DNA from: Methylorubrum populi | Lineage (GTDB): Bacteria > Pseudomonadota > Alphaproteobacteria > Rhizobiales > Beijerinckiaceae | Length of the DNA stretch: 64,000 nucleotides | Direction: 5' to 3' | Assembly: GCA_020741775.1 (NCBI GenBank) | Contig: DYYG01000042.1 | Location: forward strand, 1-64,000 | Shown here: piece by piece, positions 1-64,000 of the stretch | Position numbering within the stretch: position 1 is the first letter of the stretch | Layout of the letters: the number at the start of each line of letters is the position of its first letter | Position numbers and translations under genes: made by a program | Notes under the pieces: generated by a model | Databases searched by the model: none | The model's input: only the letters and a program-made list of their open reading frames with translations | What the model was told of the DNA's origin: nothing

Positions 1-101
1 GAGCGCCGCCGCCGTCGTCGCCCCCGCCGGGAAATGATGACCGGAAATCGGACGCGATTCCCGACGACGACCTCGACGAGGTGGAGGAGCAGCCGAGCTG
101 A
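1..101 (+). CDS. C-terminal end of an unidentified protein (partial)
   Basis: A reading frame that is open from the window edge (first full codon at base 3) ends in TGA at 99-101. It encodes a Pro/Ser stretch followed by a charged acidic tail ending [12 protein letters not shown]. The codons are GC3-rich and the composition looks like a disordered protein terminus. Only about 32 residues are present, too few to name a family. The 580-residue ORF in the track that begins at base 34 is in another frame and is not this gene. It becomes real only from moaA onward. Confidence 0.45.
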
Positions 102-163
102 GGACAGGCAGCCGCGGCGAATCCCGCCGCGATTGCCCTCGCGCCACGTGGCTGCGGCTCACC

Positions 164-604
164 TCAATGACAGCCGCAGCTTCCGCTTCCACAACCTCCG
201 CCACCGTGGCTGTGAGCAGCCTTGGCCGGTGCGCTCGCAACGCGGTCGCGGGTCAGGCCGCGCTCCTCCAGCTCCCGGAGATAGGTCGCCCAACGGTTGC
301 GATACTCGCGGCCCAGATCGAACAGGTAGTCCCAGCCATAGATCCCGGTGTCGTGCATGTCGTCGAAGAACAGCTTCACGGCGTAGTTGCCGACCGGCTC
401 CACCGAGAGGATCGCCACGTCACGCTTGCCGCCGAGCACCTTGCGTTCGGCCGGCGAATGGCCCTGGACCTCGGCGGAAGGACTCGATACCCGGAGATAT
501 TCTGCCGGTAGCTCGAAGCGGCCGCCGCCGTCGAACGCGACCGTCAGAATGCGCTTGTCGCCAGACAGGCGGATCTCGGTGGGCCAGCGCTCGCTCATGC
601 TCAT
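164..604 (-). CDS. DUF971 (GBBH-like N-terminal domain) protein with Cys/His metal-binding tail
   Basis: This is a 146-residue protein. Its core (about residues 8-110) matches the DUF971 fold, which is also the N-terminal zinc-binding domain of gamma-butyrobetaine hydroxylase. Visible family features are the WPTEIRLS start and the GIYGWDYL segment. After the domain comes a low-complexity tail, [16 protein letters not shown], with three Cys and three His, which looks like a metal-binding appendix. It is divergent from moaA, and in alphaproteobacteria DUF971 genes are often near cofactor or Fe-S genes. Stand-alone DUF971 proteins have been proposed to act in Fe-S or metal handling, but no reaction can be stated here. 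The start is ATG; a second ATG lies two codons downstream. Confidence 0.85.
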
Positions 605-741
605 CCGTTCCCATGTCTCATGCCGGCGTTGCGCTAACGCGCTTGCCGGAAAATGCCACCACCCTCATATGGATGGCGATGCTGGATCTGTCAGCCGACA
701 AAACCCTCAATCATCGCAACGCTTCGAGTTCAGAGACGCGC

Positions 742-1776
742 ATGTGGGGCCCTGCGGACGACGTTATCGCACCGAGCCGGCCGGCGCCTCTGGTCGATCC
801 GTTTCAGCGGGCGATTACCTATCTGCGCATCTCGGTCACGGATCGCTGCGACTTTCGCTGTGCCTATTGCATGGCCGAGGACATGCAGTTCCTGCCCAAG
901 CGCGACCTGCTGACGCTCGAAGAGCTCGACCGGCTCTGCGGCGTGTTCATCGATCGCGGCGTGCGGAAGCTGCGCATCACCGGCGGCGAGCCGCTGGTGC
1001 GCCGCGATATCATGCATCTTTTCCGCCGGCTCTCGCGCCATCTTAAGAGCGGCGTGCTCGATGAACTGACCCTGACGACCAACGGCTCCCAACTTGCTCG
1101 ATTCGCGCCGGAACTGGCCGATCTCGGCGTGCGGCGCATCAACGTCTCGCTCGACACGCTCGACCCGGACAAATTCCGGGCGATCACCCGGCGCGGCGAT
1201 CTCGCGACCGTGCTGCGCGGGATCGAGGTGGCGCGGGAGGCCGGGATCAAGGTCAAGATCAACGCCGTGGCGTTGAAGGGCGTCAACGAGGACGAGATCG
1301 CCGAGATGATCACCTGGGCCCATGGGCTCGGCATGGATATGACGCTGATCGAGGTGATGCCGCTCGGTGAGATCGAGGGCGACCGCACCGATCAGTTTCT
1401 GCCGCTCTCCGTCGCCCGCGAGCGTCTGGAGAGCCAGTTCACGCTCACACCCTTGCCTGATCGCACCGGTGGCCCCGCCCGCTATGTCCGCATCGAAGAG
1501 ACGGGCGGCCGGCTCGGCTTCATCACGCCGCTGACCCATAATTTCTGCGAGAGCTGCAACCGCGTCCGTCTGACCTGCACCGGCAAGCTCTATATGTGCC
1601 TTGGCCAGGAGGATGCGGCGGACCTGCGCGCGGCCCTGCGTGCCTCGCCGGACGATGCGCTGGTGACGCAGGCCGTGGTGGAGGCCATCTCGCGCAAGCC
1701 GAAGGGCCACGATTTCGTCATCGAGCGGGCTCGCCCGGCCGCCGTGCCGCGGCACATGAGCGTGACCGGCGGCTGA
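742..1776 (+). CDS. moaA: GTP 3',8-cyclase MoaA
   Basis: This radical-SAM enzyme carries out the first step of molybdenum cofactor synthesis, converting GTP to 3',8-cyclo-GTP. The N-terminal cluster motif CDFRCAYC (CxxxCxxC) and the GGEPLVR SAM motif are clear. The C-terminal second 4Fe-4S cluster site is [18 protein letters not shown], and the protein ends with the Gly-Gly that MoaA proteins require. The full ORF in the track is far too long. The ATG at 742 gives 344 residues, normal for the family, and puts the conserved [16 protein letters not shown] region near residue 22. In-frame ATGs at 673 and 679 would add about 20 residues and have no better ribosome site. No other moa gene is adjacent. 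Confidence 0.95.
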
Positions 1777-1946
1777 CAGGCATTCCGGTCGACCGCATCG
1801 GGTTTCGCCGTCCTCGCGAGCGTAAGCGGATCGCTTCCAGCTCTCAGAGGGAACGACGCAGTGTGCGTCGAGGCGGCTGACGCAGCACCTCAGCACGAGG
1901 ATCGTTGCTTTTGCCGGGACCGGATGCGAATCGGTGAGACCGATTT

Positions 1947-2867
1947 TCAGCCACTCACCGGCCGCAACGCCTCTCGGATCTCCGCCGTGTCGAGCCAGTG
2001 CGACACCCGCTCGCAATGCCGGGCGATGGCTGGCGTATGCGCGTAGATCGCGAGTGACCCCTCCACCATGGCTCGCAACTCGATGCAGCGGCCGGCATCC
2101 ACCAAGAAGTTCAGGCCTCCGAGCGGCGGCTTGAAGGTAGTGCTGCCGGTCAGGCCGAGCCGGGCCGCGATCTCGGGATAGATTGGCCAGATGCTCCCGC
2201 TGAGCGGATCGGGCAGGTAATCCTCGCAACGGGCACTGCGCGCCGGCAGGCCGGCGCGGGCCAGGGCGTCGCGGGCGAGGTCGTCCATCACGAAGAGTTT
2301 CGGATGGTTGATCGTGTGCATGAAGCAGCCGCGCCGCATCCAGCCGGCGAACAGCCGGTCGAGAATGCAGCCATGGGCCCGGCTCATCTCCAAGAGCGAA
2401 TCCCGGTTCCCGAACCAGCCATCGAGATAACCGAGGCGGGCGAAGACGTCGGCGCGGAACAGCGAGACAATCTCGTCGACCGAGAAGCCGCGGGCGAAGC
2501 CGTAGACGATGAGCGCCGAGTGGTAATCGCCCATCGGTGAGCCGAATTGGCCGCCCTTGTGGCTGATATAGACGATATCGGGGTGGAAGGCCGGGAAGAC
2601 GATCGTCGGCACCGGCACGTAGATCCGCGCCGCCTCCCGGATGCGGGTGGGCGTGAGATCTCCGAGGACACCCTTCTCGAAGGGGAAGCAGACGGTCAGG
2701 TCGGCCGAGGCGACGGCGTCGAGCAGGTGCCGCGGGTTCGCGTCGAATTGCGAAAAGGTTGCCGGCTCTATCGCCGCGATGTCAGCATCCGGCGCAAGGA
2801 ACCCCAGGCAGCCCCCCAGGACCGCGACCTGGCAGTTGTTGCCGACGACGACGATCCGCCTAGCCAC
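1947..2867 (-). CDS. WcbI family polysaccharide biosynthesis protein
   Basis: This 306-residue protein opens with RRIVVVGNNCQVAVLGG, the glycine/asparagine/cysteine signature of WcbI. WcbI is a CoA-binding putative acetyltransferase first described in capsule clusters of Burkholderia. No signal peptide or membrane helix is evident. The start is GTG at 2867, inside the end of the GSCFA gene on the same strand, giving an unusual overlap of about 100 bases. The two genes are therefore cotranscribed. Both families are SGNH-like or acyl-transfer enzymes associated with surface glycans, so a role in decorating an exopolysaccharide is a reasonable inference. The acceptor cannot be told from sequence. 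Confidence 0.8.
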   Translation of the reverse strand: MARRIVVVGNNCQVAVLGGCLGFLAPDADIAAIEPATFSQFDANPRHLLDAVASADLTVCFPFEKGVLGDLTPTRIREAARIYVPVPTIVFPAFHPDIVYISHKGGQFGSPMGDYHSALIVYGFARGFSVDEIVSLFRADVFARLGYLDGWFGNRDSLLEMSRAHGCILDRLFAGWMRRGCFMHTINHPKLFVMDDLARDALARAGLPARSARCEDYLPDPLSGSIWPIYPEIAARLGLTGSTTFKPPLGGLNFLVDAGRCIELRAMVEGSLAIYAHTPAIARHCERVSHWLDTAEIREALRPVSG

Positions 2868-3964
2868 GGGCGCGTGCCTCCCGCCGCCAGCAATTCCTCG
2901 TCGCAGACCACCGCCGCCTGTTGGGCATATTCGCTGCGCGCCGCATGCAGGCTCCGGCTGGAAGCGGGGAGGGCGTCATGCTCCCCGCCTTCGGTGAGGT
3001 GGCGGAAGAAGACCCGCATGACATGATCGACACCGTCCTTGCTGACGGACCTGAGATCGCTCTCGAGATAGCGGAAGGCGCCCTCGGGGGAGGTGATGAT
3101 CTCGTAGGAGGGGAAATACAGAGTATCCGCGCGGGTATCGGCGAGGCGCTGGGCGGCGACCCGCAGCACCGCCTTGCTGAGCACCGTCGATTGCAGGACG
3201 TGCCGCGCCTCGTAGGTCGCCACCAGGGGCACCGGAGACACGGTGAGGATCAGCCGGGCACGCGGATTCACGGCAGTCAGGGCGTCGGCGAAAGCGGAGA
3301 GATCCGCGATCACCTCCTCGACGGGCTGGTTGACGAAGACGTATCTGTCCGGGTCGAACGTTCCAGCGGCCACCCCCGGGCCCAGGGGAAAGGCCGCCCC
3401 GTCCTCCGCCGCCTGCCAGCCCTCGGTGAGGCCGAGGGTGAAGACGAAAACGTCGAGATCCTCGAACAGCTGCCGGATGCAGGCGAAATGGGCCTGCCTT
3501 TCCTCTTCGACCGCCTCGGGACTGGCAAAGCCCGCCGGCTCGATGCGCGGACGGAACGGATCGGCGAAGCGTCCGTCCGGCCGTTCCCATGCGCTGTCGG
3601 CGGGAACGAAGCGGCCATAGGCGCGCTCGATCAGCTGACGCAGCTGGCGGGCGGTGTAGACGTTGCCGTAGCGAGCCGAGAACAGGCGATAGCCGCAGGT
3701 GCGCGCCTCCTCGGTCGCCATGCCCTCCGGCGCATTCTCGGTCACGAGGTAACGGTAGCCGCTCGCCTGCAGCCGGTCGGCGATGTGCTGGGCAAAGCAA
3801 CTGCCCGCCGTGGCGATCCGGGTCTGCCGGGTCAGCTTCGCCTCAGCCGGCACCGGGGCGCCCGCCATCGGATCGAGGGCGAAGAGCGGAAGCGAGCCGA
3901 CGGACCGCTCCCAGAAGGCGTGGTCGGCAAGGCCGTGATAGGGATTTCGGGCACGGTCTCGCAT
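2768..3964 (-). CDS. GSCFA domain-containing protein
   Basis: The family-defining motif appears as TATAGSCFAQHIAD-like sequence (ATAGSCFAQHIAD) near residue 54, followed by the usual FVFTLGLTEGW and ILTVSPVPL segments of the SGNH-hydrolase-like GSCFA fold. The track starts at a TTG (4003). I prefer the ATG at 3964, giving 398 residues. GSCFA proteins occur in polysaccharide clusters and with WcbI, as here. The last roughly 33 residues (from about AGGTRPWLGG on) are Ser/Ala/Arg-rich and are read in a different frame through the start of wcbI. This suggests that the original stop was lost and the frame now runs into the next gene. Confidence 0.8.
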   Translation of the reverse strand: MRDRARNPYHGLADHAFWERSVGSLPLFALDPMAGAPVPAEAKLTRQTRIATAGSCFAQHIADRLQASGYRYLVTENAPEGMATEEARTCGYRLFSARYGNVYTARQLRQLIERAYGRFVPADSAWERPDGRFADPFRPRIEPAGFASPEAVEEERQAHFACIRQLFEDLDVFVFTLGLTEGWQAAEDGAAFPLGPGVAAGTFDPDRYVFVNQPVEEVIADLSAFADALTAVNPRARLILTVSPVPLVATYEARHVLQSTVLSKAVLRVAAQRLADTRADTLYFPSYEIITSPEGAFRYLESDLRSVSKDGVDHVMRVFFRHLTEGGEHDALPASSRSLHAARSEYAQQAAVVCDEELLAAGGTRPWLGGSSSSATTARSRSWGAAWGSLRRMLTSRR

Positions 3965-4096
3965 CGGCGGGTGGACCCTAGCCGAGCGGTCGGGCACCGG
4001 CAACGGCAGACGGAATCCCTGCCGGGAGCATTTTGCATACAGCCGCTGTCGGGCTAGACCACGCCCGCTTTAATCCGAACCGGAGAGATGAGACCC

Positions 4097-4963
4097 ATGG
4101 CCAATGTCGCGTTCCTGGGCCTTGGCGTGATGGGCTCGCCGATGGCGGGGCACCTCGCGAAGAAGGGCCACGACGTCACCGTCTATAATCGCACCCGCGC
4201 CAAGGCCGATGCCTGGGTGGCTGCCCATGGGGGCCGGGCCGCGTCCACGCCCCGCGAGGCGGCGGCGGGGCGCGAGATCGTGTTCGCTTGCGTCGGCAAT
4301 GACGACGACCTGCGCTCTGTCGTGCTCGGCGATGACGGCGCCTTCGCCGGGATGGAGAAGGGAGCCGTCTTCGTCGATCACACCACCGCCTCGGCCGAGG
4401 TCGCCCGGGAATTGTCCGCTGCCGCCGACGCGTCGGGGCTCCACTTCATCGACGCCCCGGTTTCCGGCGGCCAGGCCGGCGCCGAGAACGGCGTGCTCAC
4501 GGTGATGTGCGGCGGCGAGGAAGCGATCTACGCGCAGGTCGAGCCGGTCGTCATGGCCTATGCCAAGTCCTGCCGCCTGCTTGGAGCGGTCGGGTCGGGT
4601 CAGCTGACCAAGATGGTCAACCAGATCGCCATTGCCGGCTTGGTGCAGGGATTGTCCGAGGCGATCCACTTCGCCAAGCGCGCCGGCCTCGATGTGGAGG
4701 CGGTGCTCGACGTGATCTCCAAGGGCGCGGCCGGCTCCTGGCAGATGGAAAATCGCGGCCGCACCATGAATGCGGAGAAATTCGATTTCGGCTTCGCCGT
4801 CGAGTGGATGCGGAAAGATCTCGGCATTCTGCTGGCCGAATCGCGCCGCAACGGCGCCCGCCTGCCGGTCACCGCCCTGGTCGATCAGTTCTATGCCGAG
4901 GTCGAGGCCATGGGCGGCAAGCGCTGGGACACCTCGTCGCTCATCGCCCGGCTGGAGCGCTGA
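4097..4963 (+). CDS. NAD(P)-dependent beta-hydroxyacid dehydrogenase (3-hydroxyisobutyrate dehydrogenase / glyoxylate reductase type)
   Basis: The 288-residue protein has the N-terminal Rossmann motif FLGLGVMGSPMAGHL. The substrate-binding signature is DAPVSGGQAGAENG, and the catalytic-lysine segment is SGQLTKMVNQI (Lys near residue 172). The all-alpha C-terminal domain is complete. Members reduce or oxidise 3-hydroxyisobutyrate, tartronate semialdehyde, glyoxylate or succinic semialdehyde, and the sequence alone does not decide between them. I chose ATG 4097 over 4088 because the GGAGAG ribosome site abuts 4088 with no spacing. The 3' end overlaps the convergent miaA by 23 bases. Confidence 0.88.
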   Translation: MANVAFLGLGVMGSPMAGHLAKKGHDVTVYNRTRAKADAWVAAHGGRAASTPREAAAGREIVFACVGNDDDLRSVVLGDDGAFAGMEKGAVFVDHTTASAEVARELSAAADASGLHFIDAPVSGGQAGAENGVLTVMCGGEEAIYAQVEPVVMAYAKSCRLLGAVGSGQLTKMVNQIAIAGLVQGLSEAIHFAKRAGLDVEAVLDVISKGAAGSWQMENRGRTMNAEKFDFGFAVEWMRKDLGILLAESRRNGARLPVTALVDQFYAEVEAMGGKRWDTSSLIARLER

Positions 4964-5894
4964 GCCGCCGCTCCGCCAGGGACCACGCCGCTTCCGGCGT
5001 GGTCCAGAGCCAATCGTCGCCCATCTGGTGGCGGAACCACGTGAACTGCCTTTTGGCGTAGCGGCGGGTATCGCCCTGGCCCCGCCGGATCGCCTCCTCG
5101 CGAGAGATCTCGCCTGCGAGATAGGCGATCAGCCCCGGCACGCCATGGGCGCGCATTACCGGCAGCATCGGGTCGAGCCACCTGTCCCGGAGCGCGGCCA
5201 CTTCGTCGAGGGCGCCGGCCTCCAGCATGGCGAGGAATCGCGCGTCGATCCGTTGGCGCAAGGTCTCACGCTCGGTGGCGAGAAACAGTTTCAGGAGCGG
5301 CTTTCCGGCAAGCGGACCCGGCAGGCGCGCCTCCTGAAACGAGACGATGGAGCGGCCCGTCGCCGCGACGATCTCGAGGGCCCGCATCACGCGCATCCGG
5401 TCCGAGGGGCGCAGGCGTCCGGCGCTTTCGGGATCGCGCTGGACGAGGAGCGCGTGCAGTGCCTCGGTCGGCTGTCCATCCGCGTCCGCCCGGATTCTCT
5501 GACGAACAGGCTCCGGCACCTCGGGAAGGTCGGAAATGCCCTCGTCGAGGCTGCGGAAATACAGACCGGTGCCGCCGACGAAGATCGGCAGGCTTCCAGA
5601 TGGAAGCTCCGAGAGCAGCGCCGCGACGTGCCGCTGGAAATGTCCGACGGAAAAATTCACTGCCCCGTCGATGCTGCCATACAGGCGGTGGGGCGCAAGC
5701 GCTTCCTCCTCGGCGCTGGGTCGGGCCGAGAGGACGCGGAGATCGGCATAGACCTGCATGGAATCGGTGTTGATCACCGTGCCGCCGAAGGCGCGGGCGA
5801 TCGCCAGACCCAGCGCCGACTTGCCGGAGGCGGTAGGCCCTGCGATGAGGATTGCGGCCGGGCGCTCCGCCTCCAACCCATCCGGACCCGGCAC
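4941..5894 (-). CDS. miaA: tRNA dimethylallyltransferase MiaA
   Basis: MiaA adds the dimethylallyl group to N6 of A37 in tRNAs reading UNN codons. Visible motifs are the P-loop GPTASGKSAL, the catalytic-Asp segment INTDSMQVY, GGTGLYFRSL and the C-terminal RRYAKRQFTWFR. The track begins at a TTG (5933). A GTG at 5894 has a well-spaced GGAGAG site and yields 317 residues, typical for the family. It is divergent from serB with only 11 bases between the start codons, so each promoter must lie within the other gene's 5' coding region. Its 3' end overlaps the convergent dehydrogenase gene. Confidence 0.95.
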   Translation of the reverse strand: MPGPDGLEAERPAAILIAGPTASGKSALGLAIARAFGGTVINTDSMQVYADLRVLSARPSAEEEALAPHRLYGSIDGAVNFSVGHFQRHVAALLSELPSGSLPIFVGGTGLYFRSLDEGISDLPEVPEPVRQRIRADADGQPTEALHALLVQRDPESAGRLRPSDRMRVMRALEIVAATGRSIVSFQEARLPGPLAGKPLLKLFLATERETLRQRIDARFLAMLEAGALDEVAALRDRWLDPMLPVMRAHGVPGLIAYLAGEISREEAIRRGQGDTRRYAKRQFTWFRHQMGDDWLWTTPEAAWSLAERRLSAPAGR

Positions 5895-5905
5895 GGCTTC
5901 TCTCC

Positions 5906-6802
5906 ATGACACTCGTCGCGACGCTGATAGCAAACCCGGCCCGGCCCGCCATCACCGATGCGGTGCTCGCCGAGGCTCGGCGGGTCACACGAACGGAGCA
6001 TCAGCCGCGGATTCTGCACGGCGAAGTCGCCGCCGAGCTGCTGGTGCCGGGCGTGGCCGAAGAGGCCTCCGCCCTCACCGAGCGGTTGCGCGCTGCCTTG
6101 GCCGGCGAGCCGATCGATGTCGCCGTGCTGGCCGAAGACCGGCACCGCCGCAAGCGGCTTTTCCTGGCCGACATGGACTCGACCATGATCGAGCAGGAAT
6201 GCATCGACGAACTCGCCGCCATCGTCGGCCTCAAGCAGAAGGTCGCCGCGATCACCGAGCGCGCCATGCGTGGCGAGATCGCGTTCGAGCCGGCCTTGCG
6301 GGAGCGGGTCGCCCTGCTGAAAGGCCTGCCGGTCGGGGTGATCGACGGGTTGATCCGCGATGTCATCCGCCTGACCCCCGGGGGGCGGACTCTGGTGGCA
6401 ACCATGCGGGCGCATGGTGCCTATACCTGTCTGGTCTCCGGCGGCTTTACCCTGTTCACCGGCCCGGTCGGCGCGCAACTCGGCTTCGACGAGGCCTTTG
6501 CCAATCGCCTCGACGTGGCGGATGGCCACCTGACGGGAGCCATCGTCGAGCCTGTCATCGGAGCCGAGGCCAAGCGCGCGAGCCTGCTCGCACTGCGCGA
6601 CCGGCTTTCCCTCGATCCGGCGGAGACGCTCGCGGTGGGCGATGGGGCCAACGATCTGCCGATGCTGGCTGCGGCCGGGCTCGGCGTCGCCTTCCGCGCC
6701 AAGCCGAAGGTGGCGGAGGCCGCCCGCGTGCGCATCGAGCACGGCGACCTGACCGCGTTGCTTTATCTGCAAGGTTTCTCGGCGGCGGAATTCGCCGCCT
6801 AG
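5906..6802 (+). CDS. serB: Phosphoserine phosphatase SerB
   Basis: This HAD-superfamily phosphatase catalyses the last step of serine synthesis. The nucleophile motif is LADMDSTM (residues about 89-96), motif II is LVSGGFTLF and motif IV is VGDGANDLPM. The N-terminal ~80 residues form the ACT-like extension found in long SerB proteins. The length is 298 residues with ATG start at 5906. An intrinsic terminator (GGCGGCG stem and T-run) is embedded in the last codons and continues past the TAG. Serine synthesis matters particularly in serine-cycle methylotrophs, but nothing in the neighbourhood shows a specialised role. Confidence 0.95.
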   Translation: MTLVATLIANPARPAITDAVLAEARRVTRTEHQPRILHGEVAAELLVPGVAEEASALTERLRAALAGEPIDVAVLAEDRHRRKRLFLADMDSTMIEQECIDELAAIVGLKQKVAAITERAMRGEIAFEPALRERVALLKGLPVGVIDGLIRDVIRLTPGGRTLVATMRAHGAYTCLVSGGFTLFTGPVGAQLGFDEAFANRLDVADGHLTGAIVEPVIGAEAKRASLLALRDRLSLDPAETLAVGDGANDLPMLAAAGLGVAFRAKPKVAEAARVRIEHGDLTALLYLQGFSAAEFAA

Positions 6803-6808
6803 ATTTTT
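6781..6808 (+). terminator. Rho-independent terminator overlapping the serB stop
   Basis: A 7-bp stem GGCGGCG/CGCCGCC with a 5-base loop is followed by TAGATTTTT. The stem is formed by the final serB codons, so the stop codon lies in the start of the U-tract. It would end serB transcription before the convergent degP. Confidence 0.7.
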
Positions 6809-6824
6809 CGCGCGGGGCGGTCAG

Positions 6825-6845
6825 CCCCTCCCTTTGGGGGAGGGG
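6825..6845 (-). terminator. Hairpin between convergent serB and degP
   Basis: The arms CCCCTCCC and GGGAGGGG enclose a 5-base loop in the short gap after degP (minus strand). There is no clear T-run on the minus strand, so it may act as a transcript 3'-end stabiliser more than a classic terminator. Confidence 0.4.
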
Positions 6846-6854
6846 ACTGGCTGC

Positions 6855-8390
6855 TCATTCCAGCCCAATCGCGACGAAGCGCACGTCGCCGCTGGCGCTC
6901 GCGACGAGAAGCAGCACCGACTTGCGGCCCTCCTTCTTGAGCGCCTCGACGCGCTTGGTCACGTCGGCGGGGTTCGACACCGCCTCCTGACCGACCTCGA
7001 CGATGACCTCGCCGGGCTGGATGCGCTTGTCGGCGGCGGTCGAGTTCGGGTCGACCTTTGTGACGACCACGCCGCTCTTCACGCTTTCCTTGATGCCGTA
7101 GCGACGGCGGGCCTCGTCGTTGAGGCCGGACAGGTTGAGGCCGAGGATCTGGCGGTTGACCGATTCCGCCTCGGGCTGCTTGGCGTTGGCGACCTGCGTC
7201 TTCTCACCATCCTCCAGGCGGCCGAGCAGAACCGACTTGGTCTGCTCCTCGCCCTTGCGCACCACCTGCACATCCACGGTCTTGCCGACCGGCGTGGCGG
7301 CCACGATGCGCGGCAACTCGCTGGAGGATTTCACCGGGACGCCGTTGAACTTCACGATCACGTCGCCGACTTCGAGGCCGGCGGTCTTGGCCGGACCCTT
7401 CTCGTCCACGCCCGCGATCAGCGCTCCCTTGGCGCCGCCCTTGAGGCCGAGAGCCTCGGCGGTGGCGTCATCGACGTTCTGGATCCGCACGCCGAGCCAG
7501 CCGCGGCGCACCTCGCCGTACTGGCGAAGCTGATCGATGACCGGGCTCGCCGTGCCCGAGGGCACCGCGAAGCCGATGCCGACCGAACCGCCGGACGGGG
7601 AGAGGATGGCGGTGTTGATGCCGATCACCTCACCGTCCATGTTGAACAGCGGGCCGCCGGAATTGCCCTTGTTGATGGCCGCGTCGGTCTGAATGTAGTT
7701 GTCGTAGGGGCCGGACTCGATGTTGCGGCCGCGGGCCGAGACGATGCCGGCGGAGACCGAGCCGCCGAGTCCGAACGGATTGCCGATCGCCATCACCCAG
7801 TCGCCCGGGCGCATCTTGTCGGAATCGCCGAAGGGAACGGCCTTGAGTGGCCGCTCGGCAGTTGGCTTCACCCGCAGCAGGGCAAGATCGATCTTCGAAT
7901 CCTTGCCGATGATCTCGGCCTTCAGCTTCGTTCCGTCGTGCAGGATCACCTGGATGTCGTTGGCGTCGCCGATGACGTGATTGTTCGTCACCACGATGCC
8001 CGTGGCGTCGATGATGAAGCCGGACCCCAAGGAATTCGATTTGCGGGTCGGGCCGCGCGAGCTGTCGTCGTCGCCCCGCGGATTGCCCTGGCCGCGACGC
8101 TTGAAGAATTCCTCGAACAGATCCTCGAACGGCGTGCCCTGAGGAAGCTGCGGCAGGGTGCGGCTGCCACTCCGATTGGCCTCGACCGTGGTCGAAGCGG
8201 AGATGTTCACCACCGCATCCGTCACCTTCTCGGCGAGGTCGGCCAGTGATTCCGGGCCGCGGGCCAAGGCCGGCAGGGGCAGGGCGGTGACCGTGACGGT
8301 GATGCCCAACACCGCGGCAGCCAGGGCCGATGAGGCGCGCCGGGCAAACGACGTCTGTCGGCCCCGGACGGCGTTCGCGGCGACTCTCAT
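6855..8390 (-). CDS. degP: Periplasmic serine protease DegP/HtrA (Do family)
   Basis: This exported S1C protease/chaperone has an N-terminal signal peptide ending near LPALA (about residue 43). The trypsin-like domain carries the triad in VVTNNHVIGD (His), SKIDLALLR (Asp) and GNSGGPLFN (Ser). Two PDZ domains follow. The ATG at 8390 (MRVAANAVRG) replaces the longer track start and gives 511 residues. It is the last gene of the leftward hflK-hflC-degP unit, an arrangement widely conserved in alphaproteobacteria. It degrades or refolds damaged envelope proteins, complementing FtsH control by HflKC. Confidence 0.95.
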   Translation of the reverse strand: MRVAANAVRGRQTSFARRASSALAAAVLGITVTVTALPLPALARGPESLADLAEKVTDAVVNISASTTVEANRSGSRTLPQLPQGTPFEDLFEEFFKRRGQGNPRGDDDSSRGPTRKSNSLGSGFIIDATGIVVTNNHVIGDANDIQVILHDGTKLKAEIIGKDSKIDLALLRVKPTAERPLKAVPFGDSDKMRPGDWVMAIGNPFGLGGSVSAGIVSARGRNIESGPYDNYIQTDAAINKGNSGGPLFNMDGEVIGINTAILSPSGGSVGIGFAVPSGTASPVIDQLRQYGEVRRGWLGVRIQNVDDATAEALGLKGGAKGALIAGVDEKGPAKTAGLEVGDVIVKFNGVPVKSSSELPRIVAATPVGKTVDVQVVRKGEEQTKSVLLGRLEDGEKTQVANAKQPEAESVNRQILGLNLSGLNDEARRRYGIKESVKSGVVVTKVDPNSTAADKRIQPGEVIVEVGQEAVSNPADVTKRVEALKKEGRKSVLLLVASASGDVRFVAIGLE

Positions 8391-8502
8391 GGACGGTTCC
8401 TCAAGCTCCGAAAGCACCTGTTGTCAGGCAGGCCTATAGATTCGGCGGCCGGCCCCCTCGATCAAGGGCGCCGGCCGTGTCGGTCGATGGTGTCGCGGGG
8501 TG

Positions 8503-9465
8503 TCAGCGCACCGCGCCGGTGGTGGCCCCGGCGCCTGCGGCCGCCGGCTCGGGGCTGCCGCTGCGGGCGCTGTCCGGCTTGCGGCCCTGGGGATCCCCGA
8601 AATAGCGGAAGAAGTCCGAATTCGGGCTCACCACGAGGCGGGTATCCTGCCCCTTCAGGGCCTGCTCGTAGGCCTGCATCGAGCGGTAGAAAGCGAAGAA
8701 GCCGGCATCCGCTCCGAAGGCCTCGGCGAGGATGCGGTTGCGGTCGGCGTCGCCCTGACCGCGCATCTCCTCCGCCTTCTGGTTGGCTTCCGCCAGGATC
8801 ACCGTGACGTCGCGGTCGGCCTTGGCGCGGATCAGGGTGGCGGCCTGATCGCCGTTGGCGCGGATGTCGGTCGCCTCCTTCTTCCGCTCCGATGTCATGC
8901 GGTCATAGACCGCCTGGCTGTTTTTCGCCGGAAGATCGACGCGGGTCATCCGGAGGTCGACGATCTCGACTCCGAGTCCCTTGGCCTGACGATTCACGTC
9001 TTCCTGAATCTGGTTCATCAGGTCGGCGCGATCCGTGCGCACGATGGCATCGCGGCTGGACCGGGCGAGCACGTTACGCAGGGCCGAGTTGGTGAAGCTC
9101 GCCAGGCGCTGGTTGGCCAGGGCGATGGTGCCGACCGACTGGTAGAACTTCAGCGGATCGACGATGCGGTAGCGGGCGAAGGCGTCCACTTCCAGGTTCT
9201 GCCGGTCGGCGGTGAGCAGGGTCTGCACCGGCAGGTCGAGATCAAGCACCCGCTTGTCGAACAGCACGACGCTGTCGACGAACGGCACCTTGAAGTAGAG
9301 GCCCGGCTTGTTCTGACCGGTCGGGTTCAGCACGTCGCGGACGCGGCCGAGCTGCAGCACCAGGGCCTGCTGCATCTGCCCGACCGTGAAGGCCGAGGCG
9401 TAGAGCCCGATCGCGACCGCGGCGGTGGCCACGATCAGACCGGTGCGGAGGGCGGGATTGTTCAT
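8503..9465 (-). CDS. hflC: HflC, modulator of FtsH protease
   Basis: This 320-residue SPFH/band-7 membrane protein has one N-terminal helix (about residues 8-26, TGLIVATAAVAIGLYASAF) followed by the SPFH domain and a coiled-coil region (ADRDVTVILAEANQKAEE). With HflK it forms the large periplasm-facing complex around FtsH. Its start codon overlaps the hflK stop in an ATGA, so translation is coupled. The C-terminus is Ala/Gly-rich, a common extension in this group. Confidence 0.95.
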   Translation of the reverse strand: MNNPALRTGLIVATAAVAIGLYASAFTVGQMQQALVLQLGRVRDVLNPTGQNKPGLYFKVPFVDSVVLFDKRVLDLDLPVQTLLTADRQNLEVDAFARYRIVDPLKFYQSVGTIALANQRLASFTNSALRNVLARSSRDAIVRTDRADLMNQIQEDVNRQAKGLGVEIVDLRMTRVDLPAKNSQAVYDRMTSERKKEATDIRANGDQAATLIRAKADRDVTVILAEANQKAEEMRGQGDADRNRILAEAFGADAGFFAFYRSMQAYEQALKGQDTRLVVSPNSDFFRYFGDPQGRKPDSARSGSPEPAAAGAGATTGAVR

Positions 9466-10601
9466 CGGCTCTGCGCTCCGCTCGTCTGGGGCCGGCTGCT
9501 CTCGGTGAGCGGCAGAACGGGCACCACGCCGGCGATGTTGGCGCCGGAGACGCCACCACTCTGGTCGATGATCACCTTGTGCACGGAGCCGAGAACCTTC
9601 TCCATGGTTTCAAGGAAGATGCGCTCGCGGCTGATTTCGGGCGCGACCTTGTAGGATTGATAGACCTGCTGGAAGCGAGCCGCCTGACCGGTGGCATCGG
9701 CGGTCGCCTGTGCGACGTAGGCTTCGGCTCCCTGCAGGGCCTTGCTGGCATTACCGCGCGCTTCGGGCACGACGCGGCTCGCATAGGTCTCGGCCTCGTT
9801 GCGCACCTGCTGGGCATACTGCTGGGCCGCGTTCACGTCGATGAAGGCGGGCCGCACTTCCGGGGGCGGGTTGACGCTGGTGAGCTGCACCACCTCGATC
9901 CGCACGCCCGCGCCATATTCGTCGAGGGCGCTCTGGACGATTTCCTTGACCTCCTGAGCAATGCTCGACTGCTCGTTGGTCAGGATCGCCTGGATGTTGC
10001 GCCGGCCGATCACCTCGCGCATGGCGCTCTCGGCGATGGCTTTGATGGTGCCGTCCGGGTTGGCGAGATTGAAGACGTAATCCTCGGCCTTCAGCGGGTT
10101 GACGCGCCACTGCACCTCGAAATCGAGGTCGACGATGTTCTCGTCACCGGTGAGCATCAGGCTCTCTTCCGGCACGTCCCGCTGGCGCGTGGTGTTGCCG
10201 GCGCTGACATAGCCGATCGGGATCGAGTTGAAGACGCCGACATTGGGCGTCCTCACGGAGCCGACCGGGTAGGGGAAGTTGTAGCGCAGGCCCTCGCCGG
10301 ACTGGCCGGTATAGCGGCCGAAGATCGTGTTGATGCCGACCTCGTTGGGCTTCACGATGTAGAAGCCCGTCAGCAGCCAGACGCCGAGGACGAGGCCCGC
10401 CGCCACGAGGATTCCCTTGCCGCCGCCGAAGCCGCCGCCCGGCATCACGCCGCGGAGCCGGTCCTGACCACGCCGGAGCAGATCCTCGAGATCGGGGGGC
10501 GTCTTGCCGCCACCCCCGCCACCCCAGGGGCCGCCGCCATTGCCGCCGCCGGGACGGCCCCAGGGACCGCCTCCGCCGCCGCTCTGATTGCTCCAAGGCA
10601 T
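9462..10601 (-). CDS. hflK: HflK, modulator of FtsH protease
   Basis: The ATG at 10601 (MPWSNQSGGGGGPWGRPG) gives 379 residues. The Gly/Trp/Pro-rich cytoplasmic N-terminus (about 45 residues) is typical of HflK. A single helix (ILVAAGLVLGVWLLTGFYIV) and an SPFH domain follow, with conserved QRDVPEESLMLTGDENIVDLDFEVQW sequence visible in part as ESLMLTGDENIVDL. It partners HflC in controlling FtsH. The upstream gap of 264 bases to folA holds no gene. Confidence 0.95.
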   Translation of the reverse strand: MPWSNQSGGGGGPWGRPGGGNGGGPWGGGGGGKTPPDLEDLLRRGQDRLRGVMPGGGFGGGKGILVAAGLVLGVWLLTGFYIVKPNEVGINTIFGRYTGQSGEGLRYNFPYPVGSVRTPNVGVFNSIPIGYVSAGNTTRQRDVPEESLMLTGDENIVDLDFEVQWRVNPLKAEDYVFNLANPDGTIKAIAESAMREVIGRRNIQAILTNEQSSIAQEVKEIVQSALDEYGAGVRIEVVQLTSVNPPPEVRPAFIDVNAAQQYAQQVRNEAETYASRVVPEARGNASKALQGAEAYVAQATADATGQAARFQQVYQSYKVAPEISRERIFLETMEKVLGSVHKVIIDQSGGVSGANIAGVVPVLPLTESSRPQTSGAQSR

Positions 10602-10865
10602 TCTCGACGTGAACTCCTGCTGAAGCCGGCCCCCGCGGATGCGGAAGACCCTTGCCCTAAACCCGATCCGCTCCGCCAGAGAACGGAGCAGGCCGGTTTT
10701 CCCAACCGCCAGAACGCGTTTGCGGTGCCGCACGGACGCTGCGCACCTGAGTGGCCCCGTACAGTCCTGTCAAGGCTGGCAGGTGGGCCCTGACCGCGTC
10801 AACCGCAACGGCTGCGGATCCGGTGAATTCGCGAATGAGCCTGCGGCCAATGCGCTTTCCGTCGG

Positions 10866-11366
10866 TCAACGGCCGCCCACGCGCTCGAAATCCACGAATT
10901 GAAAGGCGAATTCGTCGCGCTCTCCGGCCGGATGCGCCTCGCGGAAGCTCTCGCGAAAGGCGGAGCGGTCGAAGGCCGGGAAGCAGGCGTCGCCCTCCGG
11001 TTCGGCCTCGACCTCCGTGAGGTGAAGCCCGTCGGAATGGGGCAGGGCGAGGGCGTAGATCTCGGCGCCGCCCACCACCATCAGCTCGTCGCTCCCGGCT
11101 GCGGCGAGCGCCTGCGGCCAATCGTGGACCACGGCCACGTCGGGGATCGCGAGGGTGCGGTCCCGGGTCAGGACGATGCTGCGCCGGCCGGGCAGGGGGC
11201 GGCCAATGGAATCCCAGGTTTTCCGGCCCATCAGGATCGGCTTGCCCATGGTCAGCGCCTTGAAACGCCTGAGATCGCTGGAGAGGCGCCAGACGAGGCC
11301 GTTGTCGCGGCCGATCACGCCATTGCGGGCAATGGCCGCGATGAGGGAGATGCGGGGATCGGGCAT
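10866..11366 (-). CDS. folA: Dihydrofolate reductase
   Basis: This enzyme reduces dihydrofolate to tetrahydrofolate with NADPH. The 166-residue protein (ATG 11366) shows the N-terminal IAAIARNGVIGRDNGLVW segment, the NADPH-binding GRKTWDSIGRPLPGR and the VVGGAEIYALAL motif. It overlaps the thyA stop by ATGA, so the thymidylate synthase that produces dihydrofolate and the reductase that recycles it are translated together. The much longer track ORF is only an upstream frame extension through thyA. Confidence 0.96.
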   Translation of the reverse strand: MPDPRISLIAAIARNGVIGRDNGLVWRLSSDLRRFKALTMGKPILMGRKTWDSIGRPLPGRRSIVLTRDRTLAIPDVAVVHDWPQALAAAGSDELMVVGGAEIYALALPHSDGLHLTEVEAEPEGDACFPAFDRSAFRESFREAHPAGERDEFAFQFVDFERVGGR

Positions 11367-12160
11367 CAGACGGCCACCGGTGCCTTGATCGCGGGATGAG
11401 GATCGTAGCCCTCGATCGCGATGTCCTCGAAGCGGAAATCGAACAGTGACCTGACCTCCGGGTTCAGCCGCAGCCGGGGCAGGGCCCTCGGTTCGCGGGA
11501 GAGCTGAAGGCGCGCCTGCTCCAGGTGATTCACGTAGAGATGGGCATCGCCCAGGGTGTGGACGAAATCGCCGGGCGCGAGGCCGGTCACCTGCGCCATC
11601 ATCGCCGTCAGCAGGGCGTAGCTCGCGATGTTGAACGGCACGCCGAGGAAGACGTCGGCCGAGCGCTGATAGAGCTGGCAGGAGAGTTTGCCGTCGGCGA
11701 CATAGAACTGGAACAGACAATGGCAGGGTGCCAGCGCCATCCGGTCCAGATCGGCCGGGTTCCAGGCCGAGACGATCAGGCGGCGCGAATCCGGGTTGCG
11801 GGCGATCTCGTCGAGAACCCAGGCGATCTGATCGACCGTGCCGCCGCCGGGCTTCTCCCAGGAGCGCCACTGCTTGCCGTAGACCGGCCCGAGATTGCCG
11901 TCGGCATCGGCCCACTCGTCCCAGATGGTGACACCGTTCTCTTTCAGATAGGCGATGTTGGTGTCGCCCTGGAGGAACCACAGCAGCTCGTGGATGATCG
12001 AGCGCAGATGCAGCTGCTTCGTCGTCACCAGCGGAAAGCCCTCCGCCAGATCGAAGCGCATCTGATGGCCGAAGACCGACAGCGTGCCGGTGCCGGTGCG
12101 GTCGTCCTTGCGAAGTCCCTCGGAGAGGATGCGGTCGAGCAGATCGTGATAAGCGCGCAT
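11366..12160 (-). CDS. thyA: Thymidylate synthase ThyA
   Basis: ThyA converts dUMP to dTMP using methylene-tetrahydrofolate. The ATG at 12160 gives exactly 264 residues, the usual length. The catalytic cysteine lies in [12 protein letters not shown]. Substrate-binding segments [17 protein letters not shown] and GDAHLYVNH are present. It is followed directly by folA (ATGA overlap) and preceded by the CPBP gene 83 bases upstream. The track's 461-residue ORF extends upstream into the CPBP gene in another frame and should be trimmed. Confidence 0.96.
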
Positions 12161-12243
12161 GGCCTCCCAGATCTGGCGGCCACCCGTGCCGATGTCGAGC
12201 CGGGGCGGCACGCCGTCCCCGCTTTCCCGCGGACAGCTCGCCG

Positions 12244-13062
12244 TTACCGCCACAGGCTCGGCCCGATCTGGTAGGCGATCAGACAGAAATTGCTCCATCC
12301 ATGCAGCAGGATGCAGGGCCAGAGCCGCCCTGTGCGCCAGCGCAGCCAGCCGAGGGTGAGGGCCAGCGGTAGCAGGGTCAGCGGCCGGGCAAGCGCGCTC
12401 GTCGTGCCCTGCTCCAGGGAGACATGGGCGAGGCAGAAGAGCAGCGCGGTCACCACGATGGTGCCGGCAGGCCCGAGAAAGGCGCTGGCCCTGGCGAAGA
12501 CCTCTCCGCGCAGCAGCAATTCCTCGGCAGCCGGTGCGAGCACCACGACGAAGGCGAACCAGAGAGACAGCATCGCCGAGCCGAGAAAGGGCGAGAGGCG
12601 AACGCCGTGGCCGAAATTCATCTGAAGCGCGGCCGCCGTGGTCGTCACCCAGGTGAGATGAATCAGCGGCCAGAGCGGCAGCAGCAGCCAGAGCCGCCGT
12701 ATCGGCGCCCGCGCCTCGGCGGGAGCGGCGAGGCCCAGTCGCTCGCGCCACCCGTTCCCGCTCGCCCGGACGGCGACCGCGATGACGAGGAGCGCCATCA
12801 ATCCCTGGCGCAGGGCATCGATGACGACGGCGCGGCCGGCGATCTCCGACAGGGGCAGGCGGGGGCGTCTGGCATCGGGCAGGAACGGGTCGATGCCGAG
12901 GCGGAGGTCACCGCCCACCCTGACGATCAGGATGGCGAGCCCGCTCGCCAGGAGCAGGATGACCAGCGGAAGCACGATCAGAAGCAGCACCCGGCCGAAC
13001 CAGGAGAGGGTGCGCAGAAAACGGGCGGACGACGATGCGCCTAGGGGCCCAGAGGCGGGCAT
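12244..13062 (-). CDS. CPBP family intramembrane metalloprotease
   Basis: This 272-residue polytopic membrane protein has at least six hydrophobic segments. The three CPBP (Abi/Rce1-like) motifs are visible: AEELLLRGE (EExxxR), [10 protein letters not shown] (FxxxH type) and LLHGWSNFC (HxxxN). The family cleaves or processes substrates within the membrane, and some members give bacteriocin self-immunity; the target here is unknown. The ATG at 13062 is preferred over the track start, which would add 44 residues lying across the ssrA promoter region. It is probably first in the thyA-folA transcription unit. Confidence 0.82.
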
Positions 13063-13116
13063 AGACGACAAATCGGCCACGCTCGCAACGCGGAGCGGGT
13101 CTGAGCGAGGATCGCT

Positions 13117-13146
13117 CTTCAAAACCGCCGTCGGCCTCTCTATATT
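13117..13146 (+). promoter_or_regulatory. Likely ssrA promoter
   Basis: A CTTCAA element and a TATATT element are separated by 18 bases, about 7-10 bases before the likely 5' end of the tmRNA precursor. The -10 is good and the -35 weak. The same segment lies just upstream of the divergent CPBP gene. Confidence 0.45.
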
Positions 13147-13152
13147 CGCTTT

Positions 13153-13490
13153 GCCGGTCGCAAGGCCGGCTATGGCGATAAACGTTCTTCGCAATAAACC
13201 TATCGGACCCGGGGGCGGTACCCGGCGCCTCCACCAGAACCCAGGACCGATGGCCGCAGAGTGTCGGCGGTGTTGGGTTCCGGCGGGGGCGAAATAGGAT
13301 CGACGAGGGCGTAAAGGGTGAGCTTTCGCTCGGCATGGTTCCGCCGTTATCGGGCCTTTGCAATAGTTGCCAACGACAACTTTGCTCCGGTGGCTGTCGC
13401 CGCGTAAGCGGTGCCAAAAACCGACCTAAAGTCCTAGCGGGTAGCACCGCATAGGCGGGGTTCGGAGGTACCTGGCAACAGAAACCTCCA
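13153..13490 (+). ncRNA. ssrA: Permuted two-piece transfer-messenger RNA (tmRNA)
   Basis: tmRNA rescues stalled ribosomes and tags the nascent chain for proteolysis. The coding piece contains GCCAACGACAACTTTGCTCC and onward to TAA at 13369-13407, encoding ANDNFAPVAVAA, a classic alphaproteobacterial tag ending in the ClpXP degron. The gene is circularly permuted. The acceptor piece (ending CGCCTCC-ACCA at 13226-13236) precedes the 5' piece that begins GGGGGCG at 13285. These two pair as the 7-bp acceptor stem with one G-U, and the ~48 bases between them are the processed loop. A GCGGTGC/GCACCGC hairpin and a GGAGGT/ACCTCC hairpin close the 3' part. The outer ends are approximate. Confidence 0.93.
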
Positions 13491-13549
13491 CTCAATTTCC
13501 ACGACCCGGCGCAGCCTGATACCGGCCGTGACCGGTTAAGCGAGCGCCG

Positions 13550-14194
13550 ATGGCCGAAGATCTGATCCGTTACGATCTCCTGGTTCAGGACGCCCTGCGC
13601 GGTGTCGTGCGCAAGGTGCTGACCGATGCTGCCCGCGAAGGGCTCTCGGGCGAGCACCATTTCTACATCTCGTTCCGGACCGAGGCGCCCGGCGTGCGCA
13701 TGTCGCAGCGCCTGCGCGAGAAGTACCCGCAGGACATGACCATCGTCCTGCAGCACCAGTTCTGGGATCTGGGCGTGACCGAGCACAGCTTCGAGGTCGG
13801 CCTGTCCTTCTCGGGTGTGCCGGAGCGGCTGCTGATTCCGTTCGATGCCCTGTCGGGCTTCTTCGATCCTTCGGTTCAGTTCGGCCTGAAGTTCGACCTC
13901 AATGAGGGCGAGGAAGCCGAGCAGCCGGAGGAGTCCCAGCCGAGCGCGCCGGTCAAGGCCGGCCCGCGCGGGGCGGCGTCCGAGCCGGCTGAGATCAAGC
14001 CGAGGGGCACCGGTCTTGCCACGATCCAGGGCGGCGCGAAGATCGTCCCGGCCCTGCCCGTCGCGGGCAAGCCGAAGCAGGACGACGCGTCCGAGGGCGC
14101 TGCTGGCGAGAGCAGGCCCGAAGCCGCCGAGAAGGGCGACCGGGACGGCACTGCCGAGGTCGTGAGCCTCGACGCCTTCCGCAAGAAGAACTGA
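13550..14194 (+). CDS. sspB: SspB, ClpXP adaptor (alphaproteobacterial type)
   Basis: This 214-residue protein has an N-terminal substrate-binding domain (residues about 1-125) with IRYDLLVQDALRGVVRKVL and FYISFRTEAPGVRMSQRL. An acidic, Pro/Ala-rich linker and a short C-terminal peptide VVSLDAFRKK follow. That C-terminal motif is the part that docks on ClpX. In Caulobacter this SspB-alpha family binds ssrA-tagged proteins and delivers them to ClpXP. The gene lies about 60 bases after ssrA itself, so tag source and tag reader are neighbours. ATG start at 13550. Confidence 0.93.
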   Translation: MAEDLIRYDLLVQDALRGVVRKVLTDAAREGLSGEHHFYISFRTEAPGVRMSQRLREKYPQDMTIVLQHQFWDLGVTEHSFEVGLSFSGVPERLLIPFDALSGFFDPSVQFGLKFDLNEGEEAEQPEESQPSAPVKAGPRGAASEPAEIKPRGTGLATIQGGAKIVPALPVAGKPKQDDASEGAAGESRPEAAEKGDRDGTAEVVSLDAFRKKN

Positions 14195-14234
14195 CGCTCG
14201 GACCTCTCTCGCTTTCGCGAGAGAGAAGCGCGGT

Positions 14235-15623
14235 TCACATCCGCCGCCGCGCGACCATGCGCAGCCCGTCCTTGGGCCGCAGCGTCACGCGGTGAAGCGG
14301 CGTCACCGGCGGGTGGTCGTCGGGCAGGGCGAAGCGAACCGCGCGCGCGATATGGGCGAGCACCAGGGTCGCCTCTTGAACCGAGAAGCTCTGGCCGATG
14401 CAGACGCGCGGGCCCGCCCCGAAGGGCAGATAGGCGTATCGCTCGATGCTCTCCCGCCGGCTGCCGAAGAACCGGTCGGGGATGAAGGCATCGGGCTCGT
14501 CCCACAGCTTGCGATGCCGCTGCATCACCCAGGGTGCGATGATCACGGTCGAGTTGCGCGGGATTTTCACGCGGCCGATCCGGTCGTCGCGCAGGGCCTG
14601 TCGGCTGAGGAAGGGAACCGGCGGGAAGAGCCGCATGGTCTCCTCCATCACCGCCTTGGTGAAGGGCAGTCGATCCAGCTGTAGATGTCCTTCAGGGTCG
14701 GCGGCGGCATCGGCCTCCGCCTCGACCCGGGCACGGGCGGCCTCGTCCTGTGACAGGCAGTAGAGTGCCCAGGTCAGCGCGTTGGCGGTCGTCTCGTGGC
14801 CGGCGGCGATGAAGGTGACGATGTTGGCCTTCACCTCGATGTCGCTGAGCCCGCGGCCGGTCTCGGGATCCTGGGCGGCCAGCAGCAGAGTCATCAGATC
14901 GTGGGGGGCCTCGCCGCGGGCGAGCGCCTGCTTGCGGCCATCGAGCAGCGTGTCCACCACCTCCGCGAAGAAGCGCAGCGCCGGCCGCGCCCGCAGGCGG
15001 CCGAGCCGGGGCACGAAAGCGGGGAAGCCGAACACGTCAAGGGGATCGATCGGCCCGACCGATTCGAGCAACCGGGTGATCGCCCGGCCGAGGGCATCGG
15101 GGTCGCCCGGCAGCCCTTGCGTGAAGATCGTCCGTTCCAGCACGTCGAGGGTGGCGCGGGTCATCTCCAGGGCGATATCGACCGTGGCCCCGTCGCGGCG
15201 CGCGAGGCGGCGGCCGAGCCGCGCCCCGGCCGCATCCATCTGTGCGACGAAGCCGGCGACGTGGCGGGCGGAGAAGATCGGCGCCAGGGTGCGCCGCTGC
15301 AACCGCCACTCGTCGCCTTCCGCCGTCAGCAGCCCGTTGCCGAGTCCGGGGGCGAGCACCCGCTTCTGCAGGTCGTCCTTGCGGTAGTTGGCGGCGTTCT
15401 CGACCAGCAGGTAGCGCACCAGAGCGGGATCGCTCACCACGGTGACCCGTCCCATCGCCGTCTCGCCGGCGACGACGAATTCCTCGAAATGCGCGTCCAT
15501 CCAGGTCGCGATCGGGTTTTCGCGCACGGCCTTCAGGAAGGCGAACAAGCCCAGTGGACGGGTGAGGGGCGGCGGCACCTTGGGACGGAACGGCGCGTCG
15601 GCGGCGAGGAGCGAATCCTGCAT
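14235..15623 (-). CDS. Cytochrome P450
   Basis: This 462-residue soluble P450 has the I-helix oxygen-activation motif AAGHETTANAL, the K-helix EETMR (ExxR), a PDAFIPDRF segment and the heme-cysteine loop FGAGPRVCIGQSF. There is no N-terminal membrane anchor. The organisation resembles CYP102-heme-domain-like or CYP4-like bacterial P450s acting on fatty acids or terpenoids, but the substrate cannot be inferred. No ferredoxin or reductase is adjacent, so it must borrow redox partners. It is convergent with sspB and divergent from fumC. ATG start at 15623. Confidence 0.92.
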   Translation of the reverse strand: MQDSLLAADAPFRPKVPPPLTRPLGLFAFLKAVRENPIATWMDAHFEEFVVAGETAMGRVTVVSDPALVRYLLVENAANYRKDDLQKRVLAPGLGNGLLTAEGDEWRLQRRTLAPIFSARHVAGFVAQMDAAGARLGRRLARRDGATVDIALEMTRATLDVLERTIFTQGLPGDPDALGRAITRLLESVGPIDPLDVFGFPAFVPRLGRLRARPALRFFAEVVDTLLDGRKQALARGEAPHDLMTLLLAAQDPETGRGLSDIEVKANIVTFIAAGHETTANALTWALYCLSQDEAARARVEAEADAAADPEGHLQLDRLPFTKAVMEETMRLFPPVPFLSRQALRDDRIGRVKIPRNSTVIIAPWVMQRHRKLWDEPDAFIPDRFFGSRRESIERYAYLPFGAGPRVCIGQSFSVQEATLVLAHIARAVRFALPDDHPPVTPLHRVTLRPKDGLRMVARRRM

Positions 15624-15748
15624 TGGCGAGGGAACAACCTTGGCGGTAACGGAGCAGGGGATGCGTCACGCCCGGTTCAGGGCCGGCATCGCGCTCGCGA
15701 CGATGCTTGGTTAAGTAGGGCCGCACCTCAGCCAACGAAGAGGCCACG

Positions 15749-17167
15749 ATGTCGCCGCAAGAATCCACTGCCGTCGAGACCCGTACGGAGTCCGACACCT
15801 TCGGCCCGATCGAGGTGCCCGCCCACCGCTACTGGGGTGCGCAGACGCAGCGCTCGATCCAGAATTTCAAGATCGGCACCGAACGCCAGCCGGCGCCGCT
15901 GGTCCATGCGCTCGGCATCGTCAAACAGGCCGCCGCCCTGGTGAACAAGGATCTCGGCGCTCTCGAGCCGAAGATCGCCGACGCCATCGCCGAATCGGCC
16001 GCCGAGGTCGTCGCCGGCAAATACGACGACGAGTTCCCGCTGGTGGTCTGGCAGACCGGTTCGGGCACGCAGTCCAACATGAATGCCAACGAGGTCATCG
16101 CCAGCCTCGCCAACGAACGGCTCGGCGGCAAGCGCGGCGGTAAGTCGCCGGTTCACCCCAACGACCATTGCAATCGCGGCCAGTCCTCGAACGACACCTT
16201 CCCCACGGCCATGCACATCGCCGTCGCCCGCGAGGTGCAGGAGCGGCTGCTGCCGGCGCTCTCGCACCTGCATGCGGCGCTCGATGCCAAGGCGAAGGAG
16301 TTCGACAGCATCGTCAAGATCGGCCGCACCCATCTCCAGGACGCGACCCCGGTCTCCCTCGGTCAGGAATTCTCCGGCTACGCCGCCCAGGTCGCCCTCG
16401 GCGGCGCCCGCGTCGCGGCGGCGCTTCCCGGTGTGCTGGCCCTGGCCCAGGGCGGCACGGCGGTCGGCACCGGGCTCAACGCCCATCCCGACTTCGCGGA
16501 GAAATTCGCCGCCAAGGTCGCGGAGCTGACCGGGCTGCCCTTCACCTCCGCCGAGAACAAGTTCGAGGCGCTGGCGACCCATGACGCCCTCGTCTTCCTG
16601 CAGGGCGCCCTCGCGGCCCTGGCCTCCGGTCTGTTCAAGATCGCCAACGACATCCGCCTGCTCGGCTCCGGCCCGCGCTCGGGCCTCGGCGAATTGTCGC
16701 TGCCGGAGAACGAGCCCGGCTCCTCGATCATGCCGGGCAAGGTCAACCCGACCCAGTGCGAGGCTCTGACCATGGTCTGCGCCCAGGTGGTCGGCAACGC
16801 CACCACGGTCAGCTTCGCCGGCAGCCAGGGCCATTTCGAGCTGAACGTATTCAAGCCGGTCATCGCCAACGCCGTGCTGCAATCGGTGCGGCTGCTGGCG
16901 GATGGCTCGGTCAGCTTCACCGACAATTGCGTCGTCGGCATCAAGGCCAACACCGACCGCATCGCCGACCTGATGAGCCGTTCGCTGATGCTGGTGACGG
17001 CCCTTGCTCCCTCGATCGGCTACGACAAGGCCGCCGAGATTGCCAAGACCGCGCACAAGAACGGCACCACTCTCAAGGAGGAGGCGCTGCGGCTCGGCTA
17101 TGTGACGGAGGAGGAGTTCGAGCGCGTCGTGCGGCCCGAAACCATGCTGGCGCCGAGCGCCGATTAA
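15749..17167 (+). CDS. fumC: Class II fumarate hydratase FumC
   Basis: The TCA-cycle enzyme interconverting fumarate and malate. The family signature [15 protein letters not shown] is present, with the active-site [15 protein letters not shown] and [16 protein letters not shown] segments. The length of 472 residues is normal. The GAAGAGG ribosome site lies upstream of ATG 15749. It is followed by a strong hairpin and then the DUF4169/RHH pair, an order I recall as frequent in Hyphomicrobiales. Class II fumarase is oxygen-stable and lacks an Fe-S cluster. Confidence 0.96.
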
Positions 17168-17182
17168 GGTCTAGATTCGGTC

Positions 17183-17207
17183 CCCGGCGCGGATCTCCCG
17201 CGCCGGG
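17183..17207 (+). terminator. Strong GC hairpin after fumC
   Basis: A 10-bp perfect stem CCCGGCGCGG/CCGCGCCGGG has a 5-base loop 16 bases after the fumC stop. There is no T-run, so it may be a processing or stability element and need not stop read-through into DUF4169. Confidence 0.55.
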
Positions 17208-17227
17208 TCGACCGGAGGGCTGACGCG

Positions 17228-17416
17228 GTGGCCGAGATCATCAATCTGCGCCAGGTGCGCAAGGACCGTGAGAAGGCGGCGAAAGAGGCCAAGGCCGCCG
17301 AGAACCGCATCCTGTTCGGCCGCCCGAAGAAGGCCAGGACCCTGGCCGAGACGCGCAAGGCGCTCGAGCAGACACGCCACGAGGGCCATCGCCTCGGCGA
17401 TCCCGACAAGGAATGA
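17228..17416 (+). CDS. DUF4169 family protein
   Basis: This 62-residue, highly charged and probably helical protein has the sequence EIINLRQVRKDREKAAKEA at its N-terminus. That matches the small DUF4169 family found next to fumC and an RHH gene in alphaproteobacteria. The start is GTG with GGAGGGC upstream. The stop overlaps the next start by ATGA. Function unknown; the charged helix suggests nucleic-acid or protein binding. Confidence 0.85.
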   Translation: MAEIINLRQVRKDREKAAKEAKAAENRILFGRPKKARTLAETRKALEQTRHEGHRLGDPDKE

Positions 17417-17721
17417 CGCGGGAGGCTCCGCGGGAGAACGCCAAGCGTTCGGTGATGATTGCCGGCCATCGCACCAGCGTCTCGCTGGAAGCGGAATTCT
17501 GGTCGGCGCTTCAGGAGATCGCGCGGGCCCGCGGGCAATCGGTGCAGGCGCTGATCGGCGCGATCGATTCCGAGCGCGGTGCGCGCAACCTGTCCTCCGC
17601 GATCCGGGTGTTCGTGCTCGCGGCCGTTCGGAGCGAACCGGCGTCAGAGCGCGCCTTCGCGAATCGCGCCGGGATCGGCGAGGCTGTGCAGCAGGCCGGC
17701 GGCGGAATGGGCGAATCGTAG
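17413..17721 (+). CDS. Ribbon-helix-helix domain-containing protein
   Basis: A 102-residue protein with the segment KRSVMIAGHRTSVSLEAEFW followed by two helices, the RHH_4 pattern of a small DNA-binding fold. It is translationally coupled to DUF4169 (ATGA overlap). No toxin partner is adjacent, so it is more likely a regulator than an antitoxin. Its last 78 bases overlap the convergent mmcB coding end; the Ala/Gly-rich tail (AVQQAGGGMGES) may be extra read-through into that gene. Confidence 0.75.
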   Translation: MTREAPRENAKRSVMIAGHRTSVSLEAEFWSALQEIARARGQSVQALIGAIDSERGARNLSSAIRVFVLAAVRSEPASERAFANRAGIGEAVQQAGGGMGES

Positions 17722-18129
17722 CGTCACCGCCTTGCGGCGGGCCGGGCTGAGCGGATGGTCCGGCGGCTCGCGCAGGATCGCCGCGCCGAAGGCATCCGCG
17801 ACGATCAGGCCGCATTCCTCAGGGATCAGGGATTCCGGAACGGTCTCGGGGATCGCGAAGAAGAAGCGGTCGCAATAGTCGCGGTAATCCGGCCATTTCC
17901 GGTCGGCCCGGAAATCGGCCACGCTCGATTTGATCTCGACGATGGTCAGTTTGCCCACCCCGCACAGGGCGATCACGTCGGCGCGTCGCCCGTTGGCGAG
18001 GGAGAATTCCGGCAGGGTCACGCATCCCATCTCGGCAAACAGCCGCCGCACGCCGCGCTGGATGTTCAGCGCCGTCGGCGATTGCCGGCGGTCCGGCGGC
18101 AGGACGATGTGGGAAAGGGCGGTGGACAT
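17644..18129 (-). CDS. mmcB: MmcB family DNA repair protein
   Basis: A 161-residue PD-(D/E)XK-like protein. The nuclease-type core is visible as GRRADVIALCG followed by KLTIVEIKSSVADFRADRKW (Asp, Glu-x-Lys). MmcB of Caulobacter is an SOS-linked protein protecting against mitomycin C. The ATG at 18129 gives the conserved start; the track start adds 59 unsupported residues. The 3' end overlaps the convergent RHH gene by 78 bases. Confidence 0.88.
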   Translation of the reverse strand: MSTALSHIVLPPDRRQSPTALNIQRGVRRLFAEMGCVTLPEFSLANGRRADVIALCGVGKLTIVEIKSSVADFRADRKWPDYRDYCDRFFFAIPETVPESLIPEECGLIVADAFGAAILREPPDHPLSPARRKAVTLRFAHSAAGLLHSLADPGAIREGAL

Positions 18130-18334
18130 TCCGGGGCAGTGGCTTGCGGATGAGGCCGAATCGAGTCCGCGCCATCCTGCCAGCGGGCGGATGCCGGTGT
18201 CACCGGCCACCTGTGTCACAGGGACGGTCATACCGAATTCGGTCGATCCCTTCCGTGAAGGCGGTTTTGGGTTTCGCTCAAATGCCACGCGGGCTTGCTG
18301 ATACAAAACCCGCTCGGATCAAGCGGATTCCGTA

Positions 18335-19114
18335 TCAACGGGCCAGGGCGGCGCGGATTGCGTCGAACCCGTCGCTCAGCGCCGCAGGACCCGGCTGGAG
18401 AATCAGCGGCGACTTGATCTCGTAAATCCGCCCCGCCGCGACCGCGGGAATCGCCGACCAGCCCGGTCGGGCGCGGATCCGTTCGACGTTGACGCGTTTG
18501 CCGCACCAGGAGGCGAGGATCACCTCGGGCGCCGCCGCGATGACCTGCTCCGAGGTCACGATCCGGTCCTTTGCCGCTTGTGCGCGGCTCAGCTCCGGAA
18601 AGACGTCCTGCCCGCCGGCATGGCCGATCAATTCCGAGACCCAGCCGATACCGGAGATCATCGGCGCGTCCCATTCCTCGAAATAGACCCGGAGCCGGGT
18701 TCGTCCCGCGCTCTCGGCGGCCGCCCGCGACAGGCGCTCCGCGTAGGAGCAGGCCAGGGCCTCGGCCCGCCCGGCGGCGCCGACCAGGGCGCCCAGGGTG
18801 CGGATCATGGCGAGGCAACCGGCGAGGTCGCGCTGATTGAAGAGATGGACCGCCACCCCCGCGCGGGCGAGGTCGGCGACGATCTCCGCCTGGAGATCGG
18901 AGAAGGCGAGGACGAGGTCGGGATCGAGCGCCAGGATCTTGGGCAGATCCGCGCTGGTGAAGGCCGAGACCCGCGGCTTCTCCCGGCGCACCTGGGGCGG
19001 GCGCACCGCATAGCCCGAGACGCCGACGATGCGGTGCTCCTCGCCGAGCAGATACAGTGTCTCGACGGTCTCCTCCGTCAGGCAGACGATGCGCTCCGGC
19101 GGAAAGCGGCGCAT
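18335..19114 (-). CDS. BtuF-like cobalamin/ABC substrate-binding protein without signal peptide
   Basis: A 259-residue periplasmic-binding-protein-fold sequence (PeripBP_2, BtuF/FecB type): RIVCLTEETVETLYLLGEEHRIVG at the N-terminus, DLVLAFSDLQAEIVADL in the first lobe and ISGIGWVSELIGHAGGQDVFP in the second. No signal peptide is seen and no permease or ATPase gene is adjacent, so the usual transport role is doubtful. Proteins like this are often annotated as cobalamin-binding. The gene ends within 10 bases of the upstream dedA stop on the same strand, so the two are probably cotranscribed. Confidence 0.8.
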   Translation of the reverse strand: MRRFPPERIVCLTEETVETLYLLGEEHRIVGVSGYAVRPPQVRREKPRVSAFTSADLPKILALDPDLVLAFSDLQAEIVADLARAGVAVHLFNQRDLAGCLAMIRTLGALVGAAGRAEALACSYAERLSRAAAESAGRTRLRVYFEEWDAPMISGIGWVSELIGHAGGQDVFPELSRAQAAKDRIVTSEQVIAAAPEVILASWCGKRVNVERIRARPGWSAIPAVAAGRIYEIKSPLILQPGPAALSDGFDAIRAALAR

Positions 19115-19120
19115 CAGAGT

Positions 19121-19642
19121 TCAGCCTTTGAACCATGTCAGCAGGCCCGCGCCGGGCGCCAGCAGCACGAAGGCCCAGACGAAGGCGGAAGACCAGTTCG
19201 CGATCTGGAACGGGATGCGGTTGACGCCGAAGCTGCCGGCGATGAGCGGCACCACGGCCCGCGCAGGTCCGATGAAGCGTCCGACGAAGATGGCTCCGGC
19301 GCCCCAACGCCGCAGGAAGTCCTCGGCTTTCGCGGTCATCTCCGGATGGCGGCTCATCGGCCAGATCCGTTTGACCCCGTCCTTGAAATAGTGGCCGAAT
19401 TCATAGGACACCCAATCGCCCAGCCCCGCGCCGATGCCGGCACCGATCACGAGAGGCCAGAACGGCAGGTCGCTGCTGCCGATCAGAGCGCCGACGCCGA
19501 GCAGGATCGCCGTGGCCGGCACCAGCAGGGATAGCACGGCGACCGATTCGCAGAAGGCGATCACGCCCGTCACCAGCGGGGCCCAGGCTCGATAGGTTTC
19601 GATGAAGGAGAGGATGGATTGGCGGGCCGCGTCGAAATCCAT
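19121..19642 (-). CDS. DedA family membrane protein
   Basis: A 173-residue inner-membrane protein of the DedA/VTT family. The family core is visible as GAGIGAGLGDWVSYEFGHYF and VGRFIGPARAVVPLIAGSFG, with four to five hydrophobic segments. DedA proteins are linked to undecaprenyl phosphate or phospholipid translocation and envelope homeostasis. It is upstream of and probably cotranscribed with the BtuF-like gene. ATG start at 19642. Confidence 0.88.
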   Translation of the reverse strand: MDFDAARQSILSFIETYRAWAPLVTGVIAFCESVAVLSLLVPATAILLGVGALIGSSDLPFWPLVIGAGIGAGLGDWVSYEFGHYFKDGVKRIWPMSRHPEMTAKAEDFLRRWGAGAIFVGRFIGPARAVVPLIAGSFGVNRIPFQIANWSSAFVWAFVLLAPGAGLLTWFKG

Positions 19643-19757
19643 ACCTGCTCCGGGGACATGCCTGTTTTAGCCGAAGCGTAACGCCCGGCCTGTCGGATCG
19701 GATGCGCGTGGCCTCCGGCCGCGCTATCACGGCGCGAGAACGGATAACCGAAACGCC

Positions 19758-20609
19758 ATGAAGGTCCTGTCGATCCAATCCCACGTCGCCTACGGACATG
19801 TGGGTAATTCCTCCGCCGTCTTCCCGATGCAGCGGCTCGGGGTCGAGGTCTGGCCGGTCCATACGGTGCAGTTCTCGAACCATACCGGCTATGGGCAGTG
19901 GCGCGGCCGGGTCTTCGACGGGCTGGCGGTCGAGGAGGTGGTGCAGGGCGTGGCCGAGCGCGGCGTCCTCGCGGAGTGCGACGCGGTGCTCTCCGGCTAT
20001 ATGGGCTCGGCGGATATCGGTACGGCCATCCTGCGGGCGGTCGCGGCGGTGCGGGCGGCCAATAACGAGTCGCTGTATTGCTGCGATCCGGTGATCGGCG
20101 ACACCTATTCCGGCGTCTATGTCCGCCCCGGCATCGCCGATTTCATGCGCAGCCAAGCGGTGCCGGCGGCCGACATCCTCACCCCCAACCAGTTCGAACT
20201 CGACCTGATCTCCGGCCGTCCGAGTGAGACGCTGGAGGCCGCCAAGGCGGCGGTGGCCTCGGTCCAGGCGCTCGGGCCGCGGGTTCTCCTCGTCACCTCG
20301 CTGGTGACGGCGGAGACGCCCGCCGATTCCATCGACATGATGGCGGCCGAGGGCGGCTCGTTCTGGCGGGTGCGCACACCCCGGCTCGACCTGAAGGCGG
20401 TCTCGGGGGCGGGCGACGCGGTCGCCGCGCTCTATCTCGTGCATTACCTGCGCACCCGCTCGGCGGCGCTGGCGCTCGGCATGGCGGCGGCCTCCATCCA
20501 CGGCCTGTTGCGGCGGACGGCGGAGGCCGGCTCCGAGGAGCTTCTCACCGTCGCGGCGCAGGAGGAGTTCGTCGCCCCGAGCGCGGCCTTCCCCGTCGAG
20601 ATCGTCTGA
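19758..20609 (+). CDS. pdxY: Pyridoxal kinase PdxY
   Basis: A ribokinase-fold kinase phosphorylating pyridoxal in B6 salvage. The 283-residue protein has SIQSHVAYGHVGNSSAVFP at the N-terminus, the PNQFELDLISG substrate segment and the anion-hole motif VSGAGDAVAALYL. ATG at 19758. It is the first of a compact rightward group with PhzF (19-base gap) and NUDIX genes. Confidence 0.93.
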   Translation: MKVLSIQSHVAYGHVGNSSAVFPMQRLGVEVWPVHTVQFSNHTGYGQWRGRVFDGLAVEEVVQGVAERGVLAECDAVLSGYMGSADIGTAILRAVAAVRAANNESLYCCDPVIGDTYSGVYVRPGIADFMRSQAVPAADILTPNQFELDLISGRPSETLEAAKAAVASVQALGPRVLLVTSLVTAETPADSIDMMAAEGGSFWRVRTPRLDLKAVSGAGDAVAALYLVHYLRTRSAALALGMAAASIHGLLRRTAEAGSEELLTVAAQEEFVAPSAAFPVEIV

Positions 20610-20628
20610 TTGTCCTGAAGGAACTCCG

Positions 20629-21558
20629 ATGACGGAACGTCGCTTCGCCACCCTCGACGTGTTCACGCGGACGCCGCTCGCCGGCAACCCGCTCGCGGTG
20701 GTGCTCGATGCCGAGGGCCTCGACGGGGAGGCGATGCAGGCGATCGCCCGCGAGTTCAACCTCTCGGAGACCGTGTTCGTGCTGCCGCCCGCCGAGTCGC
20801 GTCACCGGGCCGCCTTGCGGATCTTCACGCCGGTCCGTGAGCTTCCCTTCGCCGGCCATCCGACCGTCGGCACCGCCGTGCTGCTGGCCCTGCGCGACCG
20901 CGCCGAGCGAGCGGCGGCGGCGCTGGCCGATGCGACCGCCTTCGGGCTGGAGGAGGGGATCGGCATCGTCTCCTGTGCCGTGGAGGCGGAGGAGGACGGG
21001 CGGACCGGGCGCGCCCGCTTCAAGCTGCCGGTCCTGCCTGTCTATCTCGGTGAGCCTGTCCCGACCGAGCGGCTCGCGCGCGCGCTCGGGCTGAAAGCAA
21101 GCGATATCGGCTTCAACCGCCACCAGCCGAGCCGCCACGGCGCCGGTCCATCCTTCACCTTCGTGCCGCTCGCCTCGGCCGAGGCCCTGAGCCGGGTCCG
21201 GCTCGATACGGCCCAGTTCGAGCGGCTGTTTCCGGGAGCCCAAGCCGACGCGCTCTATCTCTACGCCGCCGATCCTGAGGGAATCGGGCGGAGCTATCAG
21301 GCGCGGATGTTCGCGCCCCATCTCGGCGTGACGGAGGACCCGGCCACGGGCAGTGCCGCGGCAGCCTTCGCCGGCGTGCTGATGCAATTCGAGCCTCTGG
21401 GCGAGGGGACGCACGACGTGGCGATCCGCCAGGGCGTCGCCATGGGCCGCCCGAGCCGCATCGACCTTCAGGTCGTGATCGCGGAGGGCGCCCTGCGTTC
21501 CGCCGAGATCGGCGGTCACGCCGTGGTGGTGAGCGAGGGTGTGCTGCGTGTCGGTTGA
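20629..21558 (+). CDS. PhzF family isomerase/epimerase
   Basis: A 309-residue DapF-like fold protein. Family motifs are FNLSETVFVLPP (with the catalytic Glu), RIFTPVRELPFAGHPTVGTA and TEDPATGSAAAAF. PhzF proteins catalyse isomerisation in phenazine synthesis or have unknown roles; no phenazine genes are near, so the substrate is open. It overlaps the downstream NUDIX gene. Confidence 0.9.
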   Translation: MTERRFATLDVFTRTPLAGNPLAVVLDAEGLDGEAMQAIAREFNLSETVFVLPPAESRHRAALRIFTPVRELPFAGHPTVGTAVLLALRDRAERAAAALADATAFGLEEGIGIVSCAVEAEEDGRTGRARFKLPVLPVYLGEPVPTERLARALGLKASDIGFNRHQPSRHGAGPSFTFVPLASAEALSRVRLDTAQFERLFPGAQADALYLYAADPEGIGRSYQARMFAPHLGVTEDPATGSAAAAFAGVLMQFEPLGEGTHDVAIRQGVAMGRPSRIDLQVVIAEGALRSAEIGGHAVVVSEGVLRVG

Positions 21559-22279
21559 GTTCGCGGGGGAGGCCGTCCCCGGTTTCACGCTCACGCCTTT
21601 GTCCCGGATCTCGGCCCGGCGCGTCGATTACGATTGGGCCTGGGCCCGCGACAATGTCGAGGCGATCGAGCGCAACTGGGAGCGGCGACGGGCGAAGACG
21701 CCGGGTCTGTTCGACGGCCCGGTCTTCCTCGCCAGCGGCTGTACCATCGCTGACGGCGCCTGCGAGACGGCCCTGTTCGAGGCGCGCTATTCGCGCTTCA
21801 TCGCCTTTCGCGATGCCGGCGTGCCCGACGCGCTGGTGGCCAATGCCTTCGCCGCCATCGTGCCGCACAGCGCCGACGGTGCGGTGCTGCTCGGCGTGAT
21901 GGGAGCCCACACCGCCAATGCCGGACAGATCTACTTTCCCTGCGGCACGCCCGATCCGGACGACCTGCGCCCGGACGGCACGGTCGACCTCGCCGGCAGC
22001 GCCGAGCGGGAATTCCGGGAGGAGACCGGTCTGACGGTGCCGGAAGCGGCGGCGGCGGAGTGGGTGCTCCTGCGCGGCGACGGCCAGCTCGCCTTCCTGC
22101 GCCCGGTCCGCTTCGACCTCGACGCGGAGACCCTGAAGTCCCGCATCGAGTCCCATCGCGGCCACGAGGACGAGCCGGAACTCGCCCACAGCGTCATCGC
22201 CCGCTCACGGGCCGATCTCGACGCGACCCGAATGCCCGGTTTCGTGCAGGCCTATCTGGCCAGCATTTTCGCTGAGTAG
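21548..22279 (+). CDS. NUDIX hydrolase
   Basis: The NUDIX box appears as GSAEREFREETGLTV near residue 155, in the centre of a 243-residue protein. The N-terminal ~100 residues (RVDYDWAWARDNVEAIERNW) are outside the NUDIX fold and match no domain I recognise. The GTG at 21548 has a GAGGG site and overlaps the phzF end by 11 bases; a GTG at 21539 is the track alternative. The substrate is unknown. Confidence 0.82.
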   Translation: MSVEFAGEAVPGFTLTPLSRISARRVDYDWAWARDNVEAIERNWERRRAKTPGLFDGPVFLASGCTIADGACETALFEARYSRFIAFRDAGVPDALVANAFAAIVPHSADGAVLLGVMGAHTANAGQIYFPCGTPDPDDLRPDGTVDLAGSAEREFREETGLTVPEAAAAEWVLLRGDGQLAFLRPVRFDLDAETLKSRIESHRGHEDEPELAHSVIARSRADLDATRMPGFVQAYLASIFAE

Positions 22280-22323
22280 CTCACTTCTTGAGCCGTGCCC
22301 GATCCCTTGGATCGGATCACGTC

Positions 22324-22390
22324 TCTAGGGTCCTGTCTTGACGCGATTTCTTTCGACGAACCGGTGTCCACTTCGTCGGAAAGCGCTTTA
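22324..22390. repeat. Intergenic palindromic repeat, family B, copy 1
   Basis: The segment contains CGACGAACCGG, TGTCCACTTCGTCGGAAAGC and a flanking TTTAG, an imperfect inverted repeat (TTTCGACGAACCGG against CCACTTCGTCGGAAA). The same architecture recurs at 45996-46101. It abuts the 3' end of the minus-strand lipoprotein gene and may form its transcript end. Such elements are common between genes in Hyphomicrobiales. Confidence 0.65.
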
Positions 22391-22720
22391 GCGGTAGCCG
22401 TAGCGCGCCTTGGCCGCCGCCAGCAGGCTCGTCGCCTCGCCCTCGCGGCCGGCGGCGCAGGCCTGGGCGGCCTTGTCGAGATCGGCACCGAATCGCTTGC
22501 CCACCGCTTCCGACAGGTCGCCGGTCCGCACGTCGGCCGCGACGATGGCCTGGGTGCGCGCAACGCTCGGGCCGCAGCCGCTGCCGGCCGGCAGGGGAGC
22601 GAGGGCGGGAGCCGGGGCCGCGGCGACGGGCGTCACCGGTGGGGGTGCGCTCGATTGGCAGGCGGCGAGGGAACAGCCGAGGGCGGCGATCAGGACGGCT
22701 CGGGAAAGCGGCGCGGACAC
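22388..22720 (-). CDS. Small exported lipoprotein, unknown function
   Basis: A 110-residue protein with a short hydrophobic signal AVLIAALGCSLAACQSS containing a lipobox (LAAC), so it is predicted to be a lipoprotein. A Pro/Ala-rich linker precedes a small domain with two further Cys (GSGCGPSVARTQ and AQACAAGREGEA) that could form a disulfide. The GTG at 22720 has a well-placed GGAGAG site; the track start would put extra residues before the signal. Family not recognised. Confidence 0.72.
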   Translation of the reverse strand: MSAPLSRAVLIAALGCSLAACQSSAPPPVTPVAAAPAPALAPLPAGSGCGPSVARTQAIVAADVRTGDLSEAVGKRFGADLDKAAQACAAGREGEATSLLAAAKARYGYR

Positions 22721-22911
22721 GACGGGACTCTCCGGTGACGAGAGGAGCTGCGTTGCAGCCAAGCTTGGCTCGCCGGCTTGTGCGCCCCGCCGGGAGGGCG
22801 GTCAATCGCAGGGCTGCCCCGCGCTTGTCACGATCCCCGCCAATCGGTACACAGCGCTTCCCTGTTCGCTGGGCACTTTGCCGGCGAGTCAGCCTCTGAG
22901 GAGAATCGAGC

Positions 22912-23013
22912 GTGGCCCCTGGCCGCACTGCGCAGATGAAGGGCGGCGCCGCTTTCGCGGCCGTGCCGTCATGCGCGCTCATTCTCGTAAACCTGCTTCT
23001 TAGCCGCCCCTGA
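22912..23013 (+). CDS. Putative leuA leader peptide (branched-chain amino acid codons)
   Basis: This ORF is absent from the supplied track. A GTG at 22912 with a GAGGAG site 8 bases upstream opens a 33-codon frame ending at TGA 23011-23013. Its C-terminal part reads SCALILVNLLLSRP, with Leu, Ile, Leu, Val, Leu, Leu, Leu codons in a row of nine. An in-frame ATG at 22936 is an alternative start. The stop lies inside the left arm of a strong hairpin, and leuA begins 121 bases later. This is the layout of a translation-sensing attenuator for branched-chain amino acid supply. It is an inference from sequence and is untested. Confidence 0.68.
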   Translation: MAPGRTAQMKGGAAFAAVPSCALILVNLLLSRP

Positions 23014-23049
23014 GGGCCGTCCGGGCGTGTGCGCCTGGGCTCTCAGGGG
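23007..23049 (+). promoter_or_regulatory. Attenuator-type hairpin in the leuA leader
   Basis: The outer arms CCCCTGAG and CTCAGGGG enclose an inner stem CCGGGCG/CGCCTGG. The right outer arm CTCAG can also pair with CTGAG at 23059-23063, so mutually exclusive structures are possible. The left arm overlaps the leader peptide stop. A short GGGTTTT run sits at about 23074-23080. Confidence 0.5.
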
Positions 23050-23134
23050 ATTGTCGCTCTGAGATCAGAAGTCGGGTTTTCAGGCGCCGCTCCTGCCATG
23101 AAGTCGAGCGCGCCGGTGGCTGAAGGGACGGACC

Positions 23135-24697
23135 ATGACGAATTCCATGCAAGGATCGAAGGACCGCGTCGTCATCTTCGACACGACGTTGCGCGACGGC
23201 GAGCAATCTCCCGGCGCCACCATGACCTTCGATGAGAAGCTCGCCGTCGCAGAGACCCTCGATGCGATGGGCGTCGACATCATTGAGGCCGGCTTCCCCA
23301 TCGCTTCCAATGGTGATTTCGAGGCGGTGTCCGAGATCGCCCGGCGCGCCAAGCGGGCCACCATTGCCGGCCTCGCCCGCGCCATCCCCGCTGACATCGC
23401 CCGGGCCGGCGAGGCGGTGCGCCACGCGCAGCGGGGCCGCATCCACACCTTCGTCTCGACCTCCGAGATCCACCTCACCCACCAGATGCGCAAGACGCAG
23501 GATGAGGTGATCGAGATCATCCTCAAGACCGTGGCCCAGGCCCGCGACCTCGTCGAGGACGTGGAATGGTCGGCCATGGACGCGACCCGCACCGACATCG
23601 ATTACCTCTGCCGCTGCGTCGAGGCGGCGATCCGCTCGGGCGCCACCACCATCAACCTGCCCGACACCGTGGGCTACGCCACGCCGCAGGAATACGGCGC
23701 GATGTTCCGCGCCGTGCGCGAGCGCGTGCCGAATTCAGACAAGGCGATCTTCTCCGTGCATTGCCACAACGATCTCGGCCTCGCGGTGGCGAATTCGCTG
23801 GCCGGCCTGGATGGCGGCGCCCGGCAGATCGAGTGCACCATCAACGGCATCGGCGAGCGGGCCGGCAACGCCGCCCTCGAAGAGGTGGTGATGGCGATCC
23901 GCACCCGTGGCGACGTAATGCCCTACGCGACCGGCATCGACACTACGATGCTGACCCGCGCCTCGAAGCTCGTGAGCCACGCGGCGAACTTCCCCGTGCA
24001 GTACAACAAGGCCATCGTCGGCCGGAACGCCTTCGCCCACGAGAGCGGCATCCATCAGGACGGAATGCTCAAGCATTCCGAGACCTACGAGATCATGACC
24101 CCGGCCTCCGTCGGGCTCACCAAGACCTCGCTGGTAATGGGCAAGCATTCGGGCCGGGCCGCCTTCCGCTCGAAGCTGACCGAACTCGGCATCTCGTTGT
24201 CCGACAATCAGTTCCAGGACGTGTTCGAGCGCTTCAAGGATCTCGCCGACCGCAAGAAGAACGTCTACGACGAGGATATCGAGGCGCTGGTGGACGAGAA
24301 GCTCGCCACGGCCCACGACCGCATCAAGCTGGTCTCGCTCTCGGTCATCGCCGGGACGCGGGGGCCGCAGCGCGCGACCATGAAGATCGAGATGGACGGC
24401 CGCACCTTCACCGAGGAGGCAGACGGCAACGGCCCGGTGGATGCGGTGTTCAACGCGATCCACGGCATGGTGCCCCACGATGCGGTGCTGGAGCTCTATC
24501 AGGTCCACGCCGTGACCGAGGGGACCGATGCGCAGGCCGAGGTCTCGGTCCGTCTCAAGGCCGGAGAGCGCTCCGTCACCGCCCGCGGCGCCGACCCGGA
24601 CACGCTGGTCGCCTCGGCCAAGGCCTATCTCTCGGCCCTCAACAAGCTGGCGGCGACCTCCGTCCGGCTGCACGCCCAGCACGCGGCGGTGGTGTGA
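23135..24697 (+). CDS. leuA: 2-isopropylmalate synthase LeuA
   Basis: This enzyme commits carbon to leucine by condensing acetyl-CoA with 2-ketoisovalerate. It has 520 residues. Motifs seen are [15 protein letters not shown] (metal/substrate site), [16 protein letters not shown] and [14 protein letters not shown]-terminal LeuA allosteric domain (about 390-515), the site of leucine feedback, is complete. ATG at 23135. Expression is probably controlled by the leader peptide and hairpin upstream. ilvD follows about 200 bases downstream after a palindromic repeat. Confidence 0.96.
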
Positions 24698-24723
24698 CAC
24701 GCCTCGCCTCTTCCCACCCGAAC

Positions 24724-24838
24724 CCCTCATCCTGAGGTGCCCGCGCCAGCGGGCCTCGAAGGAGAGCTCCAGTGGTCGCGCGGCCGGCTGGAGGCCTCCT
24801 TCGAGGCTCCGCTGACGCTTCGCACCTCAGGATGAGGG
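24724..24838. repeat. Long intergenic inverted repeat, family A, copy 1
   Basis: The outer arms CCCTCATCCTGAGGTGC (24724-24740) and its exact complement (24822-24838) flank an inner pair CCTCGAAGGAG/CTCCTTCGAGG. The whole element could fold as a cruciform or a long RNA hairpin between leuA and ilvD. A closely related copy is at 36409-36514 and a solo arm at 34697-34711. Confidence 0.85.
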
Positions 24839-24894
24839 CGTGTTTTGGATGATCGGCTGATGAGCCGGTCCGGTTCGAAAAGTCGAAAAAAGAC

Positions 24895-26730
24895 ATGCCC
24901 GCCTATCGTTCCCGCACCACCACCCATGGCCGCAACATGGCCGGCGCCCGCGGCCTGTGGCGCGCCACCGGCATGAAGGATTCCGATTTCGGCAAGCCGA
25001 TCATCGCGGTGGTGAACTCGTTCACCCAGTTCGTGCCGGGCCATGTCCACCTGAAGGACCTCGGCCAACTTGTCGCCCGCGAGATCGAGCAGGCGGGCGG
25101 TGTCGCCAAGGAGTTCAACACCATCGCGGTCGATGACGGCATCGCCATGGGCCATGATGGGATGCTCTACTCGCTGCCGTCCCGCGAACTGATCACCGAT
25201 TCCGTCGAGTACATGGTCAACGCGCATTGCGCCGACGCCATGGTCTGCATCTCGAATTGCGACAAGATCACTCCCGGCATGCTGATGGCCGCTCTGCGCC
25301 TCAACATTCCGGCGGTGTTCGTGTCCGGCGGGCCGATGGAGGCCGGCAAGGTCATCATGAACGGCGTCACCCGCAAGTTCGACCTCGTCGATGCGATGGT
25401 GGCCGCCGCCGACGACCGGGTGTCGGACGAGGACGTGGCGGTCATCGAGCGCTCCGCCTGCCCGACCTGCGGTTCGTGCTCGGGCATGTTCACGGCCAAT
25501 TCCATGAACTGCCTCACCGAGGCGCTCGGCCTGTCGCTGCCCGGCAACGGCTCGGTCCTGGCGACCCATGCCGACCGCAAGCGCCTCTTCGTCGAGGCCG
25601 GTCACCTGATCGTCGATCTCGCCCGCCGCCACTATGAGCAGGACGATGCCAGCGTGCTGCCGCGCTCGATCGCGACCATGGCCGCGTTCGAGAACGCGAT
25701 GACCCTCGACATCGCCATGGGCGGCTCCACTAACACGGTGCTGCACCTGCTCGCCGCCGCGCATGAGGGCGAAGTGCCCTTCACCATGGCCGATATCGAC
25801 CGGCTCTCGCGCCGGGTGCCGGTGCTGTGCAAGGTCGCTCCCGCCGTCGCCGACATCCACATGGAGGACGTGCACCGGGCCGGCGGCATCATGGGCATCC
25901 TGGGCGAACTCGACCGCGCCGGCCTGATCGACTCCTCCGTTGGCAATGTCGGCTCGGGTACCCTCGGCGAGGCGCTCAACCGCTGGGATGTGAAGCGGAC
26001 CCAGAGCCAGGCGGTCCAGACCTTCTTCAAGGCCGCGCCCGGCGGCGTGCCGACCCAGGTCGCGTTCAGCCAGGAATCGCGCTGGGACGACCTCGACCTC
26101 GACCGCGAGGCCGGCGTCATCCGCGACGCCGAGCACGCCTATTCCAAGGATGGCGGCCTCGCCGTGCTCTACGGCAACCTCGCCGAGGACGGCTGCATCG
26201 TGAAGACGGCCGGCGTCGATGCCTCGATCCTCACCTTCACCGGCACGGCCCATGTCTTCGAGAGCCAGGATGCGGCGGTCGACGGCATCCTCAACGGTCG
26301 CGTGAAGGCCGGCGAGGTGGTCCTGATCCGCTACGAGGGCCCCCGTGGCGGTCCGGGCATGCAGGAGATGCTCTATCCGACGAGCTACCTGAAATCGAAG
26401 GGGCTCGGCAAAGCCTGCGCGCTCGTCACCGATGGCCGCTTCTCCGGCGGCTCGTCGGGTCTCTCCATCGGCCACGTCTCCCCCGAGGCGGCCGAGGGCG
26501 GGCTGATCGGTCTCGTCGAGCAGGGCGACCGGATCGAGATCGATATCCCGAATCGGCGCATCCACCTCGCCGTGGACGAGGCGGTGCTGGCCGAGCGCCG
26601 CGCCGCCCGCGAGGCCGAGGGCTGGAAGCCGGCCGCCCCGCGCAAGCGCAAGGTCAGCACCGCGTTGCGCGCCTACGCGATGCTCGCCACCAGCGCCGCC
26701 AAGGGCGCCGTGCGGAGGCTCGAACAATAG
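24895..26730 (+). CDS. ilvD: Dihydroxy-acid dehydratase IlvD
   Basis: An Fe-S dehydratase of valine/isoleucine synthesis. The 611-residue protein has [10 protein letters not shown], the cluster segment [18 protein letters not shown], and the C-terminal signature [28 protein letters not shown] at 24895 gives the canonical start [22 protein letters not shown] in part. It works with LeuA in branched-chain amino acid supply. A hairpin 12 bases after the stop probably marks the 3' end. Confidence 0.96.
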
Positions 26731-26742
26731 GCCTGACCGTGA

Positions 26743-26775
26743 GCGCGAGGCGCCTCTGCATGAGGCCCCTCGCGC
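26743..26775 (+). terminator. Hairpin after ilvD
   Basis: Arms GCGCGAGGCGCCTC and GAGGCCCCTCGCGC (one mismatch) enclose a 5-base loop. There is no T-run, so termination may need Rho or the hairpin may protect the 3' end. Confidence 0.5.
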
Positions 26776-26845
26776 GCCGGGCACGGATCGCGCATAGACG
26801 GTGTCTCAGGCGGTGCTTCGCGCCGGACGGGAGACTGTGAGACCC

Positions 26846-27856
26846 ATGCAGATCGCCACGCCCTACCTGATGTTCCTCGGCGACGTGCCGGACCGGCTCG
26901 CCGCCAAGACCGCCTACGGCATCAACGATTGGCGCCCCGAATGGTGTGTCGGGCAGTTCCGGATGGAGGGCTGCGCCGCCGATCTCGACATTCCGGACCT
27001 GACGCTGGAGCAGGCGGTCGCCAAGGGCTGCAAGACCATGGTGGTCGGCGTCGTCAATGCCGGTGGCGTGCTGCCCGAGCATTGGGTGGAGAAGATCGTC
27101 GCCGCCCTCGATGCCGGGCTCGACGTGGCGAGCGGGCTGCACGTGCGCCTCGGCTCGATTTCCGCAATCGCCGAAGCCGCGCAGCGCAACGGCCGTGCCC
27201 TGCACGATGTCCGCCACACCACCGAGACCTTCCCCACCGGCAAGGGCAGCAAGCGACCGGGCCGGCGCCTGCTCACCGTCGGCACCGATTGCTCCGTCGG
27301 CAAGAAATACACCGCCCTGGCGCTGGAGCGCGGCATGCGCGAGCGCGGCTTCGACGCGGATTTCCGCGCCACGGGACAAACCGGCGTGTTCATCTCCGGC
27401 CGGGGTGTCGCCATCGACGCGGTGGTGGCCGACTTCATCTCCGGTGCCGTCGAATGGGTCTCTCCGGCCAATGAACCGAACCACTGGGATCTGATCGAGG
27501 GCCAGGGCTCGCTGTTCCATCCCTCCTTCGCCGGAGTGAGCCTCGGCCTGCTGCATGGGGCCCAGGCCGACGCCTTCGTGATCTGCCATGAGCCGACCCG
27601 CACCCGCATGCGCGGGGTCGAGGCCAGCCTGCCGACGATACAGGAGGTGATCGACCTGACGATCCGCTGCGGCTCGCTCACCAATCCGGGCATCCGCCCG
27701 GTGGGGATCGCGATCAACACCCAGGCCCTGGCCGAGCCGCAGGCCCGGGCGCTGCTGGCCGAGACGGAGACGGCTCACCGCCTGCCCGCGACCGATCCGG
27801 TGCGGTTCGGCGTCGAGGGCATCGTCGACCGGATCGCCGCCGAGTTTCCGGCCTGA
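26846..27856 (+). CDS. dgcN: DgcN-type N-acetyltransferase (DUF1611)
   Basis: A 336-residue DUF1611 protein with an N-terminal Rossmann-like part and a C-terminal P-loop-type region, VGTDCSVGKKYTALALERG. In marine bacteria DgcN N-acetylates D-amino acids such as D-glutamate. Its neighbour DgcA then racemises the N-acetyl product, so that D-Glu enters L-Glu metabolism. The pair is adjacent here (16-base gap), which supports that assignment. Before this work the family was often labelled a putative NAD-dependent epimerase. ATG 26846 is chosen for the conserved MQIATPYLMFLGD start. Confidence 0.82.
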   Translation: MQIATPYLMFLGDVPDRLAAKTAYGINDWRPEWCVGQFRMEGCAADLDIPDLTLEQAVAKGCKTMVVGVVNAGGVLPEHWVEKIVAALDAGLDVASGLHVRLGSISAIAEAAQRNGRALHDVRHTTETFPTGKGSKRPGRRLLTVGTDCSVGKKYTALALERGMRERGFDADFRATGQTGVFISGRGVAIDAVVADFISGAVEWVSPANEPNHWDLIEGQGSLFHPSFAGVSLGLLHGAQADAFVICHEPTRTRMRGVEASLPTIQEVIDLTIRCGSLTNPGIRPVGIAINTQALAEPQARALLAETETAHRLPATDPVRFGVEGIVDRIAAEFPA

Positions 27857-27872
27857 GGGAGGATCTTCGCCG

Positions 27873-28856
27873 ATGCCGCGCCGCCTCTCCGTCACCGTCG
27901 AACGCTTCCCCATCGCCGGGGCCTTCACGATTTCCCGCGGCAGCCGCACCGAGGCGGTGGTGGTCGTCGCCACCGTCGAAGACAGCGCTGTGCGGGGCCA
28001 GGGCGAATGCGTGCCCTATGCCCGCTATGGCGAGAGCGTGGAGAGCGTCGCCGCCGCCCTCGAGGAGCAAGCCGGCTGGATCGCGGATGGGGGAGGGCGC
28101 TTCGATCTCGCCGGGCGGATGAAGCCGGGCGCGGCCCGCAACGCCCTCGACTGCGCCCTGTGGGATTTCGAGGCCAAAAGCAGTGGCACGCCGGCCTATG
28201 CCCTTGCCGGGCTCGCCGCGCCGGGTCCGGTTACCACCGCCTACACCCTGAGCCTCGGCGATCCGGAAGCCATGGAGGAGGCGGCGCGCAACGCCGCTCA
28301 CCGGCCGCTCCTCAAGGTGAAGCTCGGCGGCGAGGGCGATCCCGAACGGATCGCCGCCGTACGTCGGGGCGCCCCGGATTCTCGCCTCATCGTCGATGCC
28401 AACGAGGCGTGGCGGCCGGAGACGCTTCAGGACAATCTCGCGGCCTGCCTCGCGGCCGGGGTCGGCCTCATCGAGCAGCCGCTGCCCGCCGGGGAGGACG
28501 CTCTTCTGGCCGAGATCGACCGGACCATCCCGATCTGTGCCGACGAGAGCCTGCACGACCGGGCCGGACTCGATGCCCTGGCGAAGCGCTACGATGCCAT
28601 CAACATCAAGCTCGACAAGGCCGGCGGCCTGACCGAGGCGCTCAAGCTCGCCCACGAGGCGCGGGCGCGTGGCTTCGAGATCATGGTCGGCTGCATGGTC
28701 GGCTCGTCGCTCGCCATGGCGCCGGCGATGCTGATCGCCCACCACGCGGCCTATGTCGATCTCGACGGGCCGCTGCTGCTCGCCCGCGACCGGGAGCCAG
28801 CCTTGCGCTACGAGGGCAGCACGGTCTTCCCGCCGCCTCCCGAGCTATGGGGCTGA
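27873..28856 (+). CDS. dgcA: DgcA-type N-acetyl-D-glutamate racemase (dipeptide-epimerase family)
   Basis: A 327-residue enolase-superfamily protein of the muconate-lactonising/dipeptide epimerase subgroup. The catalytic KxK appears in LLKVKLGG; metal ligands fit VDANEAW, LIEQPLPA and CADESLH; and the second lysine fits NIKLDKAGG. Alone it would be called L-Ala-D/L-Glu epimerase. Next to dgcN the better reading is N-acetyl-D-Glu racemase, producing N-acetyl-L-Glu for deacetylation. No deacetylase is in the pair itself; the M20 hydrolase at 46.2 kb is a remote candidate only. Convergent with the transglycosylase gene, 3 bases apart. Confidence 0.82.
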   Translation: MPRRLSVTVERFPIAGAFTISRGSRTEAVVVVATVEDSAVRGQGECVPYARYGESVESVAAALEEQAGWIADGGGRFDLAGRMKPGAARNALDCALWDFEAKSSGTPAYALAGLAAPGPVTTAYTLSLGDPEAMEEAARNAAHRPLLKVKLGGEGDPERIAAVRRGAPDSRLIVDANEAWRPETLQDNLAACLAAGVGLIEQPLPAGEDALLAEIDRTIPICADESLHDRAGLDALAKRYDAINIKLDKAGGLTEALKLAHEARARGFEIMVGCMVGSSLAMAPAMLIAHHAAYVDLDGPLLLARDREPALRYEGSTVFPPPPELWG

Positions 28857-28859
28857 CGC

Positions 28860-29978
28860 CTACTGCACCGAGTGGAGCGCGAGCGACGGCGGAACGGATT
28901 CGTTGATGCGCAGGCGGGCATCGAGAATCGGCTCCGCCTGTTCCTCGGCCTGCTGCTGCGCGGCGAGGTCGGCGATGGCCTGATACTGGCTGAGGCGCCG
29001 GTCGATCATGCCGTCGAGCTTCTCGTGGACTTCCGCCACCGTGAGGCTGCGGCGCTTGCCGCCTTCCTTCTCGGTGAAGATGGCGCGGTTGGCCCGCGCG
29101 GCGCGGCCGAAGGCGGCCTTGGCGACCTTGTCCGGATCCTCGGCGCTCAGCGACAGGAACTTGCCGGCGCTCGCGGTGCCGAGGAAATGCGCGAGGTAGA
29201 GTTCGGTGGTCTTCAATTCACGGCCGATCCGGGCCTCGATCCGGCTGCGGTCGCGCTTGATCAGTTCACCCGCCATCAGGCCGGAAATGTAGGGATCGTT
29301 GCGCAGATCGAGCACCCGCTTGCGCAGGCCTGCATCGGCGATGGTGATGCCGCCACCTTGGCCCTTCACTGCGGCGGCCTCGTCGGCGAGCCCATGCTTG
29401 GCGCCGTATTGCCGGATCATCTCCAGCCACGTGCCGGTCACGAACTGGAACAATCCCTGAGCCGAGGAGGCGGAGGACTTCACGCTGGTGTCGAAGCTCG
29501 ATTCCTTGTCGGCGAGCGCCATCATGTAGACGGGGTCGACGCCGGTTACCTCGGAGGCGCGCAGGATGGTCTCCACCAGGGGACGCGACACGCTCATATC
29601 GCCGAAGCGCAGAATGTCGTCATCGCCGTCGAGGCGCGGATTGGCCAGCGAGGCCTGCATCCGCTCGATCGGCGCGGTGAGGCTGCCATCCTGGCCAAGA
29701 AGGGCGGTGCCGCCCCATTCCGCGTCGGCGCCGGCCGGGCGCAGATCGGCGCGCACCATCAGCGGGATCGAGGCCGAAAGGGCGGCGGTGTTCTCATAGG
29801 CGGCGGCCCCGTGCGGCGCGGCCATCAGCAGCGTCACGGTCGCGGTCACGGCCGCGAGGCCACGGGTGAAGCGGCCGAGCGAGCGCCGCGAGAAGGCCTC
29901 GTTGCTGACAGCCGAAGCGCAAGGCACGAATCGGCTCACGTCGTCGGCGCAGAGCGCCGGCTCCGGGTAAACCCCCAT
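28860..29978 (-). CDS. Lytic transglycosylase domain-containing protein (SLT type)
   Basis: A 372-residue exported protein. A hydrophobic segment (GLAAVTATVTLLMAAPHGAAA, about residues 41-61) acts as signal or anchor. The SLT domain carries the catalytic Glu in ALADKESSFDTSVKSSASSA followed by GLFQFVTGTWLEM, the family pattern. It would cleave peptidoglycan in the periplasm. ATG 29978 with an AAGGAAG site is preferred to the longer track start. Two CtrA-type boxes lie about 120-155 bases upstream, which suggests cell-cycle control of this wall enzyme. Confidence 0.88.
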   Translation of the reverse strand: MGVYPEPALCADDVSRFVPCASAVSNEAFSRRSLGRFTRGLAAVTATVTLLMAAPHGAAAYENTAALSASIPLMVRADLRPAGADAEWGGTALLGQDGSLTAPIERMQASLANPRLDGDDDILRFGDMSVSRPLVETILRASEVTGVDPVYMMALADKESSFDTSVKSSASSAQGLFQFVTGTWLEMIRQYGAKHGLADEAAAVKGQGGGITIADAGLRKRVLDLRNDPYISGLMAGELIKRDRSRIEARIGRELKTTELYLAHFLGTASAGKFLSLSAEDPDKVAKAAFGRAARANRAIFTEKEGGKRRSLTVAEVHEKLDGMIDRRLSQYQAIADLAAQQQAEEQAEPILDARLRINESVPPSLALHSVQ

Positions 29979-30096
29979 CGGTCTTCCTTGTTGATGCCGC
30001 GGCGTTCTTATGGGCCGGGCTTTGTTTTGACCGGCGGAGGTTTCGCCGCCGGGTGTGACCACAATGGGACCACCCCGTGATCCAAACGTGTTCCCG

Positions 30097-30135
30097 TTAA
30101 CGGGGCGTTAAGTCACTGTTTTAACGAGATATTAA
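30097..30135 (-). promoter_or_regulatory. Tandem CtrA-type binding boxes
   Basis: Two copies of TTAA-N7-TTAA occur 24 bases apart: TTAACGGGGCGTTAA (30097-30111) and TTAACGAGATATTAA (30121-30135). The consensus bound by the cell-cycle regulator CtrA is TTAA-N7-TTAA(C). They sit in the 316-base divergent gap between the transglycosylase and ino1 genes, in an AT-rich pocket unlike its surroundings. I see no other gene in this gap. Which gene they control is not settled by sequence. Confidence 0.6.
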
Positions 30136-30294
30136 TCAATTCCGCCGGGCGGGTGCGGCGTCCCCCTGCGGCAAAGATGGCGGCTGGGCAGCTGGAACGG
30201 TCCAGGATGGTCACAGTTGTCATGGGCCGCGCGGCGGCCAGTTTGGGCTCATCCAAAGACGTCAGCGCCACCACAGCAGAAAGATCGTGTTCCC

Positions 30295-31488
30295 ATGGGC
30301 ATTCAGACCGGTCGACGCGTCGGAGTGGCGTTCGTTGGCATGGGCGGAGCCGTCGCGACGACCGCTATCGCCGGTATCGAGACCATCAAGTCCGGCTCGA
30401 ACCGTCTGGATGGGCTGCCTCTTGCTAACGTGTCGGTCGCAGGCTTGGCCGATTACAAGGATCTCGTCTTCGGCGGTTGGGATTTGAACGGCGACGACCT
30501 TGCCTCGGCCGCTACGGAACACGGCGTCCTCTCCCGCGAGGACATCGAGAACGGGGCCCAGGCGCTCAAGGGCATCACTCCCTGGCCTGCGGTGGGCTCG
30601 GCCAAGTTCTGCAAGAACATCGACGGAGCCAACCGCATCGTCGCCAAGGATCACCGTGAGACCGTCTCGGTCATCGCCAGCGATCTCAACCGCTTCCGCA
30701 AAGAGAGCAATCTCGACGAGGTCGTCGTCGTCAACCTCGCCTCGACCGAGCGCTGGCCCGACCTGTCGGACCCGGTGCTGAACTCGGTGGAAGCCTTCGA
30801 GAAGGGCCTGGATGCGAGCGACGAGTCGATCTCGCCGGCCATGCTCTACGCCTATGCGGCCATCAAGAGCGGCGTGCCCTACGCCAATTTCACGCCGAGC
30901 GTCGCCGCCGACGTGCCAGCCCTCCTCGAACTCGCCCGTGAGATGAACGTGCCGGTGGCCGGCAAGGACGGTAAGACCGGCCAGACCATGATGAAGACGG
31001 TGCTGGCGCCGGCCCTGAAGGCCCGCTCGCTCCACGTGGACGGCTGGTTCTCGACCAACATCCTCGGCAACCGCGACGGCTTGGCGCTGAACGACCCGAA
31101 CTCGCTTCAATCGAAGCTCAACACCAAGGGAACGGTGCTCGACTCGATTCTCGGCTACCCGGTCGAGGATCACCTCGTGCACATCCACTATTACCGCCCG
31201 CGCGGCGACGACAAGGAAGCCTGGGACAACGTCGACGTCACCGGCTTCATGGGCCAGCGCATGCAGATCAAGGTGAACTTCCTCTGCAAGGACTCGATCC
31301 TGGCCGCGCCCCTCGTCATCGAGATCGCCCGTGTGCTCGACCTCGCCAAGAGCCGTGGCGATGGCGGTGTGCAGGAGCAGCTCTCGACCTTCTTCAAGGC
31401 ACCGATGGTGAAGAACGGCCGTGGGCCGGAGCACGATTTCGGTAAGCAGCAGCGGATGCTGTTCGACTGGCTGGGCGCGCAGCACTGA
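30295..31488 (+). CDS. ino1: Inositol-3-phosphate synthase
   Basis: It converts glucose-6-phosphate to 1D-myo-inositol 3-phosphate with internal NAD redox. The 397-residue protein starts (ATG 30295) with RRVGVAFVGMGGAVATTAI, the NAD-binding loop. It has the family segments VPYANFTPSVAADVPAL, VAGKDGKTGQTMMKTVLAP (with the catalytic Lys) and STNILGNRDGLAL. The length matches the shorter bacterial/archaeal type. It is first in the co-directional cluster of sugar- and YcaO-type genes. Inositol synthesis is uncommon in alphaproteobacteria, which suggests the product feeds a dedicated pathway encoded downstream. Confidence 0.93.
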   Translation: MGIQTGRRVGVAFVGMGGAVATTAIAGIETIKSGSNRLDGLPLANVSVAGLADYKDLVFGGWDLNGDDLASAATEHGVLSREDIENGAQALKGITPWPAVGSAKFCKNIDGANRIVAKDHRETVSVIASDLNRFRKESNLDEVVVVNLASTERWPDLSDPVLNSVEAFEKGLDASDESISPAMLYAYAAIKSGVPYANFTPSVAADVPALLELAREMNVPVAGKDGKTGQTMMKTVLAPALKARSLHVDGWFSTNILGNRDGLALNDPNSLQSKLNTKGTVLDSILGYPVEDHLVHIHYYRPRGDDKEAWDNVDVTGFMGQRMQIKVNFLCKDSILAAPLVIEIARVLDLAKSRGDGGVQEQLSTFFKAPMVKNGRGPEHDFGKQQRMLFDWLGAQH

Positions 31489-31500
31489 GGCGCCGGTTCC

Positions 31501-32421
31501 GTGGCGACCGTTTCTCACACGGACCCGGCCGCTCCCGTCGCCCTGCGGGAACTGCTGGTCGAACTCGGTGACCTGAAGCGCGTCCGCTCGGCGGGCCGCC
31601 AGGGCTCCATCGCCGAACGTCTGTTCGCGCAAGGATGGTCGGCGCTCACCGGGGGTGCCGCGCCGGAAACGGTCGCCCTGGACATCACCGCCAAGGCTTT
31701 GGCCGCCGCGCGGCTCTGCGATCTCGACGCCGCGTTCCTCGCCGCTGCCGGTCTCGAGGCCGGGCAGGCCGCCGACGTGCTGGTGGCCGGGCTCGACGCC
31801 GTGGCCGGCGCGGTCGATCCTGACCTTCGGGAGCGGCTGCGCGTCTGCCTGCGCGAGCCGGCATCCCTGCCGGAGGGGCCGGTTCCCGGCTTCGTCGGGG
31901 CACTGGCGCAGCAGCCGCGGGCGGGCGTCACCTGCCCCGGCAAGCCGCGCATCCTGCTGGAGCCGCCGGAGAACCACGCCGAGCATTGCCTCGTTGTGGC
32001 GGTCTACGGTGTCCTCCTCAGCCCCTTCTACCGCGCGGATTCGACCACGGTGTTCCTCGCCGCCATGGCGCATCACTTCCACAACGCGGCGATGCCGGAT
32101 GCGGGCTTCACCGGCGAGATGCTCCTCGGCGACCATCTCTGGCCGATCGTCGGGCGCTGCTCGGAATGGGCTCTCGACGAGCTGGATCCTCCCTTGAGGG
32201 ACAGCGTCCGTGCCGCCCGGCTCATCCTGCCGGACGATGCCACGGCCGAGGGGAGGGCTTTTCACGCCGCCGACTCGATCGATCGGGTGCTTCAGATCGC
32301 TCAGCACCTGCGGGCGGCAACGCTGACCATGGACACGGTGCTCGGCGAGATGGAGCTGGTCCATGACGGACCGGTCAAGGCTTTCCAGGATCGCGTTCTG
32401 ACCGATATGCGCATCCCGTGA
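31501..32421 (+). CDS. HD-domain-like protein, putative phosphohydrolase
   Basis: A 306-residue protein starting at GTG 31501, 12 bases after ino1. The C-terminal half has an HD-type histidine pattern: ENHAEHCLVVAVYG, then AAMAHHFHNAAMPDAGF, and HAADSIDRVLQIAQHL carrying a late Asp. The N-terminal ~130 residues are Ala/Leu-rich helices with no domain I recognise. HD proteins commonly remove phosphate from nucleotides or sugar phosphates, so dephosphorylation of inositol phosphate or a later intermediate is one possibility. No inositol monophosphatase is in the cluster, and this protein could fill that gap. That is inference. Confidence 0.68.
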   Translation: MATVSHTDPAAPVALRELLVELGDLKRVRSAGRQGSIAERLFAQGWSALTGGAAPETVALDITAKALAAARLCDLDAAFLAAAGLEAGQAADVLVAGLDAVAGAVDPDLRERLRVCLREPASLPEGPVPGFVGALAQQPRAGVTCPGKPRILLEPPENHAEHCLVVAVYGVLLSPFYRADSTTVFLAAMAHHFHNAAMPDAGFTGEMLLGDHLWPIVGRCSEWALDELDPPLRDSVRAARLILPDDATAEGRAFHAADSIDRVLQIAQHLRAATLTMDTVLGEMELVHDGPVKAFQDRVLTDMRIP

Positions 32422-32452
32422 CGTCTCGCGCTCTCCGGCAGAATCCAGGATC

Positions 32453-33634
32453 ATGATCCCCTTCGATCTCCTCTCGCCGGAGACCGGCCACCCGCTGAAG
32501 GCCGACGGCGCGCATGCCCTGCGCGATGTCGAGACCGGGGCGCGCTGGCCAGTCATCGACGGCATCCCGTATCTGCGCACCGGTCGCGACAGCCTCGTTG
32601 CGTCGGTTCTCCAGCATCTCGATGCCGGCCGCGAAGAGGAGGCTCTGGTTCTCCTCTTGGCCGATCAGGACGATTGGTGGACGGGTCCGCCCGCCGATCC
32701 CGAGGCGTTGCGGCGGCTGATCCGGGAGCGCCAGAACGCCACCCTGCGCCAGGCGGTCGATTGGCTCGGCTGGGGCCGGGTCGGGGATTACTTCGTCAAC
32801 CGCTGGACCGATCCGACCTTCCTGGCGGGCTTGAGCCTGCTGGAGGCCCACTGGAACAGCCCTGCCTGCGCCTTCGAGCTGGCCTGCGGTATCGGCCAGT
32901 ACCTGCGGGAGCTGAAGCGGCACGGAGTGAAGGTCGCCGGCGCGGATGTGGTCTTCGCCAAGCTCTGGGTCGCCCGGCACTGGGTGGTCGGAAAAGGTGC
33001 GCAACTGTTCTGCTTCGATGCGACCTCGCCGCATTGGCCGATTCCCGAGGCGCCGGTCGATCTCGCGATCTGCAACGACGCGTTCTACTTCCTCGACGAC
33101 AAGCCGTGCGTGCTCTCCTGCCTGCGCCAGACCGCCGGGGAAGAAGGATGGCTCGCCATCAGCCACATCCACAACAGCGGCCGGCCCGGCTTTTCCGCCG
33201 GCAAGGCGATCTCGGCGGCCGAGATCGAGGAGCTGTTTCCCGACGGGCTGGTCTACGACGATGCCGAACTGACCCGCGCCCTGGTGGAGGCGCGCGCGCC
33301 GCAGCCGCGCGAGCCGCGTGAGCTGCGCGGCTGCGAGGCCTTCTCCGTGGTGGCGGGGCCGGGAATGCGCCCGGCGCCGCGCCGGATCGTCGACGGCATC
33401 ACCCTGCCGCCGGCCGAGGCGGCCTTGCGGCTCAACCCGCTCTACAGGCCCGATGACGGTGCCTTCGCGATCCGCTGGCCCTCCGAACGGTACGAGGCGG
33501 AATACGCGCCCCTGGCGACCTACCCGCTGCATTCGGAGGGGCCGGCCGCCATCGCCTGGGCCGGCAAACCTGACGCGCCGGAGGCGGATCGGGTGCGCCG
33601 CCGCGAATATGTCGATCTGCCGGAGCGCTGGTGA
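32453..33634 (+). CDS. SAM-dependent methyltransferase with Trm112-like N-terminus
   Basis: A 393-residue protein. The N-terminal ~40 residues (LLSPETGHPLKADGAHALRD and WPVIDGIPYLR) resemble the Trm112p-like domain without zinc cysteines. A class I methyltransferase core follows, with motif I FELACGIGQYLREL, motif II AGADVVFAKLW and motif IV DLAICNDAFYFLDD. A C-terminal region of ~130 residues (ITLPPAEAALRLNPLYR) is unassigned. The stop overlaps the next start (TGATG), so it is coupled to the oxidoreductase gene. A small molecule in the glycoside pathway is the expected methyl acceptor, but O-, N- or C-methylation cannot be told apart. Confidence 0.8.
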   Translation: MIPFDLLSPETGHPLKADGAHALRDVETGARWPVIDGIPYLRTGRDSLVASVLQHLDAGREEEALVLLLADQDDWWTGPPADPEALRRLIRERQNATLRQAVDWLGWGRVGDYFVNRWTDPTFLAGLSLLEAHWNSPACAFELACGIGQYLRELKRHGVKVAGADVVFAKLWVARHWVVGKGAQLFCFDATSPHWPIPEAPVDLAICNDAFYFLDDKPCVLSCLRQTAGEEGWLAISHIHNSGRPGFSAGKAISAAEIEELFPDGLVYDDAELTRALVEARAPQPREPRELRGCEAFSVVAGPGMRPAPRRIVDGITLPPAEAALRLNPLYRPDDGAFAIRWPSERYEAEYAPLATYPLHSEGPAAIAWAGKPDAPEADRVRRREYVDLPERW

Positions 33635-34662
33635 TGGAGGAACGCATCGGCTGGGGCATCGTCGGCTATGGCTGGGTCGCCCGCGATTACATGGCGCCCG
33701 CGATCCGCGCCGCCGGTCACCGTCTCGTGGCGGTGGCCGATCCGGGTGAGGTCTCCCGAGCGGCGGCGGAGAAGGAGGGCGCCCGGGCCCATGCCGATCT
33801 CGCTGGGCTGATCGCCGAGCCCGAGGTCGAGGCGGTCTACGTCGCTACCCCCAATCACCTGCATCGCGGCGCCGTCGAGGCGCTCTGTGCCGCCGGGAAG
33901 GCGGTTCTGTGCGAGAAGCCGATGGCGGCCTCCCTCGCCGATGCCGAGGCGATGGCGGCTACCGTGCGCCGCTCCGGCGCCTTCTACGGTACCGCCTTCG
34001 ACCAGCGCCATCACCCCGGCCACCGTGCCATGCAGGCCCTGATCCGGGAAGGCCGGATCGGCACGGTGACGGCGATCCGCATCGTCTATGCCTGCTGGCT
34101 CGACCGGGGCTGGACCTCGTTCGAGGGCCAGGACAATTGGCGCATCGATCCGGCCCAGGCCGGCGGCGGCGCGCTGATGGATCTCGCCCCCCACGGCATC
34201 GACCTCGTCGATTTCCTGCTCGGCGAACCCATCGTCGAGATCGCCGCCATGACCCAGGCCCGCGCCCAGGATTACGCCGTCGATGACGGCGCCCTGCTGA
34301 TCGGCCGGACGGGGTCGGGCGCGCTCGCCCAGCTCAACGTCGCCTATAACTGTCCCGATGCGCTCCCCCGCCGCCGGCTCGAAGTGGTCGGCACCCGGGG
34401 GATGCTGACCGCCATCGATACGATGGGGCAGACCGCCGGCGGGTCGCTCACCCTGACCGAGGGCGTGCAGGGCGGTACCGAGACCATCGCCTTCGACCGG
34501 CAGGCCTCCCCCTTCCTCGAACAGGTGCGCGCCTTCGGCCGCGCCCTGCGCGACAGCGAGGCCCGTGCCGCCTGGGATGCCGAGCGCGATCTTCACACCA
34601 TGCGCCTGATCGCCCGCGCCTACGCGGCGGCCGGCGCGCCGGCTGGCCGCGACGCGGCCTGA
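33634..34662 (+). CDS. Gfo/Idh/MocA family oxidoreductase
   Basis: A 342-residue NAD(P)-dependent dehydrogenase. The nucleotide-binding segment is WGIVGYGWVARDYMAPAI. The family-defining catalytic Lys is in VLCEKPMAASLADAEAM (EKP motif), and GGALMDLAPHGIDLVDFLLG carries the Asp/His active-site pair. Members oxidise inositols, glucose-6-phosphate derivatives or UDP-sugars. Beside ino1 and an IolE-like TIM barrel, an inositol to inosose oxidation is attractive, as in Ido or IolG-type enzymes. A GTG three bases earlier (33631) is an alternative start. Confidence 0.88.
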   Translation: MEERIGWGIVGYGWVARDYMAPAIRAAGHRLVAVADPGEVSRAAAEKEGARAHADLAGLIAEPEVEAVYVATPNHLHRGAVEALCAAGKAVLCEKPMAASLADAEAMAATVRRSGAFYGTAFDQRHHPGHRAMQALIREGRIGTVTAIRIVYACWLDRGWTSFEGQDNWRIDPAQAGGGALMDLAPHGIDLVDFLLGEPIVEIAAMTQARAQDYAVDDGALLIGRTGSGALAQLNVAYNCPDALPRRRLEVVGTRGMLTAIDTMGQTAGGSLTLTEGVQGGTETIAFDRQASPFLEQVRAFGRALRDSEARAAWDAERDLHTMRLIARAYAAAGAPAGRDAA

Positions 34663-34696
34663 CAATATTTGGGAGGAGACCGGCTCATCGAGCCCA

Positions 34697-34711
34697 CACC
34701 TCAGGATGAGG
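34697..34711. repeat. Solo arm of repeat family A
   Basis: CACCTCAGGATGAGG matches one outer arm of the family A inverted repeats at 24724 and 36409. No partner arm is found nearby, so this appears to be a decayed or partial copy in the gap before the ycaO gene. Confidence 0.6.
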
Positions 34712-34754
34712 TTCTGGGTTGGGACAGAGCCGGTCAGCCGCGAACGGGACACCC

Positions 34755-36374
34755 ATGACAGCGACCGATGCTCTCGACCGGGACGACCGCGCCCGCCACG
34801 ACAGCCTGGCGGCGCCGCGACCCTATCGTCGCGGCTCGTCTCGCCGCATCGAGGGCCTGCCCGAGCGGCTGCCCGACGCGGTGCGCGCCTATCTCGACGT
34901 GCTGCCGGAGGGCCGCGTCGTCGGCTTCAACCTCGCCGGGCTCGACCGCACCGGCATCCCGGTCTGGTTCGTCGCCCTATTCCTCGACGATCCGTTCTAT
35001 GTCGGCGCGATGCCCTCCGGCATCGGCTACGGCGCCACCGACGACGAGGCGCTGATCGGCGCCGTGGCCGAGATCGCCGAGAACCTGATGCCCTCCGTCG
35101 CCCTTCTGCCGCGCCGGGGCGAGAACGAGATCGCCCGTTCCTATGACGATCTCGTGCGGGTCCATGGCGCCGGCTCGGTGGCCGATCCGCTGACGCTCTG
35201 CCTGCCCGCCGGTTCGCCGGTGGGCCGTGACACGCCCCTCGACTGGACCAAAGCGATCCGCGCCCGCACCGGCGAATCCGTCTGGATGCCGCTCGACATC
35301 GCGGCCACCGATTATTTCGAGCTGCGCAAGGGCTATCAGCCCTTCACCAACCTCATCACCAACGGGCTCGGCGCCGGGCCCGACGTGGAATTCGCCCTCG
35401 GTCACGGCCTGCTGGAATTGCTGCAGCGGGACGGCAACGGCCTGCTGTTCCGCGCCCTCGACCAGGGCGTGATGCTCGACCTCGACGGCATCGGCCCCGA
35501 GAACCGCGCCATGCTCGACCGGCTGGCGGGCCTCGGCATCCGGGCGCTGCCGAAATTCGCCACCGACCAGTTCGGCCTCACCAATCTCTACGTCGTCGGC
35601 TACGACACGGATCCGGCCCGGACGCCGTGCCCGGTCGCGCTCTCGGCCTGCGGCGAGGCCTGCGATCCCGATCGCGAGCGGGCCTTGCGCAAGGCCCTGC
35701 TGGAGTTTCAGGCGGCACGGGTGCGCAAGACCTTCGGGCACGGTCCGCTGGCCCTGGCCGACACGGTGGCACCTCCCGGCTACGTCGACGCCTTCATCCA
35801 GAAGGCGTTGCCGAGCCTCGATTTGGAGGAGAGCCGCGCGCTCCAGGCCATGCTCGCCTGGATCGATCTTTCGCCGGCCGAGTTGCGCGACGTGCTGAGC
35901 GCGACCGTCTATTCCGAGCGCAGCACCAAGGCGTTCTCCGAGTTGCCGACCACGGCGGCCCCCGACGGGCATGCCCGTGGCCGCATCGCCCGCGAGCGGT
36001 TGGAAGAGGCGGGATTCGACGTGCTCTACGTCGATTGCTCGCCGCCGGGCGGCGGAGTCGGTGTCGTCAAGGCCATCGTGCCGGGGCTCGAGGTCGAGAC
36101 CATGAGCTATTACCGCATCGGCGAACGCAACACCCGCAAGCTGATCGAGCGCGACCACCCGCTGATCCGCTTCGGTACGCCGACCGAGACGCTTCTGCCC
36201 GTGCGCCTGACGCCGGAGGCCTTGGAGCGCTTCGGCGGACAGCCGCTCTTCGATGTGGCGCTGGCGGAAGAGATCGTCGGCTCGCATTATCCGCTCTACC
36301 GCGAGCCGGAATCGCACCACGCCCCGTTCCGCTATGAGCGCCAGGGCCGTCGCGCTCAGGGAAGGCCGGCATGA
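34755..36374 (+). CDS. YcaO domain protein (stand-alone, no TfuA or precursor peptide nearby)
   Basis: YcaO enzymes activate an amide or carboxylate with ATP, usually making azolines or thioamides in peptides. This 539-residue protein has the first ATP/Mg segment AVAEIAENLMPS (ExxE). The second is NGLGAGPDVEFALGHGLLELLQRDGNG, where the usual ExxER reads ELLQR. The third is LLEFQAARVRKTF, which differs from the usual ExxQxR. It lacks the C-terminal PxPxP of azoline-forming members. No TfuA, ThiF/E1-like or dehydrogenase partner and no short precursor ORF are adjacent. The sugar-gene context suggests a non-peptide substrate. The precise reaction is unknown. Confidence 0.85.
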   Translation: MTATDALDRDDRARHDSLAAPRPYRRGSSRRIEGLPERLPDAVRAYLDVLPEGRVVGFNLAGLDRTGIPVWFVALFLDDPFYVGAMPSGIGYGATDDEALIGAVAEIAENLMPSVALLPRRGENEIARSYDDLVRVHGAGSVADPLTLCLPAGSPVGRDTPLDWTKAIRARTGESVWMPLDIAATDYFELRKGYQPFTNLITNGLGAGPDVEFALGHGLLELLQRDGNGLLFRALDQGVMLDLDGIGPENRAMLDRLAGLGIRALPKFATDQFGLTNLYVVGYDTDPARTPCPVALSACGEACDPDRERALRKALLEFQAARVRKTFGHGPLALADTVAPPGYVDAFIQKALPSLDLEESRALQAMLAWIDLSPAELRDVLSATVYSERSTKAFSELPTTAAPDGHARGRIARERLEEAGFDVLYVDCSPPGGGVGVVKAIVPGLEVETMSYYRIGERNTRKLIERDHPLIRFGTPTETLLPVRLTPEALERFGGQPLFDVALAEEIVGSHYPLYREPESHHAPFRYERQGRRAQGRPA

Positions 36375-36408
36375 TCGAGTCCGCCATCCCGGCTTATCCC
36401 GCTCTCGC

Positions 36409-36514
36409 CCTCATCCTGAGGTGCGGAGCGCAGCGAAGCCTCGAAGGATCTTCCAGATCTCGCGCGAGCACTGGACCATCCTTCGAGGCCGCTGCGCGGC
36501 ACCTCAGGATGAGG
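36409..36514. repeat. Long intergenic inverted repeat, family A, copy 2
   Basis: Outer arms CCTCATCCTGAGGTGC and its complement (36499-36514) flank inner arms GAAGCCTCGAAGGAT and ATCCTTCGAGGCC. The core differs from copy 1 but the arms are nearly identical. It lies inside the cluster between ycaO and the TIM-barrel gene and could reduce read-through or mark an insertion into the operon. Confidence 0.85.
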
Positions 36515-36552
36515 AGCGGGGTTGGACGCACCGCCAACGGAGAGGTGCAACC

Positions 36553-37446
36553 GTGACCCTGCGCTTCGCCTACAACACCAACGGCACCGCCCATCACCGC
36601 ATCGAGGACGCGATCCGCCTCATCAAGGATGCCGGCTATGACGGCGTGGCGCTGACGCTCGACATCCACCATCTCGACCCCTTCGCCGATACCTGGGTGG
36701 TCGAGGCCGACCGGATCGCCAGCCTCCTCGACCGCCTCGAACTCGGCTCCGTCATCGAGACCGGCGCCCGCTTCCTGCTCGATCCGAGCGCCAAGCACGA
36801 GCCGACCCTGGTGACCGCCGATGCGTCGGGCCGGGCGCGGCGTGTCGGCTTCCTCAAGCGGTCCATCGAGATCGGGAAGATCCTTCAGGCGGAAGCCGTC
36901 TCGTTCTGGGCCGGCGTGCCGAAGCCCGGAGTGGACCGGAACGAGGCCCGCGGCTGGCTGGTCGAGGGCCTGCGCGAAGTCGCCGATTTCGCGGCGGAGA
37001 AGGGCGTGGTGGCGGCGCTCGAGCCCGAGCCCAGCATGTTGATCGAGACCCTCGACGATTTTGCGGGCCTCGATCTGCCGGGCCTGTCGCTGGCCCTGGA
37101 TACCGGCCATTGCCTGGTGACGCAGGAACGCGACCCGGCGCAGGCCGTGCACGAATTCGCCGCCCGCCTCGGCACCGTCGCCATCGAGGATATGAAGCGG
37201 GGCGAGCACATCCACCTGCCCTTCGGCGAGGGCGACATGGACGTGCCCGCCGTGCTCGACGCCCTCGATGCGGTGAACTTCGAAAAACTCGTCTGCGTGG
37301 AGCTGTCGCGCGATTCGCACCGCGCCGACGTGATGGTGGGCCAAGCCCTCAACTACGTGCGCACCTGCCGCCGTCCCGGTCCCGGCCTTCCGGCGCCGGA
37401 TACCGCGCCGCGCGAGACCGCCGTTCCGGGGCTGCCGACACCATGA
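36553..37446 (+). CDS. Xylose isomerase-like TIM barrel protein (sugar phosphate isomerase/epimerase)
   Basis: A 297-residue AP_endonuc_2/IolE-like TIM barrel. GTG 36553 begins VTLRFAYNTNGTAHHRIEDA. Divalent-metal ligands fit ALEPEPSMLIE (Glu), LALDTGHCLV (Asp/His), IEDMKRGEHIHLPFGEGDMD (Asp/His) and CVELSRDSHRAD (Glu). The family includes inosose dehydratase IolE and inosose isomerase IolI, a good fit to an inositol-derived keto sugar. It overlaps the glycosyltransferase gene by ATGA. The track ORF extends upstream through the repeat and is not real there. Confidence 0.82.
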   Translation: MTLRFAYNTNGTAHHRIEDAIRLIKDAGYDGVALTLDIHHLDPFADTWVVEADRIASLLDRLELGSVIETGARFLLDPSAKHEPTLVTADASGRARRVGFLKRSIEIGKILQAEAVSFWAGVPKPGVDRNEARGWLVEGLREVADFAAEKGVVAALEPEPSMLIETLDDFAGLDLPGLSLALDTGHCLVTQERDPAQAVHEFAARLGTVAIEDMKRGEHIHLPFGEGDMDVPAVLDALDAVNFEKLVCVELSRDSHRADVMVGQALNYVRTCRRPGPGLPAPDTAPRETAVPGLPTP

Positions 37447-38672
37447 GAATCTGCTTCGTCAGTCGTCGCTACTTTCCGGCGATCTCCGGCATGAGCGTCT
37501 ACGCCCAGAACCTATTGCGGGAGGTGGCGGGCGCCGGCCACGACGTCACGATGATCTCGCAATATCGGGGGGATGCGTTCGGAACGCGGGTCTATGGCGG
37601 AGGGCCGCCGCCGTCGGTGCCGAGCGTGCGGGTGATCGGCCTCGAACAACGCGGCGAGCAGGAAGGCGGCGATTTCGAGCGCGACATCGACGAGATCGTC
37701 GAGACGATCTGCGCCGAGCACGGGAAGAAGCCCTTCGACGTGCTGCACGCGCAATATGGCTATCCGACAGGCTGGGCGGTGCTGCTGGCCGGCAAGCGAC
37801 TTGGCGTGCCGACCGTGGTCTCGATTCAGGGCGGTGACGGCCATTGGGTCGGCTCGTGCTGCGAGACCCACCGCGTCGCCATGGTCGAGGTGCTGGCCCA
37901 TGCCAACGCCCTGCTGATCGGCGGCCAATCCTTCGTCGGCGAGGTCTGCGACCGGCTCGGCTCGGATCCGGCCCGCTTCACCATCGTCCCTGGTGCGGTC
38001 GACACCGCGCGCTTCACGCCCGGCGGGCGGGAGCTGGAGGACGAGGAGCCGGTGCGGCTGCTCTATCACGGCCGGGTCGACCGCCGGAAAGGCGTGCTCG
38101 ACTTCCTCGACGCGCTGGAGCGCCTGTGGGAGGCCGGCGTGCCGTTCGACGCGGTGATCTCCGGCATCGGGCCGGATGTCGAGGCTGCCCGCGCCAGGGC
38201 CGACGAGATCGGTTTCACCTCGGCGCAGGTCCGCTTCACCGGCTATGCCGATTACGACACCGTGCCGGATCTCTACCGCGAGGCGGACGTGTTCGTCTCC
38301 CCGACCTACGCGGAGGGCTTTTCCAACACGATCCTGGAGGCGATGGCCTCGGGGCTGGCGGTCGTCTCGACCCATTCCGTTGGCGTGTCGGATTGCCTGC
38401 GTGACGGCGAGAACGGCCTGCTGGTCAATCCCGGTGACGTCCGAGCCCTGACCGGCGCCTTGCGCCGGGTGGTGGAGGATGAGGATCTGCGCACCCGACT
38501 CGCCGAGAGCGGACTCGAGGAGTGCCGCAGAGTCTATTCGTGGACGGCCGTCGGGCGGCAGATCATGGAAGTCTATGCTCAGGTCGCCGGGGAGCGGCCG
38601 CACACGGATTTCGCCGAGACGCTGCCCGCCGATCCGACCTGCCGCTTCCGCAAGGAGCCGCACCTGCTGTGA
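37443..38672 (+). CDS. GT4 family glycosyltransferase
   Basis: A 409-residue retaining GT-B enzyme. N-terminal acceptor domain: RRYFPAISGMSVYAQNLLRE. C-terminal donor domain: LLYHGRVDRRKGVLDFLDAL and the ExFGxxxxE-type loop TYAEGFSNTILEAMASGL. MshA of mycothiol synthesis and BshA of bacillithiol synthesis are GT4 enzymes followed by a PIG-L deacetylase, as here, and MshA uses inositol 3-phosphate as acceptor. That parallel supports an inositol-glycoside product but does not prove it. The start overlaps the upstream stop (ATGA) and the end overlaps the deacetylase start (GTGA). Confidence 0.88.
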   Translation: MRICFVSRRYFPAISGMSVYAQNLLREVAGAGHDVTMISQYRGDAFGTRVYGGGPPPSVPSVRVIGLEQRGEQEGGDFERDIDEIVETICAEHGKKPFDVLHAQYGYPTGWAVLLAGKRLGVPTVVSIQGGDGHWVGSCCETHRVAMVEVLAHANALLIGGQSFVGEVCDRLGSDPARFTIVPGAVDTARFTPGGRELEDEEPVRLLYHGRVDRRKGVLDFLDALERLWEAGVPFDAVISGIGPDVEAARARADEIGFTSAQVRFTGYADYDTVPDLYREADVFVSPTYAEGFSNTILEAMASGLAVVSTHSVGVSDCLRDGENGLLVNPGDVRALTGALRRVVEDEDLRTRLAESGLEECRRVYSWTAVGRQIMEVYAQVAGERPHTDFAETLPADPTCRFRKEPHLL

Positions 38673-39430
38673 CGCGAACCGCGCTCGCCCTCTCGCCGCA
38701 TCTCGACGATGCCGCCTTCTCGGCCGGCGGCACACTGGCCCGGCTCGCCGCGCGCGGGTGGCAGGTCGTGATGGCGACGATCTTCACTGCCTCGGTCGCC
38801 CATCCGCAAGGCTTCGCCCTGGCCTGTCAGCTCGACAAGGGTCTGGCTCCCGAGATTGACTACATGGCTCTGCGCCGTGAGGAGGATCGGGCCGCCGCCC
38901 GGGCGCTGGGCATCGACGAGCCGGTCCACCTGCCGTTCCGCGAGGCGCCGCACCGGGGTTACGGCTCCGCCCCCGAACTCTTCGGCGAGCTCAGTCCCGA
39001 CGACAGGATCGGGCCGAACCTCGCCGACGCGTTCGAGCGGCTAATCCGCGATACCAACCCCGATTTGATCCTCGCGCCGCAGGGTGTCGGTGGCCATGTC
39101 GATCACCTGCAGGTGGTACGGGCCCTGCGCGGCGCTCAGCCGCCGCTGCCGGTTCTGTGGTGGCGGGACTTTCCCTACACCGTGCGCACCGCCGAACCGA
39201 AAGAGCCGCTCAGGGCCCACTTCGCGCATCTCCCGGAGCAGATCGTCCATCTCGATTCGGAGGCCGAGCGGCGAAAGGAGGAGGCCTGCGCCGCCTACGC
39301 CTCGCAGATTGGCTTTCAGTTCGGTGGTCTCGAAGGATTGCGCGACCGCCTGCGGGCGGAGGATCGGGTCGAGCGGTTCCATCTGCTGGGAAACCTCCCG
39401 ACCGATCTGCGCGATGCCGGATTCGCCTGA
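38669..39430 (+). CDS. PIG-L family deacetylase
   Basis: GTG 38669 gives 253 residues. The zinc site is seen as LALSPHLDDAAFSAGG near the N-terminus (His-x-Asp-Asp) and VGGHVDHLQVVRAL (His-x-x-His-type second motif). PIG-L/LmbE enzymes hydrolyse N-acetylglucosaminyl groups, as MshB does for GlcNAc-Ins and BshB for GlcNAc-malate. It is coupled to the GT4 gene by GTGA overlap, suggesting it acts directly on that glycoside. It ends 17 bases inside the UDG-like gene. Confidence 0.87.
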   Translation: MTRTALALSPHLDDAAFSAGGTLARLAARGWQVVMATIFTASVAHPQGFALACQLDKGLAPEIDYMALRREEDRAAARALGIDEPVHLPFREAPHRGYGSAPELFGELSPDDRIGPNLADAFERLIRDTNPDLILAPQGVGGHVDHLQVVRALRGAQPPLPVLWWRDFPYTVRTAEPKEPLRAHFAHLPEQIVHLDSEAERRKEEACAAYASQIGFQFGGLEGLRDRLRAEDRVERFHLLGNLPTDLRDAGFA

Positions 39431-40040
39431 GGCGCCCAAGAGCCTGCGCGATCCCGCCGTCCTCGCGGCGCGCCGGGCGATGGCCGATGCGCCCCATATC
39501 CGGCCGCTGCGCGCCCTGGCCCGCCGCATCGCCGAGGAGCGCAAGGCCGAGGTGCCGGATCCCGATCCCCTCGATGGGGGCGTCGATGCCAGGCTGCTGC
39601 TGCTCCTGGAAACGCCGGGTCCCTCCATCGGCCGGACGGGCTTCGTTTCCCGCGACAACGCCACCGGCACCGCCGCCAACCTGTTCCGCTTCCTGAGGGA
39701 AGCCGGCATTGCCCGGCGCGACACGTTGATCTGGAACGCCGTCCCCTGGGTCATCCATGCTCCCGGCGCCCTCAACCGCGCCCCGCGCCGCTCGGAGGCG
39801 GCGGCCGCCGCCCCCTATTTCGCGCCGTTGCTGGCTCTTCTGCCGAGACTTGCCGTGGTCGTTCCGGCCGGGCGGTTCGCGCAAGACGCCGCAGCGCCGC
39901 TCAAGCAGGCGCGGCCGGACCTGCCGGTGGTGCCGATCCCGCATCCGAGCCCGACCTATGTCTGCACCTCGCCCAGCGTGCGGGAGCGGATCCTGGCCGG
40001 GCTGTCGCAAGCGGCGGCCCAGCTCGGGCCCGTGCCCTGA
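39414..40040 (+). CDS. Uracil-DNA glycosylase superfamily protein
   Basis: A 208-residue protein of the UDG fold. Motif 1 region: LLLETPGPSIGRTGFVSRDN. Middle: TLIWNAVPWVIHAPGA. Motif 2: PIPHPSPTYVCT (HPSP). These match family 4/5-like or SMUG-like UDG-fold proteins more than classical Ung. ATG 39414 lies inside the PIG-L gene (17-base overlap), so it is translated with the cluster although DNA repair has no obvious link to it. Track ORF 39084-40040 includes upstream out-of-gene sequence. Confidence 0.78.
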   Translation: MPDSPEAPKSLRDPAVLAARRAMADAPHIRPLRALARRIAEERKAEVPDPDPLDGGVDARLLLLLETPGPSIGRTGFVSRDNATGTAANLFRFLREAGIARRDTLIWNAVPWVIHAPGALNRAPRRSEAAAAAPYFAPLLALLPRLAVVVPAGRFAQDAAAPLKQARPDLPVVPIPHPSPTYVCTSPSVRERILAGLSQAAAQLGPVP

Positions 40041-40215
40041 AAATCGGGCTATCGTGGCGGCATTCGTGGTGCAGGGCTGGGTTGCGGCGGCGTCCGTCGC
40101 TGGCCTTTGGCGGGCGAAGCGCCTAAATGGCCGCAAGGCGGGTCGTCATCGACACCGCTTCGGGCGCCCACGGCGCAAGGCGCGGGCGACCAGCAGAGGC
40201 GGACGCCGTTCTCAC

Positions 40216-41271
40216 ATGAATTTTGCCGGGAAGCACAGGACGGTCGCCAAGACCGAGCCGGCCGAGGCGAGCCGCGAGGCTGACGCCGCATCGAAAGCCG
40301 GGTCGAAGCGCGGGCATTTCGCCTGGATCGGCACCATCGCGAGCCTCGTCCTCATCGTCGCCTCCCTCGGCGTGCTGTGGAAGCTCTCCGAAGAGATCAC
40401 CTGGGCCGAGCTGCACCGGGCCTTCACCGCCGTCACCGGAGCCCAGCTCTTCGAGGCCTTCGCCGCCGTCGGCGTCAGCTACCTGTTCCTGACCTGCTAC
40501 GACGCGCTGGCCCTGCGCCAGCTCAGGCTGAAGGTGCCCTACAGCATCACCGCGCTGGCCTCCTTCACGAGCTACGCGGTCAGCTTCACCCTCGGCTTTC
40601 CCCTCATCACCGCAGCAACGATCCGCTACTGGATCTACTCGAAGCGCGGGCTCTCGGCGGCCAAGATCGCCGCGCTCACGGTGATTGCCGGCTTCACCTT
40701 CTGGCTCGGCATGGGTGTGGTGCTGGGTTTCAGCCTCATCATCGAGGCGGGACAGCTCGCGAGCCTCACCTTCAAGAGCATCGGCGTCAACACCAGCGTG
40801 CGCCTCAATCAGGTGCTCGGCTTCGGCACCCTCGGCCTGGTGCTCGGCTATCTCGCCTGGGTCTCGGTGAAGCGGCGCTACATCAAGGTGCGGCATTGGC
40901 AGCTCGAATTGCCGGGCGCGACCGTCTCCTTCAGCCAGATGGTGGTCGGCATCGGCGATGTCTGTGCCGCCGCGGGCGTGCTCTACCTGCTGATGCCCGA
41001 AGGCCTGAATCTCGGCTTCACCACCTTCCTGGCGATCTACGTGCTTGCCGCCATGCTCGGCATCGCTTCCAACGCGCCGGGCGGCATCGGTGTGTTCGAG
41101 GCGACGGTGCTGCTCGCCCTGTCCTACCTGCCCCGCGAGGCGGTATTAGGCTCGCTGCTGCTGTTTCGCGTCTGCTACTACCTCGTTCCCTTCGTTCTCG
41201 CCCTGTTGATGCTCGGCCTCTACGAAGGAGTCTTGCGCCTGCGCCGCCGCCGGGCCGCCAACGACCCGTGA
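40216..41271 (+). CDS. UPF0104 / lysylphosphatidylglycerol synthase transmembrane-region protein
   Basis: A 351-residue membrane protein with about eight helices. The core matches the flippase-like LPG_synthase_TM domain: YDALALRQLRLKVPY, FPLITAATIRYWIYSKRG, and SNAPGGIGVFEATVL. The catalytic aminoacyl-transfer domain of MprF is absent. The first ~35 residues are a charged cytoplasmic tail. Such proteins are suspected lipid translocators. After a glycoside cluster it could move or export a glycolipid product, but it may equally be an independent gene, since 175 bases separate it from the UDG gene. ATG 40216 is the only sensible start. Confidence 0.85.
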   Translation: MNFAGKHRTVAKTEPAEASREADAASKAGSKRGHFAWIGTIASLVLIVASLGVLWKLSEEITWAELHRAFTAVTGAQLFEAFAAVGVSYLFLTCYDALALRQLRLKVPYSITALASFTSYAVSFTLGFPLITAATIRYWIYSKRGLSAAKIAALTVIAGFTFWLGMGVVLGFSLIIEAGQLASLTFKSIGVNTSVRLNQVLGFGTLGLVLGYLAWVSVKRRYIKVRHWQLELPGATVSFSQMVVGIGDVCAAAGVLYLLMPEGLNLGFTTFLAIYVLAAMLGIASNAPGGIGVFEATVLLALSYLPREAVLGSLLLFRVCYYLVPFVLALLMLGLYEGVLRLRRRRAANDP

Positions 41272-41292
41272 TCCGGCCGGACTGCTAGCGCC

Positions 41293-42585
41293 ATGCTCAC
41301 GCACACGACCCGTCCGGCATGGCTCGGCGCGACGATCGCGGTCGCCGTCATCGTCTTCGCCGAGGCGATCGGCGGGACCGTCGATGTCGCTCTGATGCTC
41401 TCCGCCGCCCTCGCCCTCCTCGTCGGCGCGCTTCTCGGACGCAGCGGGCAGGCGTCACATCTGCCTCTCACGGAAACCGGCGCGCCGCGGCGCCATGCCA
41501 TCGCCGAGGCTCTGCTCGCCCACATTCCCGATCCCGTCATCCTGGTGGATCGTCGGGTCGTGGTGATCGAGGCCAACCCCGCCGCCCGGCGTCTTCTGCC
41601 GGGCCTGAAGCTGCGCCACCCGCTCTCCTTCTCTCTTCGCTCACCGGATGTTCTCGACGGCATCGAGGAGGTGTTGCGCACCGGAAATGCGGTGAGGACC
41701 GAATACGCCACCCGCGTGCCGACCGAGCGCGCCTTCGAGGTGCAGATCGGCGCCCTTCCGATCCCCGAGATTCCCGGCAGCGGCGAAGCCAACGTCGTGC
41801 TGTTCCTGCGCGACCTCACGGCGGCCCGCCGCTTGGAGACGATGCGGGTCGATTTCGTCGCCAATGCCAGCCACGAATTGCGCACCCCCCTCTCGGCGCT
41901 GCTCGGCTTCATCGAGACGCTTCAGGGCCCCGCGCGGGACGATGTCCGCGCCCGCGAGAAGTTTCTGGGCATCATGCGCAGTCAGGCCCAGCGCATGACG
42001 CGGCTAATCGACGATCTGCTCTCGCTCTCGCGGATCGAGCTGCACGAGCATGTCGTACCGACCAGAACCGTCGATCTCGGCCGCATCGCCCGGCAGATGG
42101 TCGATATGCACGCGCCGCTCGCCCGCGAGCGCGGCGTGGAGCTGAAGGTCGAACGGCCCGAGATCCCGCTCCCCGTGCTCGGCGACCGGGACGAATTGCT
42201 GCGCGTGATCGAGAACCTCGTCGAGAACGCCGTAAAATACGGTGGAAGTGGAGGCGTGGTCACCGTCTCGCTCCACCGCGTCGAAGGTCCCAGCGGCCGC
42301 CCCGGCCGGATCGAGTTATGGGTGCGCGACGAGGGGCCCGGCATCGCGCCGGAGCATATTCCGCGGCTGACCGAGCGCTTCTACCGGGTCGATACGGCCT
42401 CGAGCCGCCAGCAGGGCGGCACCGGGCTCGGCCTCGCCATCGTCAAGCACACGCTCAATCGGCACCGGGGCAGGCTCACCATCGAGAGCGAGCCGGACCG
42501 TGGCACCACGGTCAGGGTCAGCCTGCCGGAGCATCGGCCGAATCGCGATGCCGGGCTTGGGGACAGTCCTTCCGAAGAGGGATAG
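41293..42585 (+). CDS. PhoR-like sensor histidine kinase
   Basis: A 430-residue kinase. Two N-terminal hydrophobic segments (residues about 10-45), a PAS domain (IPDPVILVDRRVVVIEANPAA), HisKA with the phospho-His box FVANASHELRTPLSALLGF, and a HATPase domain with VIENLVENAVKYG (N box), DEGPGIAPEH (G1) and GGTGLGLAIVKHTLNRH (G2). The arrangement matches PhoR of phosphate control. No response regulator is adjacent in this window, so the pairing is inferred. It starts 21 bases after the UPF0104 gene. Confidence 0.85.
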   Translation: MLTHTTRPAWLGATIAVAVIVFAEAIGGTVDVALMLSAALALLVGALLGRSGQASHLPLTETGAPRRHAIAEALLAHIPDPVILVDRRVVVIEANPAARRLLPGLKLRHPLSFSLRSPDVLDGIEEVLRTGNAVRTEYATRVPTERAFEVQIGALPIPEIPGSGEANVVLFLRDLTAARRLETMRVDFVANASHELRTPLSALLGFIETLQGPARDDVRAREKFLGIMRSQAQRMTRLIDDLLSLSRIELHEHVVPTRTVDLGRIARQMVDMHAPLARERGVELKVERPEIPLPVLGDRDELLRVIENLVENAVKYGGSGGVVTVSLHRVEGPSGRPGRIELWVRDEGPGIAPEHIPRLTERFYRVDTASSRQQGGTGLGLAIVKHTLNRHRGRLTIESEPDRGTTVRVSLPEHRPNRDAGLGDSPSEEG

Positions 42586-42686
42586 TTCTTCTCCGCGCCG
42601 CCGTGCGAGAGGAACGGTCGTCTGCCGCTGTCGTTGCCGGGGAGTGAGCCATCTCCGGCCTCTTCGAGCATCAGCGAGCATCGCCC

Positions 42687-43019
42687 ATGGACGGACAGTC
42701 TTCCGAGATGCAGGCCTGCATCGAAGCCTGCTTATCCTGCTACCGCACCTGTCTCGGCATGGCCTCTCGGCATCGCCTGGAGGCCGGCGGCCGCCATGTC
42801 GAGCCGGAACATTTCCGCCTGATGCTCTCCTGCGCCGAGGCGTGCAGGGCCTCCGCTGAGCTGATGCTGATCGGCAGCGCGGTTCACCGTCACCAATGCG
42901 CCGCCTGTGCCGAGATCTGCGCCGCCTGTGCCCGTTCCTGCGAGGAGATCGGGGACATGGACGAATGCGTCGCCGCCTGCCGTGCCTGCGAAGCCGCTTG
43001 CCGTAAGATGGCGGCGTGA
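42687..43019 (+). CDS. Four-helix-bundle copper-storage-like protein (Csp/DUF326)
   Basis: A 110-residue protein with 15 cysteines spaced as CxxxC and CxxC along helices (ACIEACLSCYRTC, CAACAEICAACARSC, ECVAACRACEAAC). This is the pattern of cytosolic Csp3-type proteins, which bind many Cu(I) ions inside a helical bundle. There is no signal peptide, so it should be cytoplasmic. It is 57 bases upstream of copA and its operator, which strongly supports a copper role. Start ATG 42687. Confidence 0.9.
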   Translation: MDGQSSEMQACIEACLSCYRTCLGMASRHRLEAGGRHVEPEHFRLMLSCAEACRASAELMLIGSAVHRHQCAACAEICAACARSCEEIGDMDECVAACRACEAACRKMAA

Positions 43020-43038
43020 GAACCTGACCGCACCACCC

Positions 43039-43069
43039 TTGACCTTCCCATCATGGGAAGGTCCATCTG
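43039..43069 (+). promoter_or_regulatory. CueR operator and promoter of copA
   Basis: The inverted repeat ACCTTCCCAT-C-ATGGGAAGGT (43042-43062) is perfect about its centre and matches the CueR consensus. A TTGACC -35 (43039-43044) and CATCTG -10 (43064-43069) are 19 bases apart, the stretched spacing that MerR-family activators require. The copA ATG is only 8 bases past the -10, so the transcript would be nearly leaderless. Confidence 0.85.
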
Positions 43070-43076
43070 AGGCGGT

Positions 43077-45575
43077 ATGGAAACTGTTCTGAACCGCCGA
43101 GCCCCATTGTCCCCATCTCCCGAGACGGGAACGCTCACCCGCGTCACCCTGCCGGTCACGGGCATGAGCTGTGCCTCCTGCGTCGGCCGCGTCGAGCGGG
43201 CTCTCGCCGCCTTGCCCGATGCGGCGGATGTTGCGGTGAATCTCGCGACCGGGCGGGCGAGCCTCGGCCTTCCGCCGGCGCTGCCTCCGGCGCGGGCGGT
43301 GGAGGCGATCCGCGATGCGGGCTACGACGTGCCCGAAACCGTTACCGCCCTCCGCGTCGAGGGGATGGACTGCGCCTCCTGCTCCGGCCGTGTCGAGCGG
43401 GCGCTGGCCGCCTTGCCCGGCGCGGTTTCCGCGAGCGTCAATCTCGCCACCGGCCGGGCGGAACTGCGCCACGTCGCCGGCCTCGTCTCGGCCGAGGAGG
43501 TCGCGGCGGCGATACGGGAGGCTGGCTACGAGCCGGCTTCCCTCGATGCCGCCCCGGATCGAGCGCACGACGAGCGGCAGGAGCGCGAGGCGGCGGCGCT
43601 GAGACGCGATCTCGTCGTTGCGGCCTTGCTCGCGATCCCGGTCGTCATCCTCGACATGGGCAGCCACCTGCTGCCGGGTTTCCACCATGCGGTAACCGGT
43701 CTCGTCGGCACCGGCGGCTTCGCCTGGATCCAGGCCGTGCTCGCGACCCTGGTGCTGGCGGGACCCGGTCGCCGCTTCTTCCGCGTCGGCGTGCCGAACC
43801 TGCTGCGCGGCCATCCCGATATGAACGCATTGGTCGCCCTCGGTGCCGGGGCCGCCTACCTGTTCTCGCTGGTCGCGACCGCCGCGCCCAGCTGGCTGCC
43901 GGAGGGCGCGGCGCATCTGTATTTCGAGGCGAGCGTCCTCATCGTCACGTTGATCCTGCTCGGGCGCAGCCTGGAGGCCCGCGCTCGGGGCCGAGCAGGC
44001 GCTGCCATCGCCCGGCTGATCGACCTCTCGCCCAAGACGGCTCGGCTGGTCGAGGCGGCGGGTGAGCGCGACGTACCGGCCGGTGCCCTCCGCATCGGCG
44101 ACCGGGTGCGGGTGCGGCCGGGCGAGGGCATCGCGGCGGACGGCACGGTGGTGGCCGGTTCCTCCTTCGTCGATGAGAGCATGATCACTGGAGAGCCGGT
44201 GCCGGTCGAGAAGGGCGAGGGTGCCCGCGTCGTCGCCGGCACCCTCAACACCACCGGCAGCTTCGACCTTGTCGTGGACCGCGTCGGTGCCGACACCGCC
44301 CTCGCGCGGATCGTGCGCATGGTCGAGGAGGCACAGGGTGGAAAGCTGCCGATCCAGGCCCTGGTCGACCGGGTCACCCTGTGGTTCGTGCCCGCCGTCA
44401 TCGCCATCGCTGCGCTGACGTTTGTCGCATGGCTCGCCTTCGGGCCGTCCCCGGCCCTCGGCCATGCCCTGGTCGCCGGGATCGCCGTCCTCATCATCGC
44501 CTGCCCCTGCGCCATGGGTCTGGCGACGCCGGTCTCGATCATGGTCGGCACCGGCCGGGCGGCGGAACGCGGCGTGCTGTTCCGTCAGGGAGCGGCGCTC
44601 CAGGGCCTCCGTGACGTCGCCGTCATCGCCCTCGACAAGACCGGAACCCTCACCGAGGGCAGGCCGCGCCTGACCGACTGCGTCACCGCCGCCGGCTTCA
44701 CCCGTGAAACGGTGCTGGCTCTGGCGGGCGCCGTCGAGTCCCGTTCCGAGCACCCGGTCGCCCGCGCCGTCGCCGAGGCGGCGCGGGAGGCGGGCGCCGT
44801 GCCCGCAGCGGAGGCCTTCGAGGCGGTGCCGGGCCATGGCGTTTCCGCGACCGTCGAGGGGAAGCCGGTCGTCCTCGGCAGCCGCCGCTTCATGGACAGG
44901 CTCGGCATCGACACTGCCGCCCTCGATGAAGAGGCGGAGCGGCTCGCCGGGGCGGGCAAGAGCCCGATCTTCGTGGCGATCTCCGGCCGCCTCGCGGCGC
45001 TGCTGGCTGTGGCCGATCCGGTCAAGCCGGAAGCGAAGACAGCCCTCGACGCCCTGCGCGCGAAGGGGCTGCGGGTGGCGATGCTGACGGGCGATGCGCG
45101 CGCCACCGCCGAGGCGGTCGCCGGCGCACTCGGCATCGACGACGTCGACGCCGAATTGCTGCCGGAGGACAAGGTGAGCGCCTTGCGGGCCCTGCGTGAG
45201 CGACACGGGCCTGTGGCCTTCGTCGGCGACGGGATCAACGATGCTCCGGCTTTGGCGGAGGCGGAGGTCGGCATCGCCATCGGAACTGGCACGGATATCG
45301 CCGTCGAGAGCGCCGACGTGGTGCTGATGTCCGGCGCCCTGGGCGGCTTGGTCGAGGCGGTGGTCCTGTCGCGGGCGACCTTGGCCAATATCCGCCAGAA
45401 CCTGTTCTGGGCCTTCGCCTACAACGCCGCGCTGATCCCGGTTGCCGCCGGCCTTCTCGCGGTGTTTGGCGGGCCTCAGCTCTCCCCGGTTCTGGCGGCG
45501 GGAGCGATGGCCTTGTCCAGTGTCTTCGTCGTCGGCAATGCCTTGCGCCTGCGCCGGGCAGGAGCGGCCTCATGA
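43077..45575 (+). CDS. copA: Copper-translocating P-type ATPase CopA
   Basis: An 832-residue P1B-1 ATPase exporting Cu(I) from the cytoplasm. Two N-terminal heavy-metal domains, each with a GMxCASC site ([15 protein letters not shown] and [15 protein letters not shown]). The transmembrane metal site is [12 protein letters not shown]; phosphorylation motif DKTGTLTEG; and hinge [19 protein letters not shown] 43077 sits right after the CueR-type promoter. The end overlaps the cueR start by ATGA. Together with the Csp protein the locus stores and exports copper. Confidence 0.95.
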
Positions 45576-45997
45576 GGGCTGGAGAGCGCAGCGTCACCAT
45601 CGGCGAGGCCGCGCGGGCGACCGGCGTCTCGGCCAAGATGATCCGCTACTACGAGGAGACCGGCCTGCTCGGCCCGGCGGAGCGGACGGCTTCGGGCTAT
45701 CGCCTCTATGGCGCGCGCGATCTCCACGCCCTGCGCTTCGTCCGCCGGGCCCGCGATCTCGGCTTCTCCATCGCCGAGATCGCGGAACTTCTCGCCCTCT
45801 GGCATGACCGCTCCCGGGCCAGCGGCGCGGTCAAGGCGGTGGCACTCGCCCATGTCGCGGATCTACGCCGCCGCATCACCGAACTGGAGGCGATGGCGCG
45901 CACCCTCGACAACCTCGCCGAAAGCTGCTGCGGCGACGAACGCCCCGATTGCCCCATCCTCGACGATCTGGCGGGCGGACCGGAAACCCCAGGCTAG
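45572..45997 (+). CDS. cueR: CueR-type MerR-family Cu(I) regulator
   Basis: A 141-residue regulator. The HTH is [26 protein letters not shown]; a dimerisation helix follows; and the metal loop is [16 protein letters not shown] with the CX7C of CueR (Cys in CCGDERPDC). It is the last gene of the copA operon (ATGA overlap) and should bind the operator before copA, giving feedback control by Cu(I). ATG start. Confidence 0.92.
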
Positions 45998-46101
45998 AGC
46001 ATATTCCATGATCCTTGGATCACGAAAAATGCTCTAGCCGCTTGATCGTGCCGCATTTTCTCTCGCGGAACCGGCAACCACTTCCGCGGAAAATGCTCTA
46101 G
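45996..46101. repeat. Intergenic palindromic repeat, family B, copy 2
   Basis: The stretch starts AGAGCAT and ends ATGCTCTAGG. An internal ATGCTCTAGC divides it into two hairpin units. The second contains TCTCGCGGAACCGG and ACCACTTCCGCGGAAA, the same arrangement as copy 1 at 22324. It overlaps the cueR stop and could end that transcript. Confidence 0.75.
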
Positions 46102-46202
46102 GATCGTCCGCGACGGGCCGGCGCAGACCTGCGGCCCAAGCTTGACCGTTGACCTGCCGGTGGCCTTCTGCTTGCTGGGGATGATCCCGAAAGGTTGGAT
46201 CC

Positions 46203-47375
46203 ATGCCCATCCTCGACCGCATCGCCGATCTCACCCCGGAGATCACCGCCTGGCGGCACGACCTCCACGCACATCCGGAGCTTCAATACGACGTGCACCG
46301 CACCGCCGGCATCGTCGCCGAGAAGCTGCGCGCCTTCGGCTGTGACGAGGTCGTCACCGGCATTGGCCGCACCGGCGTCGTCGGCGTGATCCGGGGGCGG
46401 TCGCACGGATCGAACCGGGCCATCGGCCTGCGCGCCGACATGGACGCGCTGCCGATCCAGGAGGTGCGCGACCTTCCCTATCGCTCGACGGTTCCGGGAA
46501 AGATGCATGCCTGCGGCCATGACGGGCACACCGCCATGCTGCTCGGCGCCGCCAAATACCTCGCCGAAACCCGCGACTTCGACGGCAGCGCCGTGCTGAT
46601 CTTTCAGCCGGCGGAGGAGGGCGGCGGCGGCGGCGAAGCCATGGTACAAGATGGGATGATGGAGCGCTTCGGCGTCGAGACCGTCTACGGCCTGCACAAC
46701 ATCCCCAACCAGCCCCTCGGCACCTTCGCGATCCGCCCCGGCCCGATCATGGCCTCGACCGATCGCTTCACCATCACGGTCGAGGGTAGGGGAGGGCACG
46801 CGGCCCTGCCACAGGCGGCCATCGATACGGTGCTGGTCGCCAGCCACATCGTGGTCGCCCTGCAATCCATCGTCGCCCGCGCCGTCGATCCGCTCGATTC
46901 GGCGGTCGTGTCGGTCTGTGCCGTCGATGCCGGTGAGGCTTTCAACGTGCTGCCGCAGACCGCCGAGCTGCGCGGAACCATGCGGGCGCTGACCCCCGCC
47001 GTGCGCGAATTGATGCGGACACGCCTGCAGATGATTGTGCAGAACGTCGCCGCCGCCTTCGGCGCCACCGTGCAGATCGATTTCGCCAGTGGCTATCCGG
47101 CGACGGAGAATCATCCGGCCGAGACGGATTTCATGGCCGATGTGGCGGCTCAGATCGTCGGGCCTGAGAAGGTGGACCGTGCCGTCGCGCCGATGATGGC
47201 GGCCGAAGACTTCTCCTACATGCTCGCCCACCGCCCCGGTGCCTATATTTTCATGGGCAACGGCCCGTCGGCAGGGCTGCACCACCCGGAATACGACTTC
47301 AACGACTCGGCGATCCCCTATGGCGCCTCCCTCTGGGCGCGGATCATCGAGACCGGGTTGCCGATACGGGATTGA
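46203..47375 (+). CDS. M20 family amidohydrolase (hippurate/N-acyl-amino-acid hydrolase type)
   Basis: A 390-residue zinc peptidase-fold hydrolase. The metal/catalytic segments are MHACGHDGHTAMLLGAA, FQPAEEGGGGGEAM and VAPMMAAEDFSYML. The family releases amino acids from N-acyl, N-benzoyl or IAA conjugates. No transporter or related catabolic gene is beside it. It could deacetylate the N-acetyl-L-Glu made by DgcN/DgcA, but it is 18 kb away and this is a weak guess. ATG 46203. Confidence 0.9.
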   Translation: MPILDRIADLTPEITAWRHDLHAHPELQYDVHRTAGIVAEKLRAFGCDEVVTGIGRTGVVGVIRGRSHGSNRAIGLRADMDALPIQEVRDLPYRSTVPGKMHACGHDGHTAMLLGAAKYLAETRDFDGSAVLIFQPAEEGGGGGEAMVQDGMMERFGVETVYGLHNIPNQPLGTFAIRPGPIMASTDRFTITVEGRGGHAALPQAAIDTVLVASHIVVALQSIVARAVDPLDSAVVSVCAVDAGEAFNVLPQTAELRGTMRALTPAVRELMRTRLQMIVQNVAAAFGATVQIDFASGYPATENHPAETDFMADVAAQIVGPEKVDRAVAPMMAAEDFSYMLAHRPGAYIFMGNGPSAGLHHPEYDFNDSAIPYGASLWARIIETGLPIRD

Positions 47376-47460
47376 GCGGGGGAAGCGCCGATGTCGGAGC
47401 GCTGCCTCTCGATTCTCTGAGAGGGCTGGCCTCCCGCGCTTCCGCGTCGCGAGGCGGCTC

Positions 47461-49140
47461 TCAGGCGGCGTGGACCCGCGACAGGAAGGTGCCGATGGCG
47501 GCCTGGAGCGCTGCGCTGCCATCGCCGACCCGCTCGGCGCCGGATCGGACCTCGTCGGATCGTTCCTCGTTGGACACCGCCGCGACGCGAACCCCGACGA
47601 TGCTGTCAGAGACCGTGCGGACATCCGCCGCCGCACTCGCGATGGAGCGGGCGATCTCATGGCTGGCCTGCCCCTGCTGCTCGGCCGAGGCCGCGACCTC
47701 CGCCGCGATGAGGTTGAGCTGAGCGATCGTCCGCTCGATGCCGCCGATGGCACTGCTCGTGCCGCCGGCTGCCTGCTGGATCGCGGTGACCTGGGCGGCG
47801 ATGCGGTCGGTCGCCGCCGCGGTCTGGTTGGCCAAGGCCTTCACCTCGCCCGCCACCACCGCGAAGCCCCGGCCAGCCTCTCCGGCGCGTGCCGCCTCGA
47901 TGGTCGCGTTGAGAGCCAGCAGGTTGGTCTGCTCGGCGACGGTACGGATCAGCGCCACTACCGTGCCGACCTCCTCCGCTGCCCGCGACAGGCTGGCCAC
48001 GGTCACTTCCAGCCCTTGGGTCTCCGTGAGCGCCGTTTCGGCGATCCGGCTCGCGTGCCGGACGCGCTCGCCGATGCTCTGAGCCGAACTCGATAGCTCC
48101 TCCGCCGCCCCGGCGATGCTGTCCACCATACCCGCAGATTGATTCGATGCCGTGGCGACGCGGCCGGCGCGCAGGGTGGTGTCGCCCGCCGTCTCGCGCA
48201 GCCGGTCGGCCGCGGCGCGCATGACCTCGGCCGATTCCGTGAGTTCGATGACCGCGCGCCGTGTCTCGTCCTCGAAGATCTCCGTCGCTGCCGCGAGACG
48301 TGCGCCGCGCGCGCCGTCCTCCGCCTGCCGTTCACGGGCGGATTGATCGAGGTGGCGCTTCTCGATCAGAGCGGCGCGGAAATGCGCGATGGTCCTGGCC
48401 ATCTCACCGACCTCGTCACGCCGCCCGGTGAACGGCACCGTCTCGTCCAGGCGGTCATCGGCGAGGGCCTGCATCGTTGTCTTCAGCCGGTGCAGCGGGT
48501 GCTCGATCTGCGTCCGGATCATCCAGAAGGCGGCCGCGAGCGCCAGAACCAGGGCCGTGGCGGGGACGGCGACGAGGGTGACGAAAGCCAACCGCTGCGC
48601 CGAGGCCGCCGCCTCGCGCTGTCCGTCGAGGCGGGCCAGCACGTCCCGCCCGAGGGCGCTGATCTCCGCCACCATGCGCTCGCGGTTCTTTACCGTCGCC
48701 TCCTCGCTCGCCTGGATCAGCGCCGCACGGGGGGAGAGGGTCAGGCCGAGTTCCGCAGTCTCGGTCTGGTAGGCCACGAATTCCTTGACCGCGAGATCGA
48801 GTCGCCGCCGCCGGTCCTGCGGTAGGTGCCCCTCCATCGCCGTCAGGAACGGGCCTCGAGCCGCCTCGACCTCGCCCAGGGCTGTCTGCAGGGCGGAGAG
48901 ATGCTCCTTCGCCTCGGCCGTGTTGGCAGCCGTGTAAACAGCCGTGGCCTGGACGACCGCGTGTTCGATCGACTGGGCGAGGCTTCGTGCCTGCAATCCG
49001 GCATTCCAGAAGGATTCGGTGGCGGCCGTGCGGGCCTGTTCCTCCGCCGCCTGCTGCAGGGCGAAGGCCGAGATGCCGGCGCCGACGAGCCCGAGCAAGC
49101 AGACGATCGTCGAGAGCTTGAGACCAAGAGATACGCGCAT
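47461..49140 (-). CDS. Methyl-accepting chemotaxis protein
   Basis: A 559-residue receptor. TM1 spans about residues 8-26 and TM2 about 185-208. A periplasmic helical sensor lies between them (TarH-like; [19 protein letters not shown]). HAMP follows ([20 protein letters not shown]), then the signalling hairpin tip [20 protein letters not shown]. The short C-terminus has no clear CheR-binding pentapeptide. The ATG at 49140 directly follows a terminator-like hairpin with no visible ribosome site, which is odd. Ligand unknown. Confidence 0.92.
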
Positions 49141-49142
49141 GA

Positions 49143-49176
49143 AAAAGCCCGCCGGTCCGATTGACGGCGGGCTTTT
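49143..49176 (-). terminator. Intrinsic terminator-like hairpin abutting the chemotaxis gene start
   Basis: A 12-bp perfect stem AAAAGCCCGCCG/CGGCGGGCTTTT with a 10-base loop. On the minus strand the U-run CTTTTTC ends two bases before the ATG of the chemotaxis gene. It lies downstream of truB on the same strand, so it may end the rimP-truB operon or attenuate the receptor gene. Confidence 0.75.
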
Positions 49177-49247
49177 ATGATATTCGAGCTTGCTTGAGCG
49201 TTAAATGAAGTTGGCTATCGAATAAGGATGCGATGACGACTTCGTGT

Positions 49248-49287
49248 CGCCCGCTAATTACTCGAATTTTCGAAAAATTAGCGGGCG
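49248..49287. repeat. AT-centred inverted repeat between truB and the chemotaxis gene
   Basis: Arms CGCCCGCTAATT and AATTAGCGGGCG are perfect 12-mers around a 16-base loop that holds TCGAATTTTCGA. No U-run follows on either strand, so an operator or mRNA 3' element is as likely as a terminator. It starts 13 bases after the truB stop. Confidence 0.6.
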
Positions 49288-49299
49288 GCTTTGGCAAGA

Positions 49300-50325
49300 T
49301 TAGTTTCTCTGCGGCGCAGTCCCACCCAAATGGAACACCCGGTGCGGCACCAGCTCGCCGCGCTCGACATCGCCAACCGCGACGAGGACGCCGCCACAGG
49401 TGGCGAAGGCCTTGCCTTCCGTGGGAGCGTCCTGCCCGCGCAGGATCACCGGCTGCCCGCGCATCAGACGCAGGCCCATGTCACGGCTGACCGTAACCGA
49501 GGGAATCTCGTCCAGCGCCGTCTCGACCGGGTGGAGATGCATCTCCGTGCTCTCCTCCAGAGCGGCGACGCTGCAAGCGCTGGCCTCTTCGAAGGGGCCG
49601 ACGCGGGTGCGCCGCAGGGCAGAGACGTGGCCGTAGCAGCCGAGCATCCGCCCGAGGTCGCGGGCCAGCGCGCGGACATAGGTGCCCTTGCCGCATTCGG
49701 CGGCCAGCACCGTGCGGTCGCCCTCATGCTCGATCACCGAGAGATGATCGATGCGCACCGCGCGGGCCACGAGTTCCACCACCTCACCATCGCGGGCGAG
49801 ATCGTAGGCGCGCTCACCCTGGATCTTGATGGCGGAGAAGCGCGGCGGAACCTGCTCGATCTCGCCGACGAAGGACGGCAGGGCCGCCTCGACCGCCTCT
49901 CGGGTCGGACGGACGTCGCTTGTGGCGATCGGGCGTCCCTCGGCGTCGTCGGTATCGGTCTCGATGCCCCAGGTCACCTCGAAGCGGTAGGCCTTGCGGC
50001 CGTCCATGACGAAGGGGACCGTCTTGGTCGCCTCACCGAGGGCGATCGGCAGGATGCCGGAGGCCAGCGGGTCGAGGGTGCCGGCATGGCCGGCCTTCTT
50101 GGCATTGAACAGGCGCTTCACCACCGCCACGGCCTGGGTCGAAGTGATGCCGACGCCCTTGTCGAGCACCACCCAGCCGCTCACGTCGTTCTTCTTCGGC
50201 CGGTCGTGACGCGGTCGCCCGCGTTGGGGGCGGCGTCCGCTCCGCGGCGGACCATCCCGGCGGACATCACCGCGCGGCCCCTGCGGCACCTCGACGGCGC
50301 GTTCGGAAGAAATCTCGTCCTGCAT
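49300..50325 (-). CDS. truB: tRNA pseudouridine(55) synthase TruB
   Basis: It makes pseudouridine 55 in the tRNA T-loop. The catalytic Asp is in KKAGHAGTLDPLASGILP. KAYRFEVTWGIETDTDDAEG and the C-terminal PUA-like region are present. The first ~50 residues are Arg/Pro-rich and outside the usual fold. Length 341 residues. Last gene of the rimP-nusA-ylxR-infB-rbfA-truB operon, a standard order. Confidence 0.95.
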   Translation of the reverse strand: MQDEISSERAVEVPQGPRGDVRRDGPPRSGRRPQRGRPRHDRPKKNDVSGWVVLDKGVGITSTQAVAVVKRLFNAKKAGHAGTLDPLASGILPIALGEATKTVPFVMDGRKAYRFEVTWGIETDTDDAEGRPIATSDVRPTREAVEAALPSFVGEIEQVPPRFSAIKIQGERAYDLARDGEVVELVARAVRIDHLSVIEHEGDRTVLAAECGKGTYVRALARDLGRMLGCYGHVSALRRTRVGPFEEASACSVAALEESTEMHLHPVETALDEIPSVTVSRDMGLRLMRGQPVILRGQDAPTEGKAFATCGGVLVAVGDVERGELVPHRVFHLGGTAPQRN

Positions 50326-50429
50326 CCTGTCCTCGATCGACGGGTAGTATTCGACGGACTCGTCCCGTCACGGGCTCGTGCCGGCCCGGTTGGCAAAAGG
50401 ACGGCCTGGAGCGGCCGCCCGAATAGGGA

Positions 50430-50867
50430 TCAATCGCGCGAGGGCGAATCCGGTTCGGCCTCGTCGTCCTCGCGGGGGGCACTCTCAAGATCCCGCTGGA
50501 CCTTGTCGCTGCGGAGCAGGCGGTCGATGCGGGCGGCCTCGTCGAAGGTCTCATCCCGACGGAAGCGCAGCTCGGGAGCATATTTCAGGTTCACCCGCCG
50601 GGCCACCTCCTGACGGAGGATCTTTTTATGGCGCTCCAGCGCAGCGATCACGGGCGTTTCGTCCTGGCCGCCGAGCGGCATGACGTAGGCGGTGGCGAGC
50701 TTGAGATCCGGCGACATGCGGACCTCCGGGACGGTGACCACGTGTGAGGCGAGCACCGGATCTTGGATGTCGCCGCGCTGGAGCACCTCGGCCAGGGCGT
50801 GGCGCACGAGTTCGGCCACGCGCTGCTGGCGCTGCGAGGGGCCGGAGGAGGTTTGCTTCTGGGCCAT
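50430..50867 (-). CDS. rbfA: Ribosome-binding factor A
   Basis: A 145-residue small KH-fold protein acting in 30S maturation and cold adaptation. [22 protein letters not shown] and the [19 protein letters not shown] segment are characteristic. The acidic C-terminal tail ([16 protein letters not shown]) is an extension. It lies between infB and truB with about 100-base gaps on each side. ATG 50867. Confidence 0.95.
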
Positions 50868-50921
50868 CGGCTGATCGACACCGCGGAGCCGTCAGGCTCG
50901 CGTCTTGAAAGGAGTCTCTGG

Positions 50922-50955
50922 AAACAAAGGGGGCCGCAGCTTTCGCTGCGGCCCC
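50922..50955 (-). terminator. Hairpin with GAAA loop between infB and rbfA
   Basis: An 11-bp stem GGGGCCGCAGC/GCTGCGGCCCC with a GAAA tetraloop (read on the minus strand) is followed by CTTTGTTTC. It is a moderate intrinsic terminator or RNase-resistant boundary inside the operon and could lower rbfA-truB expression relative to infB. Confidence 0.6.
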
Positions 50956-50984
50956 GCTTCCGTGGAGCGGAGAGAAGAGACCGC

Positions 50985-53951
<2,967 letters not shown>

Positions 53952-54015
53952 TCAGTCTGAACCCTGAGGGCTTCCATCGTCCCATCGACCGGCGGCGGAC
54001 ATGCCCGGCCGATAA

Positions 54016-54756
54016 TCAACTCATGTCGTCGTCGTGCGAATCGAAGGCGGCCGCGCCAGCATCGAGCGGGGCGTCCTCCCTGGACGCCGACGCCATACCC
54101 TCGAAGGTGCGGAACCGACGCCAACGCGCGAGACAGCCGGTTGTGCCGGCTCCCGCGATGAGGGCAGCGTGTATCACATGATCCCGGCCCAATGCCATGT
54201 CCAATTCGGCGTTGGACAGGTCATCGACAACCGGAATGCGCGATATGGCATCGCCATAGCGCCGCCGCAAGGCGGCAGCGAGCTTGCGGCGGCCATCCGG
54301 CATGGCATCGCTGGCATGGATCAGCGCCGCGACGCCCTCGCTTCCGAGGATAGCCGACTCAACTTTGCCGAAGCCGGTGACGACGCAGCCGGCCTTGTTG
54401 GCCAATGCCAGAGCCTGCCGCAGATCCGTGCGCAGCCCTTCCGCCACCTGATCCGCGAGGTCGGGATCGACCTTCACTTCACTGGTCTTGAAGGCGCGGT
54501 TGAAGGCACGGCGCTTCACCGCCGCCTCGACGGAGGCCCGGTTCGCGCTCACCCAGGCACCACGGCCCGGCAGGCGAGCGCGCAGATCGGGCACCACCCG
54601 GCCATCGGGCCCCCGCACGAAGCGGATCATTTTCTTGGGTAGCAGCGCCTCGCGGGTGACGATGCAGGTGCGCACGGGCTCCCGGCCGCGGCCGGGGCCA
54701 CGGTCGAGGATCGGACCGTCTTCGGTCTCCTCGTCCTGTGCGATCATGTCCTGCAC
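54016..54756 (-). CDS. YlxR (DUF448) RNA-binding protein with L7Ae-like domain
   Basis: A 246-residue protein. The N-terminal YlxR domain is seen as EPVRTCIVTREALLPKKMIRF and PGRGAWVSANRASVEAAVKR. An L7Ae/ribosomal-like domain follows (LRQALALANKAGCVVTGFGKVESAI). YlxR (RnpM) modulates RNase P activity in Firmicutes. The operon place between nusA and infB is standard. The start at 54756 is GTG; an ATG at 54747 is an equally plausible alternative. Confidence 0.9.
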   Translation of the reverse strand: MQDMIAQDEETEDGPILDRGPGRGREPVRTCIVTREALLPKKMIRFVRGPDGRVVPDLRARLPGRGAWVSANRASVEAAVKRRAFNRAFKTSEVKVDPDLADQVAEGLRTDLRQALALANKAGCVVTGFGKVESAILGSEGVAALIHASDAMPDGRRKLAAALRRRYGDAISRIPVVDDLSNAELDMALGRDHVIHAALIAGAGTTGCLARWRRFRTFEGMASASREDAPLDAGAAAFDSHDDDMS

Positions 54757-54777
54757 CGTCCCCGTTCCGATCCCGGC

Positions 54778-56460
54778 TCAGGCCTGCTGCGTCTCATCGG
54801 TGGCTTCGTCGGAGGCAGGCTCGTCGGATGCGTGCTCTTCGGACACCTCGCCCTCGTGAGCTTCGCCCTCGGATTCCTCGCCCTCGACGGCCTCGACTTC
54901 CGGCTCCGGCGGCGCCTCGATCCAGCCGGCATGCACGCGCGCGGCCATGATCAGGGCTTCGGCCTCGGCCCGCGACAGTTCGAAGCCATCGAGGAAGCCA
55001 GCATGGCGCACGGCCTCGGGGCCACGGCCCTCGGTGTAACCGACGAGGTCGTCGGTGGCGCAGCCGGCGAGGTCTTCGACGCTTTTCACGTCGTTCTCGC
55101 CCAGCGCCACCATCATCGCGGTGGTCACACCGTCGATCTCGCGCAGATTGTCCTCGACGCCGAGCTCGCGGCGGCGGTCGTCCTGCTCCTGCTCGATGCG
55201 GGCGAGGTAATCCTGGGCGCGGGCCTGGATCTCGGCACCGGTCTCCTCATCGAGACCCTGGATGCCCGACAGCTCGGCCACGTCGACATAGGCGATTTCC
55301 TCGACATTGCGGAAACCCTCCGCCGCGAGGAGCTGACCGACCGTCTCGTCGACGTCCAGGGCTTCCATGAAGGCTTGGGTGCGCTCGGCGAATTCCTTCT
55401 GGCGGCGCTCCGATTCCTCGGCCTCGGTCAGGATGTCGATGTCCCAGCCGGTGAGCTGGGAAGCCAGCCGAACGTTCTGGCCGCGGCGGCCGATGGCCAG
55501 CGAGAGCTGGTCGTCGGGCACCACGACCTCGATGCGGTCGGCCTCCTCGTCGAGCACCACCTTGACGACCTCGGCCGGCTGCAGCGCATTGACGATGAAG
55601 GTCGCCTGATCCTGCGACCACGGAATGATGTCGATCTTCTCGCCCTGCAGCTCGCCGACTACCGCCTGAACGCGGGAGCCGCGCATGCCGACGCAGGCGC
55701 CGACCGGATCGATCGAGGAATCGCGCGAGATCACGGCGATCTTGGCGCGAGAACCCGGATCGCGGGCGACCGCCTTCACCTCGACGATGCCGTCATAGAT
55801 TTCCGGCACTTCCTGACCGAACAGCTTGGCCATGAATTGCGGGTGGGAGCGCGAGAGGAAGATCTGCGGGCCGCGCACTTCGGAGCGCACGTCGAACAGG
55901 TAGGAGCGGATGCGGTCACCGGGGCGGAAGGTCTCGCGCGGAATCATCTCGTCGCGGCGGACGATGCCCTCACCGCGGCCCAGATCGACGATGACGTTGC
56001 CGTACTCGACGCGCTTGACCACGCCGTTGAGGATCTCGCCGATGCGGTCCTTGTACTCGTCGTACTGGCGGGCGCGCTCGGCGTCGCGCACCTTCTGCAC
56101 GATGACCTGCTTGGCCGATTGCGCGGCGACGCGGCCGAAATCGAAAGGCGGCAGAGTGTCGGAGATCACGTCGCCGACGAGAGCGCCCGGATTGTAGCGG
56201 CGGGCCTGGTCGAGGGTGATCTCGCGGGCGTCGTTCTCGACCTGATCGACAACGAGCAGGTGGCGCGACAGGCGCAGGGCCCCGCTCTTCGGATCGATCT
56301 CGGCATGCACGTCGGTTTCGGCGCCGTAGCGGGAGCGGGCGGCCTTGGCGATCGCCTCCTCCATCGCCTCGATGACGATCTGGCGGTCGATCACTTTCTC
56401 GCGGGCCACCGCCTCGGCGATCTGTAGGAGTTCGAGCCGGTTGGCGCTGACGACGGCCAT
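54778..56460 (-). CDS. nusA: Transcription termination/antitermination factor NusA
   Basis: ATG 56460 gives 560 residues, starting [20 protein letters not shown]. Order: N-terminal RNAP-binding domain; S1 domain (about 135-200, [21 protein letters not shown]); two KH domains ([15 protein letters not shown] with the GxxG loop, then [16 protein letters not shown]); two C-terminal HhH/acidic repeat modules; and a strongly acidic tail of about 50 residues rich in Glu/Ser. It controls pausing and termination. Upstream is rimP with a 112-base gap. Confidence 0.96.
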
Positions 56461-56572
56461 GGGGTCTGGTCCTTCTTCTCGGTCGTGTCTTCCGCTGCGG
56501 GAGCGGGAAATCCTGTCTCGGGGCGTTATCCCCACCGGCGAGCCGGTGGCCGGAACTGCAAAGCGCCGAGGG

Positions 56573-57322
56573 TTAGTGCAGGGTGTCTCGGTTCTTGAGC
56601 CGGGCGGCCTTAGTGACGATCGGCCCGCCGGGCTTGGCCTTGTTGACCTTCGCCTTCACGGGCTTGTCCGCCTTGGGCTTTGGCCGCTTCGGCTGCGGGA
56701 TGAAGCGGACCTGCGGCGTCTCGTCCTGTGCCTCCTCCGCCTCTTCCTCGTCCGCCGCGTCACCGTCTTGCGGCGGCGCGGAGCCGCGGCGCAGGGATTC
56801 GCGGATCAGGTCGTCGGTGAGGACGAGATGCGCCTCGCCGAGATCGCGCAGCGGCAGGTCGATGCGGCTCGGCAGGCCGGGCTTCACGTCCGGCAGATCG
56901 ATCGGCACGGTGGTGCAGTCGGCGCTCGGAACTCCGAGGATGCCGCGGAAGCGCTTGCGTCCGTCGAGCGGCACGGCCAGCTCCACCTTCGCCTCGTACC
57001 CGGCCCAGCGCTCGAAATCGGAGACACGCACCAGGGGCCGGTCGATGCCGGGCGAGGAGATTTCAAGGTAATAGGCGCCGCCGACCGGATCCTCCAGGTC
57101 GAGAATCGGCGAGATCGCGCGGCTGACCGTCTCGCACTCATCAACACCCATGGTGCCGTCCGGCCGCTCCGCCATGATCTGGACGGTGCAGCCATTGGTG
57201 TTCGAGATCTTGACCCGCACCAGACGGAAGCCGAGGCCCTCGATCGGTCCCTCGACGATTTGGGCAACCCGTGCGGCGACGCCGGTTTCGCCGACAAGAC
57301 GCTTCTCGGTAGGCTCCGCCAT
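56573..57322 (-). CDS. rimP: Ribosome maturation factor RimP
   Basis: ATG 57322 gives 249 residues. RimP core: [18 protein letters not shown], then [15 protein letters not shown], the family's most conserved segment. The C-terminal ~80 residues form a Lys/Pro-rich basic tail ([20 protein letters not shown]) not needed for the core fold. It acts in 30S maturation and is the first gene of the operon. Its leader carries a promoter and a terminator-like hairpin. The track start extends through both and is wrong. Confidence 0.93.
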
Positions 57323-57390
57323 ACTGTCGTGTTCCGAAAGACTCGCGAGGACTGCTGGTTTGGCAGAACCGATACAGGCCGGCTTGCGGA

Positions 57391-57423
57391 AATAAAAAAG
57401 AGCGGACCCCGGGGGGCCCACTC
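57391..57423 (-). terminator. Attenuator-like terminator in the rimP leader
   Basis: Read on the minus strand, the arms GAGTGGGCCCC and GGGGTCCGCTC (two G-T pairs) are followed by TTTTTTATTT. It lies between the rimP promoter and the rimP ATG, about 70 bases before the ATG, so it could abort the operon transcript early. Confidence 0.75.
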
Positions 57424-57465
57424 CCGCAAGCAGCCTTTCGACTGCACCAGAAATGATGTTCCGTG

Positions 57466-57494
57466 ACTTAAACCCGGCGCGCGGCGAATTCAAG
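57466..57494 (-). promoter_or_regulatory. Likely promoter of the rimP-nusA-infB operon
   Basis: On the minus strand, CTTGAA (-35) and TTAAGT (-10) are separated by 17 bases, a good match to housekeeping promoters. The start would be near 57459, giving a leader of about 137 bases that contains the terminator-like hairpin. Confidence 0.65.
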
Positions 57495-57588
57495 CGTTTC
57501 GAGGCGCGATCCCTGGCCGTCCGCGCCGCGATCCGGCCATCTCCGCCTGCACACTCGGCTTGGATCGCCAGCCGAAGGGGAGGGGCCA

Positions 57589-58236
57589 GTGCCGGCAGCC
57601 ATGATGGGACCGGACCCGGATCTGCTGCATCCGATGCCGGGGCACACGCGCGTCACCTTCATCCGGAATCTCGATCTTCCGGAGAATGTCGAGGTCGGCG
57701 CCTACACCTATTACGACGACCCGGCCGGGCCTCAGGCCTTTCTTGACGCGATTCTCTATCACTTCCCCTTCATCGGCGACCGGCTGGTGATCGGGAAGTT
57801 CTGCGCCATCGCATCGGGAACACGTTTCCTGATGAATGGCGGCAATCACCGCCTCGACGGCCTCTCGACCTATCCGTTCTCGATCTTCGGGGGCGACTGG
57901 ATCGGGCGCTACGAGGGAGAACTGAACTTCCCGAATCGGGGGGACACCATCATCGGCCATGACGTGTGGCTCGGCTATCGCAGCACGATTCTGCCGGGCG
58001 TGACGGTCGGCGATGGGGCGGTTGTCGCGGCGCATTCGGTCGTGGCGGCGGACGTCCCGCCCTACGCGATCGTGGCCGGCAACCCGGCCCGCGTCGTGCG
58101 CCGCCGCTTCTCGGACGACGACGCGGCCCGGCTGCAACGCATCGCCTGGTGGGATTGGCCGGTGGAGCGAATCACCGCTCACCTCCCCCTGATCGGCGGC
58201 GGCGATATCGCTGCGCTCGAAGCGGCTTCTGATTGA
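57589..58236 (+). CDS. CatB-related O-acetyltransferase (left-handed beta-helix)
   Basis: A 215-residue hexapeptide-repeat acetyltransferase of the xenobiotic/streptogramin (XAT, CatB/Vat) group. Seen: [35 protein letters not shown], in which the catalytic-site His follows in [10 protein letters not shown]; the coils [21 protein letters not shown]; and [12 protein letters not shown]. These enzymes acetylate chloramphenicol or streptogramins in some hosts, and many chromosomal members have unknown acceptors. So a resistance role is not established. GTG 57589 with a GAAGGGGAGGGG site; ATG 57601 is the alternative. Confidence 0.88.
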
Positions 58237-58469
58237 CCGTAGGGGATGACGGGCGGTGAGAGCCGCACCGGTCCCGCTTCGGAGGCGAGGATGGCGGCGA
58301 TCCAAGCGAGAAACGCTCCGAAATACAGCGTTTCACGCAAGGAAGGGCGCTGCGAGCAGTGGTCGGGGTGTCGTGGCACGCGAAGGGGATCCGGCGGAGC
58401 AAGGCCACCGTTCTGCCGTGCGTTTGTTTCTCGCTCATGTGGGAAATAAACCCACGTCCAGTCTTGAGG

Positions 58470-59168
58470 TCACGCGATCTGTTCGAGCGGAAATGGCGTC
58501 GGCTGCCAAATCCGCTCGACGGGGGTGCCCGTGACGTTCTCCCGCTCCCACTGATGGAGAAGCGCGGCCAGTGCCGCGCGGTCATCGTCCATCAACGGTT
58601 CGCGTAAGGAGCGAAAACGGAGAGTTTTCGTTCGCCAGAAATCTTCTGTCGGCAGGTCACCGCTCGTGATCTCAGTCTCCAGTCGTTGCCACCAGCATCG
58701 TGCCAGCGCCAGATTGCCAAACGCAATATCATAGACAATTTGCTCGTATAAGTCTTTGCCCCATGGGTGCTTCATCTGTTTTTCTGTAAACAACCGACAA
58801 GCATTGAGAGTGTCGAGACTTCGAAATAGTGGTATCGCCTCTTCGATCTGCGACACGAAGTCGGCTGGCATCTCCGGATCGTCCCAATCCCAGCTTCTAC
58901 GGCCCGCTTCCCGTGCCTGCTGTGATCGCCCCATGAGCACGCAGCAAAAGCCAGCACCATAGGCTGGTTTGGAGGTCGGCAGGAAAAGTGGGGTGAGAAA
59001 CCATCTCGGTCTGAAGTACGAAGCCATCGAGGCTCGTTCGAGCCAAATCTCAATCCCGACATGAGTAAGCGGCGCCATCCATAACGTATGGCTCGTGGCC
59101 AGTGTGAGATCTGGATGGCGTTCGAGAAGGGGGCGAACGAGCTTTCGGATCTGTCGGGCAGTCGTCAT
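58470..59168 (-). CDS. Hypothetical protein, probable immunity partner of the upstream toxin-like gene
   Basis: A 232-residue cytosolic protein without signal or membrane segment. Trp- and Arg-rich helices are seen (LALARCWWQRLETEI, RRSWDWDDPEMPADF). I recognise no family. It starts in an ATGA overlap with the stop of the toxin-like gene and shares its lower GC and less biased third positions. Small genes directly behind polymorphic toxins usually encode immunity proteins, which is the basis of the call. The 233 bases between it and the CatB-like gene show no gene. Confidence 0.6.
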   Translation of the reverse strand: MTTARQIRKLVRPLLERHPDLTLATSHTLWMAPLTHVGIEIWLERASMASYFRPRWFLTPLFLPTSKPAYGAGFCCVLMGRSQQAREAGRRSWDWDDPEMPADFVSQIEEAIPLFRSLDTLNACRLFTEKQMKHPWGKDLYEQIVYDIAFGNLALARCWWQRLETEITSGDLPTEDFWRTKTLRFRSLREPLMDDDRAALAALLHQWERENVTGTPVERIWQPTPFPLEQIA

Positions 59169-60211
59169 AGGCGGGGCTTCACCTGAATCACGATAAATCG
59201 CAGCGTTCCAGGAAAATATGCCCTGGCTACCAGTGCAAGCTTCGCGGCACGCTTGAAATCGAGCTGCGCATTGCCGGTTTTATAGTCGTAGATACAAGTC
59301 GTCCCACGACTGCCTCTTTCAAGCAGGTCGAGCCTTACCGAACCTGCCGCTCCATATAGGGCTTCGATCGAACTGCGATCAAAAGATATTTCAGCCTTGA
59401 GGTCAGGATCGTCAAGATTTTCTACCTCCTTCGCGATCTCGAGATGAACTTTATTTCCAAAAGCTTGCGGTGATGTATAGAGGCCTGTGGCATGGACACG
59501 CCGCGCCACTCGGTTGGTCATCTCTTCGACTTGGGCATTGCGTCTGCAGGCTTCGTCGAGCTTGTCTTGTGAGATGGGACCGACCCATATGACGGATTTA
59601 TTGCCTCCTTCCGGGTTCGGCATGAACTCATGAGCCGAAAGGCCAAGCACAGTCCTGCTATAGAGGCTGTTCCGACTTGACAGGACGGAGAACAGCGAAA
59701 GAGCGAGTTCGACCGTCGCGACCCCCAAGGGTACAGCCGGAGCGAACGCTGGCTGAGCAAAGGCCTCCGGCTCAGCCCCGTTGGCCGTAAAGGTGCTTCG
59801 CCCGAGGACGGCTCCTGTCGCGCCGTCGCGGATCGTTTGGGTCAGGCCCGAGGTTTCGAAGATCCGGCTCTGGCCGTCCGGCGCGGTGACGATGTCCTGC
59901 CTGTCGTATTCCCGCTGTCCTGACCGAATGCGCAGCGTCAGTACACGCGTTCCGTCATCCAGAAGGGTTTGGCTCCGGCTGGCGACGTCGCCTTCGGTGC
60001 CGTGAGAGGTGTCAGCATCGTCGGAGCCCGCGCCATCCGCCGGAATCCATCGTCCGCCGTTCGGCTGGCCTGCGGGCGCGCGAGGCTGATCGGGCGAAAA
60101 CTTGTGTCGCAAAGCTCGCTCGAGGCGGAGCATTTTCACGTCGAGGGCAGCTCCAGCGAGCAAGCCTCGTATGGCCGCGATCTCCGACCGGGGGTTCGTT
60201 CCCTGCCTCAT
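59165..60211 (-). CDS. Putative polymorphic-toxin-like protein with PD-(D/E)XK-type C-terminus
   Basis: ATG 60211 with GGGAGGA site gives 348 residues. The N-terminus has FSPDQPRAPAGQPNGGRW, a motif I associate with alphaproteobacterial toxin or phage-linked proteins. A middle part resembles a linker with one hydrophobic stretch (VATVELALSLFSVLSS). The C-terminal ~130 residues contain LKAEISFDRSSIEALYG, SVRLDLLERG and CIYDYKTGNAQLDF, which fit Glu...Asp...Asp-x-Lys of a PD-(D/E)XK nuclease. No secretion signal is seen. Lower GC than its neighbours suggests acquisition. Activity is inferred only. Confidence 0.6.
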   Translation of the reverse strand: MRQGTNPRSEIAAIRGLLAGAALDVKMLRLERALRHKFSPDQPRAPAGQPNGGRWIPADGAGSDDADTSHGTEGDVASRSQTLLDDGTRVLTLRIRSGQREYDRQDIVTAPDGQSRIFETSGLTQTIRDGATGAVLGRSTFTANGAEPEAFAQPAFAPAVPLGVATVELALSLFSVLSSRNSLYSRTVLGLSAHEFMPNPEGGNKSVIWVGPISQDKLDEACRRNAQVEEMTNRVARRVHATGLYTSPQAFGNKVHLEIAKEVENLDDPDLKAEISFDRSSIEALYGAAGSVRLDLLERGSRGTTCIYDYKTGNAQLDFKRAAKLALVARAYFPGTLRFIVIQVKPRL

Positions 60212-60342
60212 GCCGCGTTCCTCCCGCCGACTCCGACAGGAAAATATGCAAATTGGAGATGCTGACAAATAACAGGATTTAAGTCCTATCAGAGCGCAGC
60301 CTCATGCATCGATCGGTCTTCGCGGATGCAGGCCTTCAGCCC

Positions 60343-60373
60343 AAACAAAAACGCCGCCCCCGAAGGGGCGGCG
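60343..60373 (-). terminator. Rho-independent terminator of asd
   Basis: Minus strand: GCCGCCCC-TTCG-GGGGCGGC followed by GTTTTTGTTT, 28 bases after the asd stop. A textbook UUCG-loop terminator. Confidence 0.92.
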
Positions 60374-60400
60374 CTGTGATCGGTGACGGGTGCGAAACGC

Positions 60401-61435
60401 TTATGCGGCCTGACGCGCCTTGGTGAGGAGCTTGCGGTTCACCAGCACCTCGGCGATCTGCACCGCGTTCAGGGCCGCACCCTTGCGCAGGTTGTCCGAG
60501 ACGCACCAGAAGTTCAGGCCGTTCTCGATGGTGGCATCCTCACGGATGCGGGAGATGTAGGTGGCATCCTCGCCCGCCGCCTCGTGCGGGGTCATGTAGC
60601 CGCCGTTCTCGCGCTTATCGATCACCAGCACGCCCGGCGCCGAGCGCAGGATCTCGGTCGCCTGCTCCGGTGAGAGCGGGCGCTCGAACTCGACGTTCAC
60701 CGCCTCGGCATGACCGATGAAGACCGGCACGCGCACCGCCGTCGCCGTGAGCTTGATCTTGGGATCGAGCATCTTCTTGGTCTCGGCGACCATCTTCCAC
60801 TCTTCCTTCGTGTAACCGTCCTCCATGAACACATCGATGTGCGGGATGACGTTGAAGGCGATCCGCTTGGTGAACTTCTTCTGCACGACCTCGCCCGCGG
60901 TGAACACCGCGCGAGTCTGGCTGAACAGCTCGTCCATGGCGTCCTTGCCGGCGCCGGAGACCGATTGATAGGTCGAGACAACGACACGCTTGATCGTCGC
61001 CGCCTCGTGCAGCGGCTTCAGCGCCACCACGAGCTGCGCGGTCGAGCAGTTCGGATTGGCGATGATGTTGCGCTTGGTGAAGCCCACCACCGCGTCGGCA
61101 TTCACCTCCGGCACGATCAGCGGCACGTCGGCGTCGTAGCGGAAGGCCGACGAGTTATCGATCACCACGCAGCCCTGCTGGCCGATGCGCGGGCTCCACT
61201 CCTTGGAGGCATCGCCGCCCGCCGACATCAGGCAGATGTCGGTGTCGGAGAAGTCGTAGGTGTCGAGCGTTTTGACCTTGAGAATCTTATCGCCGAAGGA
61301 GACTTCCTGGCCCAGGCTGCGGCTGGAGGCCAGCGCGACGACTTCGTCGGCCGGGAAGGCGCGCTCGGCCAGAATGTCGAGCATCTCACGGCCCACATTG
61401 CCCGTGGCTCCGACGACGGCGACCTTGTAACCCAT
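60401..61435 (-). CDS. asd: Aspartate-semialdehyde dehydrogenase
   Basis: It converts aspartyl-phosphate to aspartate semialdehyde for Lys, Met, Thr and diaminopimelate. 344 residues. NADP loop: VAVVGATGNVGREMLDIL. Catalytic Cys: ANPNCSTAQLVVALKPLH. TYQSVSGAGKDAMDEL follows, then the C-terminal HEAAGEDATYISRIR. ATG 61435 is preceded by a GGAG site. It has its own UUCG terminator. Essential in most bacteria. Confidence 0.96.
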   Translation of the reverse strand: MGYKVAVVGATGNVGREMLDILAERAFPADEVVALASSRSLGQEVSFGDKILKVKTLDTYDFSDTDICLMSAGGDASKEWSPRIGQQGCVVIDNSSAFRYDADVPLIVPEVNADAVVGFTKRNIIANPNCSTAQLVVALKPLHEAATIKRVVVSTYQSVSGAGKDAMDELFSQTRAVFTAGEVVQKKFTKRIAFNVIPHIDVFMEDGYTKEEWKMVAETKKMLDPKIKLTATAVRVPVFIGHAEAVNVEFERPLSPEQATEILRSAPGVLVIDKRENGGYMTPHEAAGEDATYISRIREDATIENGLNFWCVSDNLRKGAALNAVQIAEVLVNRKLLTKARQAA

Positions 61436-61817
61436 CTCATCAAACTCCGCTGCGCGGGCGGGATGTCACCGACCCGCCTCCTCCCACGGCCGGCGGGCGC
61501 ACCGCTTCGGACCGTTCGATTGGGAAGATTCCATAGGCGGAAGAACCCGCCCTGATCGATCGTTCAGGTGGGCCCTTCGCGCGACGGGAGCAAGGCGCCC
61601 GGTGAAGGCGGCTGTCAAGAGGAGAGGAGAGTTCGAGAGGGCCGCGATGTGACAGGCGACCCGATCCGAAAGAGCGGGACGGAACCGCTGATTCACCATC
61701 GGCCGAGAATCCCGAGGATAGCGGCAGAGTCTGCAACCGCGCGGTGGGGGAGGCTGGGGCAGAGCTGGAGCATGGCGAGGGCCGCCCGGGCCCCGCGGAC
61801 CCGGCAGAGGACTGCGC
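61436..61817. other. 382-base divergent gap between asd and a hypothetical gene
   Basis: Read on both strands. I see no ORF with coding character, no RNA fold and no repeat. It must hold the promoter of asd and probably that of the rightward hypothetical gene, but no convincing -35/-10 pair stands out. Confidence 0.5.
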
Positions 61818-62675
61818 ATGCTCCCCCATCCGGACGACGCCTCCGACCGACCCGAGGATGGGGGCGACCTTCGCCCCCTATCCGGTCCCCACCCGCTCCG
61901 CCGGCTGCGTCTGCTGGGCAAACTCGTCGCCTGCGCCGCGTTCATCGCCGGCTTGGCCCTCGTTGCCCGTGACCGGGCCGGCGCTCCTGAGGCGCCGCGC
62001 GCTTGGAGCGAGCCGCCGCGGGCGACGGAGGGGGCGCGACGGGCGGTGGCGGCGGCCGAGCCGCTTCTCACCCTGCGCGAGGATATGGCCGCGCTGCCGC
62101 CACGCTCCGAGCCGACCCGCTGGAACGCGAGCCTCGGCCAGCGCGAAGACAGTGTGGTGCAGGGCGCCTTCGACACGATCGAGGCGCCGTACCTCCTGAT
62201 CACCGCCACCGATGCGGGCGGGCAGGGCGAGGCGAGTCCGAGCCTGTTCGTCACGCTGGTGCGCCGGGCGGCGGACGGACGCGGCTTGTCCGTGACCCGC
62301 ACCGGTGAGCGCGGCGTGGTGAGCACCCGTCTCGGGGGGTTCGAGACCGTCGAGACCACCCTGTCCGGCGCGGGCAAGCGCAACTGCACCGGATTCCGCA
62401 GTCTCGACCTGAAGAGCGTGGCCATCGACGGCTGGCTCTGCGGCATCCTCGGGCAGGCACCGGAGCCGGAGGCGCTCGCCTGCGCCCTGGACCGGATCGC
62501 CCTCGCCGGTCGCGTCTCGGCGACCCTCGGCGCCGACATTCTCGCCGGGCCGAGCGCGTGTCGGACCGAGGATCTGGCGGGGGCGGCGGCGAGCGATCAG
62601 ACCGGCTCGATCGCCGTCGCTGCGGCGGCCGCGAGCCCTCCGAGAAACAATGCGGCAAAATCGCGGCGAAAATAG
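61818..62675 (+). CDS. Hypothetical membrane-anchored protein
   Basis: A 285-residue protein. One N-terminal hydrophobic helix (LLGKLVACAAFIAGLALVA, about residues 32-50) should anchor it with the rest in the periplasm. The following region (EDSVVQGAFDTIEAPYLLITAT, then FETVETTLSGAGKRNCTGFR) has several Cys that could pair. The C-terminus is Ala/Ser-rich and basic. I do not recognise the family. ATG 61818 has an AGAGGA site. Confidence 0.65.
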   Translation: MLPHPDDASDRPEDGGDLRPLSGPHPLRRLRLLGKLVACAAFIAGLALVARDRAGAPEAPRAWSEPPRATEGARRAVAAAEPLLTLREDMAALPPRSEPTRWNASLGQREDSVVQGAFDTIEAPYLLITATDAGGQGEASPSLFVTLVRRAADGRGLSVTRTGERGVVSTRLGGFETVETTLSGAGKRNCTGFRSLDLKSVAIDGWLCGILGQAPEPEALACALDRIALAGRVSATLGADILAGPSACRTEDLAGAAASDQTGSIAVAAAAASPPRNNAAKSRRK

Positions 62676-62788
62676 CGAAGCGCGGCCATATTGCGGGAAC
62701 AACGGCCACGCCAAAACGTCTACTTTGCAACAAGCGGGATTCTTAACGAACAGCCCGTACCGTGCCCTCACACACCACAAGGTACGCC

Positions 62789-63202
62789 ATGCGCTGCACC
62801 AAGCTCGCCCTTCTGGGCGCCATGACCCTCACCGCGATCGGCTTCGGTTCCAATGCGGAGGCGCAGGGCCCCTATGGCAATCCCGGCTACGTCCGCGTGA
62901 GCCAGCCGCTGCCGATCCGCATTCGTCCGCGCTCGTGGCTGGATGCCGGCAACGTGGTCGAGCAGGGCAACGGCTCCGTTTCGAACCCGGCCACCAACCC
63001 GGCCTTCATCGCGGCTTCGAACCAGCTGAATCCGCCCTACGGCCGCAACGACCGTTACGGCAATGGCGTGCTGCCGGATCCGATCACCAACGGCCCGTTC
63101 ATCGGCGCCCGCTCCACGGCGATCCGCAACGTCGATCTCTCCGCCTTCGACGCGATCGACCCGACTTCCTACGTGGCCCGCTACGGCAACCCCTACCGGT
63201 AA
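62789..63202 (+). CDS. Hypothetical secreted protein
   Basis: A 137-residue protein with a signal peptide (LALLGAMTLTAIGFGSNAEA-like, cleaved about residue 25). The mature part is rich in Asn, Pro, Gly and Tyr (PPYGRNDRYGNGVLPDPI, YVARYGNPYR) with no enzyme motif. It resembles small periplasmic or surface proteins of Methylobacterium. ATG 62789 with AAGG site preferred over GTG 62762. A good terminator follows 25 bases downstream. Confidence 0.7.
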   Translation: MRCTKLALLGAMTLTAIGFGSNAEAQGPYGNPGYVRVSQPLPIRIRPRSWLDAGNVVEQGNGSVSNPATNPAFIAASNQLNPPYGRNDRYGNGVLPDPITNGPFIGARSTAIRNVDLSAFDAIDPTSYVARYGNPYR

Positions 63203-63227
63203 GCTTCGCCCCATCGCGGCGGAAAAG

Positions 63228-63254
63228 AACGGGCCCTTCGGGGCCCGTTTCTCG
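63228..63254 (+). terminator. Rho-independent terminator with UUCG loop
   Basis: The stem AACGGGCCC-TTCG-GGGCCCGTT is followed by TCTCGTT. It is between convergent genes, and the AAAAG on the left arm gives a short U-run for the minus strand as well, so it may work both ways. Confidence 0.85.
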
Positions 63255-63272
63255 TTCGTGGGCCGTGTCGCT

Positions 63273-63821
63273 TTAGGTCTTCAGCACCGGCTCGGTCACG
63301 TCGCCCGCGCCGCGCTCGGCGAGGTAGTGAGGCTGGAACAGGCACATGCGCACCGCATCGCGGTAGCGGCCGTTGACGAAGAACTCGTCCTTGAGGATGC
63401 CTTCGGAGCGGAAGCCACAGCTCTCGTAGATGCCGGCCGCCCGCTTGTTGTCCTTGTCCACGTGCAGATAAAGCTTGTGGATGTTCAACACCTTGAAGGC
63501 GTAATCGATGGCGATGCGGGTGGCGCGCTTGGCGTAGCCCTTCCCCTGGTAGTCGGGGTGGATCGCGATCTGGAATTCGCAGCGGCGATGGAGATGGTTG
63601 ATCTCCACCAGCTCGACCATTCCGGCCGGTTCCCCCCGCTCCGTGGCGATGATGAAGCGGCGCTCGGTCTGGTTATGGATGTTGCGCTCGTAGAGCTGGG
63701 CCAGTTCGGCGAAGGACTCGTAGGCCTCCTCGAACCAATAGCGCATGATGCTGTCGTTGTTGTTGAGTTGGTGCACGAAGAGCAGGTCCTCGCGCTCCAG
63801 CGGTCTCAGTTTGATCGTCAT
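63273..63821 (-). CDS. GNAT N-acetyltransferase, SpeG-like (spermidine N-acetyltransferase type)
   Basis: A 182-residue GNAT protein. N-terminus: [20 protein letters not shown]. Acetyl-CoA loop: [23 protein letters not shown]. Then [21 protein letters not shown] and [11 protein letters not shown]. The overall layout matches SpeG, which acetylates spermidine to limit polyamine excess, though the last residues differ. ATG 63821. Confidence 0.87.
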
Positions 63822-63968
63822 GTCCGTGCTCGGCCGGGGCCGGTGCCGCTGAAGGAGCCTCCGTTGCCCGTCGCATCGGCGGATGGCGGAGGGTGCGGCA
63901 CCTGAATCGGTGTTGTCGCCCCAGGCCTACTCCCACATCCCTCACGACGGAATGATGAAAGCCGGCTC

Positions 63969-64000
63969 TCAAACCTGACGGAGCCGGGCCTCCTCGGCCG
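63969..64000 (-). CDS. Possible C-terminal end of a gene cut by the window edge
   Basis: On the minus strand the last bases read EEARLRQV followed by TGA, a typical coding C-terminus with high GC3. Only about nine codons are visible, so no product can be named. Confidence 0.3.
   Translation of the reverse strand, partial: AEEARLRQV

Follow-up and report, generated by a model that had tools for sequence, protein, structure and literature searches.

The window analysed here, the whole stretch of 64,000 nucleotides of Methylorubrum populi DNA, contains a block of forward-strand genes in the order Ino1–HD–methyltransferase–Gfo/Idh–YcaO–TIM barrel–GT4–PIG-L (Table 1). The PF02624 match of the YcaO protein spans residues 91–446 and scores 167.9 bits against a gathering score of 25.7; the domain score and the fold together place it in the YcaO superfamily. 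The predicted structure (pLDDT 77.6) is closest to MjYcaO (Foldseek 1e-17, TMt 0.73), and for this reason the YcaO fold is predicted to be intact. In a family search for paralogues, this was the only YcaO copy in the genome. Against the SagD model the protein scores 88 bits, under the cut-off of 219, and PADLOC returned nothing of relevance for YcaO.

Table 1. Genes of the ycaO block and ATP-site motifs of the YcaO protein, in window coordinates (Ec, E. coli YcaO numbering)
Feature	Coordinates	Strand	Details
ino1, myo-inositol-phosphate synthase, first block gene	30295..31488	+	PF07994 5e-65, PF01658 3e-34
HD-domain protein, likely phosphohydrolase (HDDC2/YfbR-like fold, weak)	31501..32421	+	weak HD_3 in 13/13 members
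SAM-dependent methyltransferase	32453..33634	+	PF08241 5e-08; missing from Hymenobacter cluster
Gfo/Idh/MocA dehydrogenase	33631..34662	+	PF22725 8e-31
YcaO of ExxQR clade	34755..36374	+	539 aa, C-terminal extension conserved, PF02624 4.8e-49
Motif 1 GAVAEIAEN	35058..35084	+	aa 102-110; E106/E109 kept (Ec E75/E78); Ser71 replaced by Gly
Motif 2 ELLQRDG	35415..35435	+	aa 221-227; E221, R225 kept; Q224 replaces Ec E202
Motif 3 EFQAAR	35703..35720	+	aa 317-322; E317, R322 = Ec E290, R295; Ec Q293 replaced by A/S/G
Xylose-isomerase-like TIM barrel (isomerase, epimerase or dehydratase)	36553..37446	+	PF01261 7e-33
GT4 glycosyltransferase, remotely MshA/BshA-like	37443..38672	+	PF00534 2e-33; MshA 85 bits vs cut-off 462
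PIG-L family deacetylase, remotely BshB1/MshB-like	38669..39430	+	PF02585 6e-20; BshB1 38 vs cut-off 182
Uracil-DNA-glycosylase-superfamily gene	39414..40040	+	PF03167 2e-12; overlaps PIG-L by 17 nt

The preliminary description of this gene as a stand-alone YcaO holds for its domain architecture, but not for its context, which is operon-like. The same description was right that TfuA and E1-like genes are missing, none being present among the ten cluster proteins scanned, and hence there is no adjacent TfuA of the kind that accompanies TfuA-dependent thioamide-forming YcaOs. It was wrong in stating that there is no dehydrogenase partner: a Gfo/Idh/MocA NAD(P) enzyme lies directly upstream of YcaO and is closest to the model of IolG, inositol 2-dehydrogenase (TIGR04380, 1.5e-34), at 119 bits, below the cut-off of 355. 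This enzyme differs from the FMN-type dehydrogenase of azoline clusters. The reported lack of a short precursor ORF also stands, as the gaps of the window hold no conserved small ORF, the search having returned only hits to a dispersed repeat, plus a single weak match ascribed to chance. The cctcatcctgaggtgc-like core of the dispersed repeat lies in two gaps, at 36375-36552 and at about 34690-34754 of the window; the repeat-bearing gap after ycaO is absent from most sister species.

The model of the HD-domain protein (pLDDT 83.8) matches HDDC2 in Foldseek with probability 0.9 but E>1, so that the fold match is not significant. Identification of this protein as EboA was considered and rejected (hhalign probability 0.1). 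The genome also carries a second Ino1 of a different type (G000:C67:15890-16216).

Conservation and neighbours of the gene block

The block is conserved across four genera in two phyla: Methylobacterium, Lichenibacterium, Roseomonas and Hymenobacter. The 74 loci of Methylobacterium and its vicinity (L051-L124) show an unchanged gene order as far as their contigs extend. The block recurs in Lichenibacterium, where PIG-L was found at only one of two loci. In Roseomonas haemaphysalidis and Hymenobacter volaticus, both found in a plasmid collection, the block is plasmid-borne and has an additional MBL-fold gene ahead of YcaO, and nearly all Roseomonas block genes overlap by 4-10 nt. Ino1 identity is 84-96% in Methylobacterium, 73-74% in Lichenibacterium and 71% in Roseomonas, and the Roseomonas and Hymenobacter YcaOs were matched at 42-46% identity. 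MBL-fold genes were seen by the cluster outside Methylobacterium and Lichenibacterium at L141 (11201-12052), L142 (14165-14995) and L130 (about 4919, minus strand). In Methylobacterium, the cluster is followed by two genes, together at 39414-41271 of the window: the uracil-DNA-glycosylase-superfamily gene and an MprF-like flippase (LPG_synthase_TM). Neither turned up at the loci of Lichenibacterium; the former gene, seen only in Methylobacterium, is probably not core to the block.

Among the Methylobacterium species genomes, 108 of 111 encode YcaO with an identity of about 80% or more. G172 was rejected as a ycaO-less genome, given that its contig ends inside the TIM barrel gene; the truly cluster-less genomes are G178 and G197, both NodA-positive and, judging by NodA, presumably nodulating species. 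Altogether three Methylobacterium genomes are NodA-positive, the third of which (G198) retains the cluster; the naive p-value for the association of NodA with ycaO loss is 5e-4, with the proviso that the two losses may be one event. The ycaO-less genomes retain one Ino1, which by score resembles the other-type Ino1. Loss of carotenoid genes in Mb. nodulans has been explained by its niche (PMC8561711). Many hosts of the ycaO clade were isolated from leaf, air or lichen.

Outside the block, ycaO occurs next to UV-repair genes. Only 4 of 48 Microvirga genomes match ycaO; in three of these (L125, L126 3179-11497, L157), the gene is preceded on the same strand by a RecJ-like DHH gene, UvdE (PF03851, 4e-30) and a gene of the spore photoproduct lyase (SPL) family (TIGR03886, 5e-186), with another SPL upstream, and the fourth genome contains a ycaO fragment at the same site. 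These three Microvirga genomes have no GT4 or TIM barrel orthologues. This is the main difficulty for a role tied strictly to the pathway, outside of which the enzyme may be able to work. Two SPL-family genes (PF20903, 1e-73 and 4e-33) lie immediately downstream of the Roseomonas block, possibly as coincidental neighbours, especially on a 421-kb plasmid.

Altered ATP-site motifs in the ExxQR clade

In an alignment to E. coli YcaO, with the residues that we take to contact ATP as the reference, E106, E109, E221, R225, E317 and R322 correspond to E75, E78, E199, R203, E290 and R295, whereas Q224 falls on E202 and A320 on Q293. The reading of motif 2 as ELLQR in place of ExxER is thus borne out (codon CAG at 35424). 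Q224 is invariant in all 81 clade sequences, drawn from Methylobacterium, Microvirga, Lichenibacterium and one uncultured alphaproteobacterium, and also in the Roseomonas and Hymenobacter YcaOs; the nine readable ordinary YcaOs of the same order, which are rhizobial and have the usual motif 3, all carry E at this position (9/9). Because of this invariance and the E of the ordinary rhizobial YcaOs, the motif changes, as read from the alignments, are evidently not due to chance. For motif 3, the sequence EFQAAR is present as first noted, but its Q is not conserved, other members having EFCSSR, EFASSR or EFCGSR; the real change, judged from these sequences, is the replacement of E. coli Q293 by A, S or G with E290 and R295 retained.

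The alteration of the ATP motifs is a clade-wide feature rather than a misreading, and is broader than first described. Further fixed differences from the ordinary YcaOs are K61 to Y92, S71 to G102, S184 to G206 and R286 to K313, and most clade members have other, variable residues at the positions of N187 and E191. The full canonical nucleotide-site set is therefore not present: K61, S71, S184, E202 and R286 are replaced throughout, and N187, E191 and Q293 mostly. With E75, E78, E199, R203, E290 and R295 (E. coli numbering) retained, the site may still be able to bind Mg-ATP. The C-terminal PxPxP is indeed absent, from all 81 clade sequences (0/81), but this is no special feature: since ordinary comparators and E. 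coli YcaO also lack it, its absence carries no weight.

The ExxQR clade is monophyletic (support 100/99; stem 2.14 changes per column); in the same tree the E. coli YcaO branch is very long and its placement unsure. When more members were sought at the class and phylum level, only Methylobacterium matched, in a thin sampling. The ExxQR YcaO has the same fold, and the same core acidic residues and arginines in its three motifs, as the thioamide-forming MjYcaO/MkYcaO and the rhizobial YcaOs; it differs from them in ExxQR, in GYG for GKG, in the missing motif-3 Gln, in the C-terminal extension, and in a non-peptide gene context that includes no TfuA. With the TOMM cyclodehydratases (LynD, TruD, McbD) it has the YcaO domain in common, but not the E1-like/ThiF partner, the linked precursor or the C-terminal PxPxP.

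A candidate cyclitol/amino-sugar pathway and its alternatives

The enzyme families of the block suggest cyclitol/amino-sugar chemistry, and a small-molecule role of YcaO inside the block is likely. The small-molecule substrate suggested earlier would fit the conserved neighbour genes, but nothing specifically supports a sugar carboxylate, the neighbours being more indicative of an inositol/amino-sugar. We infer the following pathway, from substrate to product. Ino1 would make inositol phosphate, from which the HD protein would take off the phosphate; the ring would be oxidised, then isomerised or dehydrated, by the Gfo/Idh enzyme and the TIM barrel protein; GT4 would add an N-acetylamino sugar, whose amine PIG-L would free; and in most lineages the methyltransferase would decorate the product. 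In YcaO chemistry, a carbonyl oxygen is phosphorylated by ATP and a nucleophile then attacks; MysC performs a comparable ATP-dependent amine coupling in mycosporine synthesis. By analogy, YcaO with Mg-ATP would phosphorylate the carbonyl oxygen (of an amide or vinylogous acid) of an intermediate, and an amine (or hydroxyl) would replace the activated oxygen.

That YcaO uses ATP to couple small molecules, in a cyclitol/amino-sugar pathway that is probably photoprotective, is a proposition to which we give even chances. The more specific proposal, that its substrate is a small non-ribosomal cyclitol/amino-sugar to which an amine is coupled via an activated carbonyl in building a bacterial sunscreen, is tentative and falls somewhat short of that. 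Several independent but circumstantial lines make a photoprotective product plausible: the UV-repair neighbours in Roseomonas and Microvirga, the provenance of many hosts, the NodA-positive status of the two ycaO-less genomes and the UVA absorbers of the genus. The UVA absorbers of Methylobacterium are reportedly polar. They are described as typical of the genus (Yoshida 2017 and Kamo 2018, according to the passages in PMC12573535 and PMC9664959 that cite them), and it is our guess that the product is one of them, such as methylobamine.

Two sunscreen-related systems offer comparisons. The EBO cluster family has been proposed to make cyclitol compounds (PMC5133447), and the Nostoc EBO cluster is required for export of a sunscreen precursor (PMC6282210). 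Resemblance to EBO clusters (the Ino1-containing variant of Streptomyces and Gemmatirosa) is found in Ino1 (37-41% identity) and the TIM barrel (46-52%), which recur together there; in the Streptomyces clusters, the figures are 37% and 46-47%. Unlike EBO clusters, the present one has no eboA, eboB, UbiA (eboC), eboE or eboF, and the EBO loci examined contain no YcaO; a TIM/MBL lead in Gemmatirosa proved to be an EBO-type locus without YcaO. In the EBO clusters at L150, L151 and L156 (Streptomyces and Gemmatirosa), Ino1 is accompanied by a second TIM-barrel gene, and no sugar phosphate cyclase of the usual kind was seen. The pathway of mycosporine-like amino acids (mysA-D) combines a cyclitol chromophore, a methyltransferase and ATP-dependent amine coupling, with a skeleton from sedoheptulose phosphate. 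Here the analogy is in mechanism only: the window cluster has no DHQS-like cyclase, ATP-grasp or ligase, and its carbon skeleton would derive from inositol.

The best surviving alternative, which we nevertheless consider unlikely, is that YcaO modifies a protein encoded elsewhere, for instance through thioamide formation in a protein of the ribosome or of DNA repair, and that its linkage to sugar genes reflects shared regulation. Substrates of the characterised YcaO enzymes are RiPP precursors or other peptides and proteins (PMC13063428), and E. coli YcaO sets a precedent by acting on uL16, whose gene is not nearby (PMC13063428). The closest fold, MjYcaO, is a protein modifier, and the Microvirga ycaO genes without GT4 or TIM barrel orthologues agree with such a role. 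However, ycaO is fixed mid-block in four genera and two phyla, beyond what shared regulation needs, and the neighbours include no TfuA.

A second, distinctly improbable, possibility is that the cluster produces GlcN-inositol or a low-molecular-weight thiol resembling mycothiol, YcaO standing in for the cysteine ligase MshC. Compared with the mycothiol set (Ino1, MshA, MshB, MshC, MshD), Ino1, the MshA-like GT4 and the MshB/BshB1-like PIG-L are present in outline, but all three are far under the mycothiol equivalog cut-offs (44 vs 638, 85 vs 462 and 21 vs 224 bits, respectively), and the scheme has no place for YcaO and three further enzymes, Gfo/Idh, the TIM barrel and the methyltransferase, which would be idle. 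We give little credence to an inositol/amino-sugar envelope glycan or lipid head group exported by the downstream flippase: GT4, PIG-L, the LPG_synthase_TM gene of Methylobacterium and an mdoH-like GT at the end of the Roseomonas operon would suit it, but no flippase gene turned up at the loci of Lichenibacterium, Roseomonas or Hymenobacter, and ATP-dependent carbonyl activation would have no apparent use. Least probable is a YcaO turned binding or scaffold protein without ATP chemistry, for which the loss of E202 and, in most members, of N187, E191 and Q293 would speak, against the six invariant acids and arginines and a remaining core under strong constraint.

The cluster is near-universal in Methylobacterium, a dominant leaf genus, yet the literature searched, on YcaO in combination with Methylobacterium, inositol, sunscreens or mycosporines, contains no account of it. 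As far as we have found, no other YcaO has been linked to a small molecule, so that one housed in a conserved inositol/amino-sugar operon would be the first. If the coupling role proposed here is true, this would be a new job for a family whose known work is confined to peptides and proteins, and the ExxQR clade would tell which residues of the ATP site may change when the substrate changes.
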